From Bacteroides sp. AN502(2024) (GTDB lineage Bacteria; Bacteroidota; Bacteroidia; Bacteroidales; Bacteroidaceae), in assembly GCF_041227145.1 (NCBI RefSeq), contig NZ_JBGFSP010000003.1, positions 2,666,001 through 2,730,000 of the forward strand: a stretch of 64,000 bases of DNA, read 5' to 3'. A model generated the notes under the pieces. That model was given only the letters and a program-made list of their open reading frames with translations. It had not been told where the DNA came from and did no database searches. Numbering within the stretch: position 1 is the stretch's first letter; each line of letters begins with the position of its first letter. Shown here piece after piece: positions 1 through 64,000 of the stretch. The translations under genes and the position numbers were made by a program.

Positions 1-26
1 TAAATTGAGGTTGAGAACTGAGAATT

Positions 27-81
27 AAAATTTGAGAAGGAAAGTGCAGCATACTACATGACACAGCTCCTTCTCAATTTT
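27..81 (-). terminator. Imperfect hairpin downstream of frr
   Basis: An inverted repeat with arms at about 27-41 and 68-81 (aaaatttgagaagga against tccttctcaatttt, one bulge) is followed on the minus strand by T-rich sequence. It lies just past the frr stop codon, so it is a plausible terminator for frr. The surrounding A/T-rich sequence makes the exact arms uncertain. Confidence 0.45.
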
Positions 82-99
82 TAATATTCAATTTCCAAT

Positions 100-660
100 T
101 TAAACGGTCATAATTTCTTTTTCCTTTTCAGTCAGCATATCATCGATTTGTTTGATATACTTATCATGGATCTTTTGCAGTTTGGCTTCCGCATTTTTCT
201 GTTCGTCTTCTGCCAATCCGTCTTTTACAGCTTTTTTCAGTGCGTCGATGCCGTCACGACGGGCATTGCGTACACTTACTTTAGCTGTTTCACCTTCTCC
301 CTTACACTGTTTTGCCAGTTGTTTACGACGTTCTTCCGTCAGAGGAGGAATGCCGATGCGGATCATCTCGCCATTGTTTTCGGGCATGATGCCGAGGTCA
401 GAGTCGATGATTGCTTTTTCGATGATACGAAACATGCTTTTATCCCAAGGCTTGATCATGATACTACGAGCATCCGGAGTAGTAACAGCTGCCACATTGC
501 TGATAGGCACCATGCTTCCGTAAGAATCTACGCGGATGCCATCTAATAAGCGGATACTCGCTTTCCCGGCGCGGATATGTGCTAGTGCTTCTTCCAGATA
601 CATGATGGCCATATCCATTTTTTCTTGTGCGTTGTTAAGGCAAGTCTTTACGTCTACCAT
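100..660 (-). CDS. frr: Ribosome recycling factor
   Basis: A 186-residue protein of the usual RRF length (about 185). RRF acts with EF-G to split the post-termination ribosome so subunits can be reused. The sequence shows the family hallmarks: an N-terminal helix ending in [10 protein letters not shown], the segment [17 protein letters not shown], the [14 protein letters not shown] stretch, and a long charged C-terminal coiled coil. It lies 135 bp downstream of pyrH on the same strand, a pairing common in bacteria. A minus-strand promoter is recognisable at 702-733, so it can be transcribed separately from pyrH. The ATG start gives the full family N-terminus. Confidence 0.97.
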
Positions 661-701
661 ATTTTTTGAGGTTTAAAATTGCATTTTGATTGATTAAGTA
701 G

Positions 702-733
702 CAAAAGTATACTATTTTTTGTTCATCTGCAAC
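702..733 (-). promoter_or_regulatory. Bacteroides-type promoter of frr
   Basis: On the minus strand GTTG (730-733) is followed after 20 nt by TACTTTTG (702-709), matching the Bacteroides sigma-ABfr pattern of a TTG-type -33 box and a TAnnTTTG -7 box. It lies about 40 nt upstream of the frr ATG. Confidence 0.6.
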
Positions 734-795
734 AGCATCCCCATCTTTTTTATGAGTGACTTGTTGGTGGTAATCAGGATAACAGTAGCGATAAA

Positions 796-1506
796 TTAGT
801 TATGGACTAACGTGCCTATCTTTTCTCCACTGATAACCTTTTTTAGGTTACCGACTGTATCCATATCAAATACGACGATAGGCAGGTTGTTTTCTTTGCA
901 CATGCAGGTCGCAGTTAAATCCATGACTTTCAGACCACGTTTCAATACTTCATCATACGTAATATCATCGAATTTGGTTGCAGTAGGATCTTTTTCGGGA
1001 TCGGCTGTGTAAATACCGTCTACACGAGTACCTTTCAGCATGGCGTCTGCTTCGATTTCTATTCCTCGCAGTGAAGAACCGGTATCTGTGGTAAAGAATG
1101 GATTTCCCGTTCCTGCAGACATGATAACTACTTCACCGTTCTCCATACATTCAATGGCCTTCCATTTACTGTAAAATTCACCGATAGGTTCCATTCGTAT
1201 TGCTGTCAACACACGTGCTTTTACACCGATAGCCACAAGAGCGGAACTTAGAGCGAGGCTATTGATAACGGTAGCCAGCATTCCCATTTGGTCACCTTTC
1301 ACACGGTCAAATCCTTTATGGGCTCCACTTAGTCCGCGGAATATATTGCCTCCTCCGATGACGATACCAATCTGTACTCCTTGTTCGTGGATCTCTTTGA
1401 TTTGTTGAGCATATTCTGCCAATCTTTTTTCGTCAATGCCGTATTGCTTTTCGCCCATCAAGCTCTCTCCACTGAGCTTTAGTAAGATTCTTTTATACTT
1501 TGCCAT
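796..1506 (-). CDS. pyrH: UMP kinase
   Basis: A 236-residue cytosolic hexameric UMP kinase that makes UDP from UMP and ATP in pyrimidine nucleotide synthesis. It belongs to the amino-acid kinase fold, not the eukaryotic UMP-CMP kinase family. Visible motifs are the N-terminal [26 protein letters not shown] (phosphate binding), [16 protein letters not shown], the [11 protein letters not shown] loop and the [12 protein letters not shown] segment. Its length is normal. It lies upstream of frr on the same strand. A TATATTTG element lies about 25 nt upstream of the start. Confidence 0.97.
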
Positions 1507-1531
1507 ACCTTTAGCTTTTTATTGTTTGCCG

Positions 1532-1539
1532 CAAATATA
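1532..1539 (-). promoter_or_regulatory. -7 box of a pyrH promoter
   Basis: The minus strand reads TATATTTG, a perfect TAnnTTTG, 26 nt upstream of the pyrH ATG. No convincing -33 TTG is seen at the expected spacing. Confidence 0.4.
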
Positions 1540-1560
1540 GCGATAAATTGTCGGATAGCC

Positions 1561-2889
1561 TCAGCGGGATACGATTACTTTTTTCATTATTCGCCTTCCC
1601 AAAAAGGTTTGTATCATTCCTCGCAAGGACAGATAAATGAGAAAAGCCAGCCACAGGGCGTGATTTCCCCAAAGAGAATGGAAGGCATAATATACTCCGA
1701 AGAAGCTGGCAGAGGCGGCTAGCATGGAGTAAAGCATCTGGCGGGTAGCGGTGGCACCAATAAAGACTCCATCCCACAGGAAAGCGGAAAAACCGGCTAA
1801 CGGAATAATTAGTGCCCAGTAAAAATAAGTGTCTGAAGCGTTGATTACTGAAGTGTCATTGGTTAGCAATCCCAGAAATTCTTTTCCACCAGCTGCATAG
1901 AGAATCGTGAATACCAGTGAAAGACCCAGGCCCCAGTAGAAAAGATGATGTACTGTGCTACGTAAGGCTGTTTGATTCTTAGCACCTATGTAACGGCCAG
2001 CCAGTGCTTCACCGGCATAGGCAAATCCGTCCATGATGTATGAGAATAGAGTAAATAACTGCATGAGCAAGGTGTTTACGGCTAATATAATTTCTCCTTG
2101 CGCGGCTCCTGCAGAGGTAAAAAACAAGGTGACCATAACCAGGCAAAGGGTACGGAAGAAGATGTCCCGGTTGACTTGGAAGAAACGGTACATGGCTTGT
2201 TTTTGTATGATCTCTTTCCATGTAATTTGCTTTTTTAATGCACTGTAATAGCGCATGTATAGCAGAATAGCCATAAAGAAACCTGCATATTGAGCAATTA
2301 AAGTTCCTGTTGCCACTCCTGCCACTTTCATATCCAGCAAGTAGACAAAGCATAGGCTGGCCACAATATTGACAATATTTTGAGTAATAGCGATATACAT
2401 GGGAAAACGTGAATTCTGCATTCCGATAAACCAACCGGCGAATCCATAAAGTCCTAATGTGGCGGGAGCTCCCCAGATGCAGATATAGAAATAGGTGGTT
2501 GTCAGCTGCTTGACTTCCGGTGTGGTTTGTATCAGAGTGAATGCCAATTTCAGAATAGGGCACTGGAGTATCAACAGGCAAAGAGCGATCAACAACCCTA
2601 CACCAACAGAACGTAACAGTAACCGAGTGATTTCATTTAGATCATGCCGGCCATACGCTTGTGAGGTCATGCCACTCGTCCCCATACGCAGAAAACCGAA
2701 AATCCAGTAGATGATATTGAACAACATGCCCCCTACGGCGATGGCTCCAATATAGGCTGGAGAACCGAGGTGACCTACGATGGTAACATCGATAAGTCCC
2801 AGTAGCGGGACGGTAATATTTGATATAATCGAGGGTATGGCTATCCGTAATATTCGCCTGTTTTCGGGGGATTGTTTTTTATTTATCAT
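1561..2889 (-). CDS. MATE family efflux transporter
   Basis: A 442-residue integral membrane protein with about 12 hydrophobic segments and the paired six-helix arrangement of MATE exporters, which use Na+ or H+ gradients to extrude cationic compounds. Near the N-terminus it reads RILRIAIPSIISNITVPLLG and then DVTIVGHLGSPAYIGA, the conserved start of the DinF/NorM-like branch. The length is normal for the family. Substrate cannot be inferred. It stands alone, divergent from the TPR gene at 3003, with its own TACCTTTG promoter element. The gene ends 55 bp upstream of pyrH on the same strand, so some read-through is possible. Confidence 0.93.
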   Translation of the reverse strand: MINKKQSPENRRILRIAIPSIISNITVPLLGLIDVTIVGHLGSPAYIGAIAVGGMLFNIIYWIFGFLRMGTSGMTSQAYGRHDLNEITRLLLRSVGVGLLIALCLLILQCPILKLAFTLIQTTPEVKQLTTTYFYICIWGAPATLGLYGFAGWFIGMQNSRFPMYIAITQNIVNIVASLCFVYLLDMKVAGVATGTLIAQYAGFFMAILLYMRYYSALKKQITWKEIIQKQAMYRFFQVNRDIFFRTLCLVMVTLFFTSAGAAQGEIILAVNTLLMQLFTLFSYIMDGFAYAGEALAGRYIGAKNQTALRSTVHHLFYWGLGLSLVFTILYAAGGKEFLGLLTNDTSVINASDTYFYWALIIPLAGFSAFLWDGVFIGATATRQMLYSMLAASASFFGVYYAFHSLWGNHALWLAFLIYLSLRGMIQTFLGRRIMKKVIVSR

Positions 2890-2932
2890 TTTATAGAAAT
2901 ACTTTTATCAAATTGATTGTTCTTTTCGTCCA

Positions 2933-2969
2933 CAAAGGTACATTTTTTATTTTTTTTATTGTATCTTTG
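2933..2969. promoter_or_regulatory. Divergent promoter pair (MATE / TPR protein)
   Basis: Two opposed -7 boxes lie in the intergenic region: TACCTTTG on the minus strand (2933-2940) facing the MATE gene, and TATCTTTG on the plus strand (2962-2969) facing the TPR gene. The -33 boxes are not clear in the T-rich spacer. Confidence 0.5.
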
Positions 2970-3002
2970 TGTGTCACGAACTAAATAGCAATCAGATGGA
3001 TT

Positions 3003-3686
3003 ATGAGGACTTTACCTGCTTTTCTTTTATTTTTGTTCTCACTGTCGCCGGCGCTGAATGCACAGTCGGTTGATGAGATGTTACAGAAAGTATCTGCCGC
3101 CATTGAGGCCGGGCAGAATGGACAGGCTGTGAGCTATTTCCGGCAGACTATTCCTTTGAATATAGACCGTACGGAAATGTATTATTGGACGGATGTGGAC
3201 AAGAATAGTGAAATTAGCTCCAAACTGGCTGTCGAATTAGCTCTTGCCTATAAAAAGAAACGGAGTTACGACAAAGCTTATTTGTTTTACAAAGAGTTGC
3301 TGCAAAAAGAACCTGATAATGTGGATTGTTTGGAAGCATGTGCGGAAATGCAAGTGTGTCGCGGGCAAGAAAAAGAAGCTTTGCGTATATACGAAAAAAT
3401 AGTGCAACTGGATGCGGATAATCTGGCAGCTAATATCTTTTTAGGAAATTATTATTATCTGATGGCAGAGCAGGAGAAGAGAAAGTTGGAGATGGATTAC
3501 AAGAAACTTTCTTCTCCTACTAAAATGCAATATGCCCGCTATCGGGACGGATTATCGCGATTGTTTACTACTCGGTATGAAAAAGCACGTAGTTCGTTGC
3601 AGAAAGTGATTCTGCGTTTTCCGTCGACAGAAGCCCAAAAGACATTGGATAAGATATTGAGGATAGAGAAAGAGGTGAAGCGCTAG
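3003..3686 (+). CDS. Secreted tetratricopeptide-repeat protein
   Basis: A 227-residue protein with an N-terminal signal peptide (residues 1 to about 20, hydrophobic core LPAFLLFLFSLSPALNA followed by Q), so it is probably periplasmic. The rest is helical and carries at least two TPR-like helix pairs: one around residues 80-105 (KAYLFYKELLQKEPDNVDCL) and one around 115-150 (ALRIYEKIVQLDADNLAANI). TPRs usually mediate protein-protein contacts; no enzymatic motif is visible. It is a single gene with its own promoter and ends in a hairpin shared with the convergent protease gene. Confidence 0.82.
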   Translation: MRTLPAFLLFLFSLSPALNAQSVDEMLQKVSAAIEAGQNGQAVSYFRQTIPLNIDRTEMYYWTDVDKNSEISSKLAVELALAYKKKRSYDKAYLFYKELLQKEPDNVDCLEACAEMQVCRGQEKEALRIYEKIVQLDADNLAANIFLGNYYYLMAEQEKRKLEMDYKKLSSPTKMQYARYRDGLSRLFTTRYEKARSSLQKVILRFPSTEAQKTLDKILRIEKEVKR

Positions 3687-3701
3687 GCGGTTCACCTCTT
3701 T
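3669..3701. terminator. Bidirectional terminator between convergent genes
   Basis: A perfect 11-bp inverted repeat (aaagaggtgaa / ttcacctcttt) with an 11-nt loop. The TPR gene stop codon lies in the loop, and the protease gene ends 16 bp beyond on the other strand. The placement suits a hairpin serving both transcripts. Confidence 0.7.
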
Positions 3702-3716
3702 GGATTTATTCAAATA

Positions 3717-5024
3717 CTAATATCTAAATTGTATAGGCGGCTGTTCGTCACAGCTCAATGAGCGGGTATCTGCTGATGTGTATTTTTTCATTCCGGGAAT
3801 AAGAGGACTGTAAGATAATACGTGGCGGATACGCTTACGTTGCTGGAATGTAAATTGGTCTGAGTAACAAAAAGCATAGTCCATGATATTGCGCGAAATA
3901 AAGGTTCCGCCTTCACAGTTCGTTCTTGTACACAACTTATCGAGGGAATACTTATTCAAATCACCTATACCATCTATCCACTCTGTGTATTTGGTAATGT
4001 TATAGGTCGGGGTATCTGTACAATAATCAGTATCTTCACACAAATCAGTATTATCTTCATCTTCAGAAAAGGCATGATGTAGTCCAAGATAATGTCCTAA
4101 TTCATGTGTAAGAGTATTGTAAACGTCAGTCGTGTGGTAGTATTCATTATTACTGTTTACATAAATATAGCTACTATTAATAGAGACACAATGGGGATAT
4201 TCCACCTCATGGCTTAAATAATAATCTCCATTGTTTAGGCCATCTAATGGATATGACGATAAACGATAAGGTAAATGTGCTATTCCTAAAATATCGCTTT
4301 CGCTAAACGGGTATACAAAGATATTGATATATACGTTCGGATTCCATAGCATTTCCGCATATTTCTTGGCTCGACTTTTGTCTTCTCCATTCATGAATTG
4401 TTCGCAAGACATAGGAAGAGTTTCCTCCCATTTTATTCGTTCAACACCAGCTTCCTTTAAAGCAGTTCCATCCGGTTTTTCGGTTGCCATCACAAATTCA
4501 AGATTCATATCCTGACTGATATTATGGCTTTCGTTTTGATATATTTTATTTTTATATCGCAAATTACATGCGTTAATGATTTGGGCAAGGCGACCTTTAT
4601 CTACATATTGATTTCTATTGGCGGGGTCCTTGTAAAGAACATGAAATATGACGGGTAACTTGTAATGATATTCGCCGGTTGTACTTGTAGAAGGGGATTG
4701 AGTTATTTTTATAGTTTTATTTGTTTTTTTGGCTATAATAGTAACAATCGCACTTCTTTCTTCGGAAGTATTATTGGCATGTATGGTCAAAACGAGTTCT
4801 CCGTTGTTATTACCATTTTGCAGGTTGGGAATACACCAATTTTGATTACTGATCGTCTTCCAAGAAGAGTTGCATGTGATAGATATTTTTATTGTGCTTC
4901 CTTCCGGACTGATATCATCAAATGTAGATGGGGAAATTTCTAGAGTTGCTGAATCCGAATTTGAATCACTACACCCTATTAGCATCCACAATAATAGGAG
5001 CAGGAATATAAATCTTGTTTTCAT
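3717..5024 (-). CDS. M43-family zinc metalloprotease lipoprotein with BACON-like domain
   Basis: A 435-residue lipoprotein, starting at MKTRFIF because this places a lipobox (LIGC) at the end of the signal peptide; an upstream in-frame start would add 12 residues and spoil it. Residues about 25-110 resemble a BACON/Ig-like domain (SCNSSWKTISNQNWC, TIIAKKTNKTIKITQ). The rest is a pappalysin/cytophagalysin-type protease with HELGHYLGLHH (HExxHxxGxxH zinc site) and the Met-turn NIMDYA. Many cysteines lie between these two motifs (LCEDTDYCTDTPT), as in the family. It is probably surface-anchored and degrades host or dietary protein; the substrate is unknown. It follows birA on the same strand with a 62-bp gap. 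Confidence 0.88.
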   Translation of the reverse strand: MKTRFIFLLLLLWMLIGCSDSNSDSATLEISPSTFDDISPEGSTIKISITCNSSWKTISNQNWCIPNLQNGNNNGELVLTIHANNTSEERSAIVTIIAKKTNKTIKITQSPSTSTTGEYHYKLPVIFHVLYKDPANRNQYVDKGRLAQIINACNLRYKNKIYQNESHNISQDMNLEFVMATEKPDGTALKEAGVERIKWEETLPMSCEQFMNGEDKSRAKKYAEMLWNPNVYINIFVYPFSESDILGIAHLPYRLSSYPLDGLNNGDYYLSHEVEYPHCVSINSSYIYVNSNNEYYHTTDVYNTLTHELGHYLGLHHAFSEDEDNTDLCEDTDYCTDTPTYNITKYTEWIDGIGDLNKYSLDKLCTRTNCEGGTFISRNIMDYAFCYSDQFTFQQRKRIRHVLSYSPLIPGMKKYTSADTRSLSCDEQPPIQFRY

Positions 5025-5086
5025 GAATAAAAGGGTTTTATATAAAAACACATGTTTCAAAGAAAATGTTTCAATCAGCCAATTAT

Positions 5087-5842
5087 TTATTTCAGTAAAT
5101 ATTCTACCTCTTTAAACATATAGCCTCTCTTGTTAAGCATTTCATCTTCTAAAATCAATCTGCCTTCGGGTTCTACACAAACGATTCGTGCAAGAAATTC
5201 ACCGCTGGCGTCTTTGTAACGGTGCATTCCTTTCTTTCTGAAAAGCGATTTCTCATATTGGGCTACAAATGAGGTGTCATTCTCTTGAAGTTGGCAATAA
5301 TAAGATCGGATGCGTATCATAATATTCCTCAATACCTCAAAGATATCATATTGATTTCCTGTAATTTGGTATAATGAAACAGGATTGGGGGCATCACTGT
5401 GAAACGTTTCCTGATTAATGTTGATCCCAACCCCGGCAATACTCTGGCTGATATTTCGCCCCATCAAGTCGTTTTCTATCAATATACCGCATATCTTTTT
5501 CTCTTTCCAGTAAATATCGTTCGGCCATTTGATGGAGATATCGGTGGTATAGGTATCCAGTTCTTCTTTAATGGCTAAAGATACAATTTGTGAAATGAGA
5601 AACTGGCGTCGCGCTTCCAGAAACTCCGGGAAGATGACGGTGCTGAAAAGAAGATTCTTACCGGGAGCTGATTCCCAAGAGTTGCCACGTTGTCCGCGAC
5701 CGGAAGTCTGGAAGTCGGCGACTACGACAGTGAGTTCTTCCACTTTCTGTTTAGAGCAGAGAGACTGCAGATAACTGTTGGTAGAATTAGTCTCACTGAT
5801 ATGAATCAATGGAACCGGGAATATTTCAGGGGAGGGCATCAT
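5087..5842 (-). CDS. birA: Biotin--[acetyl-CoA-carboxylase] ligase
   Basis: About 251 residues. It attaches biotin to the carboxyl carrier protein of biotin enzymes by way of biotinyl-AMP. Motifs: ISETNSTNSYL near the N-terminus, SGRGQRGNSWES (adenylate loop), KWPNDIYWKEKKICGILIE, and AGVGININQ. There is no N-terminal helix-turn-helix, so this is the single-function class I type that cannot repress bio genes. The ATG at 5842 is preferred over a GTG 9 nt upstream. The start overlaps the end of the MmcQ/YjbR gene, which suggests translational coupling. Confidence 0.95.
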   Translation of the reverse strand: MMPSPEIFPVPLIHISETNSTNSYLQSLCSKQKVEELTVVVADFQTSGRGQRGNSWESAPGKNLLFSTVIFPEFLEARRQFLISQIVSLAIKEELDTYTTDISIKWPNDIYWKEKKICGILIENDLMGRNISQSIAGVGININQETFHSDAPNPVSLYQITGNQYDIFEVLRNIMIRIRSYYCQLQENDTSFVAQYEKSLFRKKGMHRYKDASGEFLARIVCVEPEGRLILEDEMLNKRGYMFKEVEYLLK

Positions 5843-6182
5843 ATTCTGCACGTAACTTTTTAGTAAATTTCTTGATTACCTCATCGTAAGAGTGATCGAT
5901 AAGTTCTTTCATTAGTTTATCGTCTACGTCACTGTCAAAGCGAACACTATTCCAGTATTTTTTATTAAAATGATAAGCTCCTTCAATTCCTGCATAACGT
6001 TCGCGAAGTTCGATCGCCTTCTCCGGATCACATTTCAGTGCAATGTGATTGGCTTCTTCCAGATCAATGAGAGCAAACATTTTGTCCATCACCTTTATGA
6101 CGAGTGATACATCATCGAAAGGGAAAGACTCTGTAGTTCCTTTCTTGTTCAGGCAGTATTCTCTGATAGTTTCTACATTCAT
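5826..6182 (-). CDS. MmcQ/YjbR family protein
   Basis: A 118-residue small protein of the MmcQ/YjbR (CyaY-like fold) family, whose usual length is about 115-120. Recognisable parts are the N-terminal IREYCLNKKGTTESFPFDD, KVMDKMFALIDLE, the LKCDPEKAIELRERY segment, and YWNSVRFDSDVDDKLMKELIDHSYDEV. Members are often annotated as DNA-binding on structural grounds, but a cellular role is not established. It lies between the YraN and birA genes on the same strand and overlaps birA by a few codons. Confidence 0.9.
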   Translation of the reverse strand: MNVETIREYCLNKKGTTESFPFDDVSLVIKVMDKMFALIDLEEANHIALKCDPEKAIELRERYAGIEGAYHFNKKYWNSVRFDSDVDDKLMKELIDHSYDEVIKKFTKKLRAEYDALP

Positions 6183-6238
6183 AATGATTCGATTATATAA
6201 TAACTCTATGTATGTATTTGCGTCTTCTGTAGCGAACT

Positions 6239-6604
6239 TTAATATAAAGGAGGATAAAATGCTTCCTCTATATGTTCGACCTTGAAATTTATTTCATCGC
6301 CTACTATCGTAATGATATCGAAGCGTACAGGAGTGTCAATCTGAAACAATCTGATATAGGCATCCGCTGCGCGTACCGTACGTCTTATTTTGGGTAGATC
6401 AACAGCATTTTCCGGTTGGGCAAATAGGGTATTGCTGCGGGTTTTCACCTCTACCACAATCAGCTCATTGTCCTTTGCTGCTACAATGTCCAGTTCGAGA
6501 TGTCCTTTTCTCCAGTTCCGGTCACGAATAAGATATCCTTTTTGTTCAAGATAAGCTACGGCAGCATTTTCTCCGAATTTTCCTAAATCATTATGTTTAG
6601 CCAT
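6239..6604 (-). CDS. YraN family (UPF0102) nuclease-fold protein
   Basis: A 121-residue protein with the core GKFGENAAVAYLEQKGY, then HLELDIVAAKDNELIVVEVKTR. The E...D...ExK arrangement is the PD-(D/E)XK endonuclease-like signature of the UPF0102/YraN family. The family is widely conserved with no settled function; a link to DNA processing is inferred from the fold. The ATG at 6604 is preferred over an upstream in-frame TTG at 6616. The gene is divergent from the small gene at 6672. Confidence 0.93.
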   Translation of the reverse strand: MAKHNDLGKFGENAAVAYLEQKGYLIRDRNWRKGHLELDIVAAKDNELIVVEVKTRSNTLFAQPENAVDLPKIRRTVRAADAYIRLFQIDTPVRFDIITIVGDEINFKVEHIEEAFYPPLY

Positions 6605-6633
6605 CTTTTTTTGCAAATTTACTACTTTTATTC

Positions 6634-6663
6634 TTTGTTTTTACAGAAGTAAAAGTAATTTTG
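6634..6663 (+). promoter_or_regulatory. Promoter of the 77-residue protein gene
   Basis: TTTG (6634-6637), an 18-nt spacer, then TAATTTTG (6656-6663) is a good Bacteroides promoter. Transcription would start at about 6670, almost on the ATG at 6672. Either the message is nearly leaderless or translation starts at an internal ATG (6702 or 6735). Confidence 0.55.
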
Positions 6664-6671
6664 CAAAAGAT

Positions 6672-6905
6672 ATGAGAAAAAGAAGTAAGAAGTGCCTGAA
6701 AATGCATGTCGAGTGTACCAAAAGGGAACGGCGGATGAGCATTTTGTTGAGCGACGAAGAACAGCTGATTATAGATCGTTATCTGGAGAGATATAAGATA
6801 ACGAACAAATCACGTTGGCTTCGTGAAACCATTCTCATGTTTATCTATAAGAATATGGAAGAAGATTATCCGACCCTTTTTGGTGAACATGACATGAGGC
6901 GATAG
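6672..6905 (+). CDS. Small ribbon-helix-helix-like protein
   Basis: A 77-residue basic protein of unknown function. Its N-terminal 20 residues are rich in Lys/Arg (RKRSKKCLK). The middle (about residues 20-55: MSILLSDEEQLIIDRYLERY, then KITNKSRWLRETIL) resembles a short beta strand followed by two helices, as in ribbon-helix-helix DNA-binding proteins. That suggests a small regulator, but this is inference. The promoter overlaps the start region, so the true start could be the ATG at 6702 or 6735. It is followed closely by tadA on the same strand and probably co-transcribed with it. Confidence 0.7.
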   Translation: MRKRSKKCLKMHVECTKRERRMSILLSDEEQLIIDRYLERYKITNKSRWLRETILMFIYKNMEEDYPTLFGEHDMRR

Positions 6906-6944
6906 GGGGATAATTTGAAATGACAGATTGAAAATGAAAGGGGC

Positions 6945-7382
6945 ATGCTGGACGATATTTATTTTATGAAACAGGCTTTGATAGAGGCAGGCAAAGCTGC
7001 CGATCAGGGAGAAGTTCCTGTGGGGGCTGTTGTGGTTTGTAAAGAACGGATTATCGCACGTGCCCATAATCTCACAGAAACATTGAATGACGTAACAGCC
7101 CATGCCGAGATGCAGGCCATTACAGCTGCAGCCAATGTGCTTGGTGGTAAGTATTTGAACGAATGTACCCTGTATGTCACAGTTGAACCTTGCGTGATGT
7201 GTGCAGGAGCTATCGCTTGGGCACAAACCGGCAAGCTTGTATTTGGTGCCGAAGATGAAAAACGCGGCTATCAGAAATATGCCGGTTCGGCTCTACATCC
7301 TAAAACTGTGGTTGTAAAAGGAGTGATGGCTGGCGAATGCGCTGCACTCATGAAAGAGTTTTTTGCTGCGAAACGAAAATAA
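6945..7382 (+). CDS. tadA: tRNA-adenosine deaminase / nucleoside deaminase
   Basis: A 145-residue zinc deaminase of the cytidine/deoxycytidylate deaminase superfamily. Catalytic motifs are visible: HAEMQAI (zinc His and proton-shuttling Glu) and EPCVMCAGA (PCxxC zinc cysteines). The closest functional family is TadA, which converts A34 to inosine in tRNA-Arg(ACG). The opening (YFMKQALIEAGKAADQGEVP, then VGAV) is typical. Some Bacteroidota paralogues are guanine deaminase-like, so substrate assignment is likely but not certain. It follows the 77-residue gene by 39 nt and converges on the DUF4834 gene. Confidence 0.88.
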   Translation: MLDDIYFMKQALIEAGKAADQGEVPVGAVVVCKERIIARAHNLTETLNDVTAHAEMQAITAAANVLGGKYLNECTLYVTVEPCVMCAGAIAWAQTGKLVFGAEDEKRGYQKYAGSALHPKTVVVKGVMAGECAALMKEFFAAKRK

Positions 7383-7396
7383 AAGCAGCGTCCCGT

Positions 7397-7642
7397 TTAT
7401 TTGATTTCCTCAAAATCTACATATTCGCCATCATCTCGGGTGAATATTTTTTTATGTCTTTTTTTCGAAATATTCTCGGAATATATATCCTCCTCATCCA
7501 TCGGGCGACGATTACTTTGGTCATGATCCTGTTGGTTTGTACGTCTGAATCCGAAAATCGTTCTTAGTATGAAGCTGATAATGGAAAGGCCAAATACCAA
7601 AATGGTAATGATAAAAATGAATATAAATAAAAGTATATACAT
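7397..7642 (-). CDS. DUF4834 family small membrane protein
   Basis: An 81-residue protein with one N-terminal membrane helix (YILLFIFIFIITILVFGLSI and on to about residue 30), then a charged, probably cytoplasmic tail (RRTNQQDHDQSNRRPMDEED). This pattern and length match the Bacteroidota-specific DUF4834 family. Its function is unknown. It lies downstream of pssA on the same strand with a 65-bp gap and converges on tadA. Confidence 0.8.
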   Translation of the reverse strand: MYILLFIFIFIITILVFGLSIISFILRTIFGFRRTNQQDHDQSNRRPMDEEDIYSENISKKRHKKIFTRDDGEYVDFEEIK

Positions 7643-7707
7643 GGGCTATGATTTTTATGTTGTACTTCGATAAAACTCATGGTACAACAAATGTGCCAAG
7701 AGATTGT

Positions 7708-8415
7708 TTATTTACTTTTTCTTGTAAAAAGTGAAAGTAAAATATACCATACTATGATGATGGCGAAGCTGCTGATCCCCAGAAATATAAGGAGAGGAAT
7801 ACAGATAATCAGGAATATGAAACTGATTTTGTTGTCATTCCATGAAAGATTTTTAAATTTCAGCGAAAACATCGGTATTTCCGATACCAGTAGTCCGGAA
7901 AACAGGCAGACAAGTATAAGAAGGTAGACAGGATGGCAGTTGTCTGATATCAGGAAGTCATGTGCTCCTGCTACTAAAGAGGCCCAGAACAACGCATTGG
8001 CAGGGACCGGAAGTCCGACAAAAGAACTGGTCTGTCGCGTGTCATTATTGAATTTGGCCAGGCGCAATGCTGAAAAAACAGAAATTAAGAATGCCAGATA
8101 GGGTAGGTAAGGAGCGATGAACTCCATGCTTGCCGGATAATACATTTCTTTGAACAGAGAGTATACGATCAGTGAAGGAGCGACTCCAAAACTGATATCA
8201 TCTGCCAATGAGTCCAGATCTTTTCCGATAATGGAATATGCGTTGAGCATACGAGCCAGCAATCCGTCGAAGAAGTCGAAAATAGAGCTGAAAGCAATAA
8301 AAAGTAGAGCCAACTCGTATTTTGTCTCAAAAGCCATGACGCAAGCAATACAACCGGAGAAAAGGTTCAGGCAGGTTACGGTATTCGGAATACTGTTTTT
8401 AATAACATTTGTCAT
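7708..8415 (-). CDS. pssA: CDP-diacylglycerol--serine O-phosphatidyltransferase
   Basis: A 235-residue multi-pass membrane enzyme that makes phosphatidylserine from CDP-diacylglycerol and serine. It contains the CDP-alcohol phosphatidyltransferase motif D-x2-DG-x2-AR-x8-G-x3-D-x3-D, seen as DFFDGLLAR, a short spacer, then GKDLDSLADD at about residues 45-72. About six further hydrophobic segments follow. It lies just downstream of psd on the same strand (10-bp gap), so the two consecutive steps of phosphatidylethanolamine synthesis are in one operon. Confidence 0.95.
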   Translation of the reverse strand: MTNVIKNSIPNTVTCLNLFSGCIACVMAFETKYELALLFIAFSSIFDFFDGLLARMLNAYSIIGKDLDSLADDISFGVAPSLIVYSLFKEMYYPASMEFIAPYLPYLAFLISVFSALRLAKFNNDTRQTSSFVGLPVPANALFWASLVAGAHDFLISDNCHPVYLLILVCLFSGLLVSEIPMFSLKFKNLSWNDNKISFIFLIICIPLLIFLGISSFAIIIVWYILLSLFTRKSK

Positions 8416-8425
8416 GGTGACAGAA

Positions 8426-9112
8426 TTATTTAAGTTTGGCGATAACCGTTTGGTTACCGGTCGTTAATTGTCCCATGCTGACACATACTTCTGTGCCAAT
8501 GGGTAAATACACATCCACACGGGAACCGAATTTGATAAATCCCAGGTGTTCGTCGATATAACATTCTTCTCCCACTTCAGCGTAGGTGACAATACGGCGT
8601 GCCACTGCTCCGGCAATTTGCCGGGTGAGCACTTCCACTCCTTCCGGAGTTTCGATCACTACCGTAGAACGTTCATTTTCTGTGCTGGCTTTCGGCAGCC
8701 ATGCTTTCATAAAGTTTCCATTGTGATGTGCTACTTTTTTAATGGTACCGTCCACCGGATACCAGTTGGCATGCACATTCACGATGCTCATGAAGATAGA
8801 TATCATTAACCGGCGGTCATGGAAATATTCGTTTTCATCGACTTCTTCGATGACGACAATCTTTCCATCGGCGGGTGCTACGACAATCTTTTCAGTGTCC
8901 TGCCCGAAGAGACGGATCGGACATCGAAAGAAATTCACCATCAGCAGATAGATTGCTATACTCGTTACTGCTACTACATAAAATGGTATTTTGCAATCGA
9001 TCCCCCAATAAAGAGCCGCATTAATCAATAACAATAGCAAGAAGCTAGCCCATAATATATGTGTTCCTTCGCGGTGAATCCGTATTTTTTTTAATTTCTT
9101 TAGTCGGCCCAT
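8426..9112 (-). CDS. psd: Phosphatidylserine decarboxylase proenzyme
   Basis: A 228-residue short-form phosphatidylserine decarboxylase that makes phosphatidylethanolamine. Two hydrophobic segments lie at residues 20-60. [12 protein letters not shown] and the [16 protein letters not shown] segment are conserved. Near the C-terminus [14 protein letters not shown] holds the Gly-Ser self-cleavage site that generates the pyruvoyl cofactor. The length matches the short type found in Bacteroidota. It is upstream of pssA in the same operon and has a clear promoter at 9138-9169. Confidence 0.95.
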
Positions 9113-9137
9113 GAATGCTGTTTAATGATATTGTCTG

Positions 9138-9169
9138 CAAAAATATACTTATTTTAAAAAAACAGCAAG
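9138..9169 (-). promoter_or_regulatory. Promoter of the psd-pssA operon
   Basis: On the minus strand CTTG (9166-9169), a 20-nt spacer and TATTTTTG (9138-9145) match the Bacteroides consensus, 26 nt upstream of the psd start. Confidence 0.55.
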
Positions 9170-9192
9170 TAAATGAGCATAGAAATGCGAAT

Positions 9193-9220
9193 GTTGATAA
9201 CTTTTTGAGGATTATTTTTG
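9193..9220 (+). promoter_or_regulatory. Probable dnaE promoter
   Basis: TATTTTTG (9213-9220) is a full TAnnTTTG match about 54 nt before the dnaE ATG. The nearest upstream GTTG (9193-9196) gives a short 16-nt spacer, so the -33 box is uncertain. Confidence 0.4.
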
Positions 9221-9273
9221 TTTATAACCCCGGAGGTAGTAATTTTATGCCTTCAAATTAACTACTTATTATT

Positions 9274-12200
9274 ATGCAGGATTTCGTTCATTTACATGTC
9301 CATACTCAATATTCTTTGTTGGATGGTCAGGCTAGTGTAGCTCGTCTGGTCGATAAAGCCATGAAGAATGGGATGAAGGGTATTGCCGTGACCGACCATG
9401 GAAATATGTTCGGTATCAAGGAATTTACGAATTATGTCAATAAGAAGAATAGCGGTCCGAAAGGTGAAGTGAAGGACCTGAAGAAGCGAATTGCAGGAAT
9501 TGAAGCCGGCACGATAGAGTGCGAAGATAAAGAAGCCGAGATTGCTGCCTGCAAAGCTAAGATCGTGGAAGCGGAAAGCAAACTATTCAAACCGATCATC
9601 GGTTGTGAAATGTATGTGGCACGGCGTACCATGGATCTGAAAGAAGGCAAGCCCGACCAGAGCGGTTATCACCTGATTGTATTGGCTAAGAATGAAAAAG
9701 GGTATCATAATCTTATTAAATTAGTATCGCACGCGTGGACACGCGGTTATTATATGCGTCCGCGTACTGACCGTAGCGAACTGGAAAAATATCATGAAGG
9801 ACTTATCGTCTGTTCAGCCTGTCTGGGGGGTGAGGTGCCGAAACGGATTACTGCCGGACAACTTGCAGAAGCCGAAGAAGCAATACAATGGTATAAGAAC
9901 TTGTTTGGCGATGACTACTATCTGGAGCTGCAACGCCATAAAGCGACTGTCCCCCGCGCCAATCACGAGTGTTATCCGTTACAGGTGAATGTGAATAAGC
10001 ATCTGATAGAGTATGCCAAGAAATTCAATATCAAACTGATTTGTACGAATGACGTTCACTTTGTAGATGAAGAGAATGCGGAAGCGCACGACCGTCTGAT
10101 CTGTTTGAGCACCGGTAAGGATTTGGATGACCCCACCCGTATGCTTTATACCAAACAGGAATGGATGAAGACACGTGAAGAGATGAACGAACTCTTTGCT
10201 GACATGCCCGAAGCATTGAGCAATACGTTGGAGATTCTTGACAAGGTGGAATATTATTCTATTGACCATGCGCCTATCATGCCTACTTTTGCTATTCCGG
10301 AAGATTTCGGAACGGAGGAAGGCTATCGGGCGAAGTTTACCGAAAAAGACTTGTTCGACGAGTTTACTCAGGATGAACATGGTAATGTGGTATTGAGTGA
10401 AGAGGATGCGAAAGCGAAAATCAAACGTTTGGGTGGTTATGATAAACTCTATCGTATTAAACTGGAAGGAGACTATCTGGCAAAACTGGCTTTTGACGGA
10501 GCCAAGAGACTTTATGGCGACCCTCTGACGGAAGAAGTCGAAGAACGAATGAAATTCGAGTTGTACATCATGAAAACAATGGGTTTCCCCGGCTACTTCT
10601 TGATTGTACAGGACTTTATCAATGCTGCGCGTAAGGAACTGGGCGTATCGGTTGGTCCGGGACGTGGCTCGGCTGCCGGTTCGGCGGTGGCTTATTGCTT
10701 GGGTATTACGAAGATAGACCCTATCCAGTATGATTTGCTGTTTGAGCGTTTCTTGAATCCGGACCGTATTTCCTTGCCTGATATCGATGTGGACTTTGAT
10801 GATGACGGTCGTGGTGAGGTACTTCGTTGGGTGACGAATAAATATGGTCAGGAGAAGGTGGCACATATCATTACGTATGGCACCATGGCGACAAAAATGG
10901 CCATCAAGGATGTTGCGCGTGTGCAAAAGCTGCCTTTGACAGAATCCGATCGTTTGTGTAAATTGGTGCCTGATAAGATTCCGGATAAGAAATTGAATTT
11001 GCCGAATGCGATTGCTTATGTCCCTGAATTGCAAGCGGCAGAAGCGTCATCCGATCCGCTATTGCGGGATACGATTAAGTATGCCAAGATGCTCGAAGGT
11101 AACGTGCGTGGTACGGGTGTACATGCCTGTGGTACGATTATCTGTCGTGACGATATCACCGACTGGGTACCTGTCAGTACTGCCGATGATAAGGAAACGG
11201 GTGAAAAAATGCTTGTTACCCAATATGAGGGTTCGGTCATTGAAGATACCGGGTTGATAAAGATGGACTTCCTCGGTCTGAAAACCTTGTCTATCATCAA
11301 AGAGGCTGTTGAAAATATCCGTTTAAGTCGTAATATTGAAGTAGATGTCGATGCGATAGACATTTCCGATCCGGCTACTTATAAATTATACAGTGACGGA
11401 CGTACGATTGGTACATTCCAGTTTGAATCTGCCGGTATGCAGAAGTACTTGCGTGAATTGCAACCTTCTACATTCGAAGATTTGATTGCCATGAATGCCC
11501 TCTATCGTCCGGGTCCGATGGATTATATACCTGATTTTATTGATCGTAAACATGGGCGCAAGCCGATTGAGTATGATATTCCGGTCATGGAAAAATACCT
11601 GAAGGATACGTATGGCATTACGGTCTATCAGGAACAGGTGATGCTTTTGTCGCGCTTATTGGCCGACTTTACCCGTGGTGAGTCCGATGCGCTTCGTAAA
11701 GCGATGGGTAAGAAGTTGCGTGACAAGCTGGATCACATGAAACCTAAATTTATTGAAGGCGGACGAAAGAACGGACATGACCCGAAAGTGCTTGAAAAGA
11801 TTTGGACAGACTGGGAAAAATTCGCATCTTATGCTTTCAATAAGTCGCATGCTACTTGTTATTCGTGGGTAGCTTACCAGACGGCTTATCTGAAAGCGAA
11901 CTATCCTTCCGAATACATGGCGGCTGTGATGAGCCGAAGTTTGTCGAACATTACCGATATCACGAAACTGATGGACGAATGTAAGGCAATGGGTATTCAG
12001 ACACTGGGCCCGGATGTCAATGAGAGTAACTTGAAGTTTACCGTAAATCATGACGGTGATATCCGTTTTGGACTGGGGGCTGTTAAGGGGGTAGGTGAAG
12101 CCGCTGTCCAAAGCATTATGGAGGAACGTAGTAAGAATGGTCCTTTCCGGGGCATTTTTGACTTTGTGCAACGTGTCAACCTGAATGCCTGCAACAAGAA

Positions 12201-13080
12201 AAATATGGAGTGTCTGGCATTAGCCGGGGGATTCGATAGTTTCCCGGAATTGAAGCGGGAACAATATTTTGCTGTAAATTCCAAAGGGGAGGTATTTCTG
12301 GAAACATTGATGCGTTACGGCAACCGTTATCAGGCAGATAAGGCGGCCGCTGTCAATTCCCTGTTCGGTGGCGAAAACATTATCGATGTTGCAACTCCTG
12401 AAATACCCCAAGGAGTAGAACGTTGGAGTGATCTTGACCGCCTGAACCGTGAACGTGATTTGGTCGGTATCTATCTCTCCGCCCATCCGCTGGATGAATT
12501 TTCCATCGTATTGGAACATGTCTGCAATACACATATGGCGGATTTGGAAGATAAAGCCGCGCTTGTCGGTCGTGAGATAACGATGGGAGGAATTGTGACC
12601 GGTGTTCGTCGCGGAGTCAGCAAGAACGGAAATCCGTATGGCATCGCCAAGATCGAAGATTATTCGGGTTCTGCCGAGATACCATTCTGGGGAAATGACT
12701 GGGTAACCTATCAGGGATATCTCAATCAAGGAACGTTCTTGTATATCAAGGCTCGTTGCCAGGCCAGACAATGGCGGAAGGATGAATTGGAAATGAAAAT
12801 CACCTCTATGGAGCTTCTTCCCGATGTGAAAGAAGATCTGGTGCAGAAGATCACGATTGTCATTCCCCTGTCAGTCTTGAACTCGGCTTTGGTTACCGAA
12901 CTTGCCACTTTGACCAAGGAACATCCGGGAAATACGGAACTATACTTCAAGGTGACAGATGATGCTGATGTAACTCATATGTCGGTTGATTTGATTTCCC
13001 GTCCGGTCAAACTTTCAGTAGGCCGGGATTTAATAAGATATTTAAAAGAACGTCCCGAACTGGGATTCCGTATCAATTAA
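9274..13080 (+). CDS. dnaE: DNA polymerase III alpha subunit
   Basis: A 1,268-residue replicative polymerase catalytic subunit. The N-terminal PHP domain begins HLHVHTQYSLLDGQ and holds VTDHGNMFG. The C-family polymerase core has VGPGRGSAAGSAVAYCLGI and the acidic catalytic motif PDIDVDFDDDGR, followed by YQEQVMLLSRLLADFTRGE and LRKAMGKK. A helix-hairpin-helix region (GLGAVKGVGEAA) and an OB-fold region (about residues 1105-1190, EITMGGIVTGVRRGVSKNG) follow. Length and domain order fit DnaE1, with no intein or deletion. It is single, with a terminator at 13137, and forms the left border of the capsule locus. Confidence 0.98.
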   Translation: MQDFVHLHVHTQYSLLDGQASVARLVDKAMKNGMKGIAVTDHGNMFGIKEFTNYVNKKNSGPKGEVKDLKKRIAGIEAGTIECEDKEAEIAACKAKIVEAESKLFKPIIGCEMYVARRTMDLKEGKPDQSGYHLIVLAKNEKGYHNLIKLVSHAWTRGYYMRPRTDRSELEKYHEGLIVCSACLGGEVPKRITAGQLAEAEEAIQWYKNLFGDDYYLELQRHKATVPRANHECYPLQVNVNKHLIEYAKKFNIKLICTNDVHFVDEENAEAHDRLICLSTGKDLDDPTRMLYTKQEWMKTREEMNELFADMPEALSNTLEILDKVEYYSIDHAPIMPTFAIPEDFGTEEGYRAKFTEKDLFDEFTQDEHGNVVLSEEDAKAKIKRLGGYDKLYRIKLEGDYLAKLAFDGAKRLYGDPLTEEVEERMKFELYIMKTMGFPGYFLIVQDFINAARKELGVSVGPGRGSAAGSAVAYCLGITKIDPIQYDLLFERFLNPDRISLPDIDVDFDDDGRGEVLRWVTNKYGQEKVAHIITYGTMATKMAIKDVARVQKLPLTESDRLCKLVPDKIPDKKLNLPNAIAYVPELQAAEASSDPLLRDTIKYAKMLEGNVRGTGVHACGTIICRDDITDWVPVSTADDKETGEKMLVTQYEGSVIEDTGLIKMDFLGLKTLSIIKEAVENIRLSRNIEVDVDAIDISDPATYKLYSDGRTIGTFQFESAGMQKYLRELQPSTFEDLIAMNALYRPGPMDYIPDFIDRKHGRKPIEYDIPVMEKYLKDTYGITVYQEQVMLLSRLLADFTRGESDALRKAMGKKLRDKLDHMKPKFIEGGRKNGHDPKVLEKIWTDWEKFASYAFNKSHATCYSWVAYQTAYLKANYPSEYMAAVMSRSLSNITDITKLMDECKAMGIQTLGPDVNESNLKFTVNHDGDIRFGLGAVKGVGEAAVQSIMEERSKNGPFRGIFDFVQRVNLNACNKKNMECLALAGGFDSFPELKREQYFAVNSKGEVFLETLMRYGNRYQADKAAAVNSLFGGENIIDVATPEIPQGVERWSDLDRLNRERDLVGIYLSAHPLDEFSIVLEHVCNTHMADLEDKAALVGREITMGGIVTGVRRGVSKNGNPYGIAKIEDYSGSAEIPFWGNDWVTYQGYLNQGTFLYIKARCQARQWRKDELEMKITSMELLPDVKEDLVQKITIVIPLSVLNSALVTELATLTKEHPGNTELYFKVTDDADVTHMSVDLISRPVKLSVGRDLIRYLKERPELGFRIN

Positions 13081-13136
13081 TTATACCCGCATTTATTTTG
13101 CCTCATTGGATACTTCTTTGGTAGACAAGGCGAACA

Positions 13137-13171
13137 TCTCATCCTTGAGTCATTGCAAGGATGAGATTTTT
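13137..13171 (+). terminator. Rho-independent terminator of dnaE
   Basis: A perfect 11-bp stem (tctcatccttg / caaggatgaga) with an 8-nt loop is followed by TTTTTAT. It lies 57 nt after the dnaE stop and isolates dnaE from the capsule locus leader. Confidence 0.85.
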
Positions 13172-13266
13172 ATATACTTCTATAATGATATTCTACTGAT
13201 TATTAAAGAAAAAATACAAAAATGGATCGTATCAATATAAGCTAAAATTGGTTGGCAAAATATACC

Positions 13267-13480
13267 TCTCTATATAAGAGAAATACTAACGGGTACAAAG
13301 ATACGTAATTTATTGTATATAACCACATAAAAACAGGTGTAATTTTGGGTAATTGCTTCTTCCAGAGGAGTAATTACTTAACAACTGTTTCATCATTACC
13401 GATCATATAGTGAATATAATTGTCTGATAACTATGTGATTAAATCAAATTTTACACCCTGTTATTTATCTTATATAGAGA
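13267..13480. promoter_or_regulatory. Invertible promoter segment upstream of upxY
   Basis: Two 19-bp inverted repeats, tctctatataagagaaata at 13267-13285 and its reverse complement at 13462-13480, match at 18 of 19 positions and enclose 176 bp. The similarity extends inward loosely (aac.gggt on both sides). Each repeat is itself a near-dyad (tctct-atata-agaga), as expected of a site-specific recombinase crossover site. The enclosed DNA carries a perfect minus-strand -7 box, TATCTTTG, at 13296-13303, pointing towards dnaE. Inversion would aim it at upxY. This is the architecture of Bacteroides phase-variable capsule promoters; the orientation shown would be OFF. No recombinase gene is adjacent, so a trans-acting invertase is inferred. 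Confidence 0.75.
13296..13303 (-). promoter_or_regulatory. -7 box of the invertible capsule promoter (OFF orientation)
   Basis: The minus strand reads TATCTTTG, a perfect TAnnTTTG element. The sequence about 20 nt upstream (GTGG) is a poor -33 box. As sequenced it transcribes away from upxY; after inversion initiation would fall close to the 13462-13480 repeat and proceed into the upxY leader. Confidence 0.6.
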
Positions 13481-13658
13481 TATGAAAAAAAGAAGGTTGT
13501 AAGCAAACCTTGAATGCATCTTGCATGGGGAAGATGAAACGGTTTAATAATAGTGGGGAGGAATCTCTAACTTTTGTAGGATTTAATTGTAACTGCTTGA
13601 TAAATAGTATTATAAAGAACCAAGCAGGACTAGGATAATTGTCTCAATATTCTATGCT
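13481..13658 (+). other. Long untranslated leader of upxY
   Basis: A 178-nt non-coding stretch lies between the invertible segment and the upxY start. It holds two small inverted repeats: aaggtt/aacctt (13493-13511) and ctgcttg/caagcag (13593-13627). Long upxY leaders in Bacteroides are where premature termination is overcome by UpxY, so these hairpins are candidates for that control. No open reading frame of note is seen. Confidence 0.5.
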
Positions 13659-14207
13659 ATGGCAATCTCGCAAGATGAACAACAGGTGAAATGGTATGTG
13701 ATGCGCGACCTCAAACGTCCTAATACTAAATTGTCAGCTTATAAACAGCTTGGCAATGAGCATTTGGAAGTATTTACTCCTATGCAATGGAGGTTGAGGT
13801 TGAAAAAAGGTAAACGAATTCGTGAAGAAGTACCATTTATGCAGGACTTGCTTTTTGTTCACGATACAAGAGAAGTGATTGATCTGTTTGTTCGTAAGAT
13901 ACCCACCCTTCAGTATCGTTATCTGAAAGGAGGTGGCTATTGTCAGCCTATGACCGTTGCCGATTGGGACATGGAGCGTTTTATACGTGCTGTTAGAGGT
14001 TCGGAAAATCCTAAATATTATTTGCCTGAAGAGATAAAGGATACTATGTATGGTCGTATGATCCGTATCATTGGAGGTCCTCTTGAAGGTTATGAAGGTC
14101 GTCTGCTTACTACCCGTGGTTCTAAAATCAAACGTCTTCTTGTCGAATTACCTCATTTTTTTTCGGTGGGTGTAGAAATAAAGCCTGATTTGATAGAGTT
14201 AATATAA
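13659..14207 (+). CDS. upxY: UpxY family transcription antiterminator
   Basis: A 182-residue NusG-like protein, the first gene of the polysaccharide locus. Residues about 10-105 form the NusG N-terminal-like domain (VKWYVMRDLKRPN, then EVFTPMQWRLRLKKGKRIRE and DLLFVHDTREVIDLFV). The C-terminal part has a KOW-like stretch (MIRIIGGPLEGYEGRLLTTR). UpxY proteins stop premature termination in the leader of their own capsule operon. The gene follows a long leader and the invertible promoter, and ends 2 nt before the next gene. A UpxZ partner, which usually follows and inhibits other loci's UpxY proteins, is absent. Confidence 0.93.
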   Translation: MAISQDEQQVKWYVMRDLKRPNTKLSAYKQLGNEHLEVFTPMQWRLRLKKGKRIREEVPFMQDLLFVHDTREVIDLFVRKIPTLQYRYLKGGGYCQPMTVADWDMERFIRAVRGSENPKYYLPEEIKDTMYGRMIRIIGGPLEGYEGRLLTTRGSKIKRLLVELPHFFSVGVEIKPDLIELI

Positions 14208-14209
14208 TT

Positions 14210-16135
14210 ATGGTACACGTATTTAACAGCTTTATTCGCTATTTACAGAAAAACTACTTTAGTTATTGGATTGTATTGGCAATCGATACATTCATAGCTC
14301 TGCTTTGCACTTGGATCTCATTTATTGGCATTCATTACATAACGGGAACTTCCAGGGAAATCGTTTCACTTTTCTATATCTTGGCGGTTTCAGCTATATC
14401 GAGTGTTTTGGGGGCTACTCTATTTCATACTTATCGTAATACGATTCGTTTTTCTCAGTTGAAGGAGTTGTGGCGGCTGGCAGGAGCTGTATTCATAAAG
14501 GCTGTTTGTATAGCGATTGCCATCTGGTTTCTGTTGCCACAGACAGGATTACATAACAGTCAGAGGATACTCTTTGTATTGTTTGACGGTATGCTCACTT
14601 TTATTGTCATGATCGGGTTTCGTATGCAGTTGATTATTGTGTATGAGCTCTTGCTGAATGTACTGAATAAAAAGAATATGCGTATTCTGATTTATGGTAT
14701 AGATGATAAAAGTGTGGCATTGAAAGTTCGGTTACTGAACAGTTCCCATTATAAAGTTGTAGGCTTTTATATTTATGGAACAAATAACTCTATTCGTCGT
14801 GTCGCCGATCTTCCGGTTTATTCCTTTAGGGATGAAGATTGCTTTAACAATCTGATTCATAAGAAACGTGTCGGAGGCATTTTGTTTGCACGTTATGAAA
14901 ATACCCGTGAAGAGGAAAACCGCTTGCTTCAGTATTGTAAAAGAAGCGGGTTGAAAACACTGATCGCCCCTACCATCAGCGAGGCGGATTCCGACGGTAA
15001 CTTTCACCAGTGGGTCCGCCCCATCAAGATCGAGGATCTTCTCGGCCGTGCTGAAATCAACATCAACCTCCGTCAGGTGGCGGAAGAGTTCCGTGGTAAA
15101 GTGGTGCTGGTGACCGGTGCCGCGGGCAGTATCGGCAGTGAGCTTTGCCGCCAGCTGGTACAGATGGGGATTCAGAGACTCGTCATGTTCGACTCGGCGG
15201 AAACTCCCCTTCACAATGTCCGCCTGGAATTCGAGAAGAACTATCCCGGGATGGATTTTGTCCCTGTGATCGGCGACGTCCGTGTGAAGGAGCGTGTCCG
15301 TATGGTATTTGAGCTCTACCATCCCCAGATCGTCTTTCATGCGGCCGCCTACAAACACGTTCCTTTGATGGAGGAAAACCCTTGCGAGGCTGTCCTTGTC
15401 AATGTAATAGGTTCGCGACAGGTTGCCGACATGGCGGTGGAATACGGTGCAGAGAAAATGATCATGGTCTCCACAGATAAGGCTGTGAACCCCACGAACG
15501 TGATGGGCTGCTCCAAACGACTGGCGGAAATCTACGTGCAGAGCCTGGGTTGTGCCATCGGTGAGGGAAAGGTGAAGGGTCGTACCCGTTTCATCACGAC
15601 CCGCTTCGGTAATGTGCTGGGCAGTAACGGTTCGGTCATTCCCCGCTTTAAGGAACAGATCGAGAACGGCGGGCCTGTGACGGTCACCCATCCCGATATC
15701 ATCCGTTTTTTCATGACCATCCCCGAAGCCTGCCGTCTGGTGATGGAGGCCGCCACGATGGGACAGGGCAATGAGATCTTTGTCTTTGAGATGGGGCAGG
15801 CGGTGAAGATCGTGGACCTGGCTACGCGCATGATCGAGTTGGCGGGCTACCGTCCGGGTGAGGACATCAGGATCGAGTTCACCGGCTTGCGTCCCGGAGA
15901 AAAACTCTATGAGGAAGTGTTGAGCGACAAGGAAAATACGATTCCCACCGGGAATAAGAAGATCATGATAGCGAAAGTAAGAAGATATGAATATGCCGAT
16001 ATCCTTGACACGTATGCCGAGTTTGAGAAGCTGTCGCGTGCGGTGAGGATCATGGATACTGTCAGACTGATGAAGAAAGTGGTTCCTGAGTTCAAGTCAA
16101 AGAACTCACCGAGATTTGAGGTTTTGGATAAATAG
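14210..16135 (+). CDS. Membrane-bound nucleoside-diphosphate-sugar 4,6-dehydratase (WbpM/CapD/PglF type)
   Basis: A 641-residue polysaccharide synthesis protein. Residues 1-150 hold four hydrophobic segments; 150-290 is a Rossmann-like CoA-binding-type domain; about 300-580 is the catalytic SDR domain. The NAD motif is VLVTGAAGSIGSE. STDKAVNPTNVMGCSKR shows the SMK form of the catalytic triad (Met replacing Tyr) seen in large membrane UDP-GlcNAc 4,6-dehydratases such as WbpM. The product would be a UDP-4-keto-6-deoxy sugar for a bacillosamine/QuiNAc/FucNAc-type residue. Codon use changes sharply near nt 14,950: the first part is AT-rich and the catalytic part is strikingly GC-rich, suggesting recombination within the gene. 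Confidence 0.9.
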   Translation: MVHVFNSFIRYLQKNYFSYWIVLAIDTFIALLCTWISFIGIHYITGTSREIVSLFYILAVSAISSVLGATLFHTYRNTIRFSQLKELWRLAGAVFIKAVCIAIAIWFLLPQTGLHNSQRILFVLFDGMLTFIVMIGFRMQLIIVYELLLNVLNKKNMRILIYGIDDKSVALKVRLLNSSHYKVVGFYIYGTNNSIRRVADLPVYSFRDEDCFNNLIHKKRVGGILFARYENTREEENRLLQYCKRSGLKTLIAPTISEADSDGNFHQWVRPIKIEDLLGRAEININLRQVAEEFRGKVVLVTGAAGSIGSELCRQLVQMGIQRLVMFDSAETPLHNVRLEFEKNYPGMDFVPVIGDVRVKERVRMVFELYHPQIVFHAAAYKHVPLMEENPCEAVLVNVIGSRQVADMAVEYGAEKMIMVSTDKAVNPTNVMGCSKRLAEIYVQSLGCAIGEGKVKGRTRFITTRFGNVLGSNGSVIPRFKEQIENGGPVTVTHPDIIRFFMTIPEACRLVMEAATMGQGNEIFVFEMGQAVKIVDLATRMIELAGYRPGEDIRIEFTGLRPGEKLYEEVLSDKENTIPTGNKKIMIAKVRRYEYADILDTYAEFEKLSRAVRIMDTVRLMKKVVPEFKSKNSPRFEVLDK

Positions 16136-16167
16136 CTCGAATAATCTTGAACATAACATAAATCAAT

Positions 16168-17484
16168 ATGGATACAAAAGATTGGAAGATTGCTGTTGCG
16201 GGTACCGGATACGTTGGCCTTAGCATAGCAACATTACTGTCTCAGCACCATCAGGTGACAGCAGTCGATGTAGTTCCGGAGAAAGTAGAGATGCTTAATC
16301 GTAAGCAGTCGCCTATTCAGGATGAATATATAGAGAAATTTTTGTCTGAAAAAGCATTGAATCTAACAGCTACGCTTGACGGTGCCAAGGCATACAGTGA
16401 TGCGGATTTTGTGGTCATTGCAGCTCCTACGAACTATGATCCGGTAAAGAATCATTTTGATACCCACCATATAGAAGATGTTATTGATTTGGTGTTAAGT
16501 GTCAATCCTGATGCAGTGATGGTCATTAAATCCACTATCCCTGTGGGATATTGTCGAAGCCTCTATGTGAAGTATGCCCGTCAAGGAGTTAAGAGACTGA
16601 ACTTACTTTTTTCTCCTGAATTTCTTCGTGAGAGCAAGGCTCTTTATGATAATCTTTATCCGAGTCGTATCATTGTAGGTTATCCGAAAATGCTTGATGG
16701 CGAGCAGTTTAATGAGGAAAACGAAGCAATTAAGTTCATTGCGGATGTCCCGACTCTTGAGAAGGCTGCCCATATTTTTGCAGCATTGCTTCAGGAAGGT
16801 GCAATAAAGGAAGAGATTCCCACCCTTTTTATGGGTATAAAGGAGGCAGAAGCTGTTAAACTGTTTGCCAACACCTATCTGGCTTTGCGTGTCAGTTATT
16901 TTAATGAGCTGGATACTTATGCAGAAATAAAAGGTCTGGATTCTGCATCAATCATACAAGGTGTCGGCTTGGATCCCCGTATCGGTACACACTATAATAA
17001 TCCATCATTCGGTTATGGCGGCTACTGCCTGCCGAAAGATACGAAACAGCTATTAGCCAATTATCAGGATGTACCTCAAAACATGATGAGTGCTATTGTA
17101 GAAAGTAACCGTACAAGAAAAGATTTTATAGCAGATCAAGTGCTGCGAAAAGCAGGTTATTATACCGCATCCTGTTTCTGGGATGCTCAGAAAGAACGAG
17201 AAATAATCATAGGCGTGTATCGTTTGACCATGAAGTCTAACTCAGACAATTTCCGTCAAAGTGCTATTCAAGGGATTATGAAGCGCATCAAGGCGAAGGG
17301 AGCTACTGTTGTAATTTACGAGCCTACTATGCAAGATGGTGACACATTCTTTGGCAGCAAAGTGGTCAATAACCTGATCGAGTTCAAGGAAATAAGTCAG
17401 GCCATCATCGCCAACCGTTACGATGCTTGTCTGGACGATGTGAAGGATAAGGTATATACTCGTGACATTTTCCAAAGAGACTAG
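16168..17484 (+). CDS. ugd: UDP-glucose 6-dehydrogenase
   Basis: A 438-residue nucleotide-sugar dehydrogenase making UDP-glucuronate with two NAD+ per turnover. The N-terminal NAD-binding motif is [17 protein letters not shown]. The conserved segments [11 protein letters not shown] and [20 protein letters not shown] are present, and the catalytic cysteine lies in [15 protein letters not shown]. The segment after residue 320 ([17 protein letters not shown]) is the C-terminal UDP-binding domain. It is directly followed by a UDP-glucuronate 4-epimerase-like gene, so the two likely supply UDP-GalA. Confidence 0.93.
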
Positions 17485-17488
17485 ATTT

Positions 17489-18562
17489 ATGGTAACATAC
17501 AATGTCAGTTTGGAGAACAAAGTGGTTCTGGTGACAGGTGCAGCCGGTTTTATTGGAGCCAATCTGGCGAAACGTCTGTTGAATGAATTTGATAGCGTGA
17601 AAGTCGTAGGTATTGATAACATTACCGAATACTATGACGTACGTTTGAAGTATGAGCGTTTACAAGAATTGTCTGCTTACGGTGACAGATTTGTTTTCAT
17701 AAAAGAGAGTATTGCCCAAAAGGAAATTGTTGAGTCCGTCTTCACTACTTACCAACCGCAGGTAGTTGTGAATCTTGCGGCTCAGGCGGGTGTACGTTAT
17801 AGCATCACTAACCCGGATGCCTATATTGAAAGTAATCTTGTAGGTTTTTATAATATCCTTGAAGCCTGTCGTCATCATAGCGTGGAACACTTGGTTTATG
17901 CATCTTCGTCATCCGTCTATGGCAGTAACAAAAAAGTGCCATACTCAACTGATGACAAGGTTGACAATCCTGTATCACTCTACGCTGCTACCAAAAAGAG
18001 TAACGAATTAATGGCTCATGCATACTCAAAACTCTACAATATTCCATCGACAGGCTTGCGCTTTTTTACAGTTTATGGTCCGGCAGGTCGTCCGGATATG
18101 GCATACTTCGGATTCACCAATAAACTGGTAAAAGGCGAAACTATCCGGATTTTCAACTATGGCAACTGCAAACGCGATTTCACTTACGTTGATGACATCG
18201 TAGAGGGCGTTGTCCGTATCATGCAGCATGCTCCTGAAAAGAAAACCGGTGAAGACGGTTTACCTGTCCCTCCATATAAAGTATACAATATCGGCAATAA
18301 CTCTCCGGAAAATCTTCTTGACTTTGTGACCATTCTTCAAGATGAACTTATCCGTGCGGGTGTACTTCCCGTTGACTATGATTTTGAATCCCACAAAGAA
18401 CTGGTGCCGATGCAGCCTGGAGATGTGCCTGTGACATACGCTGATACGACTCCTTTGGAACAGGATTTCGGATTTAAACCGTCAACATCACTGCGTGAGG
18501 GATTGAGAAAGTTTGCAGGGTGGTATGCCAAGTATTACGGTACATGTACAAACCATCTATAA
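17489..18562 (+). CDS. UDP-glucuronate 4-epimerase family protein
   Basis: A 357-residue extended SDR epimerase. It has the NAD motif VVLVTGAAGFIGANLAKRLL, SSSSVYGSNKKVPYS, and the catalytic YAATKKSNE (YxxxK). The NITEYYDVRLKYERL stretch after the Rossmann motif and GLRFFTVYGPAGRPDMAYF are characteristic of UDP-glucuronate 4-epimerases (CapI/LpsL type). It should interconvert UDP-GlcA and UDP-GalA. The ATG at 17489, 4 nt after the ugd stop, is preferred over an in-frame GTG at 17462 that would overlap ugd. Confidence 0.9.
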   Translation: MVTYNVSLENKVVLVTGAAGFIGANLAKRLLNEFDSVKVVGIDNITEYYDVRLKYERLQELSAYGDRFVFIKESIAQKEIVESVFTTYQPQVVVNLAAQAGVRYSITNPDAYIESNLVGFYNILEACRHHSVEHLVYASSSSVYGSNKKVPYSTDDKVDNPVSLYAATKKSNELMAHAYSKLYNIPSTGLRFFTVYGPAGRPDMAYFGFTNKLVKGETIRIFNYGNCKRDFTYVDDIVEGVVRIMQHAPEKKTGEDGLPVPPYKVYNIGNNSPENLLDFVTILQDELIRAGVLPVDYDFESHKELVPMQPGDVPVTYADTTPLEQDFGFKPSTSLREGLRKFAGWYAKYYGTCTNHL

Positions 18563-18594
18563 ATCGATTATAAAAATAAAAAGATAAAATTGTT

Positions 18595-19644
18595 ATGAGC
18601 ATTTTTGCAGGCAAAACTCTAATGATTACCGGTGGGACAGGCTCTTTCGGTAATGCAGTGTTAAACCGTTTTCTCCGCACCGATATCGGTGAGATCCGTA
18701 TATTCTCCCGCGACGAGAAGAAGCAGGACGATATGCGTCACGAGTATCAGGCAAAATATCCTGATGTGGCTCACAAGATCAAGTTCTTCATTGGCGATGT
18801 GCGTAATCTCCAGTCTTGCAGGAACGCAATGCTCGGAGTTGATTATATTTTCCATGCAGCAGCATTGAAACAGGTACCGAGTTGCGAGTTCTTTCCGATG
18901 GAAGCTGTAAAGACGAATGTGATCGGTACGGACAATGTACTGACTGCCGCAATCGAAGTCGGGGTGGACGCTGTGATATGTCTTTCAACGGACAAGGCAG
19001 CCTATCCAATCAATGCGATGGGTATCACCAAGGCCATTGAGGAGAAGATAGCGGTGGCAAAGAGCCGCTACTCCGGCAAGACAAAGATTTGCTGCACACG
19101 TTATGGCAACGTGATGTGTTCCCGTGGTTCGGTGATTCCTCTCTGGATAGAGCAGATACGTAATGGTAATCCTATTACATTGACAGAGCCTAAGATGACC
19201 CGGTTCATCATGTCGTTGGAAGAGGCGGTGGATCTCGTCCTCTTTGCTTTCGAACACGGTCGTAACGGTGACATCCTTGTTCAGAAAGCTCCTGCCTGTA
19301 CCATCCGTACTCAGGCAGAGGCTGTCTGCGAACTCTTCGGCGGCAAGAAGGAAGACATTAAAGTGATCGGTATCCGTCACGGTGAGAAGATGTATGAGAC
19401 ATTGCTCACCAATGAGGAATGTGCCAAGGCTGAGGATATGGGCAACTTCTATCGCGTACCGGCAGATAACCGGGGTTTGAACTACGACAAATATTTCAAA
19501 GAGGGAGAGACTGAACGTAACACGCTCACGGAGTTCAATTCAAACAATACGCGGATCCTTACTGTGGAGGAAACCAAAGCCAAGATTGCAGCTTTGGACT
19601 ATATAAAGAAAGAATTGAGCGGTGAGGGCAACTTTGTGCAGTAA
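18595..19644 (+). CDS. capE: UDP-GlcNAc 4,6-dehydratase/5-epimerase (CapE type)
   Basis: A 349-residue soluble SDR. It has the N-terminal MITGGTGSFGNAVLNRFL and STDKAAYPINAMGITKA, with Met in place of the usual catalytic Tyr as in S. aureus CapE. CapE makes UDP-2-acetamido-2,6-dideoxy-beta-L-arabino-4-hexulose, the first intermediate of UDP-L-FucNAc. TRYGNVMCSRGSVIPLW and GIRHGEKMYETLL fit this family. It is followed by capF and capG in pathway order. Confidence 0.93.
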   Translation: MSIFAGKTLMITGGTGSFGNAVLNRFLRTDIGEIRIFSRDEKKQDDMRHEYQAKYPDVAHKIKFFIGDVRNLQSCRNAMLGVDYIFHAAALKQVPSCEFFPMEAVKTNVIGTDNVLTAAIEVGVDAVICLSTDKAAYPINAMGITKAIEEKIAVAKSRYSGKTKICCTRYGNVMCSRGSVIPLWIEQIRNGNPITLTEPKMTRFIMSLEEAVDLVLFAFEHGRNGDILVQKAPACTIRTQAEAVCELFGGKKEDIKVIGIRHGEKMYETLLTNEECAKAEDMGNFYRVPADNRGLNYDKYFKEGETERNTLTEFNSNNTRILTVEETKAKIAALDYIKKELSGEGNFVQ

Positions 19645-19654
19645 TAACGGAAAG

Positions 19655-20860
19655 ATGAAAATACTGGTTACCGGAGCCAAGGGTTTTGTCGGTAAGAATC
19701 TTTGCGCCCAACTTAACAACATAAAAGACGGTAAGGCTCTTTGTTATGGCGATCTGAAGATCGATGAAGTATTTGAATACGATATCGATTCCACTTCCGA
19801 ACAATTGGATGTCTGGTGTCAGAAAGCCGATTTCGTATTCAACCTTGCCGGGGTGAACCGTCCCAAAGACAATGACGAGTTCATGGAAGGCAACTTCGGT
19901 TTTGCAAGTACATTGCTTGATACCTTGAGAAAGCACCATAACACTTGTCCCGTCATGCTTTCCTCCAGTGCGCAAGCCTCACTGACCGGTCGTTTCGGCA
20001 ACAGCGAATACGGCCGTAGCAAAAAGGCGGGTGAGGACCTTTTTCTACAATACGGCAGAGAAACCGGCTCCAGGGTTTTGGTCTACCGTTTCCCGAACCT
20101 TTACGGTAAGTGGTGTCGTCCCAATTATAACAGTGCGGTAGCCACATTCTGCAACAACATAGCTAATGATCTGCCCATACAGGTCAACGATCCGGGTGTA
20201 GAGCTTGAGCTGCTCTATATCGATGACCTTGTGGACGAGATGATTCATGCCCTGCAGGGAGAGGAGCATCGTTGTGAGTTCGAGGGTCTTGATGTATATC
20301 CGAAGAGTGACGGCAGATATTGCTATTGTCCGGTCACCCATAAGGTGACACTTGGTGAGATCGTCGATCGGTTGCATCGATTCGCAGAAATGCCAAAGAC
20401 GCTGATGATTCCCGAAATCCCGGCAGATTCGTTTGCCAAACGTCTGTACAGTACATTCCTGAGTTACCTGCCCCAAGACAAAGCCATCTTCGATTTGAGG
20501 ATGAATGTAGACCGGCGTGGCAGTTTCACAGAACTCCTGCACACATTGAACTGCGGACAGGTAAGTGTGAATATCTCCAAACCGGGCATAACCAAAGGCG
20601 AACACTGGCACAACACCAAGTGGGAACAGTTCATTGTCGTCAGCGGGCACGGCCTTATCCAACTCCGCAAGGAAGGGACAGATGAAGTGCTTAACTACGA
20701 GGTGAGCGGTGACAGAATCCAATCCGTCATCATGCTTCCCGGCTATACGCACAACCTCATCAACCTCTCCGATACGGAAGACCTGATAACGGTGATGTAC
20801 TGCAACGAGATATTTGACCCGGATAAACCGGATACATACTTTGATAAGGTAGAGAAATAA
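19655..20860 (+). CDS. capF: UDP-2-acetamido-2,6-dideoxy-hexulose reductase/epimerase (CapF)
   Basis: A 401-residue bifunctional enzyme. The N-terminal SDR domain has MKILVTGAKGFVGKNL and EYGRSKKAGED (YxxxK). The C-terminal cupin (from about residue 275) has KGEHWHNTKWEQFIVVSGHG, with zinc-binding His residues. In CapF the cupin epimerises C3 and the SDR domain reduces the 4-keto group, giving UDP-2-acetamido-2,6-dideoxy-L-talose. The ATG at 19655 is preferred over an in-frame GTG at 19622 that would overlap capE. The next gene, capG, begins immediately after its stop. Confidence 0.93.
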   Translation: MKILVTGAKGFVGKNLCAQLNNIKDGKALCYGDLKIDEVFEYDIDSTSEQLDVWCQKADFVFNLAGVNRPKDNDEFMEGNFGFASTLLDTLRKHHNTCPVMLSSSAQASLTGRFGNSEYGRSKKAGEDLFLQYGRETGSRVLVYRFPNLYGKWCRPNYNSAVATFCNNIANDLPIQVNDPGVELELLYIDDLVDEMIHALQGEEHRCEFEGLDVYPKSDGRYCYCPVTHKVTLGEIVDRLHRFAEMPKTLMIPEIPADSFAKRLYSTFLSYLPQDKAIFDLRMNVDRRGSFTELLHTLNCGQVSVNISKPGITKGEHWHNTKWEQFIVVSGHGLIQLRKEGTDEVLNYEVSGDRIQSVIMLPGYTHNLINLSDTEDLITVMYCNEIFDPDKPDTYFDKVEK

Positions 20861-20861
20861 T

Positions 20862-22136
20862 ATGGAAAAGCAACCCAGATTCGATTATTCAGGTATCAAA
20901 TTCAAGGATAATGGCAAGTTGAAACTCATTATCGTTGTCGGTACCCGTCCCGAGATTATCCGTTTGTCGACGGTCATCGACAAGTGTCGCAAGTATTTCG
21001 ATGTGATTCTTGCCCATACCGGTCAGAATTACGATTATAACCTTAACGGCATTTTCTTCAAGGACTTGAAACTGGCGGAACCGGAGGTCTATATGGATGC
21101 CGTGGGGGATGACCTTGGTGCCACCTGCGGTAACATCATCAATTGCAGTTACAAACTGTTCAATCAAACCAAGCCGGACGGAGTATTAGTCTTAGGTGAT
21201 ACCAACTCATGTCTGAGTGTTATCGGTGCCAAGCGTTTACACATTCCTATCTTCCACATGGAGGCAGGCAACCGCTGCAAGGATGAGTGTCTTCCGGAAG
21301 AAACCAACCGCCGTATTGTAGATATCATCAGTGATGTAAACATGGCATACTCGGAACATGCCAGAAGATACCTTGCCGATTGCGGTCTGCCCAAAGAACG
21401 GACTTATGTCACCGGCTCCCCCATGGCAGAAGTCCTTCACAACAACCTCGCAGCGATCGAGGCAAGTGATGTCCACCGGCGTCTGGGGCTGGAAAAAGGA
21501 AAATATATTCTTCTCTCAGCCCATCGCGAAGAGAACATCGATACGGAAAAGAACTTCCTGTCCCTTTTCACCGCCATCAACAAAATGGCAGAGAAGTATG
21601 ATATGCCGGTTCTCTATAGCTGTCACCCACGCTCACGTAACCGTCTTGCCGCATCGGGCTTCCAACTCGATCCTCGGGTAAAGGTTCAGCAGCCCCTCGG
21701 CTTCCATGACTACAACTGTCTCCAGATGAATGCCTTCTGTGTCGTCAGCGACAGTGGCACGCTTCCGGAGGAATCGAGTTTCTATGCATCTATCGGCAAA
21801 CCGATCCCTGCTGTCTGTATCCGTACATCGACAGAGCGTCCGGAGGCTCTCGACAAAGCTTGCTTTATTCTGAGCGGCATCGATACCAAGGGGCTTCTGC
21901 AATCCGTAGACCTTGCCGTTCAGATGACAAAGGATGGCAATCATGGCATCCCTGTTCCGGACTATACTGATGATGTATCGAATAAGGTCGTGAAGATTAT
22001 TCAGAGTTACGTGGGAGTCGTTAATAAGATGGTGTGGCGTAAGGAAGGCCTGTACGTTCCACATATGTGGAACGAAACAATAACAGATGTGGAACTAAAG
22101 GGAAACAACTGTGGAACTGAAAGTCAACAGTTGTAG
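20862..22136 (+). CDS. capG: UDP-N-acetyl sugar 2-epimerase, non-hydrolysing (CapG)
   Basis: A 424-residue 2-epimerase of the WecB/CapG family. Motifs are GTRPEIIRLSTVI near the N-terminus, HMEAGNRCKDECLPEETNRR, LSAHREENID and SDSGTLPEESSF. It completes UDP-L-FucNAc synthesis after CapE and CapF. The protein is longer than the typical ~375 residues: its last ~28 residues (from LYVPHMW on) are read through the 22-bp iteron array at 22055-22139. The natural C-terminus has therefore probably been replaced or extended by that insertion. The fold should be complete before this tail. Confidence 0.93.
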   Translation: MEKQPRFDYSGIKFKDNGKLKLIIVVGTRPEIIRLSTVIDKCRKYFDVILAHTGQNYDYNLNGIFFKDLKLAEPEVYMDAVGDDLGATCGNIINCSYKLFNQTKPDGVLVLGDTNSCLSVIGAKRLHIPIFHMEAGNRCKDECLPEETNRRIVDIISDVNMAYSEHARRYLADCGLPKERTYVTGSPMAEVLHNNLAAIEASDVHRRLGLEKGKYILLSAHREENIDTEKNFLSLFTAINKMAEKYDMPVLYSCHPRSRNRLAASGFQLDPRVKVQQPLGFHDYNCLQMNAFCVVSDSGTLPEESSFYASIGKPIPAVCIRTSTERPEALDKACFILSGIDTKGLLQSVDLAVQMTKDGNHGIPVPDYTDDVSNKVVKIIQSYVGVVNKMVWRKEGLYVPHMWNETITDVELKGNNCGTESQQL

Positions 22137-22169
22137 AACGAATTAATAGTAGTAATTAAATCCGTTAAT
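22055..22169. repeat. 22-bp iteron array A (four units)
   Basis: The core GTrGAAC occurs at 22067, 22089, 22111 and 22133, an exact 22-bp period. The first unit lies in a perfect 20-bp palindrome, cgttccacatatgtggaacg (22055-22074). CAACTGT/ACAGTTG arms pair the third and fourth units. The last unit continues into a 37-bp sequence (22133-22169) repeated with three mismatches at the end of array B. The array overlaps the 3' end of capG. A 22-bp period is not a multiple of three, so it is a DNA-level, not protein-level, repeat. Confidence 0.85.
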
Positions 22170-22422
22170 AATCGAATATGAGTGCTTAGTGTGCCACTTA
22201 CTTATCTGACATTAACTCCTGCTTGGAATAACAATAGGCACAAAATGCAGTAAGTGCTTGGGCAAGAACAAAGATTTTTTTTAATTTGCAAAATCCCATT
22301 ACAAACCTTTTACAACGGACAAATGTCAACATAAGTACTAGAAGAAATGTACTGAGAAAACGCCTTACTTGGTTAACTTCAGTCCTTGCATAAACTACCT
22401 ACTTTTGCTGTAAATAACAATT

Positions 22423-22537
22423 CGTTCCACCTAGGTAGAACTAAACAAATACCTAGGTAGAACTAAACGATAACCAAGGTGGAACTAAAGAATAACCTTG
22501 GTAGAACGAATTAATAGTAGTAACTAAATTTGTTAAT
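22423..22537. repeat. 22-bp iteron array B (four units)
   Basis: The core GTrGAAC occurs at 22435, 22457, 22479 and 22501, again exactly 22 bp apart, in units of the form GTrGAACTAAA..ATAACC..G. Neighbouring units contain complementary CCTAGG, CCAAGG and CCTTGG half-sites. The final unit and its 3' extension (22501-22537) duplicate the end of array A. The array lies just upstream of the Rpn-type remnant at 22589. The 253 bp between the arrays hold no gene; GCACTTAC-like words recur there. Confidence 0.85.
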
Positions 22538-22588
22538 GGTAAGCACTTACAAGAGGTTCAGAAATGAAATAAAAATGGTAGATTTGTA

Positions 22589-22915
22589 TTGAAGAACATG
22601 GAAACATTGAAAAGAATGCCTTTCAAGGCACGGAAATCAGTCTTCGAGAAGTTGGAAAAGATTGTCGATATCGCTTCCCTGTCTAAAGAAGAACGCATGA
22701 AATACGATGAGAGCATCAAAGTGTTTCGTGACCAGCTGGTTACCATTTCGTTTGCGGAAGAGAAAGGTAGAAAAGAAGGTCTGGAGGAAGGGATGAAGAA
22801 AGGCATGAAGAAAAAGAGCCTGGAAATAGCTCGTAATCTGAAGGAACTAGGTGTCCCCGCTGCCACTATCTCACAAGCTTCCGGACTTTCCATAGATGAG
22901 ATTGAAAGAATCTGA
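22589..22915 (+). pseudogene. C-terminal remnant of an Rpn-family (PD-(D/E)XK) transposase/nuclease
   Basis: About 108 codons that match only the C-terminal part of Rpn recombination-promoting nucleases: a LKNMETLKRMPF stretch, a helical region (FEKLEKIVDIASLSKEERMK), the Gly/Glu/Lys repeat EEKGRKEGLEEGMKKGMKKK, and a terminal helix-turn-helix-like segment. The catalytic PD-(D/E)XK domain, which would add about 180 N-terminal residues, is missing. Upstream lie the iteron array and degraded sequence. The reading begins at a TTG or at the ATG 22598. It is therefore most likely non-functional. Confidence 0.75.
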
Positions 22916-22918
22916 TAT

Positions 22919-23240
22919 GAGCAAGCACTCGATGCAGTTCTTTTATGTCTATCATACGTACCCTTCAATCGGAATTGGCTCGTAGTCGTTCCATTCCGAG
23001 GGGTATCAGACTCAGATCACTGATTTACGTGATCTTAATAACCGTCACAATAAAATGATTCTCGTCACTAAATCTACGAGCCGTAATAAGCACCCGTTTC
23101 AGAAGCTTGGCCGTGAGGAAGAAAAAGAGGACGAATGTAGGTCTCAATGCCCGTGACTATATTGCAACTACAATTAGGCTGCTGATGGACGGAAACGAGA
23201 ATTATGAAGATCTCGTTCCTATGTCAATGGCTGTATAAAC
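22919..23240 (+). pseudogene. Degraded transposase-like sequence
   Basis: No intact gene is seen. An open stretch ending at the stop 23236-23238 reads VGLNARDYIATTIRLLMDGN, then ENYEDLVPMSMAV; this resembles the extreme C-terminus of IS66-type transposases of Bacteroidota. A 14-bp word in it (ctcgttcctatgtc, 23212-23225) recurs in a similar scar at 35789-35802. Assignment to IS66 rests on resemblance only. Confidence 0.4.
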
Positions 23241-23330
23241 ATTATAAATCGTCAAATTTTAAAATACTCAAAAGTTCATCTTCTTGATTTTTAAGAGGGT
23301 GGACACTGTTGAGTGCTTACATTAGAATAC

Positions 23331-23868
23331 ATGATTCAGAAATTATTAGCATTTTTATTCATGTTTCGTAGGTCGTTCTTGTTGCGGCTTCAAAGAGCGT
23401 ATGTGATCACACATACTGAGTGTGAAAGCGCCCCCAAGGTAAAGGGGGAGGTATATCTTAATGCCACAGGCATTAAACTTGGTAAGAACGTAACCTTCTA
23501 TCAGGGCGCTTATTTATGGGGGGGGAGATTTCTGTCGGCTCGAATGTAGATATTGGTATGAATACCGTTATATTCGCTAAAAAAAAGGTTTTTATTGGCA
23601 ACAATACCTCCATTGCAGGTCAGTGTTATATCATAGACTCTAATCATGGAAGATAGGTGAACTAATTAGGAATCAAGAGGATGATGTGGCCGAAGATGGT
23701 ATTCATATCGGTAACGATGTATGGATTGCAGCTCAGTGTGTTATATTAAAAGGTTCCAAGATAAATGATGGTGCTATTATCGGAGCCCAATCACTTGTTA
23801 ACTGCGAAATACCTGCCAACGCAATAGCTGTGGGAACTCCGGCAAAGGTAATTGGATACAGAAAATAG
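23331..23868 (+). pseudogene. Broken hexapeptide-repeat acyltransferase
   Basis: The DNA encodes a WbbJ-type left-handed beta-helix acetyltransferase in three frames. The first part (MIQKLLAFLFMFRRSFLL to AYLWGG) runs into a G8 tract at 23518-23525 and stops soon after. Adding one G restores a second part (EISVGSNVDIGMNTVIFAKK to YIIDSNHG). A further shift near 23650 leads to the third part (KIGELIRNQEDD, then IHIGNDVWIAAQCVILKGSK to KVIGYRK). The catalytic His is in the DSNHG segment. Two independent lesions make it a pseudogene, although the G tract alone could be variable. Confidence 0.75.
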
Positions 23869-25223
23869 TGAAAGTATTAGACGCTAAAACAATAAAGAAC
23901 AATAAGGGAATTGTAGTAAATGTAGTTGCCGCCTTTGGTATCAAAGGGTTGGGGATGATAGTCAATATGTTATCCATGCCACTTTATATTGACTATTTCG
24001 GTAACAATATGATTCTTGGTCTGTGGTTCACAATTTTGACAGTTGTGAATTGGATCTTATCGTTTGATGTGGGAATTGGCAATGGACTTCGCAACCATCT
24101 GACTAGAGCTCTGTCTCAAAAGGATTATGAAGAGGGCAAACGACTGACATCTTCAGCATTTGTTTCTCTTGGAGCTATCACGATAGTGTTTACTATTATC
24201 GTGTATGCTATCATGCCTATTGTCAACTGGAACAATTTGTTCAATATCTCCACAGATGTAGTTTTGCACAGTGTACTTGCAAGGTGTATAGGCATCACTA
24301 TGATTGGCATCATGACCTCGTTTTTCTTGCATATTGTTCGAAGCATATTGTTTGCGTTGCAACTTTCTTCCATCGTCAACCTGCTTCACTTATTGACTAG
24401 TATATTGCTTGTTGCCTATTTGTTTGTTGCTCCTGATTATAGCTCAGTTGAAAGGAAACTTAATGCATTATCCATAGCCTACGCCATATTAATTAATATT
24501 CCATCCATACTAACCTTGCTTTCTGTTTTCTTCTTCTCTGAAATGAGATATTGCAGACCTAGGATAAAGTATGTTACAAAAAGCGGAGTAAAGGCTATTA
24601 TTGGTTTGGGTATATCCTTTTTTGCGGTTCAGGCTATGTTCATGATTATTACTGTTACCAACGAATGGTTCATTTCCAAGTTCTTTTCGCCTGAGTATTG
24701 TGTGGACTATCAAATCTATTTCCGCCTTTTTGCTCTTGTAGGTAGTTTAATTATGCTTGCAATGTCACCTCTATGGTCTGCTGTCACAAAAGCCTATAGC
24801 CAGAAGCATTATCAGTGGATTGTCAAGCTCCAAAAAGTCTTGAACTATCTAGCCTTGGCTTGTATTGCAGTGGAGTGTGTGTTTGTCATTTTGTTGCAGC
24901 CTATCATAGATATCTGGTTGGACGATAGAACTATCGAAGTGAATTACCTTACAGCCTCTTTCTTTCTACTCTATGGTGTTGTTATGATATGGGTAGCTAT
25001 CCAGTCTATAGTTGTCGCAGGTTTGGGGACTTTGAAGGTTCAATTGCGATTTTATCTTTTTGCGGCTATCTTCAAGATTTTCACCATCGTGGTTGTTTCT
25101 CAATTTACAGATGATTGGTCAATAGTGGTTCTTGCAACCGCACTTGGATTGTTACCTTATTGTATTTATCAGCCATTTGTAGTTAAAAAGCAATTAAAAA
25201 TGTTAGAACTAGAGAATGTATAA
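23868..25223 (+). CDS. Wzx-type polysaccharide flippase
   Basis: A 451-residue membrane protein with about 12 hydrophobic segments and no soluble domain. It resembles the MOP-superfamily flippases that move undecaprenyl-linked repeat units across the inner membrane. Near the N-terminus it reads GIKGLGMIVNMLSMPLYIDY and FDVGIGNGLRNHLTRALSQK, typical of the oligosaccharide flippase family. Start: a GTG overlapping the stop of the broken acyltransferase (TAGTG); no ATG exists before residue about 30. Base composition is clearly more AT-rich than the capE-G genes. Confidence 0.88.
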   Translation: MKVLDAKTIKNNKGIVVNVVAAFGIKGLGMIVNMLSMPLYIDYFGNNMILGLWFTILTVVNWILSFDVGIGNGLRNHLTRALSQKDYEEGKRLTSSAFVSLGAITIVFTIIVYAIMPIVNWNNLFNISTDVVLHSVLARCIGITMIGIMTSFFLHIVRSILFALQLSSIVNLLHLLTSILLVAYLFVAPDYSSVERKLNALSIAYAILINIPSILTLLSVFFFSEMRYCRPRIKYVTKSGVKAIIGLGISFFAVQAMFMIITVTNEWFISKFFSPEYCVDYQIYFRLFALVGSLIMLAMSPLWSAVTKAYSQKHYQWIVKLQKVLNYLALACIAVECVFVILLQPIIDIWLDDRTIEVNYLTASFFLLYGVVMIWVAIQSIVVAGLGTLKVQLRFYLFAAIFKIFTIVVVSQFTDDWSIVVLATALGLLPYCIYQPFVVKKQLKMLELENV

Positions 25224-25233
25224 GTAAACGTAT

Positions 25234-26367
25234 ATGAAGAAAGTATATTATATAGGTTGGTATATATCAAATAATGATAAAGTTAATTATAGTGGCAACG
25301 TTCCTGGAAACTTGAAGATGCACTATGTAGTTGATCAATTGAAGGAAAGTGGCTTTACTCCTGAAATAATTTCTTTTGCCAGCAAGAAAAATGGAAAGTG
25401 GCTCTATTTTAATATAAGAACAGAGGCTCAAGGCTGTGATTTGACATATCTTGGAGGTTTTTGCGGTTTGGGTCAGATTGCTAAAAAGTTGGACTTCTTG
25501 CTCAAGAAGTTAATATTTGCACTTCTTTTCATCTTTAAATTTCGCAAAGATGACACTATTGTACTCTACCACAGTGTTGTCATCACAAATCTTGTCGCAA
25601 AATTAAAGCGAGTTGTGAAGAGGAAGATTATTGTTGAGGTAGAAGAGGTGTATGGTTATTCAGCTGTCGCTGACAGACCTTGGGTTGGCCAAGAGATACA
25701 TTCTATTAAACAAATGGACTATTGTATTTGTGTCAATGATGGTATTCCTCAGGACCTGAAACTGGAAGATGGAACGTTTGTTGTTAGTTTTGGAGTAGGT
25801 CGTATCCCAACGAGAACAAATGACCGATTTAACGATGGAAAAATTCATGTTGTATATGCAGGAACTATAGAAATGAAGAAGTTGGGTGCTATGACTGCAG
25901 TGGAATCTGCTAAATTTTTTCCTGGAAATTATATTTTACATATTCTTGGTTTTGGCTCGGATGAAAATATGCAAAAATTGCAAAAGAGAATAACCGAGAT
26001 TAATGAAGAGGTGGGATGCGAACGAGTTCAATATAATGGCTATAAATCCGGTAAAGAACTAGATGACTTTTTGTTCTCATGCCACATTGGATTGAGTTCA
26101 AATGTGATGAGACCAAACTTTGCTAACAACTCATTTCCTTCAAAGGTGATCACTTATATGTGTCATGATTTAGCTGTGGTACTGGGTTATGCAAAAGCCT
26201 TCTACGACGTGCCTATGTCTAAGGGGTGGCAGTTCTATCATGAGCACACTCCGGAGGCTATTGCGCAAGCAGTGGGAAATGCAGAAATCAAGCCAGTTGG
26301 TTATTATCATCCTTCGATAGAAAGAATGAACAACCAGCTCCAGTCTTTCTTTAAGAAATATTGTTGA
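25234..26367 (+). CDS. Glycosyltransferase (GT-B fold, GT4-like)
   Basis: A 377-residue cytoplasmic or membrane-associated protein. The C-terminal half (VVYAGTIEMKKLGAMTAVES, LHILGFGSDENMQKL, VQYNGYKSGKELDDFLFSCH, NNSFPSKVITYM) matches the donor-binding domain of GT-B glycosyltransferases. The usual EX7E motif is not clear; SFPSKV occupies its position. The N-terminal MKKVYYIGWYISNNDK and a hydrophobic stretch near residue 90 (LIFALLFIFKF) are unremarkable. It presumably adds one sugar of the repeat unit; linkage and donor are unknown. Confidence 0.8.
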   Translation: MKKVYYIGWYISNNDKVNYSGNVPGNLKMHYVVDQLKESGFTPEIISFASKKNGKWLYFNIRTEAQGCDLTYLGGFCGLGQIAKKLDFLLKKLIFALLFIFKFRKDDTIVLYHSVVITNLVAKLKRVVKRKIIVEVEEVYGYSAVADRPWVGQEIHSIKQMDYCICVNDGIPQDLKLEDGTFVVSFGVGRIPTRTNDRFNDGKIHVVYAGTIEMKKLGAMTAVESAKFFPGNYILHILGFGSDENMQKLQKRITEINEEVGCERVQYNGYKSGKELDDFLFSCHIGLSSNVMRPNFANNSFPSKVITYMCHDLAVVLGYAKAFYDVPMSKGWQFYHEHTPEAIAQAVGNAEIKPVGYYHPSIERMNNQLQSFFKKYC

Positions 26368-26368
26368 T

Positions 26369-27529
26369 ATGAAAGTCGCAATCGTAACATTATTTGACAA
26401 CGGAAACTATGGGTCAGAACTTCAATCATTAGCTTTGAGCCGATATCTATCAAGCAAAGGAAACAATGTTACCTTATGTCATATAAAGGCTCCAAGTAAG
26501 TTTGTCCGTTTGCTTGAAGTCCTCACTGATAGAATTGTTCTAAGATTTAGTACTGCATTCAACAAAGAAAAGAAACTGTATTTCACTGATTGCATCAATA
26601 ATGTAAGTAAGCAACGTTTTATCTCTCCTGAGCTCAAACAGTATGTACATTCGTTTGTGTCAAAACATGTTATATCGAAACGAATCAGCAGATGGAACTT
26701 CCCCAACAAGCAGTTTGATATTTATGTTTGTGGAAGTGATCAGATTTGGTCAGCTCTGAAGTTACCCGTATCTCCTTATCGGTTTCTTCATCGGGTGAAT
26801 CCAGATAAGAAAATTGCGTATGCACCAAGTATTGGGCTTGACAGTCTACCTCTGTATTATATTAAACAGACAAAGAAATATATCTCTGATTTCAAGTATC
26901 TTTCCGTAAGAGAAAGTGTGGCCAAACAGGCTTTGAAGGAACATATGGATCTTGATGTAATTCAGGTTCTTGATCCCACAATGCTTGTAGGTACAGAAAT
27001 GTGGGATGACTTATTGGCTAAAGAAGGTAAGAAAGTGCCTAATCACGAGTATGTTTTTTGTTATTTCTTGGGCGAGATGTTCGATGATACAATAAGTTGC
27101 ATTAATGAGATTGCTGAAGGTCGTGAGGTGCTAATCTTGCCATACAAAGAGGATAGCCAAAAAGTGTTTAATGGGAAATATGAACTGGCTGATCCACTTG
27201 ATTTCGTGAACCTCATCAAGAATGCAAAATACGTTTTGACCGACTCGTTCCATGGAAGTGTATTCTCGGTTTTATATAACAAGCAGTTTGTTGTTACCAA
27301 ACGCTCGCATGTGGGTAGGGTTTCTCAAACCTCTCGTATCACATCCTTTTTGTCAAAATTCGGTTTGGAAGCACAATATTGCCAACATACCAAAGAGATG
27401 CTTGATGCTCTAAGAAGCCCAATTAATTATAATTCAAAAACTCAAATACTTCATGATGAGCAGAATATCTCTAGGGAATTTCTTAACAATGCTTTGATGG
27501 AAATAAATATAGGTATAAAAAATGAATAG
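26369..27529 (+). CDS. Polysaccharide pyruvyl transferase family protein
   Basis: A 386-residue protein of the PF04230 family. It reads MKVAIVTLFDNGNYGSELQS at the start, FDIYVCGSDQIWS near residue 115, and YVLTDSFHGSVFSVLYNKQF near residue 290. All three are family signatures. Characterised members transfer pyruvate from phosphoenolpyruvate to form a ketal on a sugar, adding negative charge. It is immediately followed, with an 8-nt overlap, by an F420-hydrogenase beta-like iron-sulfur protein, a common pairing in capsule loci. Confidence 0.9.
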   Translation: MKVAIVTLFDNGNYGSELQSLALSRYLSSKGNNVTLCHIKAPSKFVRLLEVLTDRIVLRFSTAFNKEKKLYFTDCINNVSKQRFISPELKQYVHSFVSKHVISKRISRWNFPNKQFDIYVCGSDQIWSALKLPVSPYRFLHRVNPDKKIAYAPSIGLDSLPLYYIKQTKKYISDFKYLSVRESVAKQALKEHMDLDVIQVLDPTMLVGTEMWDDLLAKEGKKVPNHEYVFCYFLGEMFDDTISCINEIAEGREVLILPYKEDSQKVFNGKYELADPLDFVNLIKNAKYVLTDSFHGSVFSVLYNKQFVVTKRSHVGRVSQTSRITSFLSKFGLEAQYCQHTKEMLDALRSPINYNSKTQILHDEQNISREFLNNALMEINIGIKNE

Positions 27530-28709
27530 ATATTTAGATGGCAAAAATTTAGCCGATTGTTGTGGATGTTCGGCATGTGTGCAGAAGTGTCCTAAGCAAT
27601 GCCTTTTAATGTCGCAAGATAAAGATGGCTTCCTGTTTCCTATTGTGATTAATGACGATTGCATAGATTGTGGCATTTGTGCTAAGGTTTGCCCTATGGA
27701 GAATAAGATTCATTTATCCGATGAGCAGAAATACTATAGTGCATATAATGAAAATAGTCTGGAAGTTCTTAACAGTTCTTCTGGCGGTATTTACCCAGCC
27801 CTTGCTAAATGGATTATTGAACAAAAAGGTGTTGTGTATGGAGCGTCTTTAGATTCTGAACATAACCTTTATCATATAGGCGCAACTACAGAAGATGAAG
27901 TAAAGAAGACTTTGGGGTCAAAATATTTCCAAAGTGATATAAAGGACACTTACAAAGAGTGTAAAGCTGATTTGGACGCAGGAAAGGTTGTATTGTTCAC
28001 CGGAACTCCTTGTCAAGTCCATGGTTTGAAATGCTTTCTCAGAAAAAACTATGAAAACCTTTATACAGCAGATGTTATCTGCCATGGTGTTCCAAGTAAG
28101 AAAATGTTTAATGCTTATATCTCTTTCCTCGAAAAGAAGCATAATGCTAAGTTGATTGATATTAATTTCCGTGATAAGAAACGTAATGGTTGGTCTATCA
28201 CACTTAGATACACAATGGAATATCCTAACGGGAAGTGCAAGGATTATTTTCTAATAAGCAAACTCTCAGAATATTTTGTTGCTTTCCTTGGAGGAGCAAT
28301 TGCACGTGAAAGTTGCTATGTATGTCCGTTCTCATCATTGAATAGAGCTGGAGATATCACGATGGGCGACTTCTGGGGGTATCAGAAGAAAAGGCCGGAC
28401 CTTAAGCACGAAGAAGGTTTGTCTTTGATATTGAGTAATAGTAAAAAAGGAGAATATATGCTGAACGTGTTGTGTAAGAATGGAGTTATTTTTAACGAAG
28501 TTGACGAAGATTGCGTAAAAGTTAGTGAGAACAAAAACCTATATTATCCTACTACTAGGCCAGTACTTCGTGATAAGGTCTATGAAGAGCTGGAGAATGA
28601 AGGATTCGAATACATTGCAACAAAGCATTACAGACACACGCATACCCTAAGAAACAAAATAAAAAACATTTTACCGAACGAAATAGTTAAATTGCTAAAA
28701 AAGAGGTAA
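27522..28709 (+). CDS. Coenzyme F420 hydrogenase/dehydrogenase beta-subunit family, 2x[4Fe-4S] protein
   Basis: A 395-residue protein. Two ferredoxin-like clusters lie at the N-terminus: CCGCSACVQKCPKQC and CIDCGICAKVCP. The remainder carries FrhB-type segments (SSSGGIYPALAKWIIEQKG, TGTPCQVHGLKCFL, ADVICHGVPSKKMFNAY, MGDFWGY). Bacteroides does not use F420 in known pathways, so the annotation names a fold, not a reaction. Its partner gene is a pyruvyltransferase, and it probably carries out a linked redox step in modifying the polysaccharide. Confidence 0.88.
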   Translation: MNRYLDGKNLADCCGCSACVQKCPKQCLLMSQDKDGFLFPIVINDDCIDCGICAKVCPMENKIHLSDEQKYYSAYNENSLEVLNSSSGGIYPALAKWIIEQKGVVYGASLDSEHNLYHIGATTEDEVKKTLGSKYFQSDIKDTYKECKADLDAGKVVLFTGTPCQVHGLKCFLRKNYENLYTADVICHGVPSKKMFNAYISFLEKKHNAKLIDINFRDKKRNGWSITLRYTMEYPNGKCKDYFLISKLSEYFVAFLGGAIARESCYVCPFSSLNRAGDITMGDFWGYQKKRPDLKHEEGLSLILSNSKKGEYMLNVLCKNGVIFNEVDEDCVKVSENKNLYYPTTRPVLRDKVYEELENEGFEYIATKHYRHTHTLRNKIKNILPNEIVKLLKKR

Positions 28710-28711
28710 TT

Positions 28712-30040
28712 ATGTTCGTTTTAATATTGGTTCTGATTGTCCTTTTTACAGCTTTGGATGCTTCGATATCATCATTCATATTGTTGATGATTGCTTATAC
28801 TATAGGTTTAGAGATGATTCTTACATTACCTGGAAATATCAGGCGGAAAGGGCAAAATATATTTCACATTGTTTTTACAGTATATATAACTGTTGCATAC
28901 ATAACGAGTCTGTCTTTTTCGACTTTATATAATTTCTTAGTTTCTGACCCCTCTCGTTATATTGACTCATATATTAACAGAACTCACTTCTTTTATAACA
29001 AACAAGATTTTATAGATTGTTATTTTTACTTTGCTGATAACAACCTCCTTTACAATGCCTATTTGAATACAATGGCTATGTTTGCCAATAATGATCTTGG
29101 CGGTATGACGGTGTATGGCATAACATTGCTTCAGACGGTTTGGGGTATACTTTCAGCTATAGTGCTATTCCGAATCCTTTCGAGACACTTTGAGGTGGAG
29201 AAGGCTTTCCACTATACATTGTTGTTTGCTTTGTGTTCACTTTTCTTGTTCTATTCTACGGTAGTTATCAGAGATATTGTCATTTGCTTTCTGTATCTAT
29301 GTGCGTTTGATGTGGTGGATCAGAAATTCTCATTGACGGGCTTGATGAAACTTGGTGTCATCATGATTCTCGCATGGGGTATCCGACTCTATTCTGGCAT
29401 CTTTGCTACAGCCTTCATTGGATATTATCTTTATGTGCGATGCAGGACTGGCAATTTGAAATTAATTACTACTTTTTTGTTTGCAGTCTTATTAATAGTT
29501 GTAGCAGGCGCAATTCTCTCATCGTCTTTGGTAGAGCAAACCACTGCCGAATTGGAAGGCTATGAAGAATTGTCAGCAGAACGAAGTGCAGGTGGTATGG
29601 TGTCTAAGCTCCAGTCGCTTCCTTTTGGAATCAGTTATTTTGCCATCGTATGCTTCACGATGGTTAGACCGTTGCCACCATTTGCTATATACAGTGGTGT
29701 CCAGACATTCTCGCATATTGTTATGTCGTCAATGTGTCTGATAGCAGGTTTCTTTTGGTTTGTAGTATTTTATAGCTTGTGCTGTCAGCTCTTTTTGAAG
29801 AAGTATATCTTTAAAATTCCTTTCGAGCAGGTGGTTATGTTACTGGTATGCTTGGTGTTTATGCTGGCAAATGCCTCTCATCCTGATATTCGTCGTATGT
29901 TGCCGGTATTCCCGATACTATTTATACAGTTTGCGGAGATATGTGAGGCAGAGAAAGTAACACTATTCGATAGTAAAATATCCAAATGTTTGATGGCCTT
30001 CTATGTAGTGATGGCATTTGGTATGTTGGCAATTATGTAA
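28712..30040 (+). CDS. Wzy-like O-antigen/capsule polymerase (predicted)
   Basis: A 442-residue protein with about 12 hydrophobic stretches and a larger loop around residues 270-300 ([20 protein letters not shown]). This topology and the position in the locus suit a Wzy polymerase, which joins flipped repeat units at the periplasmic face. Sequence conservation in Wzy proteins is low, so the call depends on topology and on absence of another candidate. The next gene starts 14 nt downstream. Confidence 0.75.
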
Positions 30041-30053
30041 AAAATACAGAGAT

Positions 30054-30635
30054 ATGAATATAATTAATAAGTTAAAATGTAAATTGATTAACCTGAAATA
30101 TACTACAGGTAGAAATAAAATCGGCCATATAGGAGATAATGTTTCTTTGCCTTGGAAAATGATTATTGGGGGGGGAGGGAACATAGATATTCAGTATAAT
30201 ACACATATCGGAACTGGTGCTGTATTTTATGCAATCACCTCTAAAATCACGATTGGACATCATGTTGTAGCTTCACATAATCTGAAAATTATAACTGGAG
30301 ACCATGAGCGAAGAGTAGGTACCTTCTGTAACTCTATCACCGAGGATATTAAGAATCATCATATTGGACTCGACAAAGATGTTGTGATAGAGTCTGATGT
30401 ATGGATTGGAATAAATGTGGTCATACTGAAGGGGGTGACCATTGGTCGTGGAGCAACTGTATCAGCAGGAGCTGTTGTAGTTAAGGATGTTCCGCCCTAC
30501 AGTATGGTAGGAGGAGTACCAGCAAAGGTAATCAAGTATTATTGGACTATTGAACAAATTTTAGAACATGAGGCAAGATTATATTCAGAAAAAGAACGGT
30601 ATACTAAAGAGCAGTTAGAAGAAATAATGAAGTAA
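30054..30635 (+). CDS. Hexapeptide-repeat acyltransferase 1
   Basis: A 193-residue LbH-fold O-acetyltransferase of the maltose/galactoside acetyltransferase type. Visible: hexapeptide turns ([20 protein letters not shown]), catalytic His in [12 protein letters not shown], and [21 protein letters not shown]-terminus: [20 protein letters not shown], then [19 protein letters not shown]8 tract lies inside the gene at 30168-30175 and is in frame here. The ATG at 30054 is chosen over an upstream GTG that would overlap the previous gene. It is paralogous to the next gene, sharing the YYWxIxQIxEHEA tail. Confidence 0.88.
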
Positions 30636-30673
30636 AAGGCAGGATGCTAAGTCTTGCCCTATAAAGAAATATT

Positions 30674-31279
30674 ATGAGTAAGATTTACGCATCCATCAAA
30701 GAGTCACTTCTCAAAGGTATGAGTGCCTTGAAGCGCTCGCACTTTACAAACTACAGAAAGCAGTTGGGGTATTGTCACCCTACATCCATTTTGATAAAAC
30801 CCTTGGTTATCAAAGGGGCAGAGAATGTCTATATGTATGAAGATACAGGTCTCAAGGATGCTCTCATCATGGCTCCTAAGGCAAAATTCATTATGAAGAA
30901 GCATTCTGGTGCAGCCGAGGGGCTGACAGTCATCACGGGTAATCACGAACGACGGGTAGGTCAATTTTACCGCACCATTACCGAACAGGAGAAACAACTG
31001 CAAGACATGGATGTTGTAGTAGAGGAAGATTGTTGGATAGGTACACGCGTAACTCTTCTGATGGGTGTTATCCTGAGAAGAGGAACTACCGTTGCTGCAG
31101 GTGCTGTAGTATCTAAGTCAACGGCTCCTTATTCAGTAGTGGGTGGTGTACCCGTAAAGCATATTAAGTTCTATTGGTCTATCGATCAGATTATGGAACA
31201 TGAAGCTTTACTCTATTCAGAAAACGAACGCTATACAAGAGAACAATTGGAATCATTTTATCAAATGTATTCTAAATAA
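30674..31279 (+). CDS. Hexapeptide-repeat acyltransferase 2
   Basis: A 201-residue tandem paralogue of the preceding gene. It has VITGNHERRVGQF with the catalytic His, CWIGTRVTLLMGVILRRGTT, AAGAVVSKSTAPYSVVGGVP, and a tail FYWSIDQIMEHEALLYSENE. It likely acetylates a different hydroxyl or a different sugar of the repeat. The start codon of the next gene follows its stop directly, so the cluster is tightly packed. Confidence 0.88.
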   Translation: MSKIYASIKESLLKGMSALKRSHFTNYRKQLGYCHPTSILIKPLVIKGAENVYMYEDTGLKDALIMAPKAKFIMKKHSGAAEGLTVITGNHERRVGQFYRTITEQEKQLQDMDVVVEEDCWIGTRVTLLMGVILRRGTTVAAGAVVSKSTAPYSVVGGVPVKHIKFYWSIDQIMEHEALLYSENERYTREQLESFYQMYSK

Positions 31280-32416
31280 ATGAAGAAAATACTATTCATT
31301 CTTCCATATTATAAAATAGGAGGTACGTTAACTTCCTTTGCGAATCTCATTCCCTTGATTGATAAGAAAGTGTATGAGATAGATGTCTTTGCGCTTACCA
31401 ATGATGTGGATGATGTGGCTATTCTGCCTAAGGGTGTGAATTACCTTGAAGTGAATATGGGGGCACCAAATGTAGTTGCTGTCCAAAAGAGAATGAAGAG
31501 CAAGGTGGTCAGGTTCTTGAAGTCGGGTAAACGTTTGCTTGTGAAGTTCGGTTACGATCTATCGGATATAGTGTTCAAGAAAATGGCCAAGTCACTATCT
31601 GGAAAATATGATGTTGTAATCGCTTTTCAAGAAGGTCAGCCTACCCGTATGGCACAATATATTTCAGCTCCTGAAAAGATAGCTTGGGTACATTGTATCT
31701 ATAGCCGATTCAAGAGTATGGCTAATGATTCAGTTTTTGCTGCATACAATCGTTTTGACAAGATAGTATGTGTGTCATATACTGCTGCAAAAGATTTGAT
31801 AGTTTGTGAACCACAATGGAAAGAGAAAATTCATGTAGTCTACAATGTAGTCAATACTTCGAAAGTAAATACAATGGCTTCAATGGGTAAGCTTTTTGAG
31901 AAGAAGATCAATCTTGTTTCTATAGGTCGTATTGATCCTGTAAAGCGATTCTCTTATATCCCAGCGATAGCAAGAAAACTCAAAGAATTAGGCTTTGAAT
32001 TTGATTGGCGAATTATTGGAGGTATTGCAGTACAAGAAGAACATGATAAGTTGATAGGCAACATTAGCGATTGTAAAGTTGATGATTGTGTCCATCCTAT
32101 AGGTGTTCAATCGAATCCTTATCCTTATATCAAATCAAGCGATTTACTTGTTTGTCTTTCGTCTTCTGAAACATTCAACTATACTATTGCAGAGGCAAAG
32201 GCAATAGGAACTCCTGTGGTAACAACCGACTTCCCTTGTGCCTTTGAGTTTGTGGAACATGAAAAGACAGGTCTCATATTGCCAATTGAGCAGATTGCTG
32301 ATGGCATAAAGAGAATGTTGACAGATAAGGCTCTTTATTTAGACATGCAAAATCGTCTTATTGCAAATAAAAAAACAGCAATCTATTACAAAGAACAGTT
32401 AGAATCATTATTGTAG
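31280..32416 (+). CDS. Glycosyltransferase family 4 protein
   Basis: A 378-residue GT-B glycosyltransferase. N-terminal acceptor domain: ILFILPYYKIGGTLTSFANL. Donor domain: LVSIGRIDPVKRFSYIPAIA, RIIGG, and SSSETFNYTIAEAKAIGTPV, which holds the EX7E motif that contacts the nucleotide sugar. It is a retaining family; sugar and linkage are unknown. It starts at the nucleotide after the stop codon of acyltransferase 2. Confidence 0.9.
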   Translation: MKKILFILPYYKIGGTLTSFANLIPLIDKKVYEIDVFALTNDVDDVAILPKGVNYLEVNMGAPNVVAVQKRMKSKVVRFLKSGKRLLVKFGYDLSDIVFKKMAKSLSGKYDVVIAFQEGQPTRMAQYISAPEKIAWVHCIYSRFKSMANDSVFAAYNRFDKIVCVSYTAAKDLIVCEPQWKEKIHVVYNVVNTSKVNTMASMGKLFEKKINLVSIGRIDPVKRFSYIPAIARKLKELGFEFDWRIIGGIAVQEEHDKLIGNISDCKVDDCVHPIGVQSNPYPYIKSSDLLVCLSSSETFNYTIAEAKAIGTPVVTTDFPCAFEFVEHEKTGLILPIEQIADGIKRMLTDKALYLDMQNRLIANKKTAIYYKEQLESLL

Positions 32417-32417
32417 A

Positions 32418-33527
32418 ATGAGTAAATCTATTCTCTACCTCGGTGGATTTGAGTTGCCAGACAAAAACGCGGCTGCACAACGTGTAATGGCGAATGCGAA
32501 GTTGCTGCAGGAGATGGACTTTGAGGTGTCATTTATCGGCATTTCGAAAGACATTAAGAATGCCCCCAAAGAGGTGAATGGTTTTGAGAGTAATCCTATA
32601 CCGTATGCTCAGGGAACAAAACAGTGGATGCACCAGATCTTCACTTTCGTTGAAACATCCGCTATTCTTGAACGCAGGCTTGATTATGTGGTACTCTATA
32701 ACTTTCCAGCTGTGGCTTCTCTCCGAATTTTGAAAGCATGTCATAAGAAAGGAATCAAAGTGGTGCATGATCTCACGGAGTGGGAAGCAACAAAGGGATG
32801 GAGCCCAAGGACTATTATCCGTAACTGGGATATCAATCTTCGTATGCGCTACTGCATGAAGAAAATGGATGGTGTGATAGCTATTAGCCGCTACTTGTAC
32901 GAATATTATAAGCCTTATACCAATGTCATTTTGGTACCACCTACAGTAGATCTAACAGCCGAGAAATGGAATCGCATTCGAGTACTGGAAGCAGGAAAAA
33001 AGATTCGACTGGTGTATGCGGGCAATGCTGGCTTTGGCGTGAAGGATCGTCTCGACATTATCGCCAAGACTGTTGTGAAGCATCCGAATATGCAGATGGA
33101 CGTGATTGGCATGACAGAAGAGGACTATACAACCGGCTATGGACCCCTACCTGAGAGATGCAACAATATCATTTTCCATGGACGAGTTCCGCATATGGAG
33201 GCTGTGAAAGCTGTTCAAGATGCTGATTTCCAGTTCCTGATTCGAGACAGTAATCTAAAAAATAATGCAGGATTCCCAACAAAATTCGTAGAATCTATGG
33301 CTTGTTGTACACCTATCATTGGCACACTCACCAGTAATATTGGCGACTATCTAAAAGATGGAGTTAATGGCTTTATAGTGGATAATAACCATTCGCTTGA
33401 TGATGTGCTGGAACGCATCTCTAAGCTTTCTTCTGCTGAGATCGTGACAATGAAGGAATTTTGTAAAAATGTAAAGGCATTCGATTATAGGGTGTATAAA
33501 TCAGTATTTGGAACAATATTCAAATAG
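32418..33527 (+). CDS. Glycosyltransferase (GT4-like)
   Basis: A 369-residue GT-B protein. N-terminal: MSKSILYLGGFELPDKNAAA, followed by QRVMANAKLLQEM. Donor domain: IRLVYAGNAGFGVKDRLDII, IIFHGRVPHMEAVKAVQDAD, and NAGFPTKFVESMACCTPIIG, with the second half of the EX7E region conserved. It probably transfers one hexose or amino sugar of the repeat. Next to it is a broken acyltransferase. Confidence 0.85.
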   Translation: MSKSILYLGGFELPDKNAAAQRVMANAKLLQEMDFEVSFIGISKDIKNAPKEVNGFESNPIPYAQGTKQWMHQIFTFVETSAILERRLDYVVLYNFPAVASLRILKACHKKGIKVVHDLTEWEATKGWSPRTIIRNWDINLRMRYCMKKMDGVIAISRYLYEYYKPYTNVILVPPTVDLTAEKWNRIRVLEAGKKIRLVYAGNAGFGVKDRLDIIAKTVVKHPNMQMDVIGMTEEDYTTGYGPLPERCNNIIFHGRVPHMEAVKAVQDADFQFLIRDSNLKNNAGFPTKFVESMACCTPIIGTLTSNIGDYLKDGVNGFIVDNNHSLDDVLERISKLSSAEIVTMKEFCKNVKAFDYRVYKSVFGTIFK

Positions 33528-33880
33528 TGTTTGAAATGGGTAAAGAAATTCAAAGCATCAAGCCTACACTTGTATATAGAGTATTGCACAAAATGAAATT
33601 GCTGAACGATGTGCAGAAACATGGACAGATAACCTTCTTCGGGTTCATCGGTTTTGCTATAGGTACGGTTGTGAAGAGGGCACTATTTACTTATTTGTAC
33701 AAAGGTTATTTTCTTGAGCCACTGAATAAGAACCGCCATCTGGCGTTTCTGCGGATGTGATTTGGGCAAGAATGTGCACATCGGACACATGGTAAGAATG
33801 GACTTTGGTAATCCGGAAAGGATTAGGTTTTCCAGCAAAGGTAATCAAAACTTTAGAGGGAAACTTGTAATATTCTGAAA
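33527..33880 (+). pseudogene. Truncated, frameshifted acyltransferase
   Basis: The open frame 33527-33760 (77 codons) has an amphipathic/hydrophobic N-terminus (TFFGFIGFAIGTVVKRALFT) typical of LbH acetyltransferases. At about 33748-33752 the frame breaks, and the following frame reads CGCDLGKNVHIGHMVRMDFG, then NPERIRFSSKG, an early hexapeptide domain. This stops at about 33880, before any catalytic His. The gene is therefore both frameshifted and truncated. Confidence 0.7.
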
Positions 33881-33940
33881 ATCAGTAGTGTAAAATTAGA
33901 GGGACATGCTGGCAGTCTTTCCGGTATATTGGGAGACCGA

Positions 33941-34549
33941 ATGATGAACAAACGAAAACTTAGAGACCAGTTCAAGCTCTTGGGAGCCATCCTCTTCTGC
34001 TGGCTGTATATACTGCATTTCATTCTATACCTTTGCAAAGGTGGGCTGAGAAGGGGTGTCAATGCAGACCTTGACAGACGCAAGGGAAAGACAGAGTTAC
34101 GGATGGGGTATGGAGGCATGCTGCTCTTCTATCTTCATACCGATCGCTATTTCCGCAACTTATTCTATCACCGCATAGGGCCTGTTATGGCAATGCTGGT
34201 AGGATGGTGGAGACCAGGGGATAGGTATTTCGTGATCTCGAAGACTACAAAGATAGGTGAGGGGGCATACTTTGCTCATCCGTTTGCGAGTGAGATAAAC
34301 GCCAATAGTATTGGCAAGAACTTTTCGTGCCGGCACTTGACTACCTTGGGCAACAAGGCAGATGGAGATAACGACAACCGACCGGTGATAGGCGACAACG
34401 TGACATTGGGCGTGAACGTGACCATTATAGGTGGTGTAAGGATTGGTAACAATGTAGTGATAGGTGCAGGAAGTGTTGTGGTGAAGGATATTCCTGACAA
34501 TAGTGTAGCTGTGGGTAACCCTTGTAGGGTGATAAAGACTTTAGAATAA
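33941..34549 (+). CDS. Serine O-acetyltransferase-like LbH protein
   Basis: About 202 residues. The first 60 include a hydrophobic segment ([20 protein letters not shown]). The C-terminal half is a hexapeptide left-handed beta helix: [60 protein letters not shown]. It resembles capsule-associated CysE/WcaB-type acetyltransferases and probably O-acetylates the polysaccharide. The ATG pair at 33941/33944 is favoured over the TTG at 33929. Confidence 0.82.
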
Positions 34550-34564
34550 TCAGAAAACAACATA

Positions 34565-35659
34565 GTGGAAAAGAAGAGAATACTATTTTTGGCTAACCAT
34601 TTCATTACGCTCTATTCGTTCCGTAAGGAGATGATCAATGAGATGGTGAAGCAAGGCCACGAACTGTATCTTTCACTCCCGAAGAGTAAGGAGAACAAGT
34701 TTTTCGAGGATTTGGGTTGCCATATCGTCGAGACGGAGATTGACCGCCGTGGCGTGAACCCTGTAAAGGACTTGAAGCTGATATGCTTCTACAAAAAGAT
34801 GATTCCGCAGGTGAATCCCGACATTATCTTCAGCTATACCATTAAGCCGAACATTTATGGTACGATAGCGAGCAACGGTAAGTACCGTCAGGTGTGTAAT
34901 ATCACGGGTACGGGTGCAACCTTTCTGAAGATGGGGGTGGTGAGCATTATCTGCGAGATGTTGTATAAGTTGAGCATTAAGAAGTGCTATAAGGTGTTCT
35001 TCCAGAATACGGGCGACAGGGATTTCTTCATCAAGAAAGGTCTTGTGAAGGATAACTATGCAATACTTCCGGGGTCGGGTTGCAACCTGCAACAGCATGC
35101 TTTCATACCTCTGCCTGAGGATGATGAGATCAGGTTTCTCTTTATCGGTCGTGTGATGAAGCTGAAGGGCATCGACCAGTATCTGCAAGCAGCTGAGATT
35201 ATTCGAAAGAAGTATGTAAAAACCAAGTTTCTAATAGCTGGATGGAACGAGCAACCTGAATACATGAGGCTTGTGGAGGACGCTCAGAAAGTCGGATGGG
35301 TGGAGTATATCGGTTTCCGAAAGGATATTGATCAATGGATAGAGAAGTGTCATTGCACCATCCTGCCATCACATGGTGGTGAGGGGGTGCCTAACGTACT
35401 GCTGGAGTCGGCTGCTACAGGTCGAATTTGTATCGGTTCGAAGGTCAACGGTACGATGGACGTTGTCGAAGATGGCAAGACTGGTTACCTGTTCAATACG
35501 GGCGATGGAGAAGATTTGGCTCGTCAGATAGAGAAGTTCATTTTGCTCCCTGCTGAAGAGAAGGCTGCCATGGGTAAGGCAGGACGCGAGAAGGTGGAGC
35601 GTGAGTTCGACCGCCAGATTGTGGTGAAGGCTTATCTGGACGAAGTGGCTAACTGCTAA
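34565..35659 (+). CDS. Glycosyltransferase family 4 protein (CapM/WbuB-like)
   Basis: A 364-residue retaining GT-B glycosyltransferase. N-terminus: ILFLANHFITLYSFRKEMIN. Middle: DIIFSYTIKPNIYGTIAS and ITGTGATFLKMG. Donor domain: FLFIGRVMKLKGIDQYLQAA and GGEGVPNVLLESAATGRICI with the EX7E motif (EGVPNVLLE). This branch often acts on the FucNAc/QuiNAc-lipid made by a WecA-type transferase, which would suit the local UDP-FucNAc pathway; that link is inference. Start codon GTG. Composition is more GC-rich than the preceding block. Confidence 0.88.
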   Translation: MEKKRILFLANHFITLYSFRKEMINEMVKQGHELYLSLPKSKENKFFEDLGCHIVETEIDRRGVNPVKDLKLICFYKKMIPQVNPDIIFSYTIKPNIYGTIASNGKYRQVCNITGTGATFLKMGVVSIICEMLYKLSIKKCYKVFFQNTGDRDFFIKKGLVKDNYAILPGSGCNLQQHAFIPLPEDDEIRFLFIGRVMKLKGIDQYLQAAEIIRKKYVKTKFLIAGWNEQPEYMRLVEDAQKVGWVEYIGFRKDIDQWIEKCHCTILPSHGGEGVPNVLLESAATGRICIGSKVNGTMDVVEDGKTGYLFNTGDGEDLARQIEKFILLPAEEKAAMGKAGREKVEREFDRQIVVKAYLDEVANC

Positions 35660-35682
35660 AACAGAAGGAGAATAAAACCTAA

Positions 35683-35815
35683 GGTGTTGCTGGGGCTACT
35701 GAAGGTAGCTTTGGGCAATACCAAAGGTGTAACATACTATCCTAACTCGGTAAACTGACGCGAAATGTTGGACATTGGATATGATGCCCTCGTTCCTATG
35801 TCTTTAGACAGATAA
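35683..35815 (+). pseudogene. Degraded gene scar with transposase-like tail
   Basis: No intact frame is present. A short run reads KVLLGLLKVALGNTKGVTYY up to a stop, then MLDIGYDALVPMSLDR to a second stop. It shares the 14-bp word ctcgttcctatgtc and the YxxLVPMS tail with the scar at 22919-23240. It lies between the last glycosyltransferase and the PLD-like gene, and may mark the insertion that brought the latter. Confidence 0.35.
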
Positions 35816-35854
35816 TCCAATTACTGAGGGGGGTGACATTAATACAAAACGAAT

Positions 35855-36607
35855 ATGAAAAAAGACAACAAAAGTAATGAAACAAAAGTGATGAAACAAA
35901 AGTTCTCAACAGAAATAAGGACAGTGTTTGATAAAGAATACGTCAAAGTGTTCTTTCTGGACAATCATGACTTAAATGAATATAAAATGCTCTTGGAAAA
36001 ACGCAAGGAGGTAAAGAGCGTAAGTATTACCAAATCTGAAAGTAGAGCTCATGGAGGTGATACTTTGACTGTATATCCCAAACCTATGGTCGATGGCAGA
36101 GCATTAGAAGATATAATAAATATTTCATTGACTAAATATCTTTCGGGAATACATGAAGAATTTGTTTCAACAGTATCTGAGGTACACTTTAATGATATTG
36201 AAAATAGAATACTATCTGCATTGGACTCTGCTAAAGCCTCTGTGGATTTATGTATGGCATGGTTTACAAATGAGAAGTTGCGTGATAAGTTATTAGAAAA
36301 GAAGGCTGAAGGCTGTGAAGTTAGAGTTATTCGTTATAAAGATGGAGTAAACCAGTCAAAAGGCGTTGACCTTAGTAATATAAATCATATTGAAATACGT
36401 GGCGAAAGGCATGGTATAATGCATCGTAAGTTTTGTGTGATTGACAATCAGACAGTTTTGGATGGTCCGTATAATTGGACCAATAATGCAGAAACAAAAA
36501 ATGATGAAGATGTGCTCGTACATAAAAATGCCCTTGAACTCGCTTCTTCATACACAAAAGAATTCAATCGCATTTGGAAATTGAATGAAAATGAAAATTT
36601 GCAATAA
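35855..36607 (+). CDS. Phospholipase D-like (HKD) protein
   Basis: A 250-residue protein. The C-terminal half (residues about 110-245) is a PLD-like domain: ENRILSALDSAKASVDLCMA, then HRKFCVIDNQTVLDGPYNWT, containing one HxKx4D motif and the downstream N-rich segment. One motif per chain suggests a Nuc-type homodimer with phosphodiesterase (often nuclease) activity. The N-terminal 100 residues are not recognised. There is no signal peptide. It is AT-rich and sits between polysaccharide genes with no clear role in sugar synthesis, next to a mobile-element scar, so it is likely an acquired cargo gene. Confidence 0.82.
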   Translation: MKKDNKSNETKVMKQKFSTEIRTVFDKEYVKVFFLDNHDLNEYKMLLEKRKEVKSVSITKSESRAHGGDTLTVYPKPMVDGRALEDIINISLTKYLSGIHEEFVSTVSEVHFNDIENRILSALDSAKASVDLCMAWFTNEKLRDKLLEKKAEGCEVRVIRYKDGVNQSKGVDLSNINHIEIRGERHGIMHRKFCVIDNQTVLDGPYNWTNNAETKNDEDVLVHKNALELASSYTKEFNRIWKLNENENLQ

Positions 36608-36614
36608 TCTAAAT

Positions 36615-37613
36615 ATGGATGATGTGATAACATATTTTATAATCTTCATTTTATTATTTATTGCAGAACTCCTCTATTTCCGTATTGCGGATAAATGCAA
36701 CATCATCGACAAACCCAACGAACGCTCATCACACTCCACTATTGTATTGCGTGGCGGAGGTATAATCTTTTTGATTGGTATATGGATTTGGAGCACCTTC
36801 TTCGGATTTCAATATCCTTGGTTTCTAGTGGGTCTGACACTTGTAGCAGGCATTAGCTTTGTAGATGACATCCATTCATTACCGGACTCTGTAAGATTGG
36901 TCGCTCAATTTGCAGCTGCCGCAATGGCGTTCTATCAGCTCGGCATACTGCATTGGTCAATGTGGTGGATAATATTACTGGCGCTAATAGTGTATGTTGG
37001 TGCAACAAACGTGATAAACTTCATGGATGGAATCAATGGTATCACAGCAGGATACTCTTTGGCTGTATTGATTCCATTGGCTCTGGTGAATATGAATGGT
37101 ATTTTTGTAGAACAGAGTTTGATTATATATACGATTCTAGCTTCATTGGTGTTTTGCATTTTCAATTTCCGTCCGAAGGGTAAAGCGAAATGCTTTGCAG
37201 GGGATGTTGGCTCTATCGGCATTGCTTTTATCATGCTGTTTCTGTTAGGTAATGTGATAATCAAGACAGCGGATATCACTTGGCTGATATTCCTGTTAGT
37301 ATATGGTGTGGATGGTTGTCTGACTATCGTACATCGTATCATGTTGCACGAGAACTTGGGTGAGGCACATCGTAAGCATGCTTATCAGATCATGGCTAAT
37401 GAATTGAAAATGAATCATGTAAAAGTAGCGTTGCTGTATGCGGTCATACAGTTAGTGATTTCTCTTGGATTTATCTATCTCTGTCCCGATACAGTGCTTG
37501 CTCATTGGTTATATTCGGTGTGTGTATCGACTGTATTGGCTGCCGCATATATCTTGTTTATGAAAAAATACTATCACTTGCATGAAGAATATCTCCTATC
37601 ATTGAAACAATAA
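36615..37613 (+). CDS. WecA/WbpL-type undecaprenyl-phosphate sugar-1-phosphate transferase
   Basis: A 332-residue membrane protein with about 10-11 helices of the MraY/WecA (GT4 phosphotransferase) superfamily. Motifs: DKPNERSSHSTIVLRGGG, FVDDIHSLPDSVRL (Mg2+-binding DD), NFMDGINGI, CFAGDVGSIGIAF, and HRKHAYQIM (HRxH-type loop). It should start each repeat unit by moving a sugar-1-phosphate onto undecaprenyl phosphate; a 6-deoxy-HexNAc such as FucNAc is plausible from the local pathway. The start at 36615 avoids overlap with the PLD-like gene. Confidence 0.9.
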   Translation: MDDVITYFIIFILLFIAELLYFRIADKCNIIDKPNERSSHSTIVLRGGGIIFLIGIWIWSTFFGFQYPWFLVGLTLVAGISFVDDIHSLPDSVRLVAQFAAAAMAFYQLGILHWSMWWIILLALIVYVGATNVINFMDGINGITAGYSLAVLIPLALVNMNGIFVEQSLIIYTILASLVFCIFNFRPKGKAKCFAGDVGSIGIAFIMLFLLGNVIIKTADITWLIFLLVYGVDGCLTIVHRIMLHENLGEAHRKHAYQIMANELKMNHVKVALLYAVIQLVISLGFIYLCPDTVLAHWLYSVCVSTVLAAAYILFMKKYYHLHEEYLLSLKQ

Positions 37614-37618
37614 CGATT

Positions 37619-38080
37619 ATGGAATTTGATAAAGAATTTTTAGGCAAGCTATTTAAACAAGCTAAAGAGAATCCACGTTTGCGTCAGAACCTCGACCTGC
37701 GCACTTCATCTGCCGATACCAGCCAACGCATGCTCAACGCATTGCTTCCGGGAACAGTGGTTCCTATTCATCGACATGAAAAGACAACGGAAACTGTAAT
37801 TTGTCTTGTAGGTAAATTAGAAGAAATTATCTATGAAGAAGTGAATGAATATGTTCATGAAACGACTTCTTGTTGCGATGATGTGACAAGACAAAAAAGC
37901 TTTAAAGAAGTTTCACGTCATATACTATCTCCTGCAGAAGGTAGATTTGGTATCCAGATACCTGCAGGGGCATGGCATACGATACATGTTATAGAGCCTT
38001 CTGTTATTTTTGAAGCAAAAGACGGGGCATATATAGCAAGGAATTTGTCCACGGGTAACATACTTGATAAAAATGATTGA
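37619..38080 (+). CDS. wbuC: WbuC family cupin protein
   Basis: A 153-residue single-domain cupin. It reads TSQRMLNALLPGTVVPIHRH, then EKTTETVICLVGKLEEIIYE and FGIQIPAGAWHTIHVIEPSV, which hold the two cupin motifs with metal-binding His residues. WbuC proteins occur in O-antigen and capsule loci with FucNAc synthesis, but their reaction is unsettled. It follows the WecA-type gene by 5 nt. Confidence 0.9.
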   Translation: MEFDKEFLGKLFKQAKENPRLRQNLDLRTSSADTSQRMLNALLPGTVVPIHRHEKTTETVICLVGKLEEIIYEEVNEYVHETTSCCDDVTRQKSFKEVSRHILSPAEGRFGIQIPAGAWHTIHVIEPSVIFEAKDGAYIARNLSTGNILDKND

Positions 38081-38119
38081 ATTTTATAACGATAGTATAA
38101 AACCATTTGAAAGAAATAT

Positions 38120-38914
38120 ATGAAGAGAATAAAACAATTGGGTTATTGCGTATTGGCAGCTTTTCTGTTAACAGCCTGCCAGTCTTACAAAAAAGTTCCT
38201 TACTTGCAGGATGCGGAAGCGGTATCGTATAGTACTCAAAATGCACCGTTGTATGATGCCAAGATCATGCCGAAAGACCTGCTGACGATAGTAGTGTCCT
38301 GTACGAGTCCCGAACTGGCGGCACCTTTCAATTTGACAGTGGCTACACAAAACAATGTTGTTTTGGGTAATACAACCACTCAGCCGGTTCTACAGCAATA
38401 CTTGGTGGATAACGACGGTAATATCAACTTTCCTGTACTTGGCGAACTTCATGTGGGTGGATTGACCAAGAAAGCGACCGAACAGATGATTGTGGAAAAA
38501 TTGAGACCTTATATCAAGGAAACGCCCATTGTGACAGTACGTATGGTGAACTATAAGATTTCCGTGATCGGTGAAGTTGCCCGCCCCGGCACCTTCACGA
38601 TTTCCAATGAAAAAGTGAATATCTTGGAAGCGTTGGCAATGGCGGGTGATATGACTGTATATGGACTGCGTGAGGATGTGAAATTGATACGGGAGGATGC
38701 TACCGGCAAGCAGGAGATTATTTCGTTGGATTTGAACAAGGCGGAGACCATTCTTTCTCCTTATTATTATCTGCAGCAGAATGATGTCATCTACGTTACT
38801 CCGAACAAGGCAAAAGCTCGGAATTCGGATGTCGGAAACAGTACAAGCCTATGGTTTTCTGCTACTTCCATCCTTGTCTCTATCGCTAGTTTATTGTTTA
38901 ACATCTTGAAATAA
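38120..38914 (+). CDS. Wza-type polysaccharide export lipoprotein
   Basis: A 264-residue outer-membrane lipoprotein with lipobox LLTAC at residues about 16-20. After it, SYKKVPYLQDAEAVS is typical of the Bacteroidota family. The Poly_export domain is at about 45-145 (AKIMPKDLLTIVVSC, VDNDGNINFPVLGELHVGGL), then an SLBB domain (ISVIGEVARPGTFTISNEKV). A C-terminal hydrophobic helix (LWFSATSILVSIASLLFNIL) fits the C-terminal helix of Wza pores. It is the exit channel and lies next to its partner kinase/copolymerase. Confidence 0.93.
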   Translation: MKRIKQLGYCVLAAFLLTACQSYKKVPYLQDAEAVSYSTQNAPLYDAKIMPKDLLTIVVSCTSPELAAPFNLTVATQNNVVLGNTTTQPVLQQYLVDNDGNINFPVLGELHVGGLTKKATEQMIVEKLRPYIKETPIVTVRMVNYKISVIGEVARPGTFTISNEKVNILEALAMAGDMTVYGLREDVKLIREDATGKQEIISLDLNKAETILSPYYYLQQNDVIYVTPNKAKARNSDVGNSTSLWFSATSILVSIASLLFNILK

Positions 38915-38926
38915 AAGGAAAGAGTT

Positions 38927-39178
38927 ATGAAAGAAGAAAATCAAAAAGGGAAGGAACGTCAGATGTCTGAGGAGCAGACGGATATTCAGGCGCTGCTTTT
39001 TAAATATATCATTCACTGGCCTTGGTTTGTAGGGACAGTGCTGCTATGTCTTGTAGGGGCGTGGTTTTATCTGAAATGGGCTACTCCCATTTATAATATC
39101 TCCGCCACTGTTCTCATCAAAGACGACAAGAAGGGGGAGGTGCAGGACTCTCTTCCGGATTGGAGGATATGGGGTTAA
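38927..39178 (+). pseudogene. N-terminal fragment of Wzc-type protein (frameshifted)
   Basis: 83 codons holding the cytoplasmic N-terminus and first transmembrane helix (WPWFVGTVLLCLVGAWFYL) of a chain-length determinant, then KWATPIYNISATVLIKDDKK. The frame goes off at about 39158-39162, where GATTGGAGG stands for an expected GATTTGGAG; one T is missing. The rest of the protein continues in another frame at 39160. Without the shift the two would form one Wzc of about 808 residues. Confidence 0.8.
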
Positions 39179-41352
39179 GTGGTCTGATGACTTCTTCTAA
39201 AAACATAGATAACGAGTTGGAAGTCCTGCGCTCGAAAACTCTCGTAAGAGAGGTGGTTGATCAGTTGGGGCTGTATATAACTTATAAGGATGAGGATGAA
39301 TTTCCGGCTAAAGATTTATATAAGACTTCTCCGGTACAGGTGAGTCTGACTCCTCAGGAGGCTGAGAAACTGAGTGCTCCGATGTGGGTGGAGATGGCCT
39401 TGCAGCCTGAAGGCAGTATAGATGTGAATGTGACCATAGGTGAGAAGGTGTATGGGAAACGTTTTGAGAAACTGCCTGCTATTTTTCCGACCGACGAGGG
39501 TACGCTGGCTTTCTTCCAGCATGTTGATTCGGTAACCTTGAAGGATGGAACGAAGGTTTCTCGGAAGGGAGGGGAGGTGCGTCATATCACAGCGACTGTC
39601 CACAAACCGATGAGTGTGGTAAGGGGGTATTGTAACAACCTGTCTGTCGCACCGACCTCTAAGACTACTTCCGTGGCTGTGATTTCGTTGAAGAACTCCA
39701 GTTTGCAGCGTGGTCAGGATTTTATCAATCAGTTGCTTGAAATGTATAATCGCAATACGAATAATGATAAGAATGAAATTGCACAGAAGACAGCAGAGTT
39801 TATCGATGAACGTATCGGTATCATTTCAAAAGAACTGGGAAGTACGGAAGCTGACTTGGAGTCTTTCAAACGTGACGCAGGTATCACGGATTTGACGAGC
39901 GAGGCACAGATTGCTTTGGCAGGTAATGCGGAGTATGAAAAGAAAAGTGTGGAGAATCGTACTCAGATCAGTCTGGTGAATGATTTGCGTAAGTATCTGC
40001 AAGGAAATGAATATGAAGTCTTGCCAAGCAATGTGGGTTTGCAGGACGCTGCTTTGAACGGAGCGGTGGAGCGTTACAACGAGATGCTTGTCGAGCGTAA
40101 GCGTCTGCTGCGTACATCGACAGAGAACAATCCTGCCATTGTCAATCTGGATACGAGTATCCGTGCGATGAAAGCCAATGTGCAGGCCACTCTTGAGGGC
40201 ACCTTGCAGGGGCTGATGATCACCAAAGAGAATCTGGACCGTGAGGCCGGCCGCTATTCGCGGCGTATCAGCAATGCTCCGGGACAGGAGCGTGCTTATG
40301 TAAGTATTGCACGCCAGCAGGAGATCAAAGCGGGATTGTATCTGATGTTGTTGCAGAAACGTGAGGAGAATGCGATTGCGCTGGCTGCCACGGCGAACAA
40401 TGCGAAGATTATCGATGAAGCGATCGCTGACGATGTGCCGGTATCTCCCAAGCAATCCGTGATCTATTTGATTGCATTGGTACTGGGTGTCGGTATTCCC
40501 GTTGGCATCATCTATCTGATTGAACTGACGAAATTCAAGATCGAAGGTCGTGCCGATGTAGAGAAGCTGACGTGTGTGCCGGTTATCGGTGATATCCCGT
40601 TGACAGACGAGAAGGATGCCGGGGATGGTTCCATTGCTGTATTTGAGAATAGGAATAATTTGATGAGTGAGACTTTTCGTAATATCCGGACCAACCTTCA
40701 GTTTATGTTGGGGAATGATTGTAGGGTGATCCTTGTGACCTCAACAATCAGTGGTGAGGGAAAGTCGTTTGTTTCGTCGAACCTGGCAATCAGTCTTTCT
40801 CTTTTGGGAAAGAAGGTGGTGATTGTCGGGTTGGATATTCGTAAGCCCGGTCTGAATAAGGTATTCCGGCTTTCTCATAAGGAGAAAGGGATTACTCAAT
40901 ATCTATCCAATCCTGAGGCGGATCTGATGGCGTTTGTTCAACCTTCCGATGTCAATAAGAATCTGTTTATTCTTCCGGGAGGTACGGTTCCTCCTAATCC
41001 TACGGAACTGCTGGCGCGTAACGGACTGGACAGGGCCATAGAAACCTTGAAGCAGAATTTTGACTATGTGATCATGGATACTGCTCCCGTTGGTATGGTG
41101 ACAGATACTTTACTGATAGGTCGTGTGGCTGATTTATCGGTGTATGTGTGTCGTGCCGACTATACTCATAAGGTGGAATATACATTGATCAATGAACTGG
41201 CTGAGGGGAATAAGTTGCCTCATCTTTGTACGATAATTAATGGTGTCGACCTGAAGAAGCGGAAGTATGGCTATTATTACGGTTATGGTAAGTACGGACA
41301 GTACTACGGCTATGGCAAGCGTTATGGTTATGGCTATGGTCAGAAACAGTAA
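39160..41352 (+). CDS. Wzc-type chain-length determinant / tyrosine autokinase (main part)
   Basis: A 730-codon frame with the periplasmic coiled-coil region (residues about 190-380), the second membrane helix (SVIYLIALVLGVGIPVGIIYL) and the cytoplasmic BY-kinase domain. Kinase motifs: Walker A in TISGEGKSFVSSNLAISL, Walker A' VGLDIRKPG, Walker B YVIMDTAPVGM. The C-terminus is a tyrosine cluster (YYYGYGKYGQYYGYGKRYGY), the autophosphorylation tail that regulates polymer length. A one-base deletion separates it from its first membrane helix. If the lesion is real, the frame starts at a TTG (39160) or ATG (39169), without the first helix. Confidence 0.88.
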   Translation: MEDMGLSGLMTSSKNIDNELEVLRSKTLVREVVDQLGLYITYKDEDEFPAKDLYKTSPVQVSLTPQEAEKLSAPMWVEMALQPEGSIDVNVTIGEKVYGKRFEKLPAIFPTDEGTLAFFQHVDSVTLKDGTKVSRKGGEVRHITATVHKPMSVVRGYCNNLSVAPTSKTTSVAVISLKNSSLQRGQDFINQLLEMYNRNTNNDKNEIAQKTAEFIDERIGIISKELGSTEADLESFKRDAGITDLTSEAQIALAGNAEYEKKSVENRTQISLVNDLRKYLQGNEYEVLPSNVGLQDAALNGAVERYNEMLVERKRLLRTSTENNPAIVNLDTSIRAMKANVQATLEGTLQGLMITKENLDREAGRYSRRISNAPGQERAYVSIARQQEIKAGLYLMLLQKREENAIALAATANNAKIIDEAIADDVPVSPKQSVIYLIALVLGVGIPVGIIYLIELTKFKIEGRADVEKLTCVPVIGDIPLTDEKDAGDGSIAVFENRNNLMSETFRNIRTNLQFMLGNDCRVILVTSTISGEGKSFVSSNLAISLSLLGKKVVIVGLDIRKPGLNKVFRLSHKEKGITQYLSNPEADLMAFVQPSDVNKNLFILPGGTVPPNPTELLARNGLDRAIETLKQNFDYVIMDTAPVGMVTDTLLIGRVADLSVYVCRADYTHKVEYTLINELAEGNKLPHLCTIINGVDLKKRKYGYYYGYGKYGQYYGYGKRYGYGYGQKQ

Positions 41353-41397
41353 AAACTGTTGTTGCTCTGATGACTCGGTGGAGGTGTATCTGAATAT

Positions 41398-42024
41398 ATG
41401 AAGAAGACGATCATTGAATACATCACCCATACGCTTGAAGAGATTCCCCCACATTTTCTTCAAACCAATAAGGTGCGTTTACACGCTTTTTTCTCCGAGC
41501 AGGAAACTGTAGAGAAGCGAGGGGCACATTTCGTATTCAGGTATGCTTTCTATTCTGTTGAAAAGTTGCGAAAACCTACGAAACAAAGTTTGTTTAAAGA
41601 GTATAATATGTTACATGCTGACTTTAAAAATTCTTTTTCCAGGGAGATATCGGATATGGAATATAAGGATGTCGTATTATATGGGGATGCTTCTTCGTCT
41701 ATCGTGCAAGAACGATTGACGGAATATTTGAAGCAGAACCATTCGTTGAAGATTCAATTGTCTTTCTGTGATAAAGAAGTCTCAACGTGTAAAACAGGAG
41801 AAAACATTGCTTATGCGGAATTGCAGAAGGCTTTGTTCTATTGCAAAAGAAAGAAGTATTTGTTGTTGTTCGTTTCTGTTCGTGACCTCATACGGGATAT
41901 TCGCCTTTATGATTTACTGGAGGAATTTCAGGTTGATTTCCGCTGCATTGATTTTCCTTGGTTTTGCAGGGAGAATCTGCGGTTGATAAAGGCGGTGATG
42001 TTATATGAGAAGTTAGAAGGGTAG
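41398..42024 (+). CDS. Capsule-locus terminal protein with serine-recombinase-like C-terminus
   Basis: A 208-residue protein of unknown function. The first 100 residues are not recognised (EYITHTLEEIPPHFLQTNKV and onward). Residues about 135-205 read AYAELQKALFYCKRKKYLLL, FVSVRDLIRDIRLYDLLEEF, QVDFRCIDFPWFCRENLRLI; this resembles the second half of a serine-recombinase (resolvase) catalytic domain, where L..AL..A....A.LV...DRL.R....I..L...GVDF.A.D.P.A..L is typical. The nucleophilic serine region and DNA-binding domain are not evident. It could be a diverged, non-catalytic relative. It is the last gene before trxA. Confidence 0.65.
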   Translation: MKKTIIEYITHTLEEIPPHFLQTNKVRLHAFFSEQETVEKRGAHFVFRYAFYSVEKLRKPTKQSLFKEYNMLHADFKNSFSREISDMEYKDVVLYGDASSSIVQERLTEYLKQNHSLKIQLSFCDKEVSTCKTGENIAYAELQKALFYCKRKKYLLLFVSVRDLIRDIRLYDLLEEFQVDFRCIDFPWFCRENLRLIKAVMLYEKLEG

Positions 42025-42104
42025 TTTCTTGATTTCTTGGGTTGGACTAAATTTTTTAAGTATATGCCTGATTTTCAATATTCATTGTAAAACTTCTAAT
42101 GAAA

Positions 42105-42137
42105 GTTGATCAAAATGGGATAATTTGATTATATTTG
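42105..42137 (+). promoter_or_regulatory. trxA promoter
   Basis: GTTG (42105-42108), a 21-nt spacer and TATATTTG (42130-42137) match the Bacteroides promoter pattern; the trxA ATG is 41 nt downstream. Confidence 0.65.
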
Positions 42138-42178
42138 TGGCGATAATAGTTAATGAACTAATAATTAATACTTAAAAA

Positions 42179-42493
42179 ATGGCTTTAGAATTTACAGACA
42201 GCAACTATAAAGAGGTTCTGGCAGAAGGGAAACCGGTTGTTGTAGATTTTTGGGCTCCTTGGTGTGGCCCTTGCAAAATGGTGGCTCCTATTATGGAGGA
42301 ATTGGCTGCAGAGTTTGAAGGACAGGTGATCATCGGCAAATGCGATGTCGACGAGAATGGTGATATGGCGGCCGAATACGGTATCCGCAATATTCCTACC
42401 GTATTGTTTTTCAAGAATGGTGAGATCGTAGACAAGCAGGTAGGCGCAGTTGGCAAACCGGTATTTGCGGAAAAAATAAAGAAACTTTTATAG
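42179..42493 (+). CDS. trxA: Thioredoxin
   Basis: A 104-residue thioredoxin with the redox motif WAPWCGPCK, the cis-Pro segment RNIPTVLFFKNGE, and the usual length. It is a cytosolic dithiol reductase. It has its own promoter and is followed 31 nt later by a small conserved gene that is probably co-transcribed. It marks the right border of the capsule locus. Confidence 0.96.
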   Translation: MALEFTDSNYKEVLAEGKPVVVDFWAPWCGPCKMVAPIMEELAAEFEGQVIIGKCDVDENGDMAAEYGIRNIPTVLFFKNGEIVDKQVGAVGKPVFAEKIKKLL

Positions 42494-42524
42494 TTGACAA
42501 TACGTATCACTTAATACTTGAAAA

Positions 42525-42860
42525 ATGGGACTGGAAGATGATTTTTTATTAGCAGATGCCGATGATGAAAAGACCATCGAGTTTATCAAGAACTATCTGC
42601 CTCAAGAACTGAAAGAGAAGTTCTCGGATGATGAATTGTATTATTTTCTCGATGTAATCGATGAGTATTACTCTGAAAGTGGCATTCTCGACGCTCAACC
42701 CGATGGAGACGGTTACGTCAACATCGATTTGGATGAGGTTGTGGCTTACATTGTAAAAGAAGCTAAGAGTGACGGACAAGGAGAATATGATCCGGAAGAG
42801 ATCCTTTTTGTGGTTCAGGGAGAGATGGAATATGGAAACTCTCTGGGGCAGGTGGATTAA
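42525..42860 (+). CDS. Small acidic conserved protein downstream of trxA
   Basis: A 111-residue, strongly acidic protein with no signal peptide or membrane segment. It reads DEKTIEFIKNYLPQELKEKF, DDELYYFLDVIDEYYSESG and DLDEVVAYIVKEAK, suggesting an alpha-helical fold. The function is unknown. It follows trxA closely and ends before a strong terminator, so the two form an operon. Confidence 0.8.
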   Translation: MGLEDDFLLADADDEKTIEFIKNYLPQELKEKFSDDELYYFLDVIDEYYSESGILDAQPDGDGYVNIDLDEVVAYIVKEAKSDGQGEYDPEEILFVVQGEMEYGNSLGQVD

Positions 42861-42892
42861 ATAGGACCGGTCTCATTAGTAGATAAAATTCT

Positions 42893-42931
42893 GAAAATCC
42901 TGGAAGATGCAAATCTTTCAGGATTTTCTTT
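42893..42931 (+). terminator. Rho-independent terminator of the trxA operon
   Basis: A 16-bp stem with one G-T pair (arms gaaaatcctggaagat and atctttcaggattttc), a 4-nt GCAA loop and a short T tail. Confidence 0.85.
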
Positions 42932-42942
42932 GCTCTGAACTT

Positions 42943-43413
42943 TTACACTTCCCAGCATCTATAACCTTTATTCCCGCATATATATACTACATAGGCTCTG
43001 ACTTTATAATTCGGAAATTTTCTTTTTGCGTCCGCTGCGTATCCTTTTACCTGTTCCACGTGCTGTGGAAGCGGTTGGATGAGCGCCAACATTTTTTCAG
43101 CTTCTTTATTGTGATAGTATTTGAATTCTACTACCCGGTCGTCTGTGTAATAGTCCGTGCCGGGCATACATCAAGACTTCTTCGAGCATTTTCGAAGCGT
43201 CTCCTTTATTCGTAAACTGGAAGTCTCCGAATAAATCACGATTATGTTCCACCATTACTTCTACAGGAGCTCAATTCAGATCATTGAAGTTTTGGGTTAA
43301 GTTTTGTAATTTTCAAGGCTCGCAATATAGTTCGTTTTATCGACGTAATAGAAACCCCGTTCGCGAATATCTACAAAATCAGCTATTGCATAAGGAATGG
43401 TTATTCTAGTCAT
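42943..43413 (-). pseudogene. Broken AAA-ATPase/PD-(D/E)XK (DUF1703-type) gene
   Basis: Pieces of one protein family lie in order on the minus strand. The start at 43413 encodes MTRITIPYAIADFVDIRERG, then FYYVDKTNYIASLENY and a stop; this is the N-terminus of AAA-ATPase-like proteins. After a large missing middle comes VEVMVEHNRDLFGDFQFTNK, and in another frame PGTDYYTDDRVVEFKYYHNK to NKGYRCWEV, the C-terminal nuclease-like domain. The ATPase core is gone, and at least one frameshift separates the last pieces. Intact relatives are about 500 residues. Confidence 0.75.
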
Positions 43414-43461
43414 AATCGTTCTGTTTTATTCTATACGAACAAAGGTAAGGATAAAAACGAA

Positions 43462-44187
43462 TTATATTTCTTCCAGCGCATAATATTGGTAATCTCTCAA
43501 CACTGTCTGAAGGAATTTCTCCAGATTCTCGTCTCGTGGAGTAACGGAAAGGAGTGATTGCACTTTTTTTGCAAGTGACGTAATGCGTTGTGCCCGGTTT
43601 TTCTCACCGGATTCCAAAGTCCGGGTAATCACGTTTACCTGTTCCAGCGACAAATCGGCAGACTGCGGATAGACCGGATGATAATTCTGAGTCAGGTAAT
43701 CGAATTCGTCAAGGCTGACGTGTATCTTGCGATAATTCTTCTCTTTAATCACCATAGTACCGGCTGCAAGATCGCCCAGCCGCTGACTGTTTTTGGTAAG
43801 CAGGACGACAAAAATCCCCAGGCCACTTGTCAGTGGACCGTCAACTATGAAAAGAATCCAGCGAAGCAGGTAGGAACTGATGGTAGGAGTGGAGCCATCC
43901 ACTTTGACGACACGTATATTCATCAGTTTTTTCCCGAGGCTTTGTCCGTGATTAAATGTCTCACACAAAAAAGAATATCCGAGTATTGGCAAATAGATGA
44001 TGCACAGGAAAAAGATAGCCTGAAATTCCGATAGTAAATGTAGCTCCATTAAAAGGGCGGCTGTGGCGCATACATAAATAATAATCAGAAAATAATCAAT
44101 GATTAATGCCAAAAATCGCTCGCCGATACTGGCGGGTGTTTGGCTGATACGGACGAATTGTCCGGTGATTATTGTAGATTCTGCCAT
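43462..44187 (-). CDS. RDD family membrane protein
   Basis: A 241-residue protein with the RDD domain: ASIGERFLALIIDYFLIIIY (the R-x-x-A and D residues) then four membrane segments to about residue 150. The C-terminal 90 residues are soluble and helical. Function is unknown; RDD proteins are often near transport or envelope genes. It is divergent from the SpoIIM/MoxR cluster and shares its promoter region. Confidence 0.88.
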   Translation of the reverse strand: MAESTIITGQFVRISQTPASIGERFLALIIDYFLIIIYVCATAALLMELHLLSEFQAIFFLCIIYLPILGYSFLCETFNHGQSLGKKLMNIRVVKVDGSTPTISSYLLRWILFIVDGPLTSGLGIFVVLLTKNSQRLGDLAAGTMVIKEKNYRKIHVSLDEFDYLTQNYHPVYPQSADLSLEQVNVITRTLESGEKNRAQRITSLAKKVQSLLSVTPRDENLEKFLQTVLRDYQYYALEEI

Positions 44188-44213
44188 TGGGGGTTAAACA
44201 TTTTTAGGATTCC

Positions 44214-44245
44214 GTTGCAAATATATCATAAATCTCTTATTTTTG
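44214..44245. promoter_or_regulatory. Divergent promoters (RDD / MoxR cluster)
   Basis: Plus strand: GTTG (44214-44217), 20-nt spacer, TATTTTTG (44238-44245), 43 nt before the SpoIIM-like start. Minus strand: TATATTTG (44218-44225) facing the RDD gene. The two overlap, so use of one may hinder the other. Confidence 0.6.
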
Positions 44246-44288
44246 CTTCCGGTTTCGGACAAAACTTATCCGAAAACTATGGGAAAGC

Positions 44289-45251
44289 ATGAAGGAAGTT
44301 ACATTTATCCGTCGGAATATTGAGAAATGGAAAGAGAGTGAGAAGGTGGTGGAGCAGGCTGCAAACCTGTCTCCCGACCGACTTGCCGATGCCTATACGG
44401 ACTTGACTGCTGACCTGGCATTTTCCCAAACACATTTTCCAACATCGCGTATAACGATTTATCTGAATAACCTGGCTTCGGCATTGCACAATGAAATCTA
44501 TCGGAATAAGCGTGAGAAGTGGACGCGGATTATCACTTTTTGGACACAGGAAGTCCCTCTGACCATGTATGACGCACGCCGGGAATTGTTGGCTTCGTTC
44601 CTCATTTTTGTGGCCAGTGTCCTGATAGGTGTATTATCAGCAGCGAACGATCCGGATTTTGTCCGTCTGATTTTAGGGAATGGATATGTGGATATGACAC
44701 TAGAAAATATAGCCAATGGGGAGCCGATGGCGGTGTATAACGGTTCTTCTGAGCTGCCGATGTTCCTGGGTATTACCCTTAACAACGTGATGGTCTCTTT
44801 CAACTGCTTTGCAATGGGACTGCTGACCAGCTTCGGTACGGGATATATGCTTCTCTCCAATGGCATCATGGTAGGAGCTTTTCAAACTTTTTTTTATCAG
44901 CACGATTTGCTTTGGGAATCCAGCCTTGCCATCTGGCTGCACGGTACGCTTGAGATTTGGGCGATTATCGTTGCCGGCGCTGCCGGGTTGGCTTTAGGCA
45001 ACGGGTGGTTGTTTCCCGGTACTTACTCAAGACTGGAATCTTTCCGGAGAGGGGCGAAACGAGGACTGAAAATCGTAATCGGTACTGTCCCCGTGTTCAT
45101 TATGGCTGGCTTTATAGAAGGTTTTCTTACCCGACATACAGAGCTTCCCGATCTGTTGAGGCTTGGTGGGATACTCACTTCTCTGGCATTTATTATTTTC
45201 TACTATATTTATTTACCAAATAGAAAAAAACATGGAATCACAGAAACCTAA
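44289..45251 (+). CDS. Stage II sporulation protein M (SpoIIM) family membrane protein
   Basis: A 320-residue protein with a soluble N-terminal part (residues 1-90, RRNIEKWKESEKVVEQAANL) and several membrane helices, including LLASFLIFVASVLIGVLSAA and a cluster from residue 155. SpoIIM-type signatures such as NNVMVSFNCFAMGLLTSFGT and WLHGTLEIWAIIVAGAAGLA are clear. Bacteroides does not sporulate; the family here belongs with RDD/MoxR clusters of unknown envelope function. It is the first gene of the cluster. Confidence 0.88.
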   Translation: MKEVTFIRRNIEKWKESEKVVEQAANLSPDRLADAYTDLTADLAFSQTHFPTSRITIYLNNLASALHNEIYRNKREKWTRIITFWTQEVPLTMYDARRELLASFLIFVASVLIGVLSAANDPDFVRLILGNGYVDMTLENIANGEPMAVYNGSSELPMFLGITLNNVMVSFNCFAMGLLTSFGTGYMLLSNGIMVGAFQTFFYQHDLLWESSLAIWLHGTLEIWAIIVAGAAGLALGNGWLFPGTYSRLESFRRGAKRGLKIVIGTVPVFIMAGFIEGFLTRHTELPDLLRLGGILTSLAFIIFYYIYLPNRKKHGITET

Positions 45252-46170
45252 GATTGCGATGTACGTGAAACGTCCTTTCGGTGAGAAGTTGAACGCTTCT
45301 TTTGATTTTATAAAAGAGAATTGGAAACAGTTGTTTAAGTATTCCACTTATCTAATACTTCCTGTATGCTTGATTCAGGCTGCAAACTTTAGCGGACTGA
45401 TGGGAAGCATAACAGATCTTACTGCCATACAGACAGCGGGAGATGTAGGCGATAATCCTTTCGCTGCCTTGGGACCTGCGTTTGCGTTGAATTATGCGGG
45501 AGTTATCTTCTTTTCATGTTTGGGAGCCTTGTTACTGACTTCCTTGATTTATGCGATGGTACGGTTGTATAATGAACGGGAAGAACGCCTGAACGGGATT
45601 GTATTCGGTGATATAAAACCGTTGTTGTTCCGTAATATTAAAAGGCTGTTCCTGATGGGGATTGCCTGCTGTCTCTTGTTCATCTTCGCTATCATTCTGG
45701 TTGTTCTGTTGGCTGTACTGACACCTTTCACTTTGATTCTGACCATCCCGCTTTTATTTGCATTTATGGTACCTTTGGCATTAATGGCTCCCATCTACTT
45801 ATTTGAAGATATTTCGTTTGGCGAGGCATTTGCGAAAACATTTCGGTTTGGATTCGCTACGTGGGGCGGAGTCTTTCTGATATTACTGGTAATGGGGCTT
45901 ATTGCCAGCGTATTGCAAGGTATCGTTTCTATACCTTGGTATGTTATCTATATTGTAAAAATCGTTTTTACTATGAGTGACGGAGGGGAAATTTCTTCAT
46001 CAGTCGGACTGAATTTTGCACAATATCTGTTCTCTATCCTGATGTTGTATGGTTCTTACTTGTCGGCTATATTCAGTATCGTCGGTCTGGTTTATCAGTA
46101 TGGCCATGCATCGGAAGTGGTGGATAGCATAACGGTAGAAAGTGATATTGACAATTTTGACAAACTCTAA
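45232..46170 (+). CDS. Membrane protein of the MoxR cluster
   Basis: A 312-residue protein with about six hydrophobic segments (FFSCLGALLLTSLIYAMV and others). The soluble N-terminus reads KIAMYVKRPFGEKLNASFDF. The loop APIYLFEDISFGEAFAKTF resembles integral membrane domains of GDPD-type proteins, but no enzyme motif is present. The ATG at 45232 overlaps the end of the SpoIIM gene by 20 nt, indicating coupling. No known function. Confidence 0.82.
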   Translation: MESQKPKIAMYVKRPFGEKLNASFDFIKENWKQLFKYSTYLILPVCLIQAANFSGLMGSITDLTAIQTAGDVGDNPFAALGPAFALNYAGVIFFSCLGALLLTSLIYAMVRLYNEREERLNGIVFGDIKPLLFRNIKRLFLMGIACCLLFIFAIILVVLLAVLTPFTLILTIPLLFAFMVPLALMAPIYLFEDISFGEAFAKTFRFGFATWGGVFLILLVMGLIASVLQGIVSIPWYVIYIVKIVFTMSDGGEISSSVGLNFAQYLFSILMLYGSYLSAIFSIVGLVYQYGHASEVVDSITVESDIDNFDKL

Positions 46171-46186
46171 AACAAACTTCCACTAG

Positions 46187-46804
46187 ATGAATCTCACTTC
46201 GCCGGCTGATACCTTGGTTTGTGATACAGTGCAGGTTGCTCTTTGGCAATCTGACGCAGCATACAACTATAACCGTGAATTGATTACTCCGGAGATGAAT
46301 ATCTTTGAGTGGATCAGCAGGCAGTTTGGGGAATGGATGCGTAAGATATTCGGCAGCCGTTTGGTGGAAGAGTATTCGGGGCTTATCCTGATATGCATTG
46401 CTATTCTCATTTTGGCTTTGATTGTTTGGTTTGTCTATCGGAAACGTCCCGAATTGTTTATGGTTTCGCAGAAGAATCCGTTGCCTTATACGGTTGAAGA
46501 AGATACCATTTACGGTGTGGATTTTCCGGGAGGTATTGCAGAGGCACTTTCCCGTCAGGATTATCGGGAAGCGGTACGCTTGCTTTATTTGCAAACTTTG
46601 AAACAACTTAGTGACGCAGGACGTATTGACTGGCAGCTTTATAAAACGCCAACGCAATATATCAATGAAGTTCGGATGCCGGCTTTCCGGCAACTGACCC
46701 ATCATTTCCTGCGGGTGCGTTATGGTAACTTTGAGGCGACGGAAGAACTCTTCCGGACGATGCTGACTTTACAAGGAGAGATTGGGAAAGGGGGCGGTTC
46801 ATGA
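46187..46804 (+). CDS. DUF4129 domain protein
   Basis: A 205-residue protein with one membrane helix (LILICIAILILALIVWFVY, about residues 65-85). A C-terminal DUF4129 domain has the usual EALSRQDYREAVRLLYLQTL segment and the THHFLRVRYGNFEATEELF end. DUF4129 domains occur with MoxR/DUF58 gene sets. It overlaps the next gene by 4 nt (ATGA). Confidence 0.85.
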   Translation: MNLTSPADTLVCDTVQVALWQSDAAYNYNRELITPEMNIFEWISRQFGEWMRKIFGSRLVEEYSGLILICIAILILALIVWFVYRKRPELFMVSQKNPLPYTVEEDTIYGVDFPGGIAEALSRQDYREAVRLLYLQTLKQLSDAGRIDWQLYKTPTQYINEVRMPAFRQLTHHFLRVRYGNFEATEELFRTMLTLQGEIGKGGGS

Positions 46805-48072
46805 AAGGAAGCCGTTGGTTTATTCTCTTTATTGTTGCTTTTTTGTTCATCATGTTTGCGATAGAGTATCATTTGCCGAAGGGTTTTGTGTGGAAGCCCA
46901 CTTTCGGTCATAATGATGAACAGCCTTTTGGATGTGCATTGTTTGATAGTCTGTTGTCTTCTTCTTTGCCACAGGGGTATTCCTTTTCAAGGAAAAGTTT
47001 TTATCAGTTGGAACAGGAAGATACGACACAACGCAGAGGTATACTGGTGATCTCCGATAATCTTCGATTGTCGGAGGTCGATGTAAACGCTCTGTTGAAA
47101 ATGGCGGAACGCGGAGATAAGATCATGTTGGCGAGTACCCTGTTCGGCAGATATTTGGAAGATACTTTGAACTTCAGGTCTTATTATTCCTACTTCAGTC
47201 CGATGGCTTTGAAGAAATATGCAACTTCATTCTTGTTAAAAGACAGTCTGTGCTGGGTGGGAGATTCGGCGGTTTATCCCCGTCAGACTTTTTATTTTTA
47301 TCCCCAGTTGTGCGCTTCTTATTTCTGGGGAGACTCGCTTCCTGAAAAGGTACTGGCACAGAAAGTCTTTACTTCGGATGAGTTTGTATATGACACGGAG
47401 GCGGATTCTCTGGCAACGGACGGCTTTGTCTATATGCCTGTGGCGATGTCTCGTCGATGGGGGAAAGGAGAGGTGATTTTAGTTTCCACTCCTTTGATTT
47501 TTACCAATTACGGTATGTTGGATGGCAAGAATGCAACTTATATTTTCCGTTTGTTGTCGCAGATGGGAAAGCTTCCCGTTGTTCGCACAGAGGGGTATAT
47601 GGACGAAACGGCACAGGTGCAGCAATCACCTTTCCGTTATCTGCTGGCACACCAGCCGCTTCGTTGGGCGTTATATCTGACGATGATTACCATCATACTC
47701 TTCATGATATTCACAGCGAAAAGGCGACAACGGGTGATCCCTGTTATTCACGAGCCGGTCAATAAATCTCTTGAATTTACCGAACTGATAGGTACGCTTT
47801 ACTTTCAAAAGAAAGATCATGCGGATCTGGTTCGAAAGAAGTTTTCCTATCTGGCGGAAGAACTTCGGAGGAAGATCCAAGTGGATATTGAAGACGTGGC
47901 GGATGACAAACGTTCTTTCGAGAGGATTGCCCGGAAAACGGGAATGGATGCTGAAGATATAGCGAAGTTTTTCCACGAAGTCAGACCGGTGCTTTACGGT
48001 GGACGCACTATCGGCTCCGAACAGATGAAAGTGTTTATTGATAAAATGAATGAAATAATCAATCATATCTAA
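46801..48072 (+). CDS. DUF4350 domain protein
   Basis: A 423-residue protein. An N-terminal membrane anchor (WFILFIVAFLFIMFAI) is followed by a DUF4350 domain (CALFDSLLSSSLPQGYSFSR, ISDNLRLSEVDVNALLKMAE) and a second membrane helix at about 280-300. The soluble C-terminus is helical. DUF4350 is related to GATase-like folds and is found beside MoxR genes. The start overlaps the DUF4129 gene. Confidence 0.85.
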   Translation: MKGSRWFILFIVAFLFIMFAIEYHLPKGFVWKPTFGHNDEQPFGCALFDSLLSSSLPQGYSFSRKSFYQLEQEDTTQRRGILVISDNLRLSEVDVNALLKMAERGDKIMLASTLFGRYLEDTLNFRSYYSYFSPMALKKYATSFLLKDSLCWVGDSAVYPRQTFYFYPQLCASYFWGDSLPEKVLAQKVFTSDEFVYDTEADSLATDGFVYMPVAMSRRWGKGEVILVSTPLIFTNYGMLDGKNATYIFRLLSQMGKLPVVRTEGYMDETAQVQQSPFRYLLAHQPLRWALYLTMITIILFMIFTAKRRQRVIPVIHEPVNKSLEFTELIGTLYFQKKDHADLVRKKFSYLAEELRRKIQVDIEDVADDKRSFERIARKTGMDAEDIAKFFHEVRPVLYGGRTIGSEQMKVFIDKMNEIINHI

Positions 48073-48083
48073 AGAAGAATTTT

Positions 48084-49058
48084 ATGGAAGAGAATACAGG
48101 ACAGCGAGTAGATTTAACTCTCTTTTCCGAGAAGATACAGGAGTTGAAAGACCGGATTGCTTCCGTCATTGTCGGACAGGAGCAGACGGTGGATTTGGTG
48201 CTGACGGCTATTTTGGCTAATGGGCATGTGCTGATAGAAGGGGTACCGGGGGTGGCAAAGACACTGCTGGCCCGCTTGACGGCCCGTCTGATTGATGCTG
48301 ACTTCAGCCGTATCCAGTTTACACCGGACTTGATGCCGAGTGATGTGTTGGGTACGACGGTGTTTAATATGAAAAGCAATGGCTTTGAATTTCATCAGGG
48401 ACCGATTTTCGCAGATATTGTATTGGCGGATGAAATCAACCGTGCGCCTGCCAAAACGCAGGCTGCCCTGTTTGAAGTGATGGAAGAACGTCAGATCAGT
48501 ATTGACGGAACCACTCACCGGATGGGCGAACTCTATACCATCCTTGCCACTCAGAATCCGGTGGAACAGGAAGGTACGTACAAACTTCCTGAAGCGCAAC
48601 TCGACCGTTTCCTGATGAAGATAACAATGGGTTACCCTTCATTGGAAGAGGAAGTGGATATCCTTGAACGTCATCATAACCATGCTGCGTTGGTGAAACT
48701 GGACAATATTACGCCTTCCATTACCAAAGAGGAACTTCTCTCTCTCCGGGCTTTCATGAGCCGGGTATTTGTGGACCGTACGCTGCTCCGATATATCGCA
48801 TTGATTGTGCAGCAGACGCGTACCAGCAAGGCTGTATATCTGGGAGCTTCTCCACGTGCATCTGTAGCTATGCTGCAATCCTCGAAAGCCTATGCTCTTT
48901 TGCAGGGACGGGATTTTGTGACACCGGAAGATATTAAGTTTGTAGCTCCTTACGTACTTCAGCACCGTCTTATCCTGACGGCGGAAGCGGAAATGGAAGG
49001 ATATTCTCCGGTGAAGGTGACTCAACGCTTGATTGATAAAGTAGAAGTGCCTAAATAA
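48084..49058 (+). CDS. MoxR family AAA+ ATPase
   Basis: A 324-residue AAA+ ATPase. Walker A is in GVPGVAKTLLARL; Walker B in IVLADEINRAPAKTQAALFE; sensor 1 in TILATQNPVEQEGTY; and ASPRASVAMLQSSKAYAL is the sensor-2 region. MoxR ATPases act as chaperones with DUF58/VWA partners; such a partner is the next gene. The rest of the cluster is membrane-bound, so the complex probably acts at the inner membrane. Confidence 0.95.
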   Translation: MEENTGQRVDLTLFSEKIQELKDRIASVIVGQEQTVDLVLTAILANGHVLIEGVPGVAKTLLARLTARLIDADFSRIQFTPDLMPSDVLGTTVFNMKSNGFEFHQGPIFADIVLADEINRAPAKTQAALFEVMEERQISIDGTTHRMGELYTILATQNPVEQEGTYKLPEAQLDRFLMKITMGYPSLEEEVDILERHHNHAALVKLDNITPSITKEELLSLRAFMSRVFVDRTLLRYIALIVQQTRTSKAVYLGASPRASVAMLQSSKAYALLQGRDFVTPEDIKFVAPYVLQHRLILTAEAEMEGYSPVKVTQRLIDKVEVPK

Positions 49059-50369
49059 ATGTATTTAACCCGTCGTTTCTATATTGCCCTTGTCGTAATC
49101 ATCCTCTTGTTGGGTAGTGGATACGCCTTTCCTCCGCTCTTTGTTATCGGACAGTGGGTGCTTTTTGCTTTTTTCCTGACTGTATGGACGGATGGTTATC
49201 TGCTTTATAGTGTTCGTGGAATTCAGGCATTCCGGCAATGTTCCGACCGTTTCTCCAATGGAGATGAAAATGAGGTAAGTATCCGGGTAGAGAGTCGTTA
49301 TCCCCGTCCTGTCGCTCTGGAGATCATTGATGAAATTCCTTTTATATTTCAGAAGCGTGATATCGACTTTCGTGTCACTCTCCGGGCAAACGAAGGAAAA
49401 ATTGTCAGTTACCGGCTTCGTCCTACGCGTCGGGGTGTCTATTCCTTCGGGCACATCCGGATTTTCGTAACCGGGCGTATAGGCTTGGTTTCCAGGCGAT
49501 ATACCTGCGGTGAACCGTTGGACATAAAGGTATATCCGTCTTATCTGATGCTCCATCAGTATGAATTACTGGCTATAAGCGATAATCTTACCGAACTAGG
49601 AATAAAACGTATTCGACGGATAGGTCATCATACGGAGTTTGAGCAGATAAAAGAGTATGTGAAGGGCGATGATTACCGTACGATCAACTGGAAAGCGAGT
49701 GCCCGCCGGCACGAGCTTATGGTGAATGTTTATCAGGACGAACGTTCGCAACAGATTTATAATGTAATAGATAAGGGGCGTGTGATGCAGCAGGCTTTTC
49801 GTGGAATGACTTTGCTCGATTATGCGATAAACGCTTCGCTGGTGCTTTCGTATGTTGCGATGCAGAAAGAAGACAAGGCGGGATTGGTGACTTTTGACGA
49901 GCATTTCGATACGTTTGTCCCTGCTGCCAAGCAACCGGGATATATGCAGACGTTGCTTGAGAAACTTTACAGTCAGAAGACCTCTTTCGGAGAAACTGAT
50001 TTCTCGGCTCTTTGCGTGCATCTGAACAAGCATGTCAGCAAACGGAGCCTGTTGGTGTTGTATACGAACTTCTCCGGCATATCCGGTATGAACCGTCAGT
50101 TGGCTTATCTGAAACAATTGAACCGCCAACACCGTCTGCTTGTTGTCTTTTTTGAGGATGCCGAACTGAAGGAATACATGGCTACTCCTGCTAAAGATAC
50201 GGAAGGCTATTACCGCCATGTGATTGCGGAAAAGTTCGCTTACGAAAAGCGACTGGTTGTTTCCACCTTGAAACAGCATGGAATCTATTCTTTATTAACT
50301 GCACCGGAGAATCTTTCGATTGATGTGATTAATAAGTATCTGGAGATGAAAGCGCGGCAGTTGCTATGA
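49059..50369 (+). CDS. DUF58 domain protein
   Basis: A 436-residue protein with two N-terminal membrane helices (residues about 5-45), a beta-rich region, then the DUF58 signature (EFEQIKEYVKGDDYRTINWK, then ASARRHELMVNVYQDERSQQ) and a VWA-like C-terminal part. It starts directly after the MoxR stop codon and is the expected MoxR partner. It converges with the small gene at 50364, with a 6-nt overlap. Confidence 0.93.
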   Translation: MYLTRRFYIALVVIILLLGSGYAFPPLFVIGQWVLFAFFLTVWTDGYLLYSVRGIQAFRQCSDRFSNGDENEVSIRVESRYPRPVALEIIDEIPFIFQKRDIDFRVTLRANEGKIVSYRLRPTRRGVYSFGHIRIFVTGRIGLVSRRYTCGEPLDIKVYPSYLMLHQYELLAISDNLTELGIKRIRRIGHHTEFEQIKEYVKGDDYRTINWKASARRHELMVNVYQDERSQQIYNVIDKGRVMQQAFRGMTLLDYAINASLVLSYVAMQKEDKAGLVTFDEHFDTFVPAAKQPGYMQTLLEKLYSQKTSFGETDFSALCVHLNKHVSKRSLLVLYTNFSGISGMNRQLAYLKQLNRQHRLLVVFFEDAELKEYMATPAKDTEGYYRHVIAEKFAYEKRLVVSTLKQHGIYSLLTAPENLSIDVINKYLEMKARQLL

Positions 50370-50597
50370 TAAGTGACCCAAAGCTTTCCGTGTTTCCACA
50401 AAGAAGAAAATAGCCATACCGATGATGACAACCCCTAGTATGCCGTAGAATAACCGTGCCCGGTTGCGTCCTACATTCCTGACAATGGTCTGTGCGTTGC
50501 GCGTTGTGAAGAACCAGTTCCAGTTGAGCAATGATGCCAGCAGGGAGATAGTCCCTGCCAACGCGAAGATTCCTTGTACGATATATTGTCCGGTCAT
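50364..50597 (-). CDS. Imm17-like small membrane protein
   Basis: A 77-residue protein with two membrane helices (residues about 6-26 and 48-68) and the conserved middle [20 protein letters not shown]. It resembles the Immunity protein 17 family. No toxin gene is nearby, and its position after tsaE (4-nt overlap) points to a co-transcribed housekeeping role. The immunity label is from resemblance only. Confidence 0.75.
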
Positions 50598-51007
50598 AGT
50601 TTGATAACTCTGCTTCCGTCTTCCAGTTCTTCAATTGTCACTTTCACGGCATCTCCCGGCAACAGTTCTTCTACAAGTTCCGGCCATTCGATGAAGCAAA
50701 GGGCACCGCTGTAGAAATAATCTTCGTATCCCATGTCATACACTTCACTCAGCTTTTTGATACGGTAAAAGTCGAAATGATAAATCAACTCCCCCGTCTC
50801 GTCCGAACGATATTCATTGACGATGGCAAAAGTAGGAGAGGTGATAACATCTGTCACGCCCAATTCTTCGCAGAGCGCTTTGACAAATGTCGTTTTGCCG
50901 GCACCCATCTTGCCGTACAAAGCAAAGACTGTGTTGTCGCCCATGGCAGCAATGAATTCGCGGGCTGCTTCATGGATATTTTCCAGTGATTGAATTTTGA
51001 TTTCCAT
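50594..51007 (-). CDS. tsaE: tRNA threonylcarbamoyladenosine biosynthesis ATPase
   Basis: A 137-residue P-loop ATPase. The Walker A motif is [31 protein letters not shown] and YHFDFYRI follow, and [20 protein letters not shown] contains the Walker-B-like region. TsaE works with TsaB/TsaD in forming t6A37 of tRNAs. It overlaps the Imm17-like gene by 4 nt and follows the ABC permease by 12 nt. Confidence 0.95.
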
Positions 51008-51019
51008 ATACTATATCTA

Positions 51020-51835
51020 TTATGATGACTTTTTTCTGCAATAACTCTTTCCGATTTTGCAGATAGCATAAATCAGGATAGAGAAGAATATGATCGAAGC
51101 TCCCGAGGGGACTTTCCAATGGTAAGAAATAAACAGTCCGCCCAGGCATCCCAAGAAGCCGATACCGATGGACAGCCAGATGATTTTCTTGAAATTATAG
51201 GTGAATAAGTTGGCAGTCATCTGCGGAATGGTGAGAAGGGAAATGGCGAGTACGATACCCACCATACGCAGACAGGCTACAATTGTCAGCGCGATGAACA
51301 TCATCAGCACATATTCGAATATCTCTACCGGGATCTTCTGTGAACGTGCGAACTCACGGTCGAAGGCGATATATACAATGGGGCGGATAAACAGATAGAA
51401 GAATCCGGCCAGCAACAGTGCCAGTATGCCGAGCATCCATAAGTCGCTTTGATTGATAGTCAGGATATTTCCGAAAAGATAGGCTGACAGGTCGGGAGCG
51501 AATCCCGGTGATAGAAAACTGAACATGATTCCCAGTGCCATGCCCAGCGTCCAGAATACGGCAATGGCAGAATCTTCGCGCATATCTTTTCGTCTGCTGA
51601 GCCATTCGACTCCAAAGGCGGACAGTACGGAAAAGACGGCGGCGGAGAGTATCGGGGAAATTCCAGCGAACAGTCCCAAGCCTATTCCGCCGAAAGAAGC
51701 ATGCGTGATTCCACCGCTGATAAATACCAGGCGGCGGGTGACGATGTATGTTCCTATAATCCCGCAGGCGATACTTGCCAGCAGGCTTCCCAGCAGGGCA
51801 TGTTGAAAGAATGTATATTGCAGTAACCCCATCAT
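51020..51835 (-). CDS. Metal ABC transporter permease (ZnuB/MntB family)
   Basis: A 271-residue inner-membrane permease of the zinc/manganese ABC-3 family, with about eight helices. Typical segments are HALLGSLLASIACGIIGTYI, VTRRLVFISGGITHASFGGI and GMALGIMFSFLSPGFAPDLS. The ATPase and binding-protein genes are not in the window, so the metal is uncertain. Its ATG overlaps the stop codon of the preceding gene. Confidence 0.93.
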   Translation of the reverse strand: MMGLLQYTFFQHALLGSLLASIACGIIGTYIVTRRLVFISGGITHASFGGIGLGLFAGISPILSAAVFSVLSAFGVEWLSRRKDMREDSAIAVFWTLGMALGIMFSFLSPGFAPDLSAYLFGNILTINQSDLWMLGILALLLAGFFYLFIRPIVYIAFDREFARSQKIPVEIFEYVLMMFIALTIVACLRMVGIVLAISLLTIPQMTANLFTYNFKKIIWLSIGIGFLGCLGGLFISYHWKVPSGASIIFFSILIYAICKIGKSYCRKKSS

Positions 51836-52275
51836 CTATCACTCGCCGTTTTTACTTCTACGTTTCTTCTTTCTCCGATAATCAGGAATACTTCGTCTTT
51901 AAGCTCGTCCGGCAATTCAATGCCGCGAAGTTGTAGGCTGCGTACCCATCCTGCCACTTCATCATCTTTGGTGGTGTACAATACATCCCGAAACAGTTCT
52001 GTCTCTTCTTCCGTGTACGCATTCCCTTCACGACCGATGAACTGATCCAATTCCTCATCATCGTAATATTCGATTTTCTTGCTGACAGCAGCCAACAGGC
52101 TATCTTTTTCGCACACCTCATGTTGTCCGCAACATTCGGTATCCACCTCCTTCACTTCCGGCATGTGGTCCAGTTCGCCTCTCTCTATTTTCTTTTGCAG
52201 TCTTTTGTTGCGGATGATTCCGGCTATCAGTGCGACAACACCCAGCAATACCAGACCTATAATGAGTATCCACAT
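51832..52275 (-). CDS. Membrane-anchored conserved protein
   Basis: A 147-residue protein. An N-terminal membrane helix (WILIIGLVLLGVVALIAGII) is followed by basic residues and a soluble part. TECCGQHEVCEKDSL holds three cysteines that could bind metal. The rest (EYYDDEELDQFIGREGNAYT, then EEETELFRDVLYTT) is acidic and helical. No family function is known to me. It is coupled to the metal permease and has its own promoter. Confidence 0.78.
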   Translation of the reverse strand: MWILIIGLVLLGVVALIAGIIRNKRLQKKIERGELDHMPEVKEVDTECCGQHEVCEKDSLLAAVSKKIEYYDDEELDQFIGREGNAYTEEETELFRDVLYTTKDDEVAGWVRSLQLRGIELPDELKDEVFLIIGERRNVEVKTASDR

Positions 52276-52298
52276 AATCGTACTAAATCAAATTTCTG

Positions 52299-52359
52299 CA
52301 AAGTTACTTATAAATTTGCATTCTAACATGTATGGTATCTATTTCTTTTCTTACTTTTG
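52299..52359. promoter_or_regulatory. Divergent promoters (52275 gene / M28 peptidase)
   Basis: Minus strand TAACTTTG (52299-52306) faces the membrane-anchored protein gene, 24 nt away. Plus strand TACTTTTG (52352-52359) faces the M28 peptidase gene, 75 nt away. The -33 boxes are not clear. Confidence 0.5.
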
Positions 52360-52433
52360 TACATTATAAATTAAAAGTACTGTCCGTAAGGGTCTCACTG
52401 TTAACTAATATATATAACGTTAAAATTTAGGAT

Positions 52434-53435
52434 ATGATGAAGTTGAATTTGGTATTGTTGGGACTATTGTTTACAAGAGTCATAACTTTTGCACAAACCC
52501 CTTTGGAAAAAGGATTGGAAAGTATCAACCGCTCTTCTGCCGAAGCTACGATCAACTTTTTGGCAAGTGACGAACTGCAGGGACGCGAAGCAGGATTTCA
52601 CGGATCTCGTGTATCCTCGGAATACATAGCTTCTTTACTGCAATGGATGGGGGTACAACCTTTGACTGACAACTATTTTCAGCCTTTTGATGCCTATCGC
52701 AAAGAACGTCAGAAGAAAGGGAGACTGGAAGTCCATCCCGATTCTATTGACAAGCTAAAGGAGGAAGTGCACCAAAAGCTTTCCATGAGGAATGTATTAG
52801 GTATGATTCCCGGTAAAAATAATAAGGAGTATGTGATTGTAGGTGCACATTTCGACCACTTAGGGATAGATCCTGCACTCGATGGTGACCAAATTTATAA
52901 TGGTGCGGATGATAATGCGTCCGGTGTATCAGCGGTACTGCAAATAGCAAGAGCGTTTGTAGCCAGTGGACAGCAGCCGGAAAGAAATGTGATTTTTGCT
53001 TTTTGGGACGGAGAAGAAAAAGGGTTGCTTGGTTCGAAATACTTTGTGCAGACTTGTCCTTTTGTCTCTCAAATTAAAGGCTATTTGAACTTTGATATGA
53101 TTGGACGAAATAACAAACCTCAGCAACCTCGTCATGTGGTCTATTTTTATACGGCTGCCCATCCTGCTTTTGGTGATTGGCTGAAAGAAGATATCAGGAA
53201 ATACGGCTTGCGGTTGGAACCGGATTATCGTGCATGGGATCGTCCGATAGGCGGAAGTGATAACGGAACATTTGCTAAAGTTGGCGTTCCTATCATTTGG
53301 TATCATACGGACGGACATCCTGATTATCACCAGCCTTCCGATCATGCCGACCGGCTGAACTGGGATAAAATTGTAGAAATCACGAAAGCGTCTTTCCTTA
53401 ATATGTGGAAGATGGCGAATGAGAAGTCATTTTAA
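52434..53435 (+). CDS. M28 family zinc peptidase
   Basis: A 333-residue exported aminopeptidase-like protein. The signal peptide spans residues 1 to about 20 (LNLVLLGLLFTRVITFAQ). Zinc-site motifs are visible: GAHFDHLG, GADDNASGVSAVLQ, FWDGEEKGLLGSKYFV, LNFDMIGRN, and WYHTDGHPDYHQPSDHADRL with the final His. The ELQGREAGFHGSRVSSEYIA region is common in this subfamily. It is periplasmic or lipid-associated and trims peptides; specificity is unknown. Single gene, converging with aroA. Confidence 0.93.
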   Translation: MMKLNLVLLGLLFTRVITFAQTPLEKGLESINRSSAEATINFLASDELQGREAGFHGSRVSSEYIASLLQWMGVQPLTDNYFQPFDAYRKERQKKGRLEVHPDSIDKLKEEVHQKLSMRNVLGMIPGKNNKEYVIVGAHFDHLGIDPALDGDQIYNGADDNASGVSAVLQIARAFVASGQQPERNVIFAFWDGEEKGLLGSKYFVQTCPFVSQIKGYLNFDMIGRNNKPQQPRHVVYFYTAAHPAFGDWLKEDIRKYGLRLEPDYRAWDRPIGGSDNGTFAKVGVPIIWYHTDGHPDYHQPSDHADRLNWDKIVEITKASFLNMWKMANEKSF

Positions 53436-53457
53436 TATGGTTTCTGTACAGTCTTAT

Positions 53458-54690
53458 CTACCCTTCGTTTATCACTTGAAATCCCACCTGCTTCAAATCT
53501 TCCCAGTAGCCGGGGTATGATTTAGTAACAACCTGCGGATCGGCAATGAGCAAATTAGGATGATAGATAACTGCCGGAGCAAATGCCATTGCCATGCGAT
53601 GGTCTTCGTATGTTGCAATTACGGGAGTTTCTTCCGGTTCGCATCGTTCGCCGTTCCACATTAATACGCTGTCATTTTCTTCTTCAATAACATATCCCAG
53701 CTTTTTAAGCTCGGTGCACAATGCGGTAATACGATCAGTCTCTTTTATTTTCAGACTTTGTAATCCTGTGAAACGGAAAGGAATATTCAGCAAGGCACAA
53801 GTAACGACAAACGTTTGTGCCAGGTCCGGAATATCGACCAAGTTCTCTTCCAGCTTTTCCGGTGCTTTACCTGTCTTTTTCAGTTTCACACCTTGCGGTG
53901 TAAATTCGGTAGTTATACCTAGGCGTGAGAAGACTTCTGCCCCCCGGCTATCACCCTGATAGCTGTTACGGAACAGTCCTAACAACTCAATTTCTGCTTT
54001 GGGAGATAGGGCAGCAATCTGGTACCAATAGGAAGCGGCGCTCCAGTCACTTTCCACTTTGAAAGGAAGGCTCTGATAGAGTTGTGGAGCAACGGAAATA
54101 CGGTTTGGAGAAGTCCATGTGGCTTTGGCTCCGAAGTCCTGCATCAGTTGCAATGTAAGATTAATATATGGACGGGAAATAATCTCCCCGCTCAAATGTA
54201 ACGTCAAACCGTCTTTGAGTACTGGACCTATCATCAGCAAAGCTGATATATATTGGGAACTGACATTTCCTTTCAGTGTTATTTCATTTCCTTTCAGCTC
54301 CGTCCCTTTGATACGTAGGGGAGGATACCCTTCCTTGTTGATATAAGCTATTTCAGCTCCTAACTCCCGAAGCGCATTGACTAATATCTGTATCGGGCGT
54401 TGTTGCATACGTGCTGTTCCTGTGAGGGTCCGTTCTCCCGGAGTGACACTCAAATAGGCGGTAAGGAAACGCATAGCAGTGCCTGCAGCCATGATGTCAA
54501 TCATCTCTTTCCCTTCATTGAGAGCTTTTATCATCACCTGTGTATCATCACAATCAGACAGGTTTTTAGGAGGATAAATGCCTTTACCCAGCGCATTGAT
54601 GATTAATGCACGATTGCTGATACTTTTAGAAGCCGGCAACTGGATAGTTCCTGTCACCACCGAAGGAGGGATGAGTTTGTAGAGCATCAT
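53458..54690 (-). CDS. aroA: 3-phosphoshikimate 1-carboxyvinyltransferase (EPSP synthase)
   Basis: A 410-residue shikimate-pathway enzyme that joins PEP to shikimate-3-phosphate. LPASKSISNRALIINALGKG is the conserved N-terminal motif; AAGTAMRFLTAYLS, RMQQRPIQILVNALRELGAE, SSQYISALLMIGP and YEDHRMAMAFAPA follow. The length is slightly short of the enterobacterial form but normal for Bacteroidota. It is a single gene with a clear promoter. Confidence 0.96.
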   Translation of the reverse strand: MMLYKLIPPSVVTGTIQLPASKSISNRALIINALGKGIYPPKNLSDCDDTQVMIKALNEGKEMIDIMAAGTAMRFLTAYLSVTPGERTLTGTARMQQRPIQILVNALRELGAEIAYINKEGYPPLRIKGTELKGNEITLKGNVSSQYISALLMIGPVLKDGLTLHLSGEIISRPYINLTLQLMQDFGAKATWTSPNRISVAPQLYQSLPFKVESDWSAASYWYQIAALSPKAEIELLGLFRNSYQGDSRGAEVFSRLGITTEFTPQGVKLKKTGKAPEKLEENLVDIPDLAQTFVVTCALLNIPFRFTGLQSLKIKETDRITALCTELKKLGYVIEEENDSVLMWNGERCEPEETPVIATYEDHRMAMAFAPAVIYHPNLLIADPQVVTKSYPGYWEDLKQVGFQVINEG

Positions 54691-54718
54691 TTTTAGATAT
54701 ATTCTTTGTTATAGAGTA

Positions 54719-54750
54719 CAAAAGTAGAGATTTATTCGGAGACTTCCAAC
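54719..54750 (-). promoter_or_regulatory. aroA promoter
   Basis: On the minus strand GTTG (54747-54750), a 20-nt spacer and TACTTTTG (54719-54726) match the Bacteroides pattern, 28 nt upstream of the aroA start. Confidence 0.6.
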
Positions 54751-54903
54751 AGGTTTTGATTCTTGGCCCATTCCAGTCTTCGTTGATCGGCTAATGGAGT
54801 CACTTTAAACTCTTCGAATGTAGCGGTGAATCCTTTCCCGTCCGGACAAGCTTCCATCAGTCCTACCATGATAGGACAATTATCTTGTAACCAATGGGCA
54901 GAG
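54738..54903 (-). pseudogene. C-terminal remnant of a DUF1349-like protein
   Basis: On the minus strand about 54 codons read SAHWLQDNCPIMVGLMEACP, then DGKGFTATFEEFKVTPLADQ and a stop after NQNLLEVSE. This resembles the C-terminus of DUF1349/concanavalin-like proteins of Bacteroides. Nothing upstream continues the domain: at about 54904 the DNA changes to the LuxR remnant on the opposite strand. The aroA promoter lies just inside its 3' region. Confidence 0.5.
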
Positions 54904-54904
54904 C

Positions 54905-55169
54905 AGGGGATCTATCCTACCATTACTCACATGGAACGTGGAGAAGTGGAAACGCTCTTTTTTCGGAAGAACACCGCAAGATATTGTCCGAACGTGAAAA
55001 GGAGATACTTCGCTGTATACGTAAAGGACTATCAAGTAAAGAGATTGCAATAACCCTTTATATCAGTGTGAATACAGTCAACCGGCACCGGCGGAATATT
55101 TTGGAGAAACTCTGTGTAGGTAATTCGATAGAGGCGTGTCGGGCTGCTGAATTGATGAAACTGTTGTAA
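54905..55169 (+). pseudogene. C-terminal remnant of a LuxR-type regulator
   Basis: The frame reads ILSEREKEILRCIRKGLSSK, EIAITLYISVNTVNRHRRNI and LEKLCVGNSIEACRAAELMK; this is a complete LuxR/GerE helix-turn-helix with the usual end. Only about 30 unrelated-looking residues precede it and no sensor domain or start signal is seen. It abuts a DUF1349-like remnant on the other strand, so a deletion probably joined the two. Confidence 0.6.
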
Positions 55170-55319
55170 TCAAGAAGAGAGAAAAGGAATATGTATGCCA
55201 TACCCTCCCAGTGATAGAACAGGCTGGATATCTGACATCAAAGAATTGCTAACCATGACAAATTCGGAAGGGGCGATTTGTTTTATAACCGAATCACCAT
55301 TTAATTTCATAGAAATCTC

Positions 55320-55327
55320 TATCTTTG
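55320..55327 (+). promoter_or_regulatory. -7 box of the DUF2027-Smr gene promoter
   Basis: TATCTTTG, a perfect TAnnTTTG, lies 42 nt before the start codon; the -33 box is unclear. Confidence 0.5.
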
Positions 55328-55369
55328 TTACTCGTTTTTTGAGTTTGAATTTAAATTGGATATACAACC

Positions 55370-56434
55370 ATGAAAATAGGAGATAAAGTACGCTTTCTTA
55401 GTGAGGTAGGCGGTGGAATCGTCACCGGATTCCAGGGAAAGGATTTTGTGTTGGTGGAAGATGCGGATGGATTTGATATTCCGATGCCGATACGTGAGTG
55501 TGTAGTGATTGAAACAGATGACTATAATTTGAAGCGTAAACCGACTTCTTCTGCTCCGAAACAAGAGGAACCTGCTAAACCGGTAAAACCGGAGATGCCC
55601 GCCATTCAACGTCAACCGGAGGTGCGTGGAGGGAATACGTTGAATGTGTTTCTGGCTTATGTGCCCGAAGATGCAAAGGCGATGATGACTACTCCTTTTG
55701 AAACTTATCTGGTGAATGATAGCAATTATTATTTGTATTACACTTATTTGAGTGCGGAAGGAAAAGCGTGGAAGAACCGTTCACATGGTTTGGTAGAACC
55801 TAATACAAAATTGTTGCTGGAAGAATTCACTAAAGATATGCTGAATGAGATGGAACGGGTAACTGTTCAGTTGATTGCTTTCAAGGACGGCAAGCCTGCG
55901 GCTATCAAACCTGCTGTCAGTGTGGAGATACGGATTGATACTGTGAAGTTCTATAAACTTCATACATTTGGCGACTCTGTCTATTTTGAAGAACCGGCTT
56001 TGATTTATGACATCGTGAAAGATGATATGCCTGCCAAGCAGGTATATGTGTCGGCAGAAGAGATTCAGATGGCATTGTTACAAAAGAAATCTGCGGATAA
56101 GCCCAAGTCACAACCTATTGTAAAGACAGATCATGCTCATGGCGGAAAGAGTGGGATTATTGAAATAGATCTTCACATTGATTCTTTGTTGGATGATACT
56201 CGAGGGATGAGTAATGCTGAAATTCTGAATTATCAATTGGATAAGTTTCGCGAAGTGATGGGAACCTATAAGAATAAGCGTGAACAGAAGATTGTCTTTA
56301 TTCATGGTAAAGGCGAGGGGGTGCTTCGGAAGGCCATTCTTGATGAATTGAAACGGAAATATAGCAATTGCCGTTATCAGGATGCTTCTTTTCAGGAATA
56401 TGGGTTTGGCGCTACGATGGTGACTATTAAATAA
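55370..56434 (+). CDS. DUF2027 / Smr domain protein
   Basis: A 354-residue protein. The N-terminal part ([37 protein letters not shown]) is an SH3-like beta segment, followed by a Lys/Pro-rich linker and the DUF2027 domain (residues about 85-220). Residues about 260-354 form an Smr domain: [30 protein letters not shown], and a C-terminal [11 protein letters not shown]. Smr domains of MutS2 have nuclease and ribosome-rescue roles. Here the combination is common in Bacteroidota, with function unproven. Confidence 0.9.
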
Positions 56435-56472
56435 TCTCTTGCTCATATATCAGTCATTTATATAGTGAGTTT

Positions 56473-57474
56473 TCATATCCATGGATTTTTTATATGAATG
56501 ATTTTGCTTGTCTCTGTACTGATCCCGACAATTCCGAGCCCTCCGTGTACATTGCCGGGATATTTGATTGGTTCGTTTATTGTCTCGTCATAAGCATCGG
56601 AATCTGTCAGGTTGAGTGCTTTCAGATAGTAATATTCGGTTTCTGTAATGCTTAACAGACGCACAACAATATCCATCTTTACATTCGTTCCATACGGGTA
56701 AAGCCCCTCAACATTTGTCTGGTTGTAAACTGTCATGGTATAAGATGTATTTTTGAATCGTGAGTCATCGAATACGCCATATATATTCTTTACGGTGTCG
56801 AACATGCCATTATCTTCATCATCGCTGTTGGTAGGCTGTCCGTCTGTTAATACCACATCTTCGCGGGATATAAAATGATAACGGTGTATGGTTTGAGTGA
56901 CATATTCGTCTATTTCATTACGATGGTCTTTCACTGTCATTTGCTTATCCATGATAAGTCGGTAGAAATTATTTTCGTTGGGGCGATCTTTGATGTTGAT
57001 TCTATATCGGAGATAATTCTGTGTATAGTAATACTGTGTCAGTGGAACAGTAACCGTATCGATATCGACTATTTCATGGGGACGCTGCGGAACGGTAACT
57101 TCAGCCCACGCGTGATATTGCCCGTCGTCAGTGAGGGCGTCGATACGTACCACATCTCCGGGAGAGAATCTACTGGAAATCTGGAAGCGGCATTGCATAT
57201 CTCCTTCCGCTTGGGGTGGAAGCGGACGTAGACTTTCTGACAACTGTCCGTTAACGCGTACCTCCACGGTGGCTTTTTCTGCATGAGTGACATATTCTCT
57301 TCCCGTGAAATTGAGGTAAAGAACATTGGTCAGACTATCTGCGTTGATGAGTGCATTCATTACTAATTTGGGTGGATTGTCCTTTACACTGAACGGAAGC
57401 TCATTTTCACAAGATACTGTTGTCAGTAATGCTATTAACAGGATAAATGGATCATATATACGAGTTCTCATCAT
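56473..57474 (-). CDS. DUF4249 domain lipoprotein
   Basis: A 333-residue lipoprotein. The start at MMRTRIYD gives a normal signal peptide with the lipobox VSC (LLIALLTTVSCENELPF). The remainder is beta-rich (KLVMNALINADSLTNVLYLN, DVVRIDALTDDGQYHAWAEV) and matches DUF4249. These proteins are typically encoded after a TonB-dependent receptor and probably sit on the outer membrane as its partner. An upstream in-frame start (57582) would overlap the receptor gene and destroy the signal peptide. Confidence 0.85.
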   Translation of the reverse strand: MMRTRIYDPFILLIALLTTVSCENELPFSVKDNPPKLVMNALINADSLTNVLYLNFTGREYVTHAEKATVEVRVNGQLSESLRPLPPQAEGDMQCRFQISSRFSPGDVVRIDALTDDGQYHAWAEVTVPQRPHEIVDIDTVTVPLTQYYYTQNYLRYRINIKDRPNENNFYRLIMDKQMTVKDHRNEIDEYVTQTIHRYHFISREDVVLTDGQPTNSDDEDNGMFDTVKNIYGVFDDSRFKNTSYTMTVYNQTNVEGLYPYGTNVKMDIVVRLLSITETEYYYLKALNLTDSDAYDETINEPIKYPGNVHGGLGIVGISTETSKIIHIKNPWI

Positions 57475-57478
57475 GGGT

Positions 57479-60133
57479 TTAGAATTTATAAGTGTAAGTG
57501 AATGAAGGTATGAATGGAAGTATTGTGTATTTTTTGATAATTGGTCGGTAGGGCTCATTTTTGCTGGTGCTGCGATATACAAATGTAGGATTCATCGCAT
57601 TATATGCATTATACAGGCTGATATTCCAGGTACGCATGCCATGTTTGGTCTTTTTGTTGAAATTGATTCCCACATTCAACCGGTGACTGGCTGGTAGCCG
57701 GTAATTATTGCGATGCTCCACATACGAGGCTTCTCCGATAGCGGATGGAGTCATGCCTGTGCCGTCACCGGGGCGGATAACTGCGGTTTTCTCTTCGGGG
57801 ATCGTACTGGTGCCGCCTGTATAGAACACCCAGGAGGCACCGATGTCGATACGTTCGCTGAATGTATGGTTGATTGTCAGGTTGGTATTGTGTCTTCGAT
57901 CATATTTATACGGAAACCGTTCACCGTTGTTGATACCGCCTTTGGCAAACTGACGGTCACTTTTGGACAAAGTATAGGATAACCACCCCGTCGTTCTCCC
58001 AAGTCTCTTCTGCACCATAAACTCAATACCTGTCGAGCGTCCCTTGCCCATTTCCACTTTATTTTCCCATCCGGCGGACGAACCGAAGAAGCTGACCCCT
58101 TCCTTATATTCCAGTACGTTGTACATATCCTTATAATAGCCTTCTACCGAGAATTCCCATCCTTCGATTCCCGTATAGTATCCGCCTAATGAATATTGGT
58201 GAGAGCGCATCGGTTTAATTTTTTTAGTCACGGGAACCCATAAGTCGGTAGGCATTGCGATTGGCATGGATGATAATAGATGTACATATTGACTCATTTG
58301 CGTATAAGAGGCTTTCAGAGTTACGTCTTTCCCTAGTTGATAACGGGCGGAAACTCGTGGCTGCAAAGAAGAATAACTCTGTTTCTGTACCTGAAACAAG
58401 GAGAAGTGTAATCCGAGATTCAGACGCAGACGGTCATTTACCTTGATGTTGTCTTCCAGATAAGCCGATAGCTCATGCCCGTAAATCCGGCTGTTGGCGA
58501 TGCTGTGGTAAGTGGTGTCGCGATCTACTTTGTCTCCTGTTTCTTCGGAGATTTTGGATGTCATGACCTCCGGACGGAATCGATGATGGATATAGCCTGT
58601 ACCAAATTTAATGTGGTGTGTGGGAGACGGATTATAGTCGAAATCGATCTGATAGCTCCAATCATTGATTCCCGAACGATAATCGGCTGAATATCGGTTG
58701 GTGATCGGGACTCCCGTACTGTTGGCATATTTATTGTTGTTGTATGAGTTGACGTCGAATAAATAGTTGTTGTAAGAGACCGTTGTGTTGCTGAACAGAC
58801 GGTTGTTGAATATATAGTTCCATCTGGCGGAAACAATGGTGTTTCCCCAATTCATTCTACTTCCATCCTTGGAGTCAGTATCTCCATCATAATTGGCGGC
58901 AAAATGATCTTTCCCGTTGTAAACGCTTAGATAGATACGACTCCGGTCGGAGAATTTATGATTGATTTTGGCATTGATGTCATAAAAGTAATAACCATAT
59001 TCTTCATCATCCGGCATAAATGGCTTGGCGATGAGGTCGAGATACGAACGTCTGGCGGAAATATTAAAAGCGGTTTTCCCTTTCACAATCGGACCTTCCA
59101 GATTGATTTTGCTGGTTAGTAATCCGATGCTAAGCGTACCGTGGTATTTCTGCATGTCTCCGTCATTGGTACGGACATCAATGACGGAAGAAAGTCGTCC
59201 GCCGAAACGTGCCGGAAAGGAACTTTTGAATAATGTTACCTTTTTGACGGCCTCGGGAGTAAAAACCGAAAAGAATCCGAACATGTGGTCTACATTGTAT
59301 ACAGGAGTTCCATCCAGTAGAATTAGATTTTGATCCGGACTGCCGCCACGTATATACAGTCCGGCTGAACCATCTACTCCTGCTTGTACGCCAGGCATCA
59401 GCTGGATAGCCTTCATGACATCTGCCTCTCCCAGTATGCTCGGTGTATTTTTAATCTGTGTCATCGGAATGTCAATAGAACCCATCTGGGTAGCTGCGGT
59501 TCCCGTTTCAGTTTTATCGGAAATGATCACTACCTCCTGTAACTGCGTGTTTCCCTGCATACGGATATTGAGTAATGTATCTTGCGAGAGCATAAATTGA
59601 TGCGTCTCTGTGGCATAACCCAGATAGGAGAAACACAGATTGGTTTCTCCTTCAGGTAGAGTGATGCTGTAAAAACCGTAAGGATTGGTGGTGGTGCCCT
59701 GATTTTGATGACTCTCAAAGATATTTGTTCCAATCAACGTCTCAGAGGACGTTCCGTCTGTGACATATCCGCTGATAGTATACTTACGGCCTACGGTTTT
59801 TGATTCTTTCTTCTTTTGAAGCAGGATATAGCGGTTGGAAAACTGGTAACTGATTGTTTCATTCTTGAATACAATATCAAGTATCTCGTGCAGGGGCTTT
59901 TCTTTAACTTTCAGGTTGATTCTATGTTTGATATTGATTTCTTCGCTGTATATAAAGGAGTAACCGGTTGAGTTTTCTATCTGCTTGACGAATTCTTTTA
60001 GCGTGGCGTTTCGCAATGTCAGCGAAAGCCGGGCTTTCGTATTTTGTGCATATATTTGCATGGTGATGAGAAGCGCCACCCCTATCAGAACAATGGTTCT
60101 GACAGGCAGGTGGACTTGGTGAATAGTTTTCAT
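57479..60133 (-). CDS. TonB-dependent receptor with STN signalling domain
   Basis: An 884-residue outer-membrane receptor. It has a signal peptide (residues 1 to about 29), an STN domain (residues about 35-105, TLKEFVKQIENSTGYSFIYS), a carboxypeptidase-regulatory-like domain (GYVTDGTSSETLIGTNIFES), a plug (MPGVQAGVDGSAGLYIRGGS) and a 22-strand-type barrel ending in FTYTYKF. The STN domain contacts an anti-sigma factor; the two upstream genes encode a FecR-type anti-sigma and an ECF sigma. The ligand is unknown. The start overlaps the FecR gene by 4 nt (ATGA). Confidence 0.93.
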   Translation of the reverse strand: MKTIHQVHLPVRTIVLIGVALLITMQIYAQNTKARLSLTLRNATLKEFVKQIENSTGYSFIYSEEINIKHRINLKVKEKPLHEILDIVFKNETISYQFSNRYILLQKKKESKTVGRKYTISGYVTDGTSSETLIGTNIFESHQNQGTTTNPYGFYSITLPEGETNLCFSYLGYATETHQFMLSQDTLLNIRMQGNTQLQEVVIISDKTETGTAATQMGSIDIPMTQIKNTPSILGEADVMKAIQLMPGVQAGVDGSAGLYIRGGSPDQNLILLDGTPVYNVDHMFGFFSVFTPEAVKKVTLFKSSFPARFGGRLSSVIDVRTNDGDMQKYHGTLSIGLLTSKINLEGPIVKGKTAFNISARRSYLDLIAKPFMPDDEEYGYYFYDINAKINHKFSDRSRIYLSVYNGKDHFAANYDGDTDSKDGSRMNWGNTIVSARWNYIFNNRLFSNTTVSYNNYLFDVNSYNNNKYANSTGVPITNRYSADYRSGINDWSYQIDFDYNPSPTHHIKFGTGYIHHRFRPEVMTSKISEETGDKVDRDTTYHSIANSRIYGHELSAYLEDNIKVNDRLRLNLGLHFSLFQVQKQSYSSLQPRVSARYQLGKDVTLKASYTQMSQYVHLLSSMPIAMPTDLWVPVTKKIKPMRSHQYSLGGYYTGIEGWEFSVEGYYKDMYNVLEYKEGVSFFGSSAGWENKVEMGKGRSTGIEFMVQKRLGRTTGWLSYTLSKSDRQFAKGGINNGERFPYKYDRRHNTNLTINHTFSERIDIGASWVFYTGGTSTIPEEKTAVIRPGDGTGMTPSAIGEASYVEHRNNYRLPASHRLNVGINFNKKTKHGMRTWNISLYNAYNAMNPTFVYRSTSKNEPYRPIIKKYTILPFIPSFTYTYKF

Positions 60134-61014
60134 TTTAAGTCTGTTTTAGTAGTAATGATAATCTGTTTATTGTTTAATGAGTAGTTGAAATAACCGGCAT
60201 TATGTAATACAGATAAAATAGTTTCCAGATTTTCTCCATTGCGGAATCTTGCTGTGATTCGGTAATTTTGCAAAGCTGTGTCTGCTATATGGATACTCGT
60301 TCCGAATGAGTTGGACAGTTTACGAGCAATCTCCAGCAAAGGCAGATCTTCGAATATAAATTCTCCGTGTCGCCAGGAGATTTCATCTTCTGCATTTGCC
60401 AGAACTTTGCGAATGAGTTTTGCTTCCACCTTATTATATATGGCAATTTCGTTCGGCTTCAAAATCATACGAACTGATTTGTTTTTATTACTGACTGCCA
60501 CCGAACCTGTCAATAACGTTGTCTTTACGTTTGGATTGTCAGGATAGGCATTCACGTTGAAATGAGTTCCCAGCACCTGAATGTCTATCGTTTCAGTTTG
60601 CACGATGAACGGATGTTCCTTCTCCTTACTTACTTCAAAATAAGCCTCTCCATTTAGTTCCACTTCCCGTTTGTCCGATTTGAACTTTTCCGGATAAGAA
60701 AGTGAAGAGTAATGGTTGAGTGTCACTGTACTACCGTCGGGAAGACAGACCGTGCGTGTCTCTGCCAAGGTGGAAATCGTTTGTATGGTAGTTGGTTGCA
60801 TATATAAATAGGCTGTCCACACCGATAGGCAAAGTAGAGCTACTGCCGCTGCTGTCGAGAAGGTACGCATCAGCGTCAGACGCCGGATATGTGACTTCAG
60901 TCTTTTCTCCAGTTTCGGGTAACTGGCTGTTGCTGAGAACCGCCCTCGCGGTGAACGCGAGGAAGCGACGAGTTTGTGCAGTATCTCTTCTAATTCCGTA
61001 TCGGTAAATTTCAT
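60130..61014 (-). CDS. FecR family anti-sigma factor
   Basis: A 294-residue protein. The cytoplasmic N-terminus is about 75 residues; a membrane helix (AAAVALLCLSVWTAYLYM) follows; the periplasmic FecR domain (TVCLPDGSTVTLNHYSSLSY, ELNGEAYFEVSKEKEHPFIV, IDIQVLGTHFNVNAY) and a C-terminal DUF4974-like domain follow. It holds the sigma factor until the receptor signals. The ATG at 61014 (MKFTDTELEE) is preferred to an upstream in-frame start at 61053. Confidence 0.93.
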   Translation of the reverse strand: MKFTDTELEEILHKLVASSRSPRGRFSATASYPKLEKRLKSHIRRLTLMRTFSTAAAVALLCLSVWTAYLYMQPTTIQTISTLAETRTVCLPDGSTVTLNHYSSLSYPEKFKSDKREVELNGEAYFEVSKEKEHPFIVQTETIDIQVLGTHFNVNAYPDNPNVKTTLLTGSVAVSNKNKSVRMILKPNEIAIYNKVEAKLIRKVLANAEDEISWRHGEFIFEDLPLLEIARKLSNSFGTSIHIADTALQNYRITARFRNGENLETILSVLHNAGYFNYSLNNKQIIITTKTDLK

Positions 61015-61105
61015 TTTTTCTGTCTTTTTAGTGATTGACTGACTTATTTGCAAATAAAGACCGGAGGGGGACAGAAACTCCCTACGCTTCTTTTCTGAAA
61101 GATTG

Positions 61106-61660
61106 TTAATCTATGTCAGCCCGGCCAATCATCTCTTTTAATCGCGTGATTGCTTTCTGAAGTTGGGCGTCCACTGTGTTCGTGCTGATACCTAACTCCT
61201 CCGCTACCTGTGTGTAACTCTGTTTTTCTTCGCGGATGCGAATGAATACTTCCCTGCAACGTCCCGGAAGCCGGTCGAGTGCTTTTACGTAAAGAGCAAA
61301 CAATTCTTCACTGATGAGTGATTCTTCCGGCGAATAGCTCTGTTCCTGTGGTTCCGGTAGGAAATCGGGACGGATGAAGCTGTGCTTTGATTCTTTTTCC
61401 AGATAATTGAGCGAAGCATTTTTGACGAGAATGAAACAATAATCTTCAATGTTTCTCACATCAAGTAAATTGCTACGCTGTTTCCATAGTTTCAGGAATA
61501 CATCGAGAACGATCTCCTGCGACCATTCTTCCTGTTTCACATAGTAGTAGGCAATGCGGAAGAGGCGGTCGTAAGTCATGTTGTAAAAGTCCCGGAAAGC
61601 AGTTTGCGAATCCAGTTCTTTCATTTGCCGCAATAACTTTCTAACTTCTGATTCGGTCAT
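61106..61660 (-). CDS. ECF RNA polymerase sigma-70 factor
   Basis: A 184-residue sigma factor of the Bacteroidota ECF type. Region 2: FRDFYNMTYDRLFRIAYYYV, QEIVLDVFLKLWKQRSNLLD. Region 4: LDRLPGRCREVFIRIREEKQ, SYTQVAEELGISTNTVDAQL. It lies first in the sigma-FecR-receptor-DUF4249 operon and should activate that operon upon the receptor signal. It lies 19 nt after hemW on the same strand and may be read through from it. Confidence 0.95.
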   Translation of the reverse strand: MTESEVRKLLRQMKELDSQTAFRDFYNMTYDRLFRIAYYYVKQEEWSQEIVLDVFLKLWKQRSNLLDVRNIEDYCFILVKNASLNYLEKESKHSFIRPDFLPEPQEQSYSPEESLISEELFALYVKALDRLPGRCREVFIRIREEKQSYTQVAEELGISTNTVDAQLQKAITRLKEMIGRADID

Positions 61661-61679
61661 CGTCTTGCTGTTTGTTTTG

Positions 61680-62810
61680 TTAATCTACCCAAAGTAAATC
61701 ACTCATTATACTGTCGGAGATGAAAATTCCTTCACGAGTCAAGCGTAAGGATCCATCGTATTCTTTCAGTTTCCCATTTTTCAGATAAGGTGCAGCCATT
61801 CTCTGGCAATATTCCCACATCTCATTGCCGAACATCTGTTTCAGCTTTTCCATAGGTGTCCCCCATACAGTACGTATGGTCGTGATAATAAATTCATTGT
61901 AGCGGGTCGTCTGGTCCAGATACTCTATTTCAAAAGCACGGTTGTTTTCCTCTATGCCTTTTATATATGTATCGATGGAAGAAACATTCCATTCCCGTGT
62001 CATTCCGTCAAAAGAATGTGCCGACGGTCCGCACCCCAGATAAGCTATTCCTTTCCAATAAGAACTGTTGTGACGGGAGTACTTGCCCGGGCGGCAGAAA
62101 TTCGAAATTTCGTAATGTTCGAATCCCGCTTTCTGCAGATGCTCTATCAGTAACGTGAAAAAATCTAAACTGGAACCTTCGTCCACCTCCGATATCTGAT
62201 GCTGTTTTAACATATTATATATAGGTGTATCTTCCTCGTAAATCAGATGGTAAGCGGAAATATGCTCCACGTCCAGGCTGACAGCTTGGCGAAGATCGTT
62301 CTCCCATCGTTCTTTGGTTTCTCCCGGTAATCCGTAGATAAGATCGATGCTTATATTTTGAAAACCGGCTCTCCGGCATCTGTCGATAGCTTCGATGGCT
62401 GTACGGGCATTGTGACGACGTCTCAATAGTTTGAGTGTGGCATCATCAAAAGTCTGTATTCCCATGCTAAGACGGTTGAAAGGAAGCGAAGAAAGCATTT
62501 CCAAATATTCCTGTGATAAGTCATCCGGATTGGCTTCCAGAGTAATTTCCCGGCAATATTTCAATCCGTAGTGCTCTCGGATTGTATCAAATATCTGCTC
62601 GAAATCTTCCTTTTCCAGTTGAGACGGAGTTCCACCGCCGAAATAAACAGTCTCTATGGCTTCTTCTTTCAGATATGTCTTTCGCATAACCAATTCTTGG
62701 CAAAGAGCCCGCACATAACGGGGCTTGAGGTCGCTGCGAGTGGTTGAGTAAAAATCGCAGTAGATGCAGCGTGTTTTGCAAAAAGGAATGTGGAGATAGA
62801 TACCTGCCAT
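61680..62810 (-). CDS. hemW: Radical SAM heme chaperone / coproporphyrinogen III oxidase-like protein
   Basis: A 376-residue radical-SAM protein. The start at MAGIYLHIPF is typical and gives the CKTRCIYCDF cluster (CxxxCxxC). ETVYFGGGTPSQLEKEDFEQ, EITLEANPDDLSQEYLEML and FNRLSMGIQTFDDATLKLLR are the HemN/HemW core; SAYHLIYEEDTPIYNML and the C-terminal winged-helix region match HemW. HemW is a heme chaperone, not a true CPO; the distinction rests on family resemblance. An upstream in-frame start at 62867 would add a non-conserved 19-residue leader. Confidence 0.93.
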   Translation of the reverse strand: MAGIYLHIPFCKTRCIYCDFYSTTRSDLKPRYVRALCQELVMRKTYLKEEAIETVYFGGGTPSQLEKEDFEQIFDTIREHYGLKYCREITLEANPDDLSQEYLEMLSSLPFNRLSMGIQTFDDATLKLLRRRHNARTAIEAIDRCRRAGFQNISIDLIYGLPGETKERWENDLRQAVSLDVEHISAYHLIYEEDTPIYNMLKQHQISEVDEGSSLDFFTLLIEHLQKAGFEHYEISNFCRPGKYSRHNSSYWKGIAYLGCGPSAHSFDGMTREWNVSSIDTYIKGIEENNRAFEIEYLDQTTRYNEFIITTIRTVWGTPMEKLKQMFGNEMWEYCQRMAAPYLKNGKLKEYDGSLRLTREGIFISDSIMSDLLWVD

Positions 62811-62984
62811 AACTGTGCTGTTAGAGTTTTGCGGCTGTAAAAGTAAGATTATTATCAGATATAACAAAAGAACTTATTGATTGAAATCATTCTTATGAAG
62901 CAATGCATGTGCATGCATACTGTTGGACAGAGAGCTGTGTGGAAATTGAATTATGAGCGAGCAAAAAATATTTATGTTAAAGAT

Positions 62985-63052
62985 GTGTTACATAACATTG
63001 TTTAGTAACACCGTCGTAAGTGTTGTTTTTCCCCCAATTAATCCCTAATTTG
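62985..63052 (+). promoter_or_regulatory. Candidate activator site and promoter of the EF-G-like gene
   Basis: An inverted repeat GTGTTAC / GTAACAC (62985-62991 and 63005-63011) lies upstream of a promoter: GTTG (63022-63025), 20-nt spacer, TAATTTG (63046-63052), one base short of TAnnTTTG. The dyad centre is about 61 nt before the expected start, the position of a class I CRP-type site. Cur (a CRP-family regulator of B. thetaiotaomicron) controls this gene type, so this is a candidate Cur operator. The 304-bp gap 62811-63114 holds no other feature. Confidence 0.4.
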
Positions 63053-63114
63053 CGCATCACAAAATTAATGGTATGCGAGAAACATACTGAGTTATTACTA
63101 AAATCTTATATATT

Positions 63115-64000
63115 ATGAAAGTATATCAGACTAATGAAATCAAGAACATAGCCTTGTTGGGAAGTTCTGGCTCTGGGAAAACCACTCTCGTGGAAGCGAT
63201 GCTTTTCGAGAGTGGTGTTATAAAACGTCGCGGATCTGTTGCTGCAAAAAATACAGTTAGCGATTATTTTCCTGTTGAACAAGAGTATGGTTACTCCGTT
63301 TTCTCCACTGTTCTCCATGTAGAATGGAATAACAAAAAGCTTAATATTATTGACTGTCCGGGATCGGACGACTTCGTAGGCAGTACAGTAACTGCATTAA
63401 ATGTGACCGACACAGCAATCATTCTTCTTAATGGCCAATACGGTGTCGAAGTCGGTACGCAAAATCATTTCCGTTATACAGAAAAACTGAATAAACCCGT
63501 TATTTTTCTAGTTAACCAGCTTGATAATGAAAAATGCGATTATGATAATATCCTTGAACAGCTGAAAGAGGCTTATGGCTCTAAAGTTGTTCCTATCCAA
63601 TATCCAATAGCTACCGGTCCGGGCTTTAATGCGCTGATTGACGTGCTGTTGATGAAGAAATATTCGTGGAAACCCGAAGGAGGGGCTCCGACAATCGAAG
63701 ATATTCCGGCAGAAGAAATGGATAAGGCCATGGAGATGCACAAAGCATTGGTGGAAGCTGCTGCCGAGAATGATGAAAATTTGATGGAGAAATTCTTTGA
63801 ACAAGATTCTCTTACAGAAGATGAAATGCGCGAAGGTATCCGTAAGGGATTAATCGCCAGAGGTATGTTCCCTGTATTCTGCGTTTGTGGAGGTAAGGAT
63901 ATGGGCGTTCGCCGCTTGATGGAATTCTTGGGTAACGTTGTACCTTTTGTTTCTGAAATGCCGAAGGTACGGAATATCGAAGGTAAAGAGGTGGCTCCGG
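63115..64000 (+). CDS. fusA2: Elongation factor G-like protein EF-G2 (partial, runs off the window)
   Basis: The first 295 codons of an EF-G paralogue. Start: MKVYQTNEIKNIALLGSSGS. The G1 loop is GSSGSGKTTLVEA, unlike AHIDAGKTT of translating EF-G. G3 reads DCPGSDDF where EF-G has DTPGHVDF, so the catalytic His is Ser. G4 is NQLD, not NKMD, and the RGITI switch I motif is missing. These changes match B. thetaiotaomicron EF-G2, which supports translation without GTPase activity and is needed for gut colonisation. The rest of the gene is beyond the window. Confidence 0.9.
   Translation, partial: MKVYQTNEIKNIALLGSSGSGKTTLVEAMLFESGVIKRRGSVAAKNTVSDYFPVEQEYGYSVFSTVLHVEWNNKKLNIIDCPGSDDFVGSTVTALNVTDTAIILLNGQYGVEVGTQNHFRYTEKLNKPVIFLVNQLDNEKCDYDNILEQLKEAYGSKVVPIQYPIATGPGFNALIDVLLMKKYSWKPEGGAPTIEDIPAEEMDKAMEMHKALVEAAAENDENLMEKFFEQDSLTEDEMREGIRKGLIARGMFPVFCVCGGKDMGVRRLMEFLGNVVPFVSEMPKVRNIEGKEVAP

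What the first reader, a model, noticed from the sequence alone, without database searches (positions are those of the whole stretch)
13267..13480. Phase-variable (invertible) capsule promoter caught in the OFF orientation
Two 19-bp inverted repeats, 18 of 19 identical, enclose 176 bp and a perfect TATCTTTG -7 box that faces away from upxY. Flipping the segment would aim the promoter at upxY and the whole polysaccharide locus. Invertible promoters are known for Bacteroides capsules, but the repeat sequence here (tctctatataagagaaata) and its near-dyad form may define the recombinase that acts on it. No invertase is encoded next to it.
Basis: partly seen in the sequence, partly recalled or inferred. 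Interest (0 to 1): 0.75.

Follow-up and report, generated by a model that had tools for sequence, protein, structure and literature searches.

The report
Capsule promoter switch missing its invertase
A gut Bacteroides carries what looks like a flippable on/off promoter for a surface-sugar capsule, drawn in the off position, but the gene for the enzyme that should flip it has been cut down to a short leftover, so the switch is either stuck or depends on a related enzyme elsewhere in the genome.

Summary
In detail: 19-nt inverted repeats (18/19) at 13267-13285 and 13462-13480 enclose 176 bp and a TATCTTTG box pointing away from upxY. They are a tyrosine-recombinase-type site pair: CTCT-nnnn-AAGAG arms around a 4-nt spacer that is the same in both arms. 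The paired pattern occurs 64 times in 45 of 158 genus genomes; 55 pairs (39 genomes) share the spacer. In the two sister species with the same switch (B. faecis MAJ27 = G001, and G061) the arms carry a matching spacer change, and an intact 402-aa tyrosine recombinase lies just upstream. In the window that gene is only a 3' stub (13084-13167), 4 nt after the dnaE stop, at the edge of a ~29-kb polysaccharide island between dnaE and trxA. So the switch is an orphan. The genome has no serine-invertase match but two intact paralogous recombinases without local sites, and a second orphan switch before a fimbrial-type operon. Either the promoter is locked or a paralogue, best G000:C12:60500-61705, flips it in trans. 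Inversion was not observed. The kind is known; the invertase loss and trans candidates are new here.

The parts
13267..13285 (+). Left recombination-type site: TCTCT-ATATA-AGAGAAATA dyad
   Evidence: family site pattern
13462..13480 (-). Right site, inverted copy (18/19; the G/T mismatch is also present in both sister species)
13286..13461 (.). Putatively invertible 176-bp segment
13296..13303 (-). TATCTTTG -7 box, 20 nt from the start of AAGA of the left arm, reading out through the left arm (OFF); TACCTTTG in both sister species
   Evidence: consensus TANNTTTGY quoted in PMC8748976
13340..13347 (+). Second TAnnTTTG match (TAATTTTG) in mid-segment, facing upxY as drawn; kept in G061, not in G001; not at the family position
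13084..13167 (+). 3' stub of the cognate tyrosine recombinase gene (TRIYFASLDTSLVDKAN, then out of frame)
13136..13167 (+). Terminator-like hairpin inside the stub (12 pairs plus T tail), between dnaE and the switch
13481..13658 (+). Leader between switch and upxY, conserved in both sister species
13659..14207 (+). upxY transcription antiterminator, first gene of the polysaccharide locus
   Evidence: NF033644 136.3 bits, cut-off 100; PF02357
13084..42130 (+). Polysaccharide island between dnaE and trxA (right edge approximate); genes to 22136 and 39160-41352 checked by Pfam, the rest not
9274..13080 (+). dnaE, DNA polymerase III alpha; left neighbour of the island
42179..42493 (+). trxA (thioredoxin, PF00085), which follows dnaE directly in 5 of 7 related genomes examined

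Best explanation
This is a tyrosine-recombinase inverton: a 176-bp promoter segment between two inverted dyad sites, in the OFF orientation, in front of upxY and a ~29-kb polysaccharide locus. Inversion would put TATCTTTG at 13444-13451, with transcription starting near or inside the right arm and a leader of about 200 nt to upxY. Its own invertase, intact in the two sister species, has been truncated to a 3' stub at the island's left edge. Shown by sequence: the site pair, the promoter box, the family, the stub and the island junctions. Inferred: that the segment inverts, that the end box is the promoter used, and that flipping now either has stopped or relies on a paralogue in trans, most plausibly the intact recombinase at G000:C12:60500-61705. 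I put trans-flipping and locked at about equal odds.
For: The site pair is far above chance. Arms, end box and leader are conserved in two sister species, where one spacer position differs from the window in both arms together (ATAT/ATAT against CTAT/CTAT). Genus-wide, 55 of 64 pattern pairs have the same 4-nt spacer in both arms, 9 do not (hand count of the listing); the reversed control pattern gave 7 hits. 34 of the 55 lie 16-686 bp from a family recombinase. A TAnnTTTG box starts 18-22 nt from the AAGA of one arm in 32 of 39 recombinase-linked pairs fetched; 26 read toward the recombinase and 6 away, 7 have none, so both orientations exist in the family (pairs pre-selected for equal spacers). 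The intact recombinase is directly upstream in G001 (100%) and G061 (95%); the next best match is 70%. The stub reads 17 residues of its C-terminus. dnaE and trxA are adjacent in 5 of 7 related genomes. C12 keeps the blocks conserved among the five recombinases aligned, the C-terminal tyrosine included (by eye).
Against: No read, PCR or RNA data. All 3 genomes with this switch have the same orientation. A second box, TAATTTTG at 13340-13347, faces upxY as drawn, so the drawn state may not be fully OFF; it is absent in G001, lies away from the family position, and such extra boxes occur in 8 of 49 family segments. The -33 region of the end box is not a consensus TTTG. C12 is only 64-65% identical to the sister orthologs of the lost invertase, and its grouping with recombinases linked to AAGAGAAATA/AAGAGAAGTA sites is weakly supported (91/47). 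The stub could in principle be an assembly join, though it lies inside a 3.75-Mb contig.
Confidence: 0.85

Rival explanations
1. Locked: after loss of its invertase the switch no longer flips; the capsule locus is silent in this lineage unless transcribed from another promoter.
For: No working family recombinase in cis. A strong terminator-like hairpin lies in the stub (-18.4 kcal/mol, z -5.7), whereas the same stretch in G001 folds no better than shuffles (z -0.66), so read-through from dnaE is unlikely; the motif scan found 1 terminator against 0.4 expected. Deleting BF2766 (tsr19) in B. fragilis stopped inversion at both its promoters (passages of PMC4747536).
Against: Both arms and their spacer are still matched, and the upxY frame is intact. 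Two intact family recombinases remain in the genome. Trans action by Tsr19 on a distant promoter is documented. The box at 13340-13347 could drive upxY as drawn.
Confidence: 0.42
2. Flipped in trans by the paralogue at G000:C12:60500-61705 (or C3:1481423-1482622), possibly together with the second orphan switch at C3:1823702-1823911.
For: The genome holds just two site pairs of the pattern, neither with a family recombinase nearby, and two family recombinases at E <= 1e-60 of 400+ residues without a site pair in the stretches fetched. C12's nearest relatives by identity (66.7-67.4%) are linked to AAGAGAAATA and AAGAGAAGTA sites. Genus-wide 21 of 55 site pairs have no listed family recombinase within 2 kb (an upper bound, since one search's list was cut).
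Against: Spacers differ between the two orphan switches (ATAT, CTGT). No closer relative of C12 with a linked site was in the set. Tree support for its grouping is weak.
Confidence: 0.42
3. Another of the 33 PF00589 recombinases in the genome, outside this family, flips it.
For: 33 PF00589 matches; some are about 32-37% identical to the family over 290-400 residues.
Against: Family recombinases are the ones linked to CTCTnnnnAAGAG sites; linkage of the others to such sites was not surveyed.
Confidence: 0.08
4. The repeats are a regulator operator or RNA structure, not recombination sites.
For: Each arm is itself a near-dyad.
Against: Locus-specific spacer matched between arms in 55 of 64 pairs, linkage to tyrosine recombinases, and a box at fixed distance found at one end or the other.
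Confidence: 0.04

Closest known systems
Invertase - invertible promoter - upxY - glycan loci of Bacteroidales (PMC8748976 passages; PMC11892184 passages)
   Same: Invertase directly upstream of an invertible TAnnTTTG promoter, with upxY and glycan genes downstream, as in G001 and G061.
   Different: In the window the invertase is a stub. I could not match the repeat or the recombinase to a named class in those papers; only passages were seen and supplements were not available.
Tsr19 / BF2766 of B. fragilis, local and distant inversion (PMC4747536 passages)
   Same: A tyrosine invertase acting on a polysaccharide promoter and on a distant one; precedent for trans control.
   Different: Sequence relation not tested; here no local invertase remains.
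Mpi-controlled B. fragilis capsule promoters (passages)
   Same: Phase-variable upxY-led capsule promoters. In B. intestinalis loci with a related repeat the start site maps inside the proximal repeat (PMC8375218 passage).
   Different: Mpi is a serine recombinase with ARACGTTCGTN repeats. This genome has no PF00239 match and the repeat differs.

Membership tests
Bacteroidales invertible capsule promoter (inverton) | Paired inverted repeats around a short intergenic promoter segment | tested here: met
Bacteroidales invertible capsule promoter (inverton) | TAnnTTTG box that faces the locus in one orientation only | tested here: inconclusive
   The end box faces upxY only after flipping (13444-13451), but a mid-segment box at 13340-13347 faces upxY as drawn; -33 not consensus
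Bacteroidales invertible capsule promoter (inverton) | upxY and polysaccharide genes directly downstream | tested here: met
Bacteroidales invertible capsule promoter (inverton) | Both orientations observed in DNA | not testable with these tools
   no reads; 3 of 3 genomes carry one orientation
CTCTnnnnAAGAG tyrosine-invertase switches (defined here) | Dyad arms with the same 4-nt spacer in both | tested here: met
   ATAT in both arms
CTCTnnnnAAGAG tyrosine-invertase switches (defined here) | Intact family recombinase within 2 kb (typical, not universal) | tested here: not met
   only a 3' stub; 34 of 55 pairs have a recombinase of the family within 2 kb
Mpi (serine recombinase) switches | Serine recombinase in the genome and ARACGTTCGTN-type repeat | tested here: not met
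   0 PF00239 matches at E <= 0.001; the repeat quoted is absent from the arms
Tsr19-like trans-acting invertases | Inverts a distant site | not testable with these tools
   needs deletion and read mapping

The most novel reading that the evidence does not exclude
In this genome two surface-structure switches, one for a capsule and one for a fimbrial-type operon, have both lost their own invertases and are now driven in trans by one orphan tyrosine recombinase left over from a third, fimbrial, locus. Local one-gene switches would then have become a small coupled network, a step toward a master invertase.
Probability: 0.3. Interest if true: 0.65.

Novelty: new variant of a known kind. Interest (0 to 1): 0.45.

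Why it matters
Invertible capsule promoters decide which surface sugars gut Bacteroides show to phages and the host. This case shows how such a switch can sit with its capsule island yet lose its enzyme, and gives a readable site code (arms plus matched spacer) linking switches to recombinases across a genus. It offers a natural test of whether related invertases cross-act, which would couple capsule and fimbrial states.

Tried and rejected
The first paired-repeat scan missed the window itself because its gap range ended at 170 while the gap here is 176; repeated with 162-192 (9 of 158 genomes; 5 of those 9 have long matching arms, the other 4 look like chance). Mpi or another serine recombinase: rejected, no PF00239 match. 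A genome contigs pattern scan gave 84 stretches; the 80 loci listed (L122-L201) were examined and 4 had arms alike at 18 or more of 24 positions; the rest look like chance. The window's own species stayed unnamed; that its genus is Bacteroides follows from G001 being of the same genus. No site pair was found near the C12 or C3 paralogues. NCBIfam gave no family above its cut-off for the recombinases. Seven paper searches: no listed title or abstract start reports this locus or a capsule switch with an invertase stub; found passages of six papers were read, no paper as a whole. Decay of the window's outer arms was considered; they fall within family variation (by eye).

Full report
What is there. 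The repeats, their 176-bp spacing and the TATCTTTG box are as described. The pair is the only one of at least 18/19 with arm starts 100-300 bp apart in 64 kb, against 0 in 10 Markov sequences. With up to 2 mismatches the 19-mer matches only these two arms in the 4.8-Mb genome, and the reversed control matches once. upxY is real (NF033644, 136.3 bits against a cut-off of 100) and is followed by nucleotide-sugar and polysaccharide genes. One point against a clean OFF state: TAATTTTG at 13340-13347, also a TAnnTTTG match, faces upxY as drawn. G061 keeps it, G001 does not; it is not at the position seen across the family, and 8 of 49 family segments have some such extra box.

Relatives. Of 158 genomes of the genus searched with the switch region, 5 match, the window's own included: G061 (83%) and G001 (79%) over most of it, G134 and G082 over part of the leader only. 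All three switches have the same orientation. Between the window and its two sisters the central spacer differs at one position, and it differs in both arms. This is expected if strand exchange needs identical spacers, and hard to explain for an idle repeat. The single arm mismatch (G at the promoter end, T at the other) is the same in all three.

The invertase. In G001 and G061 an intact 402-aa tyrosine recombinase lies 246 and 271 bp from the site pair; the G001 protein has Arm-DNA-bind_5, Phage_int_SAM_5 and Phage_integrase domains. In the window the 84 bp from 13084, starting 4 nt after the dnaE stop, align to the end of the G001 gene at 74 of 85 columns (87%) and read TRIYFASLDTSLVDKAN before the frame is lost. 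In 5 of 7 related genomes examined (G044, G001, G059, G009, G030; not G021, G012), dnaE is followed directly by a thioredoxin gene; in the window that gene is at 42179, with the trxA upstream sequence kept beside it. So the island, beginning inside the invertase gene, sits between dnaE and trxA. The stub holds a strong hairpin with a T tail; the corresponding G001 stretch folds no better than shuffles (G061 not folded). Whether truncation happened at insertion or later is unknown.

The family. The pattern CTCTnnnnAAGA, 170-200 nt, and its inverse occurs in 45 of 158 genomes as 64 pairs. By hand count of that listing 55 pairs, in 39 genomes, have the same 4-nt spacer in both arms (26 different spacers) and 9 do not; the reversed pattern gave 7 hits. 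Of the 55, 34 lie 16-686 bp from a recombinase of the family and 21 have none listed within 2 kb; the recombinase list was cut at its end, so 21 is an upper bound. In the loci that I fetched, 49 distinct equal-spacer pairs were found, 39 of them with a linked recombinase (two share an arm): a CAAAnnTA box lies just inside the arm nearest the recombinase in 26, in the far arm in 6, and in neither in 7. Both orientations therefore occur in the family, with an excess of the one that is OFF wherever I looked at the operon side (G001, G061, G064). An OFF drawing in assemblies is known: a B. fragilis large-capsule promoter was OFF in all three genomes compared (PMC3090145 passage). Other members front fimbrial operons (G064, DUF3575 and fimbrillin), and one lies in an Alistipes MAG.

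Who flips it now. The window's genome has no PF00239 match, 33 PF00589 matches, and two intact close members of this family: C12:60500-61705 (64% to the G001 invertase) and C3:1481423-1482622 (57%) (a third match at E <= 1e-60 was counted for this genome but is not in the part of the list shown). Neither has a site pair in the stretch fetched around it; C12 is followed by a transposase-like gene pair (rve domain) and then a DUF3575/fimbrillin operon. A second switch, C3:1823702-1823911 (spacer CTGT), fronts a fimbrial-type operon (DUF3575, DUF3868/OmpA; the one subunit-like protein tested had no Pfam match) with no family recombinase in the 19 kb fetched; its relative in G065 does have one in cis. 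Thus two orphan switches and two orphan recombinases share a genome. C12's nearest relatives by identity are linked to AAGAGAAATA and AAGAGAAGTA arms, close to the window's arms, but tree support is weak (91/47). Tsr19 shows that a tyrosine invertase can act at a distance (PMC4747536 passages). This makes trans-flipping plausible, not shown.

Verdict. A promoter switch of a known kind, drawn OFF, whose cognate invertase is a stub. Present switching is undecided between locked and trans control.

Noticed in passing
G000:C3:1823702-1823911 (L236:8703-8912): Second switch of the same family, spacer CTGT, before a fimbrial-type operon (DUF3575, DUF3868/OmpA) and without a family recombinase in the 19 kb fetched.
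   Followed up: partly
L087:8471-18015 (G000:C12): Intact family recombinase and a DUF3575/fimbrillin operon separated by a transposase-like gene pair; no site pair found between them.
   Followed up: partly
window 38927-41352: A Wzc-like protein (GNVR and AAA_31 in the larger part) appears split into two overlapping frames of 83 and 730 aa, a frameshift or a sequencing error.
   Followed up: no
window 13569-13648: Part of the upxY leader matches stretches in G134 and G082 at 74%, perhaps a shared antitermination element.
   Followed up: no
family loci, some 40-50 nt inside the arm without the promoter (by eye): A recurrent TATCAG / TATACAG-like motif, also GTTATCAG in the window; possibly an accessory protein site.
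   Followed up: no
G018:C8:127110-127313 and G153:C1:2925522-2925724: Two related pairs with a GTAC spacer and arms that diverge quickly, no listed family recombinase near; maybe a different element.
   Followed up: no
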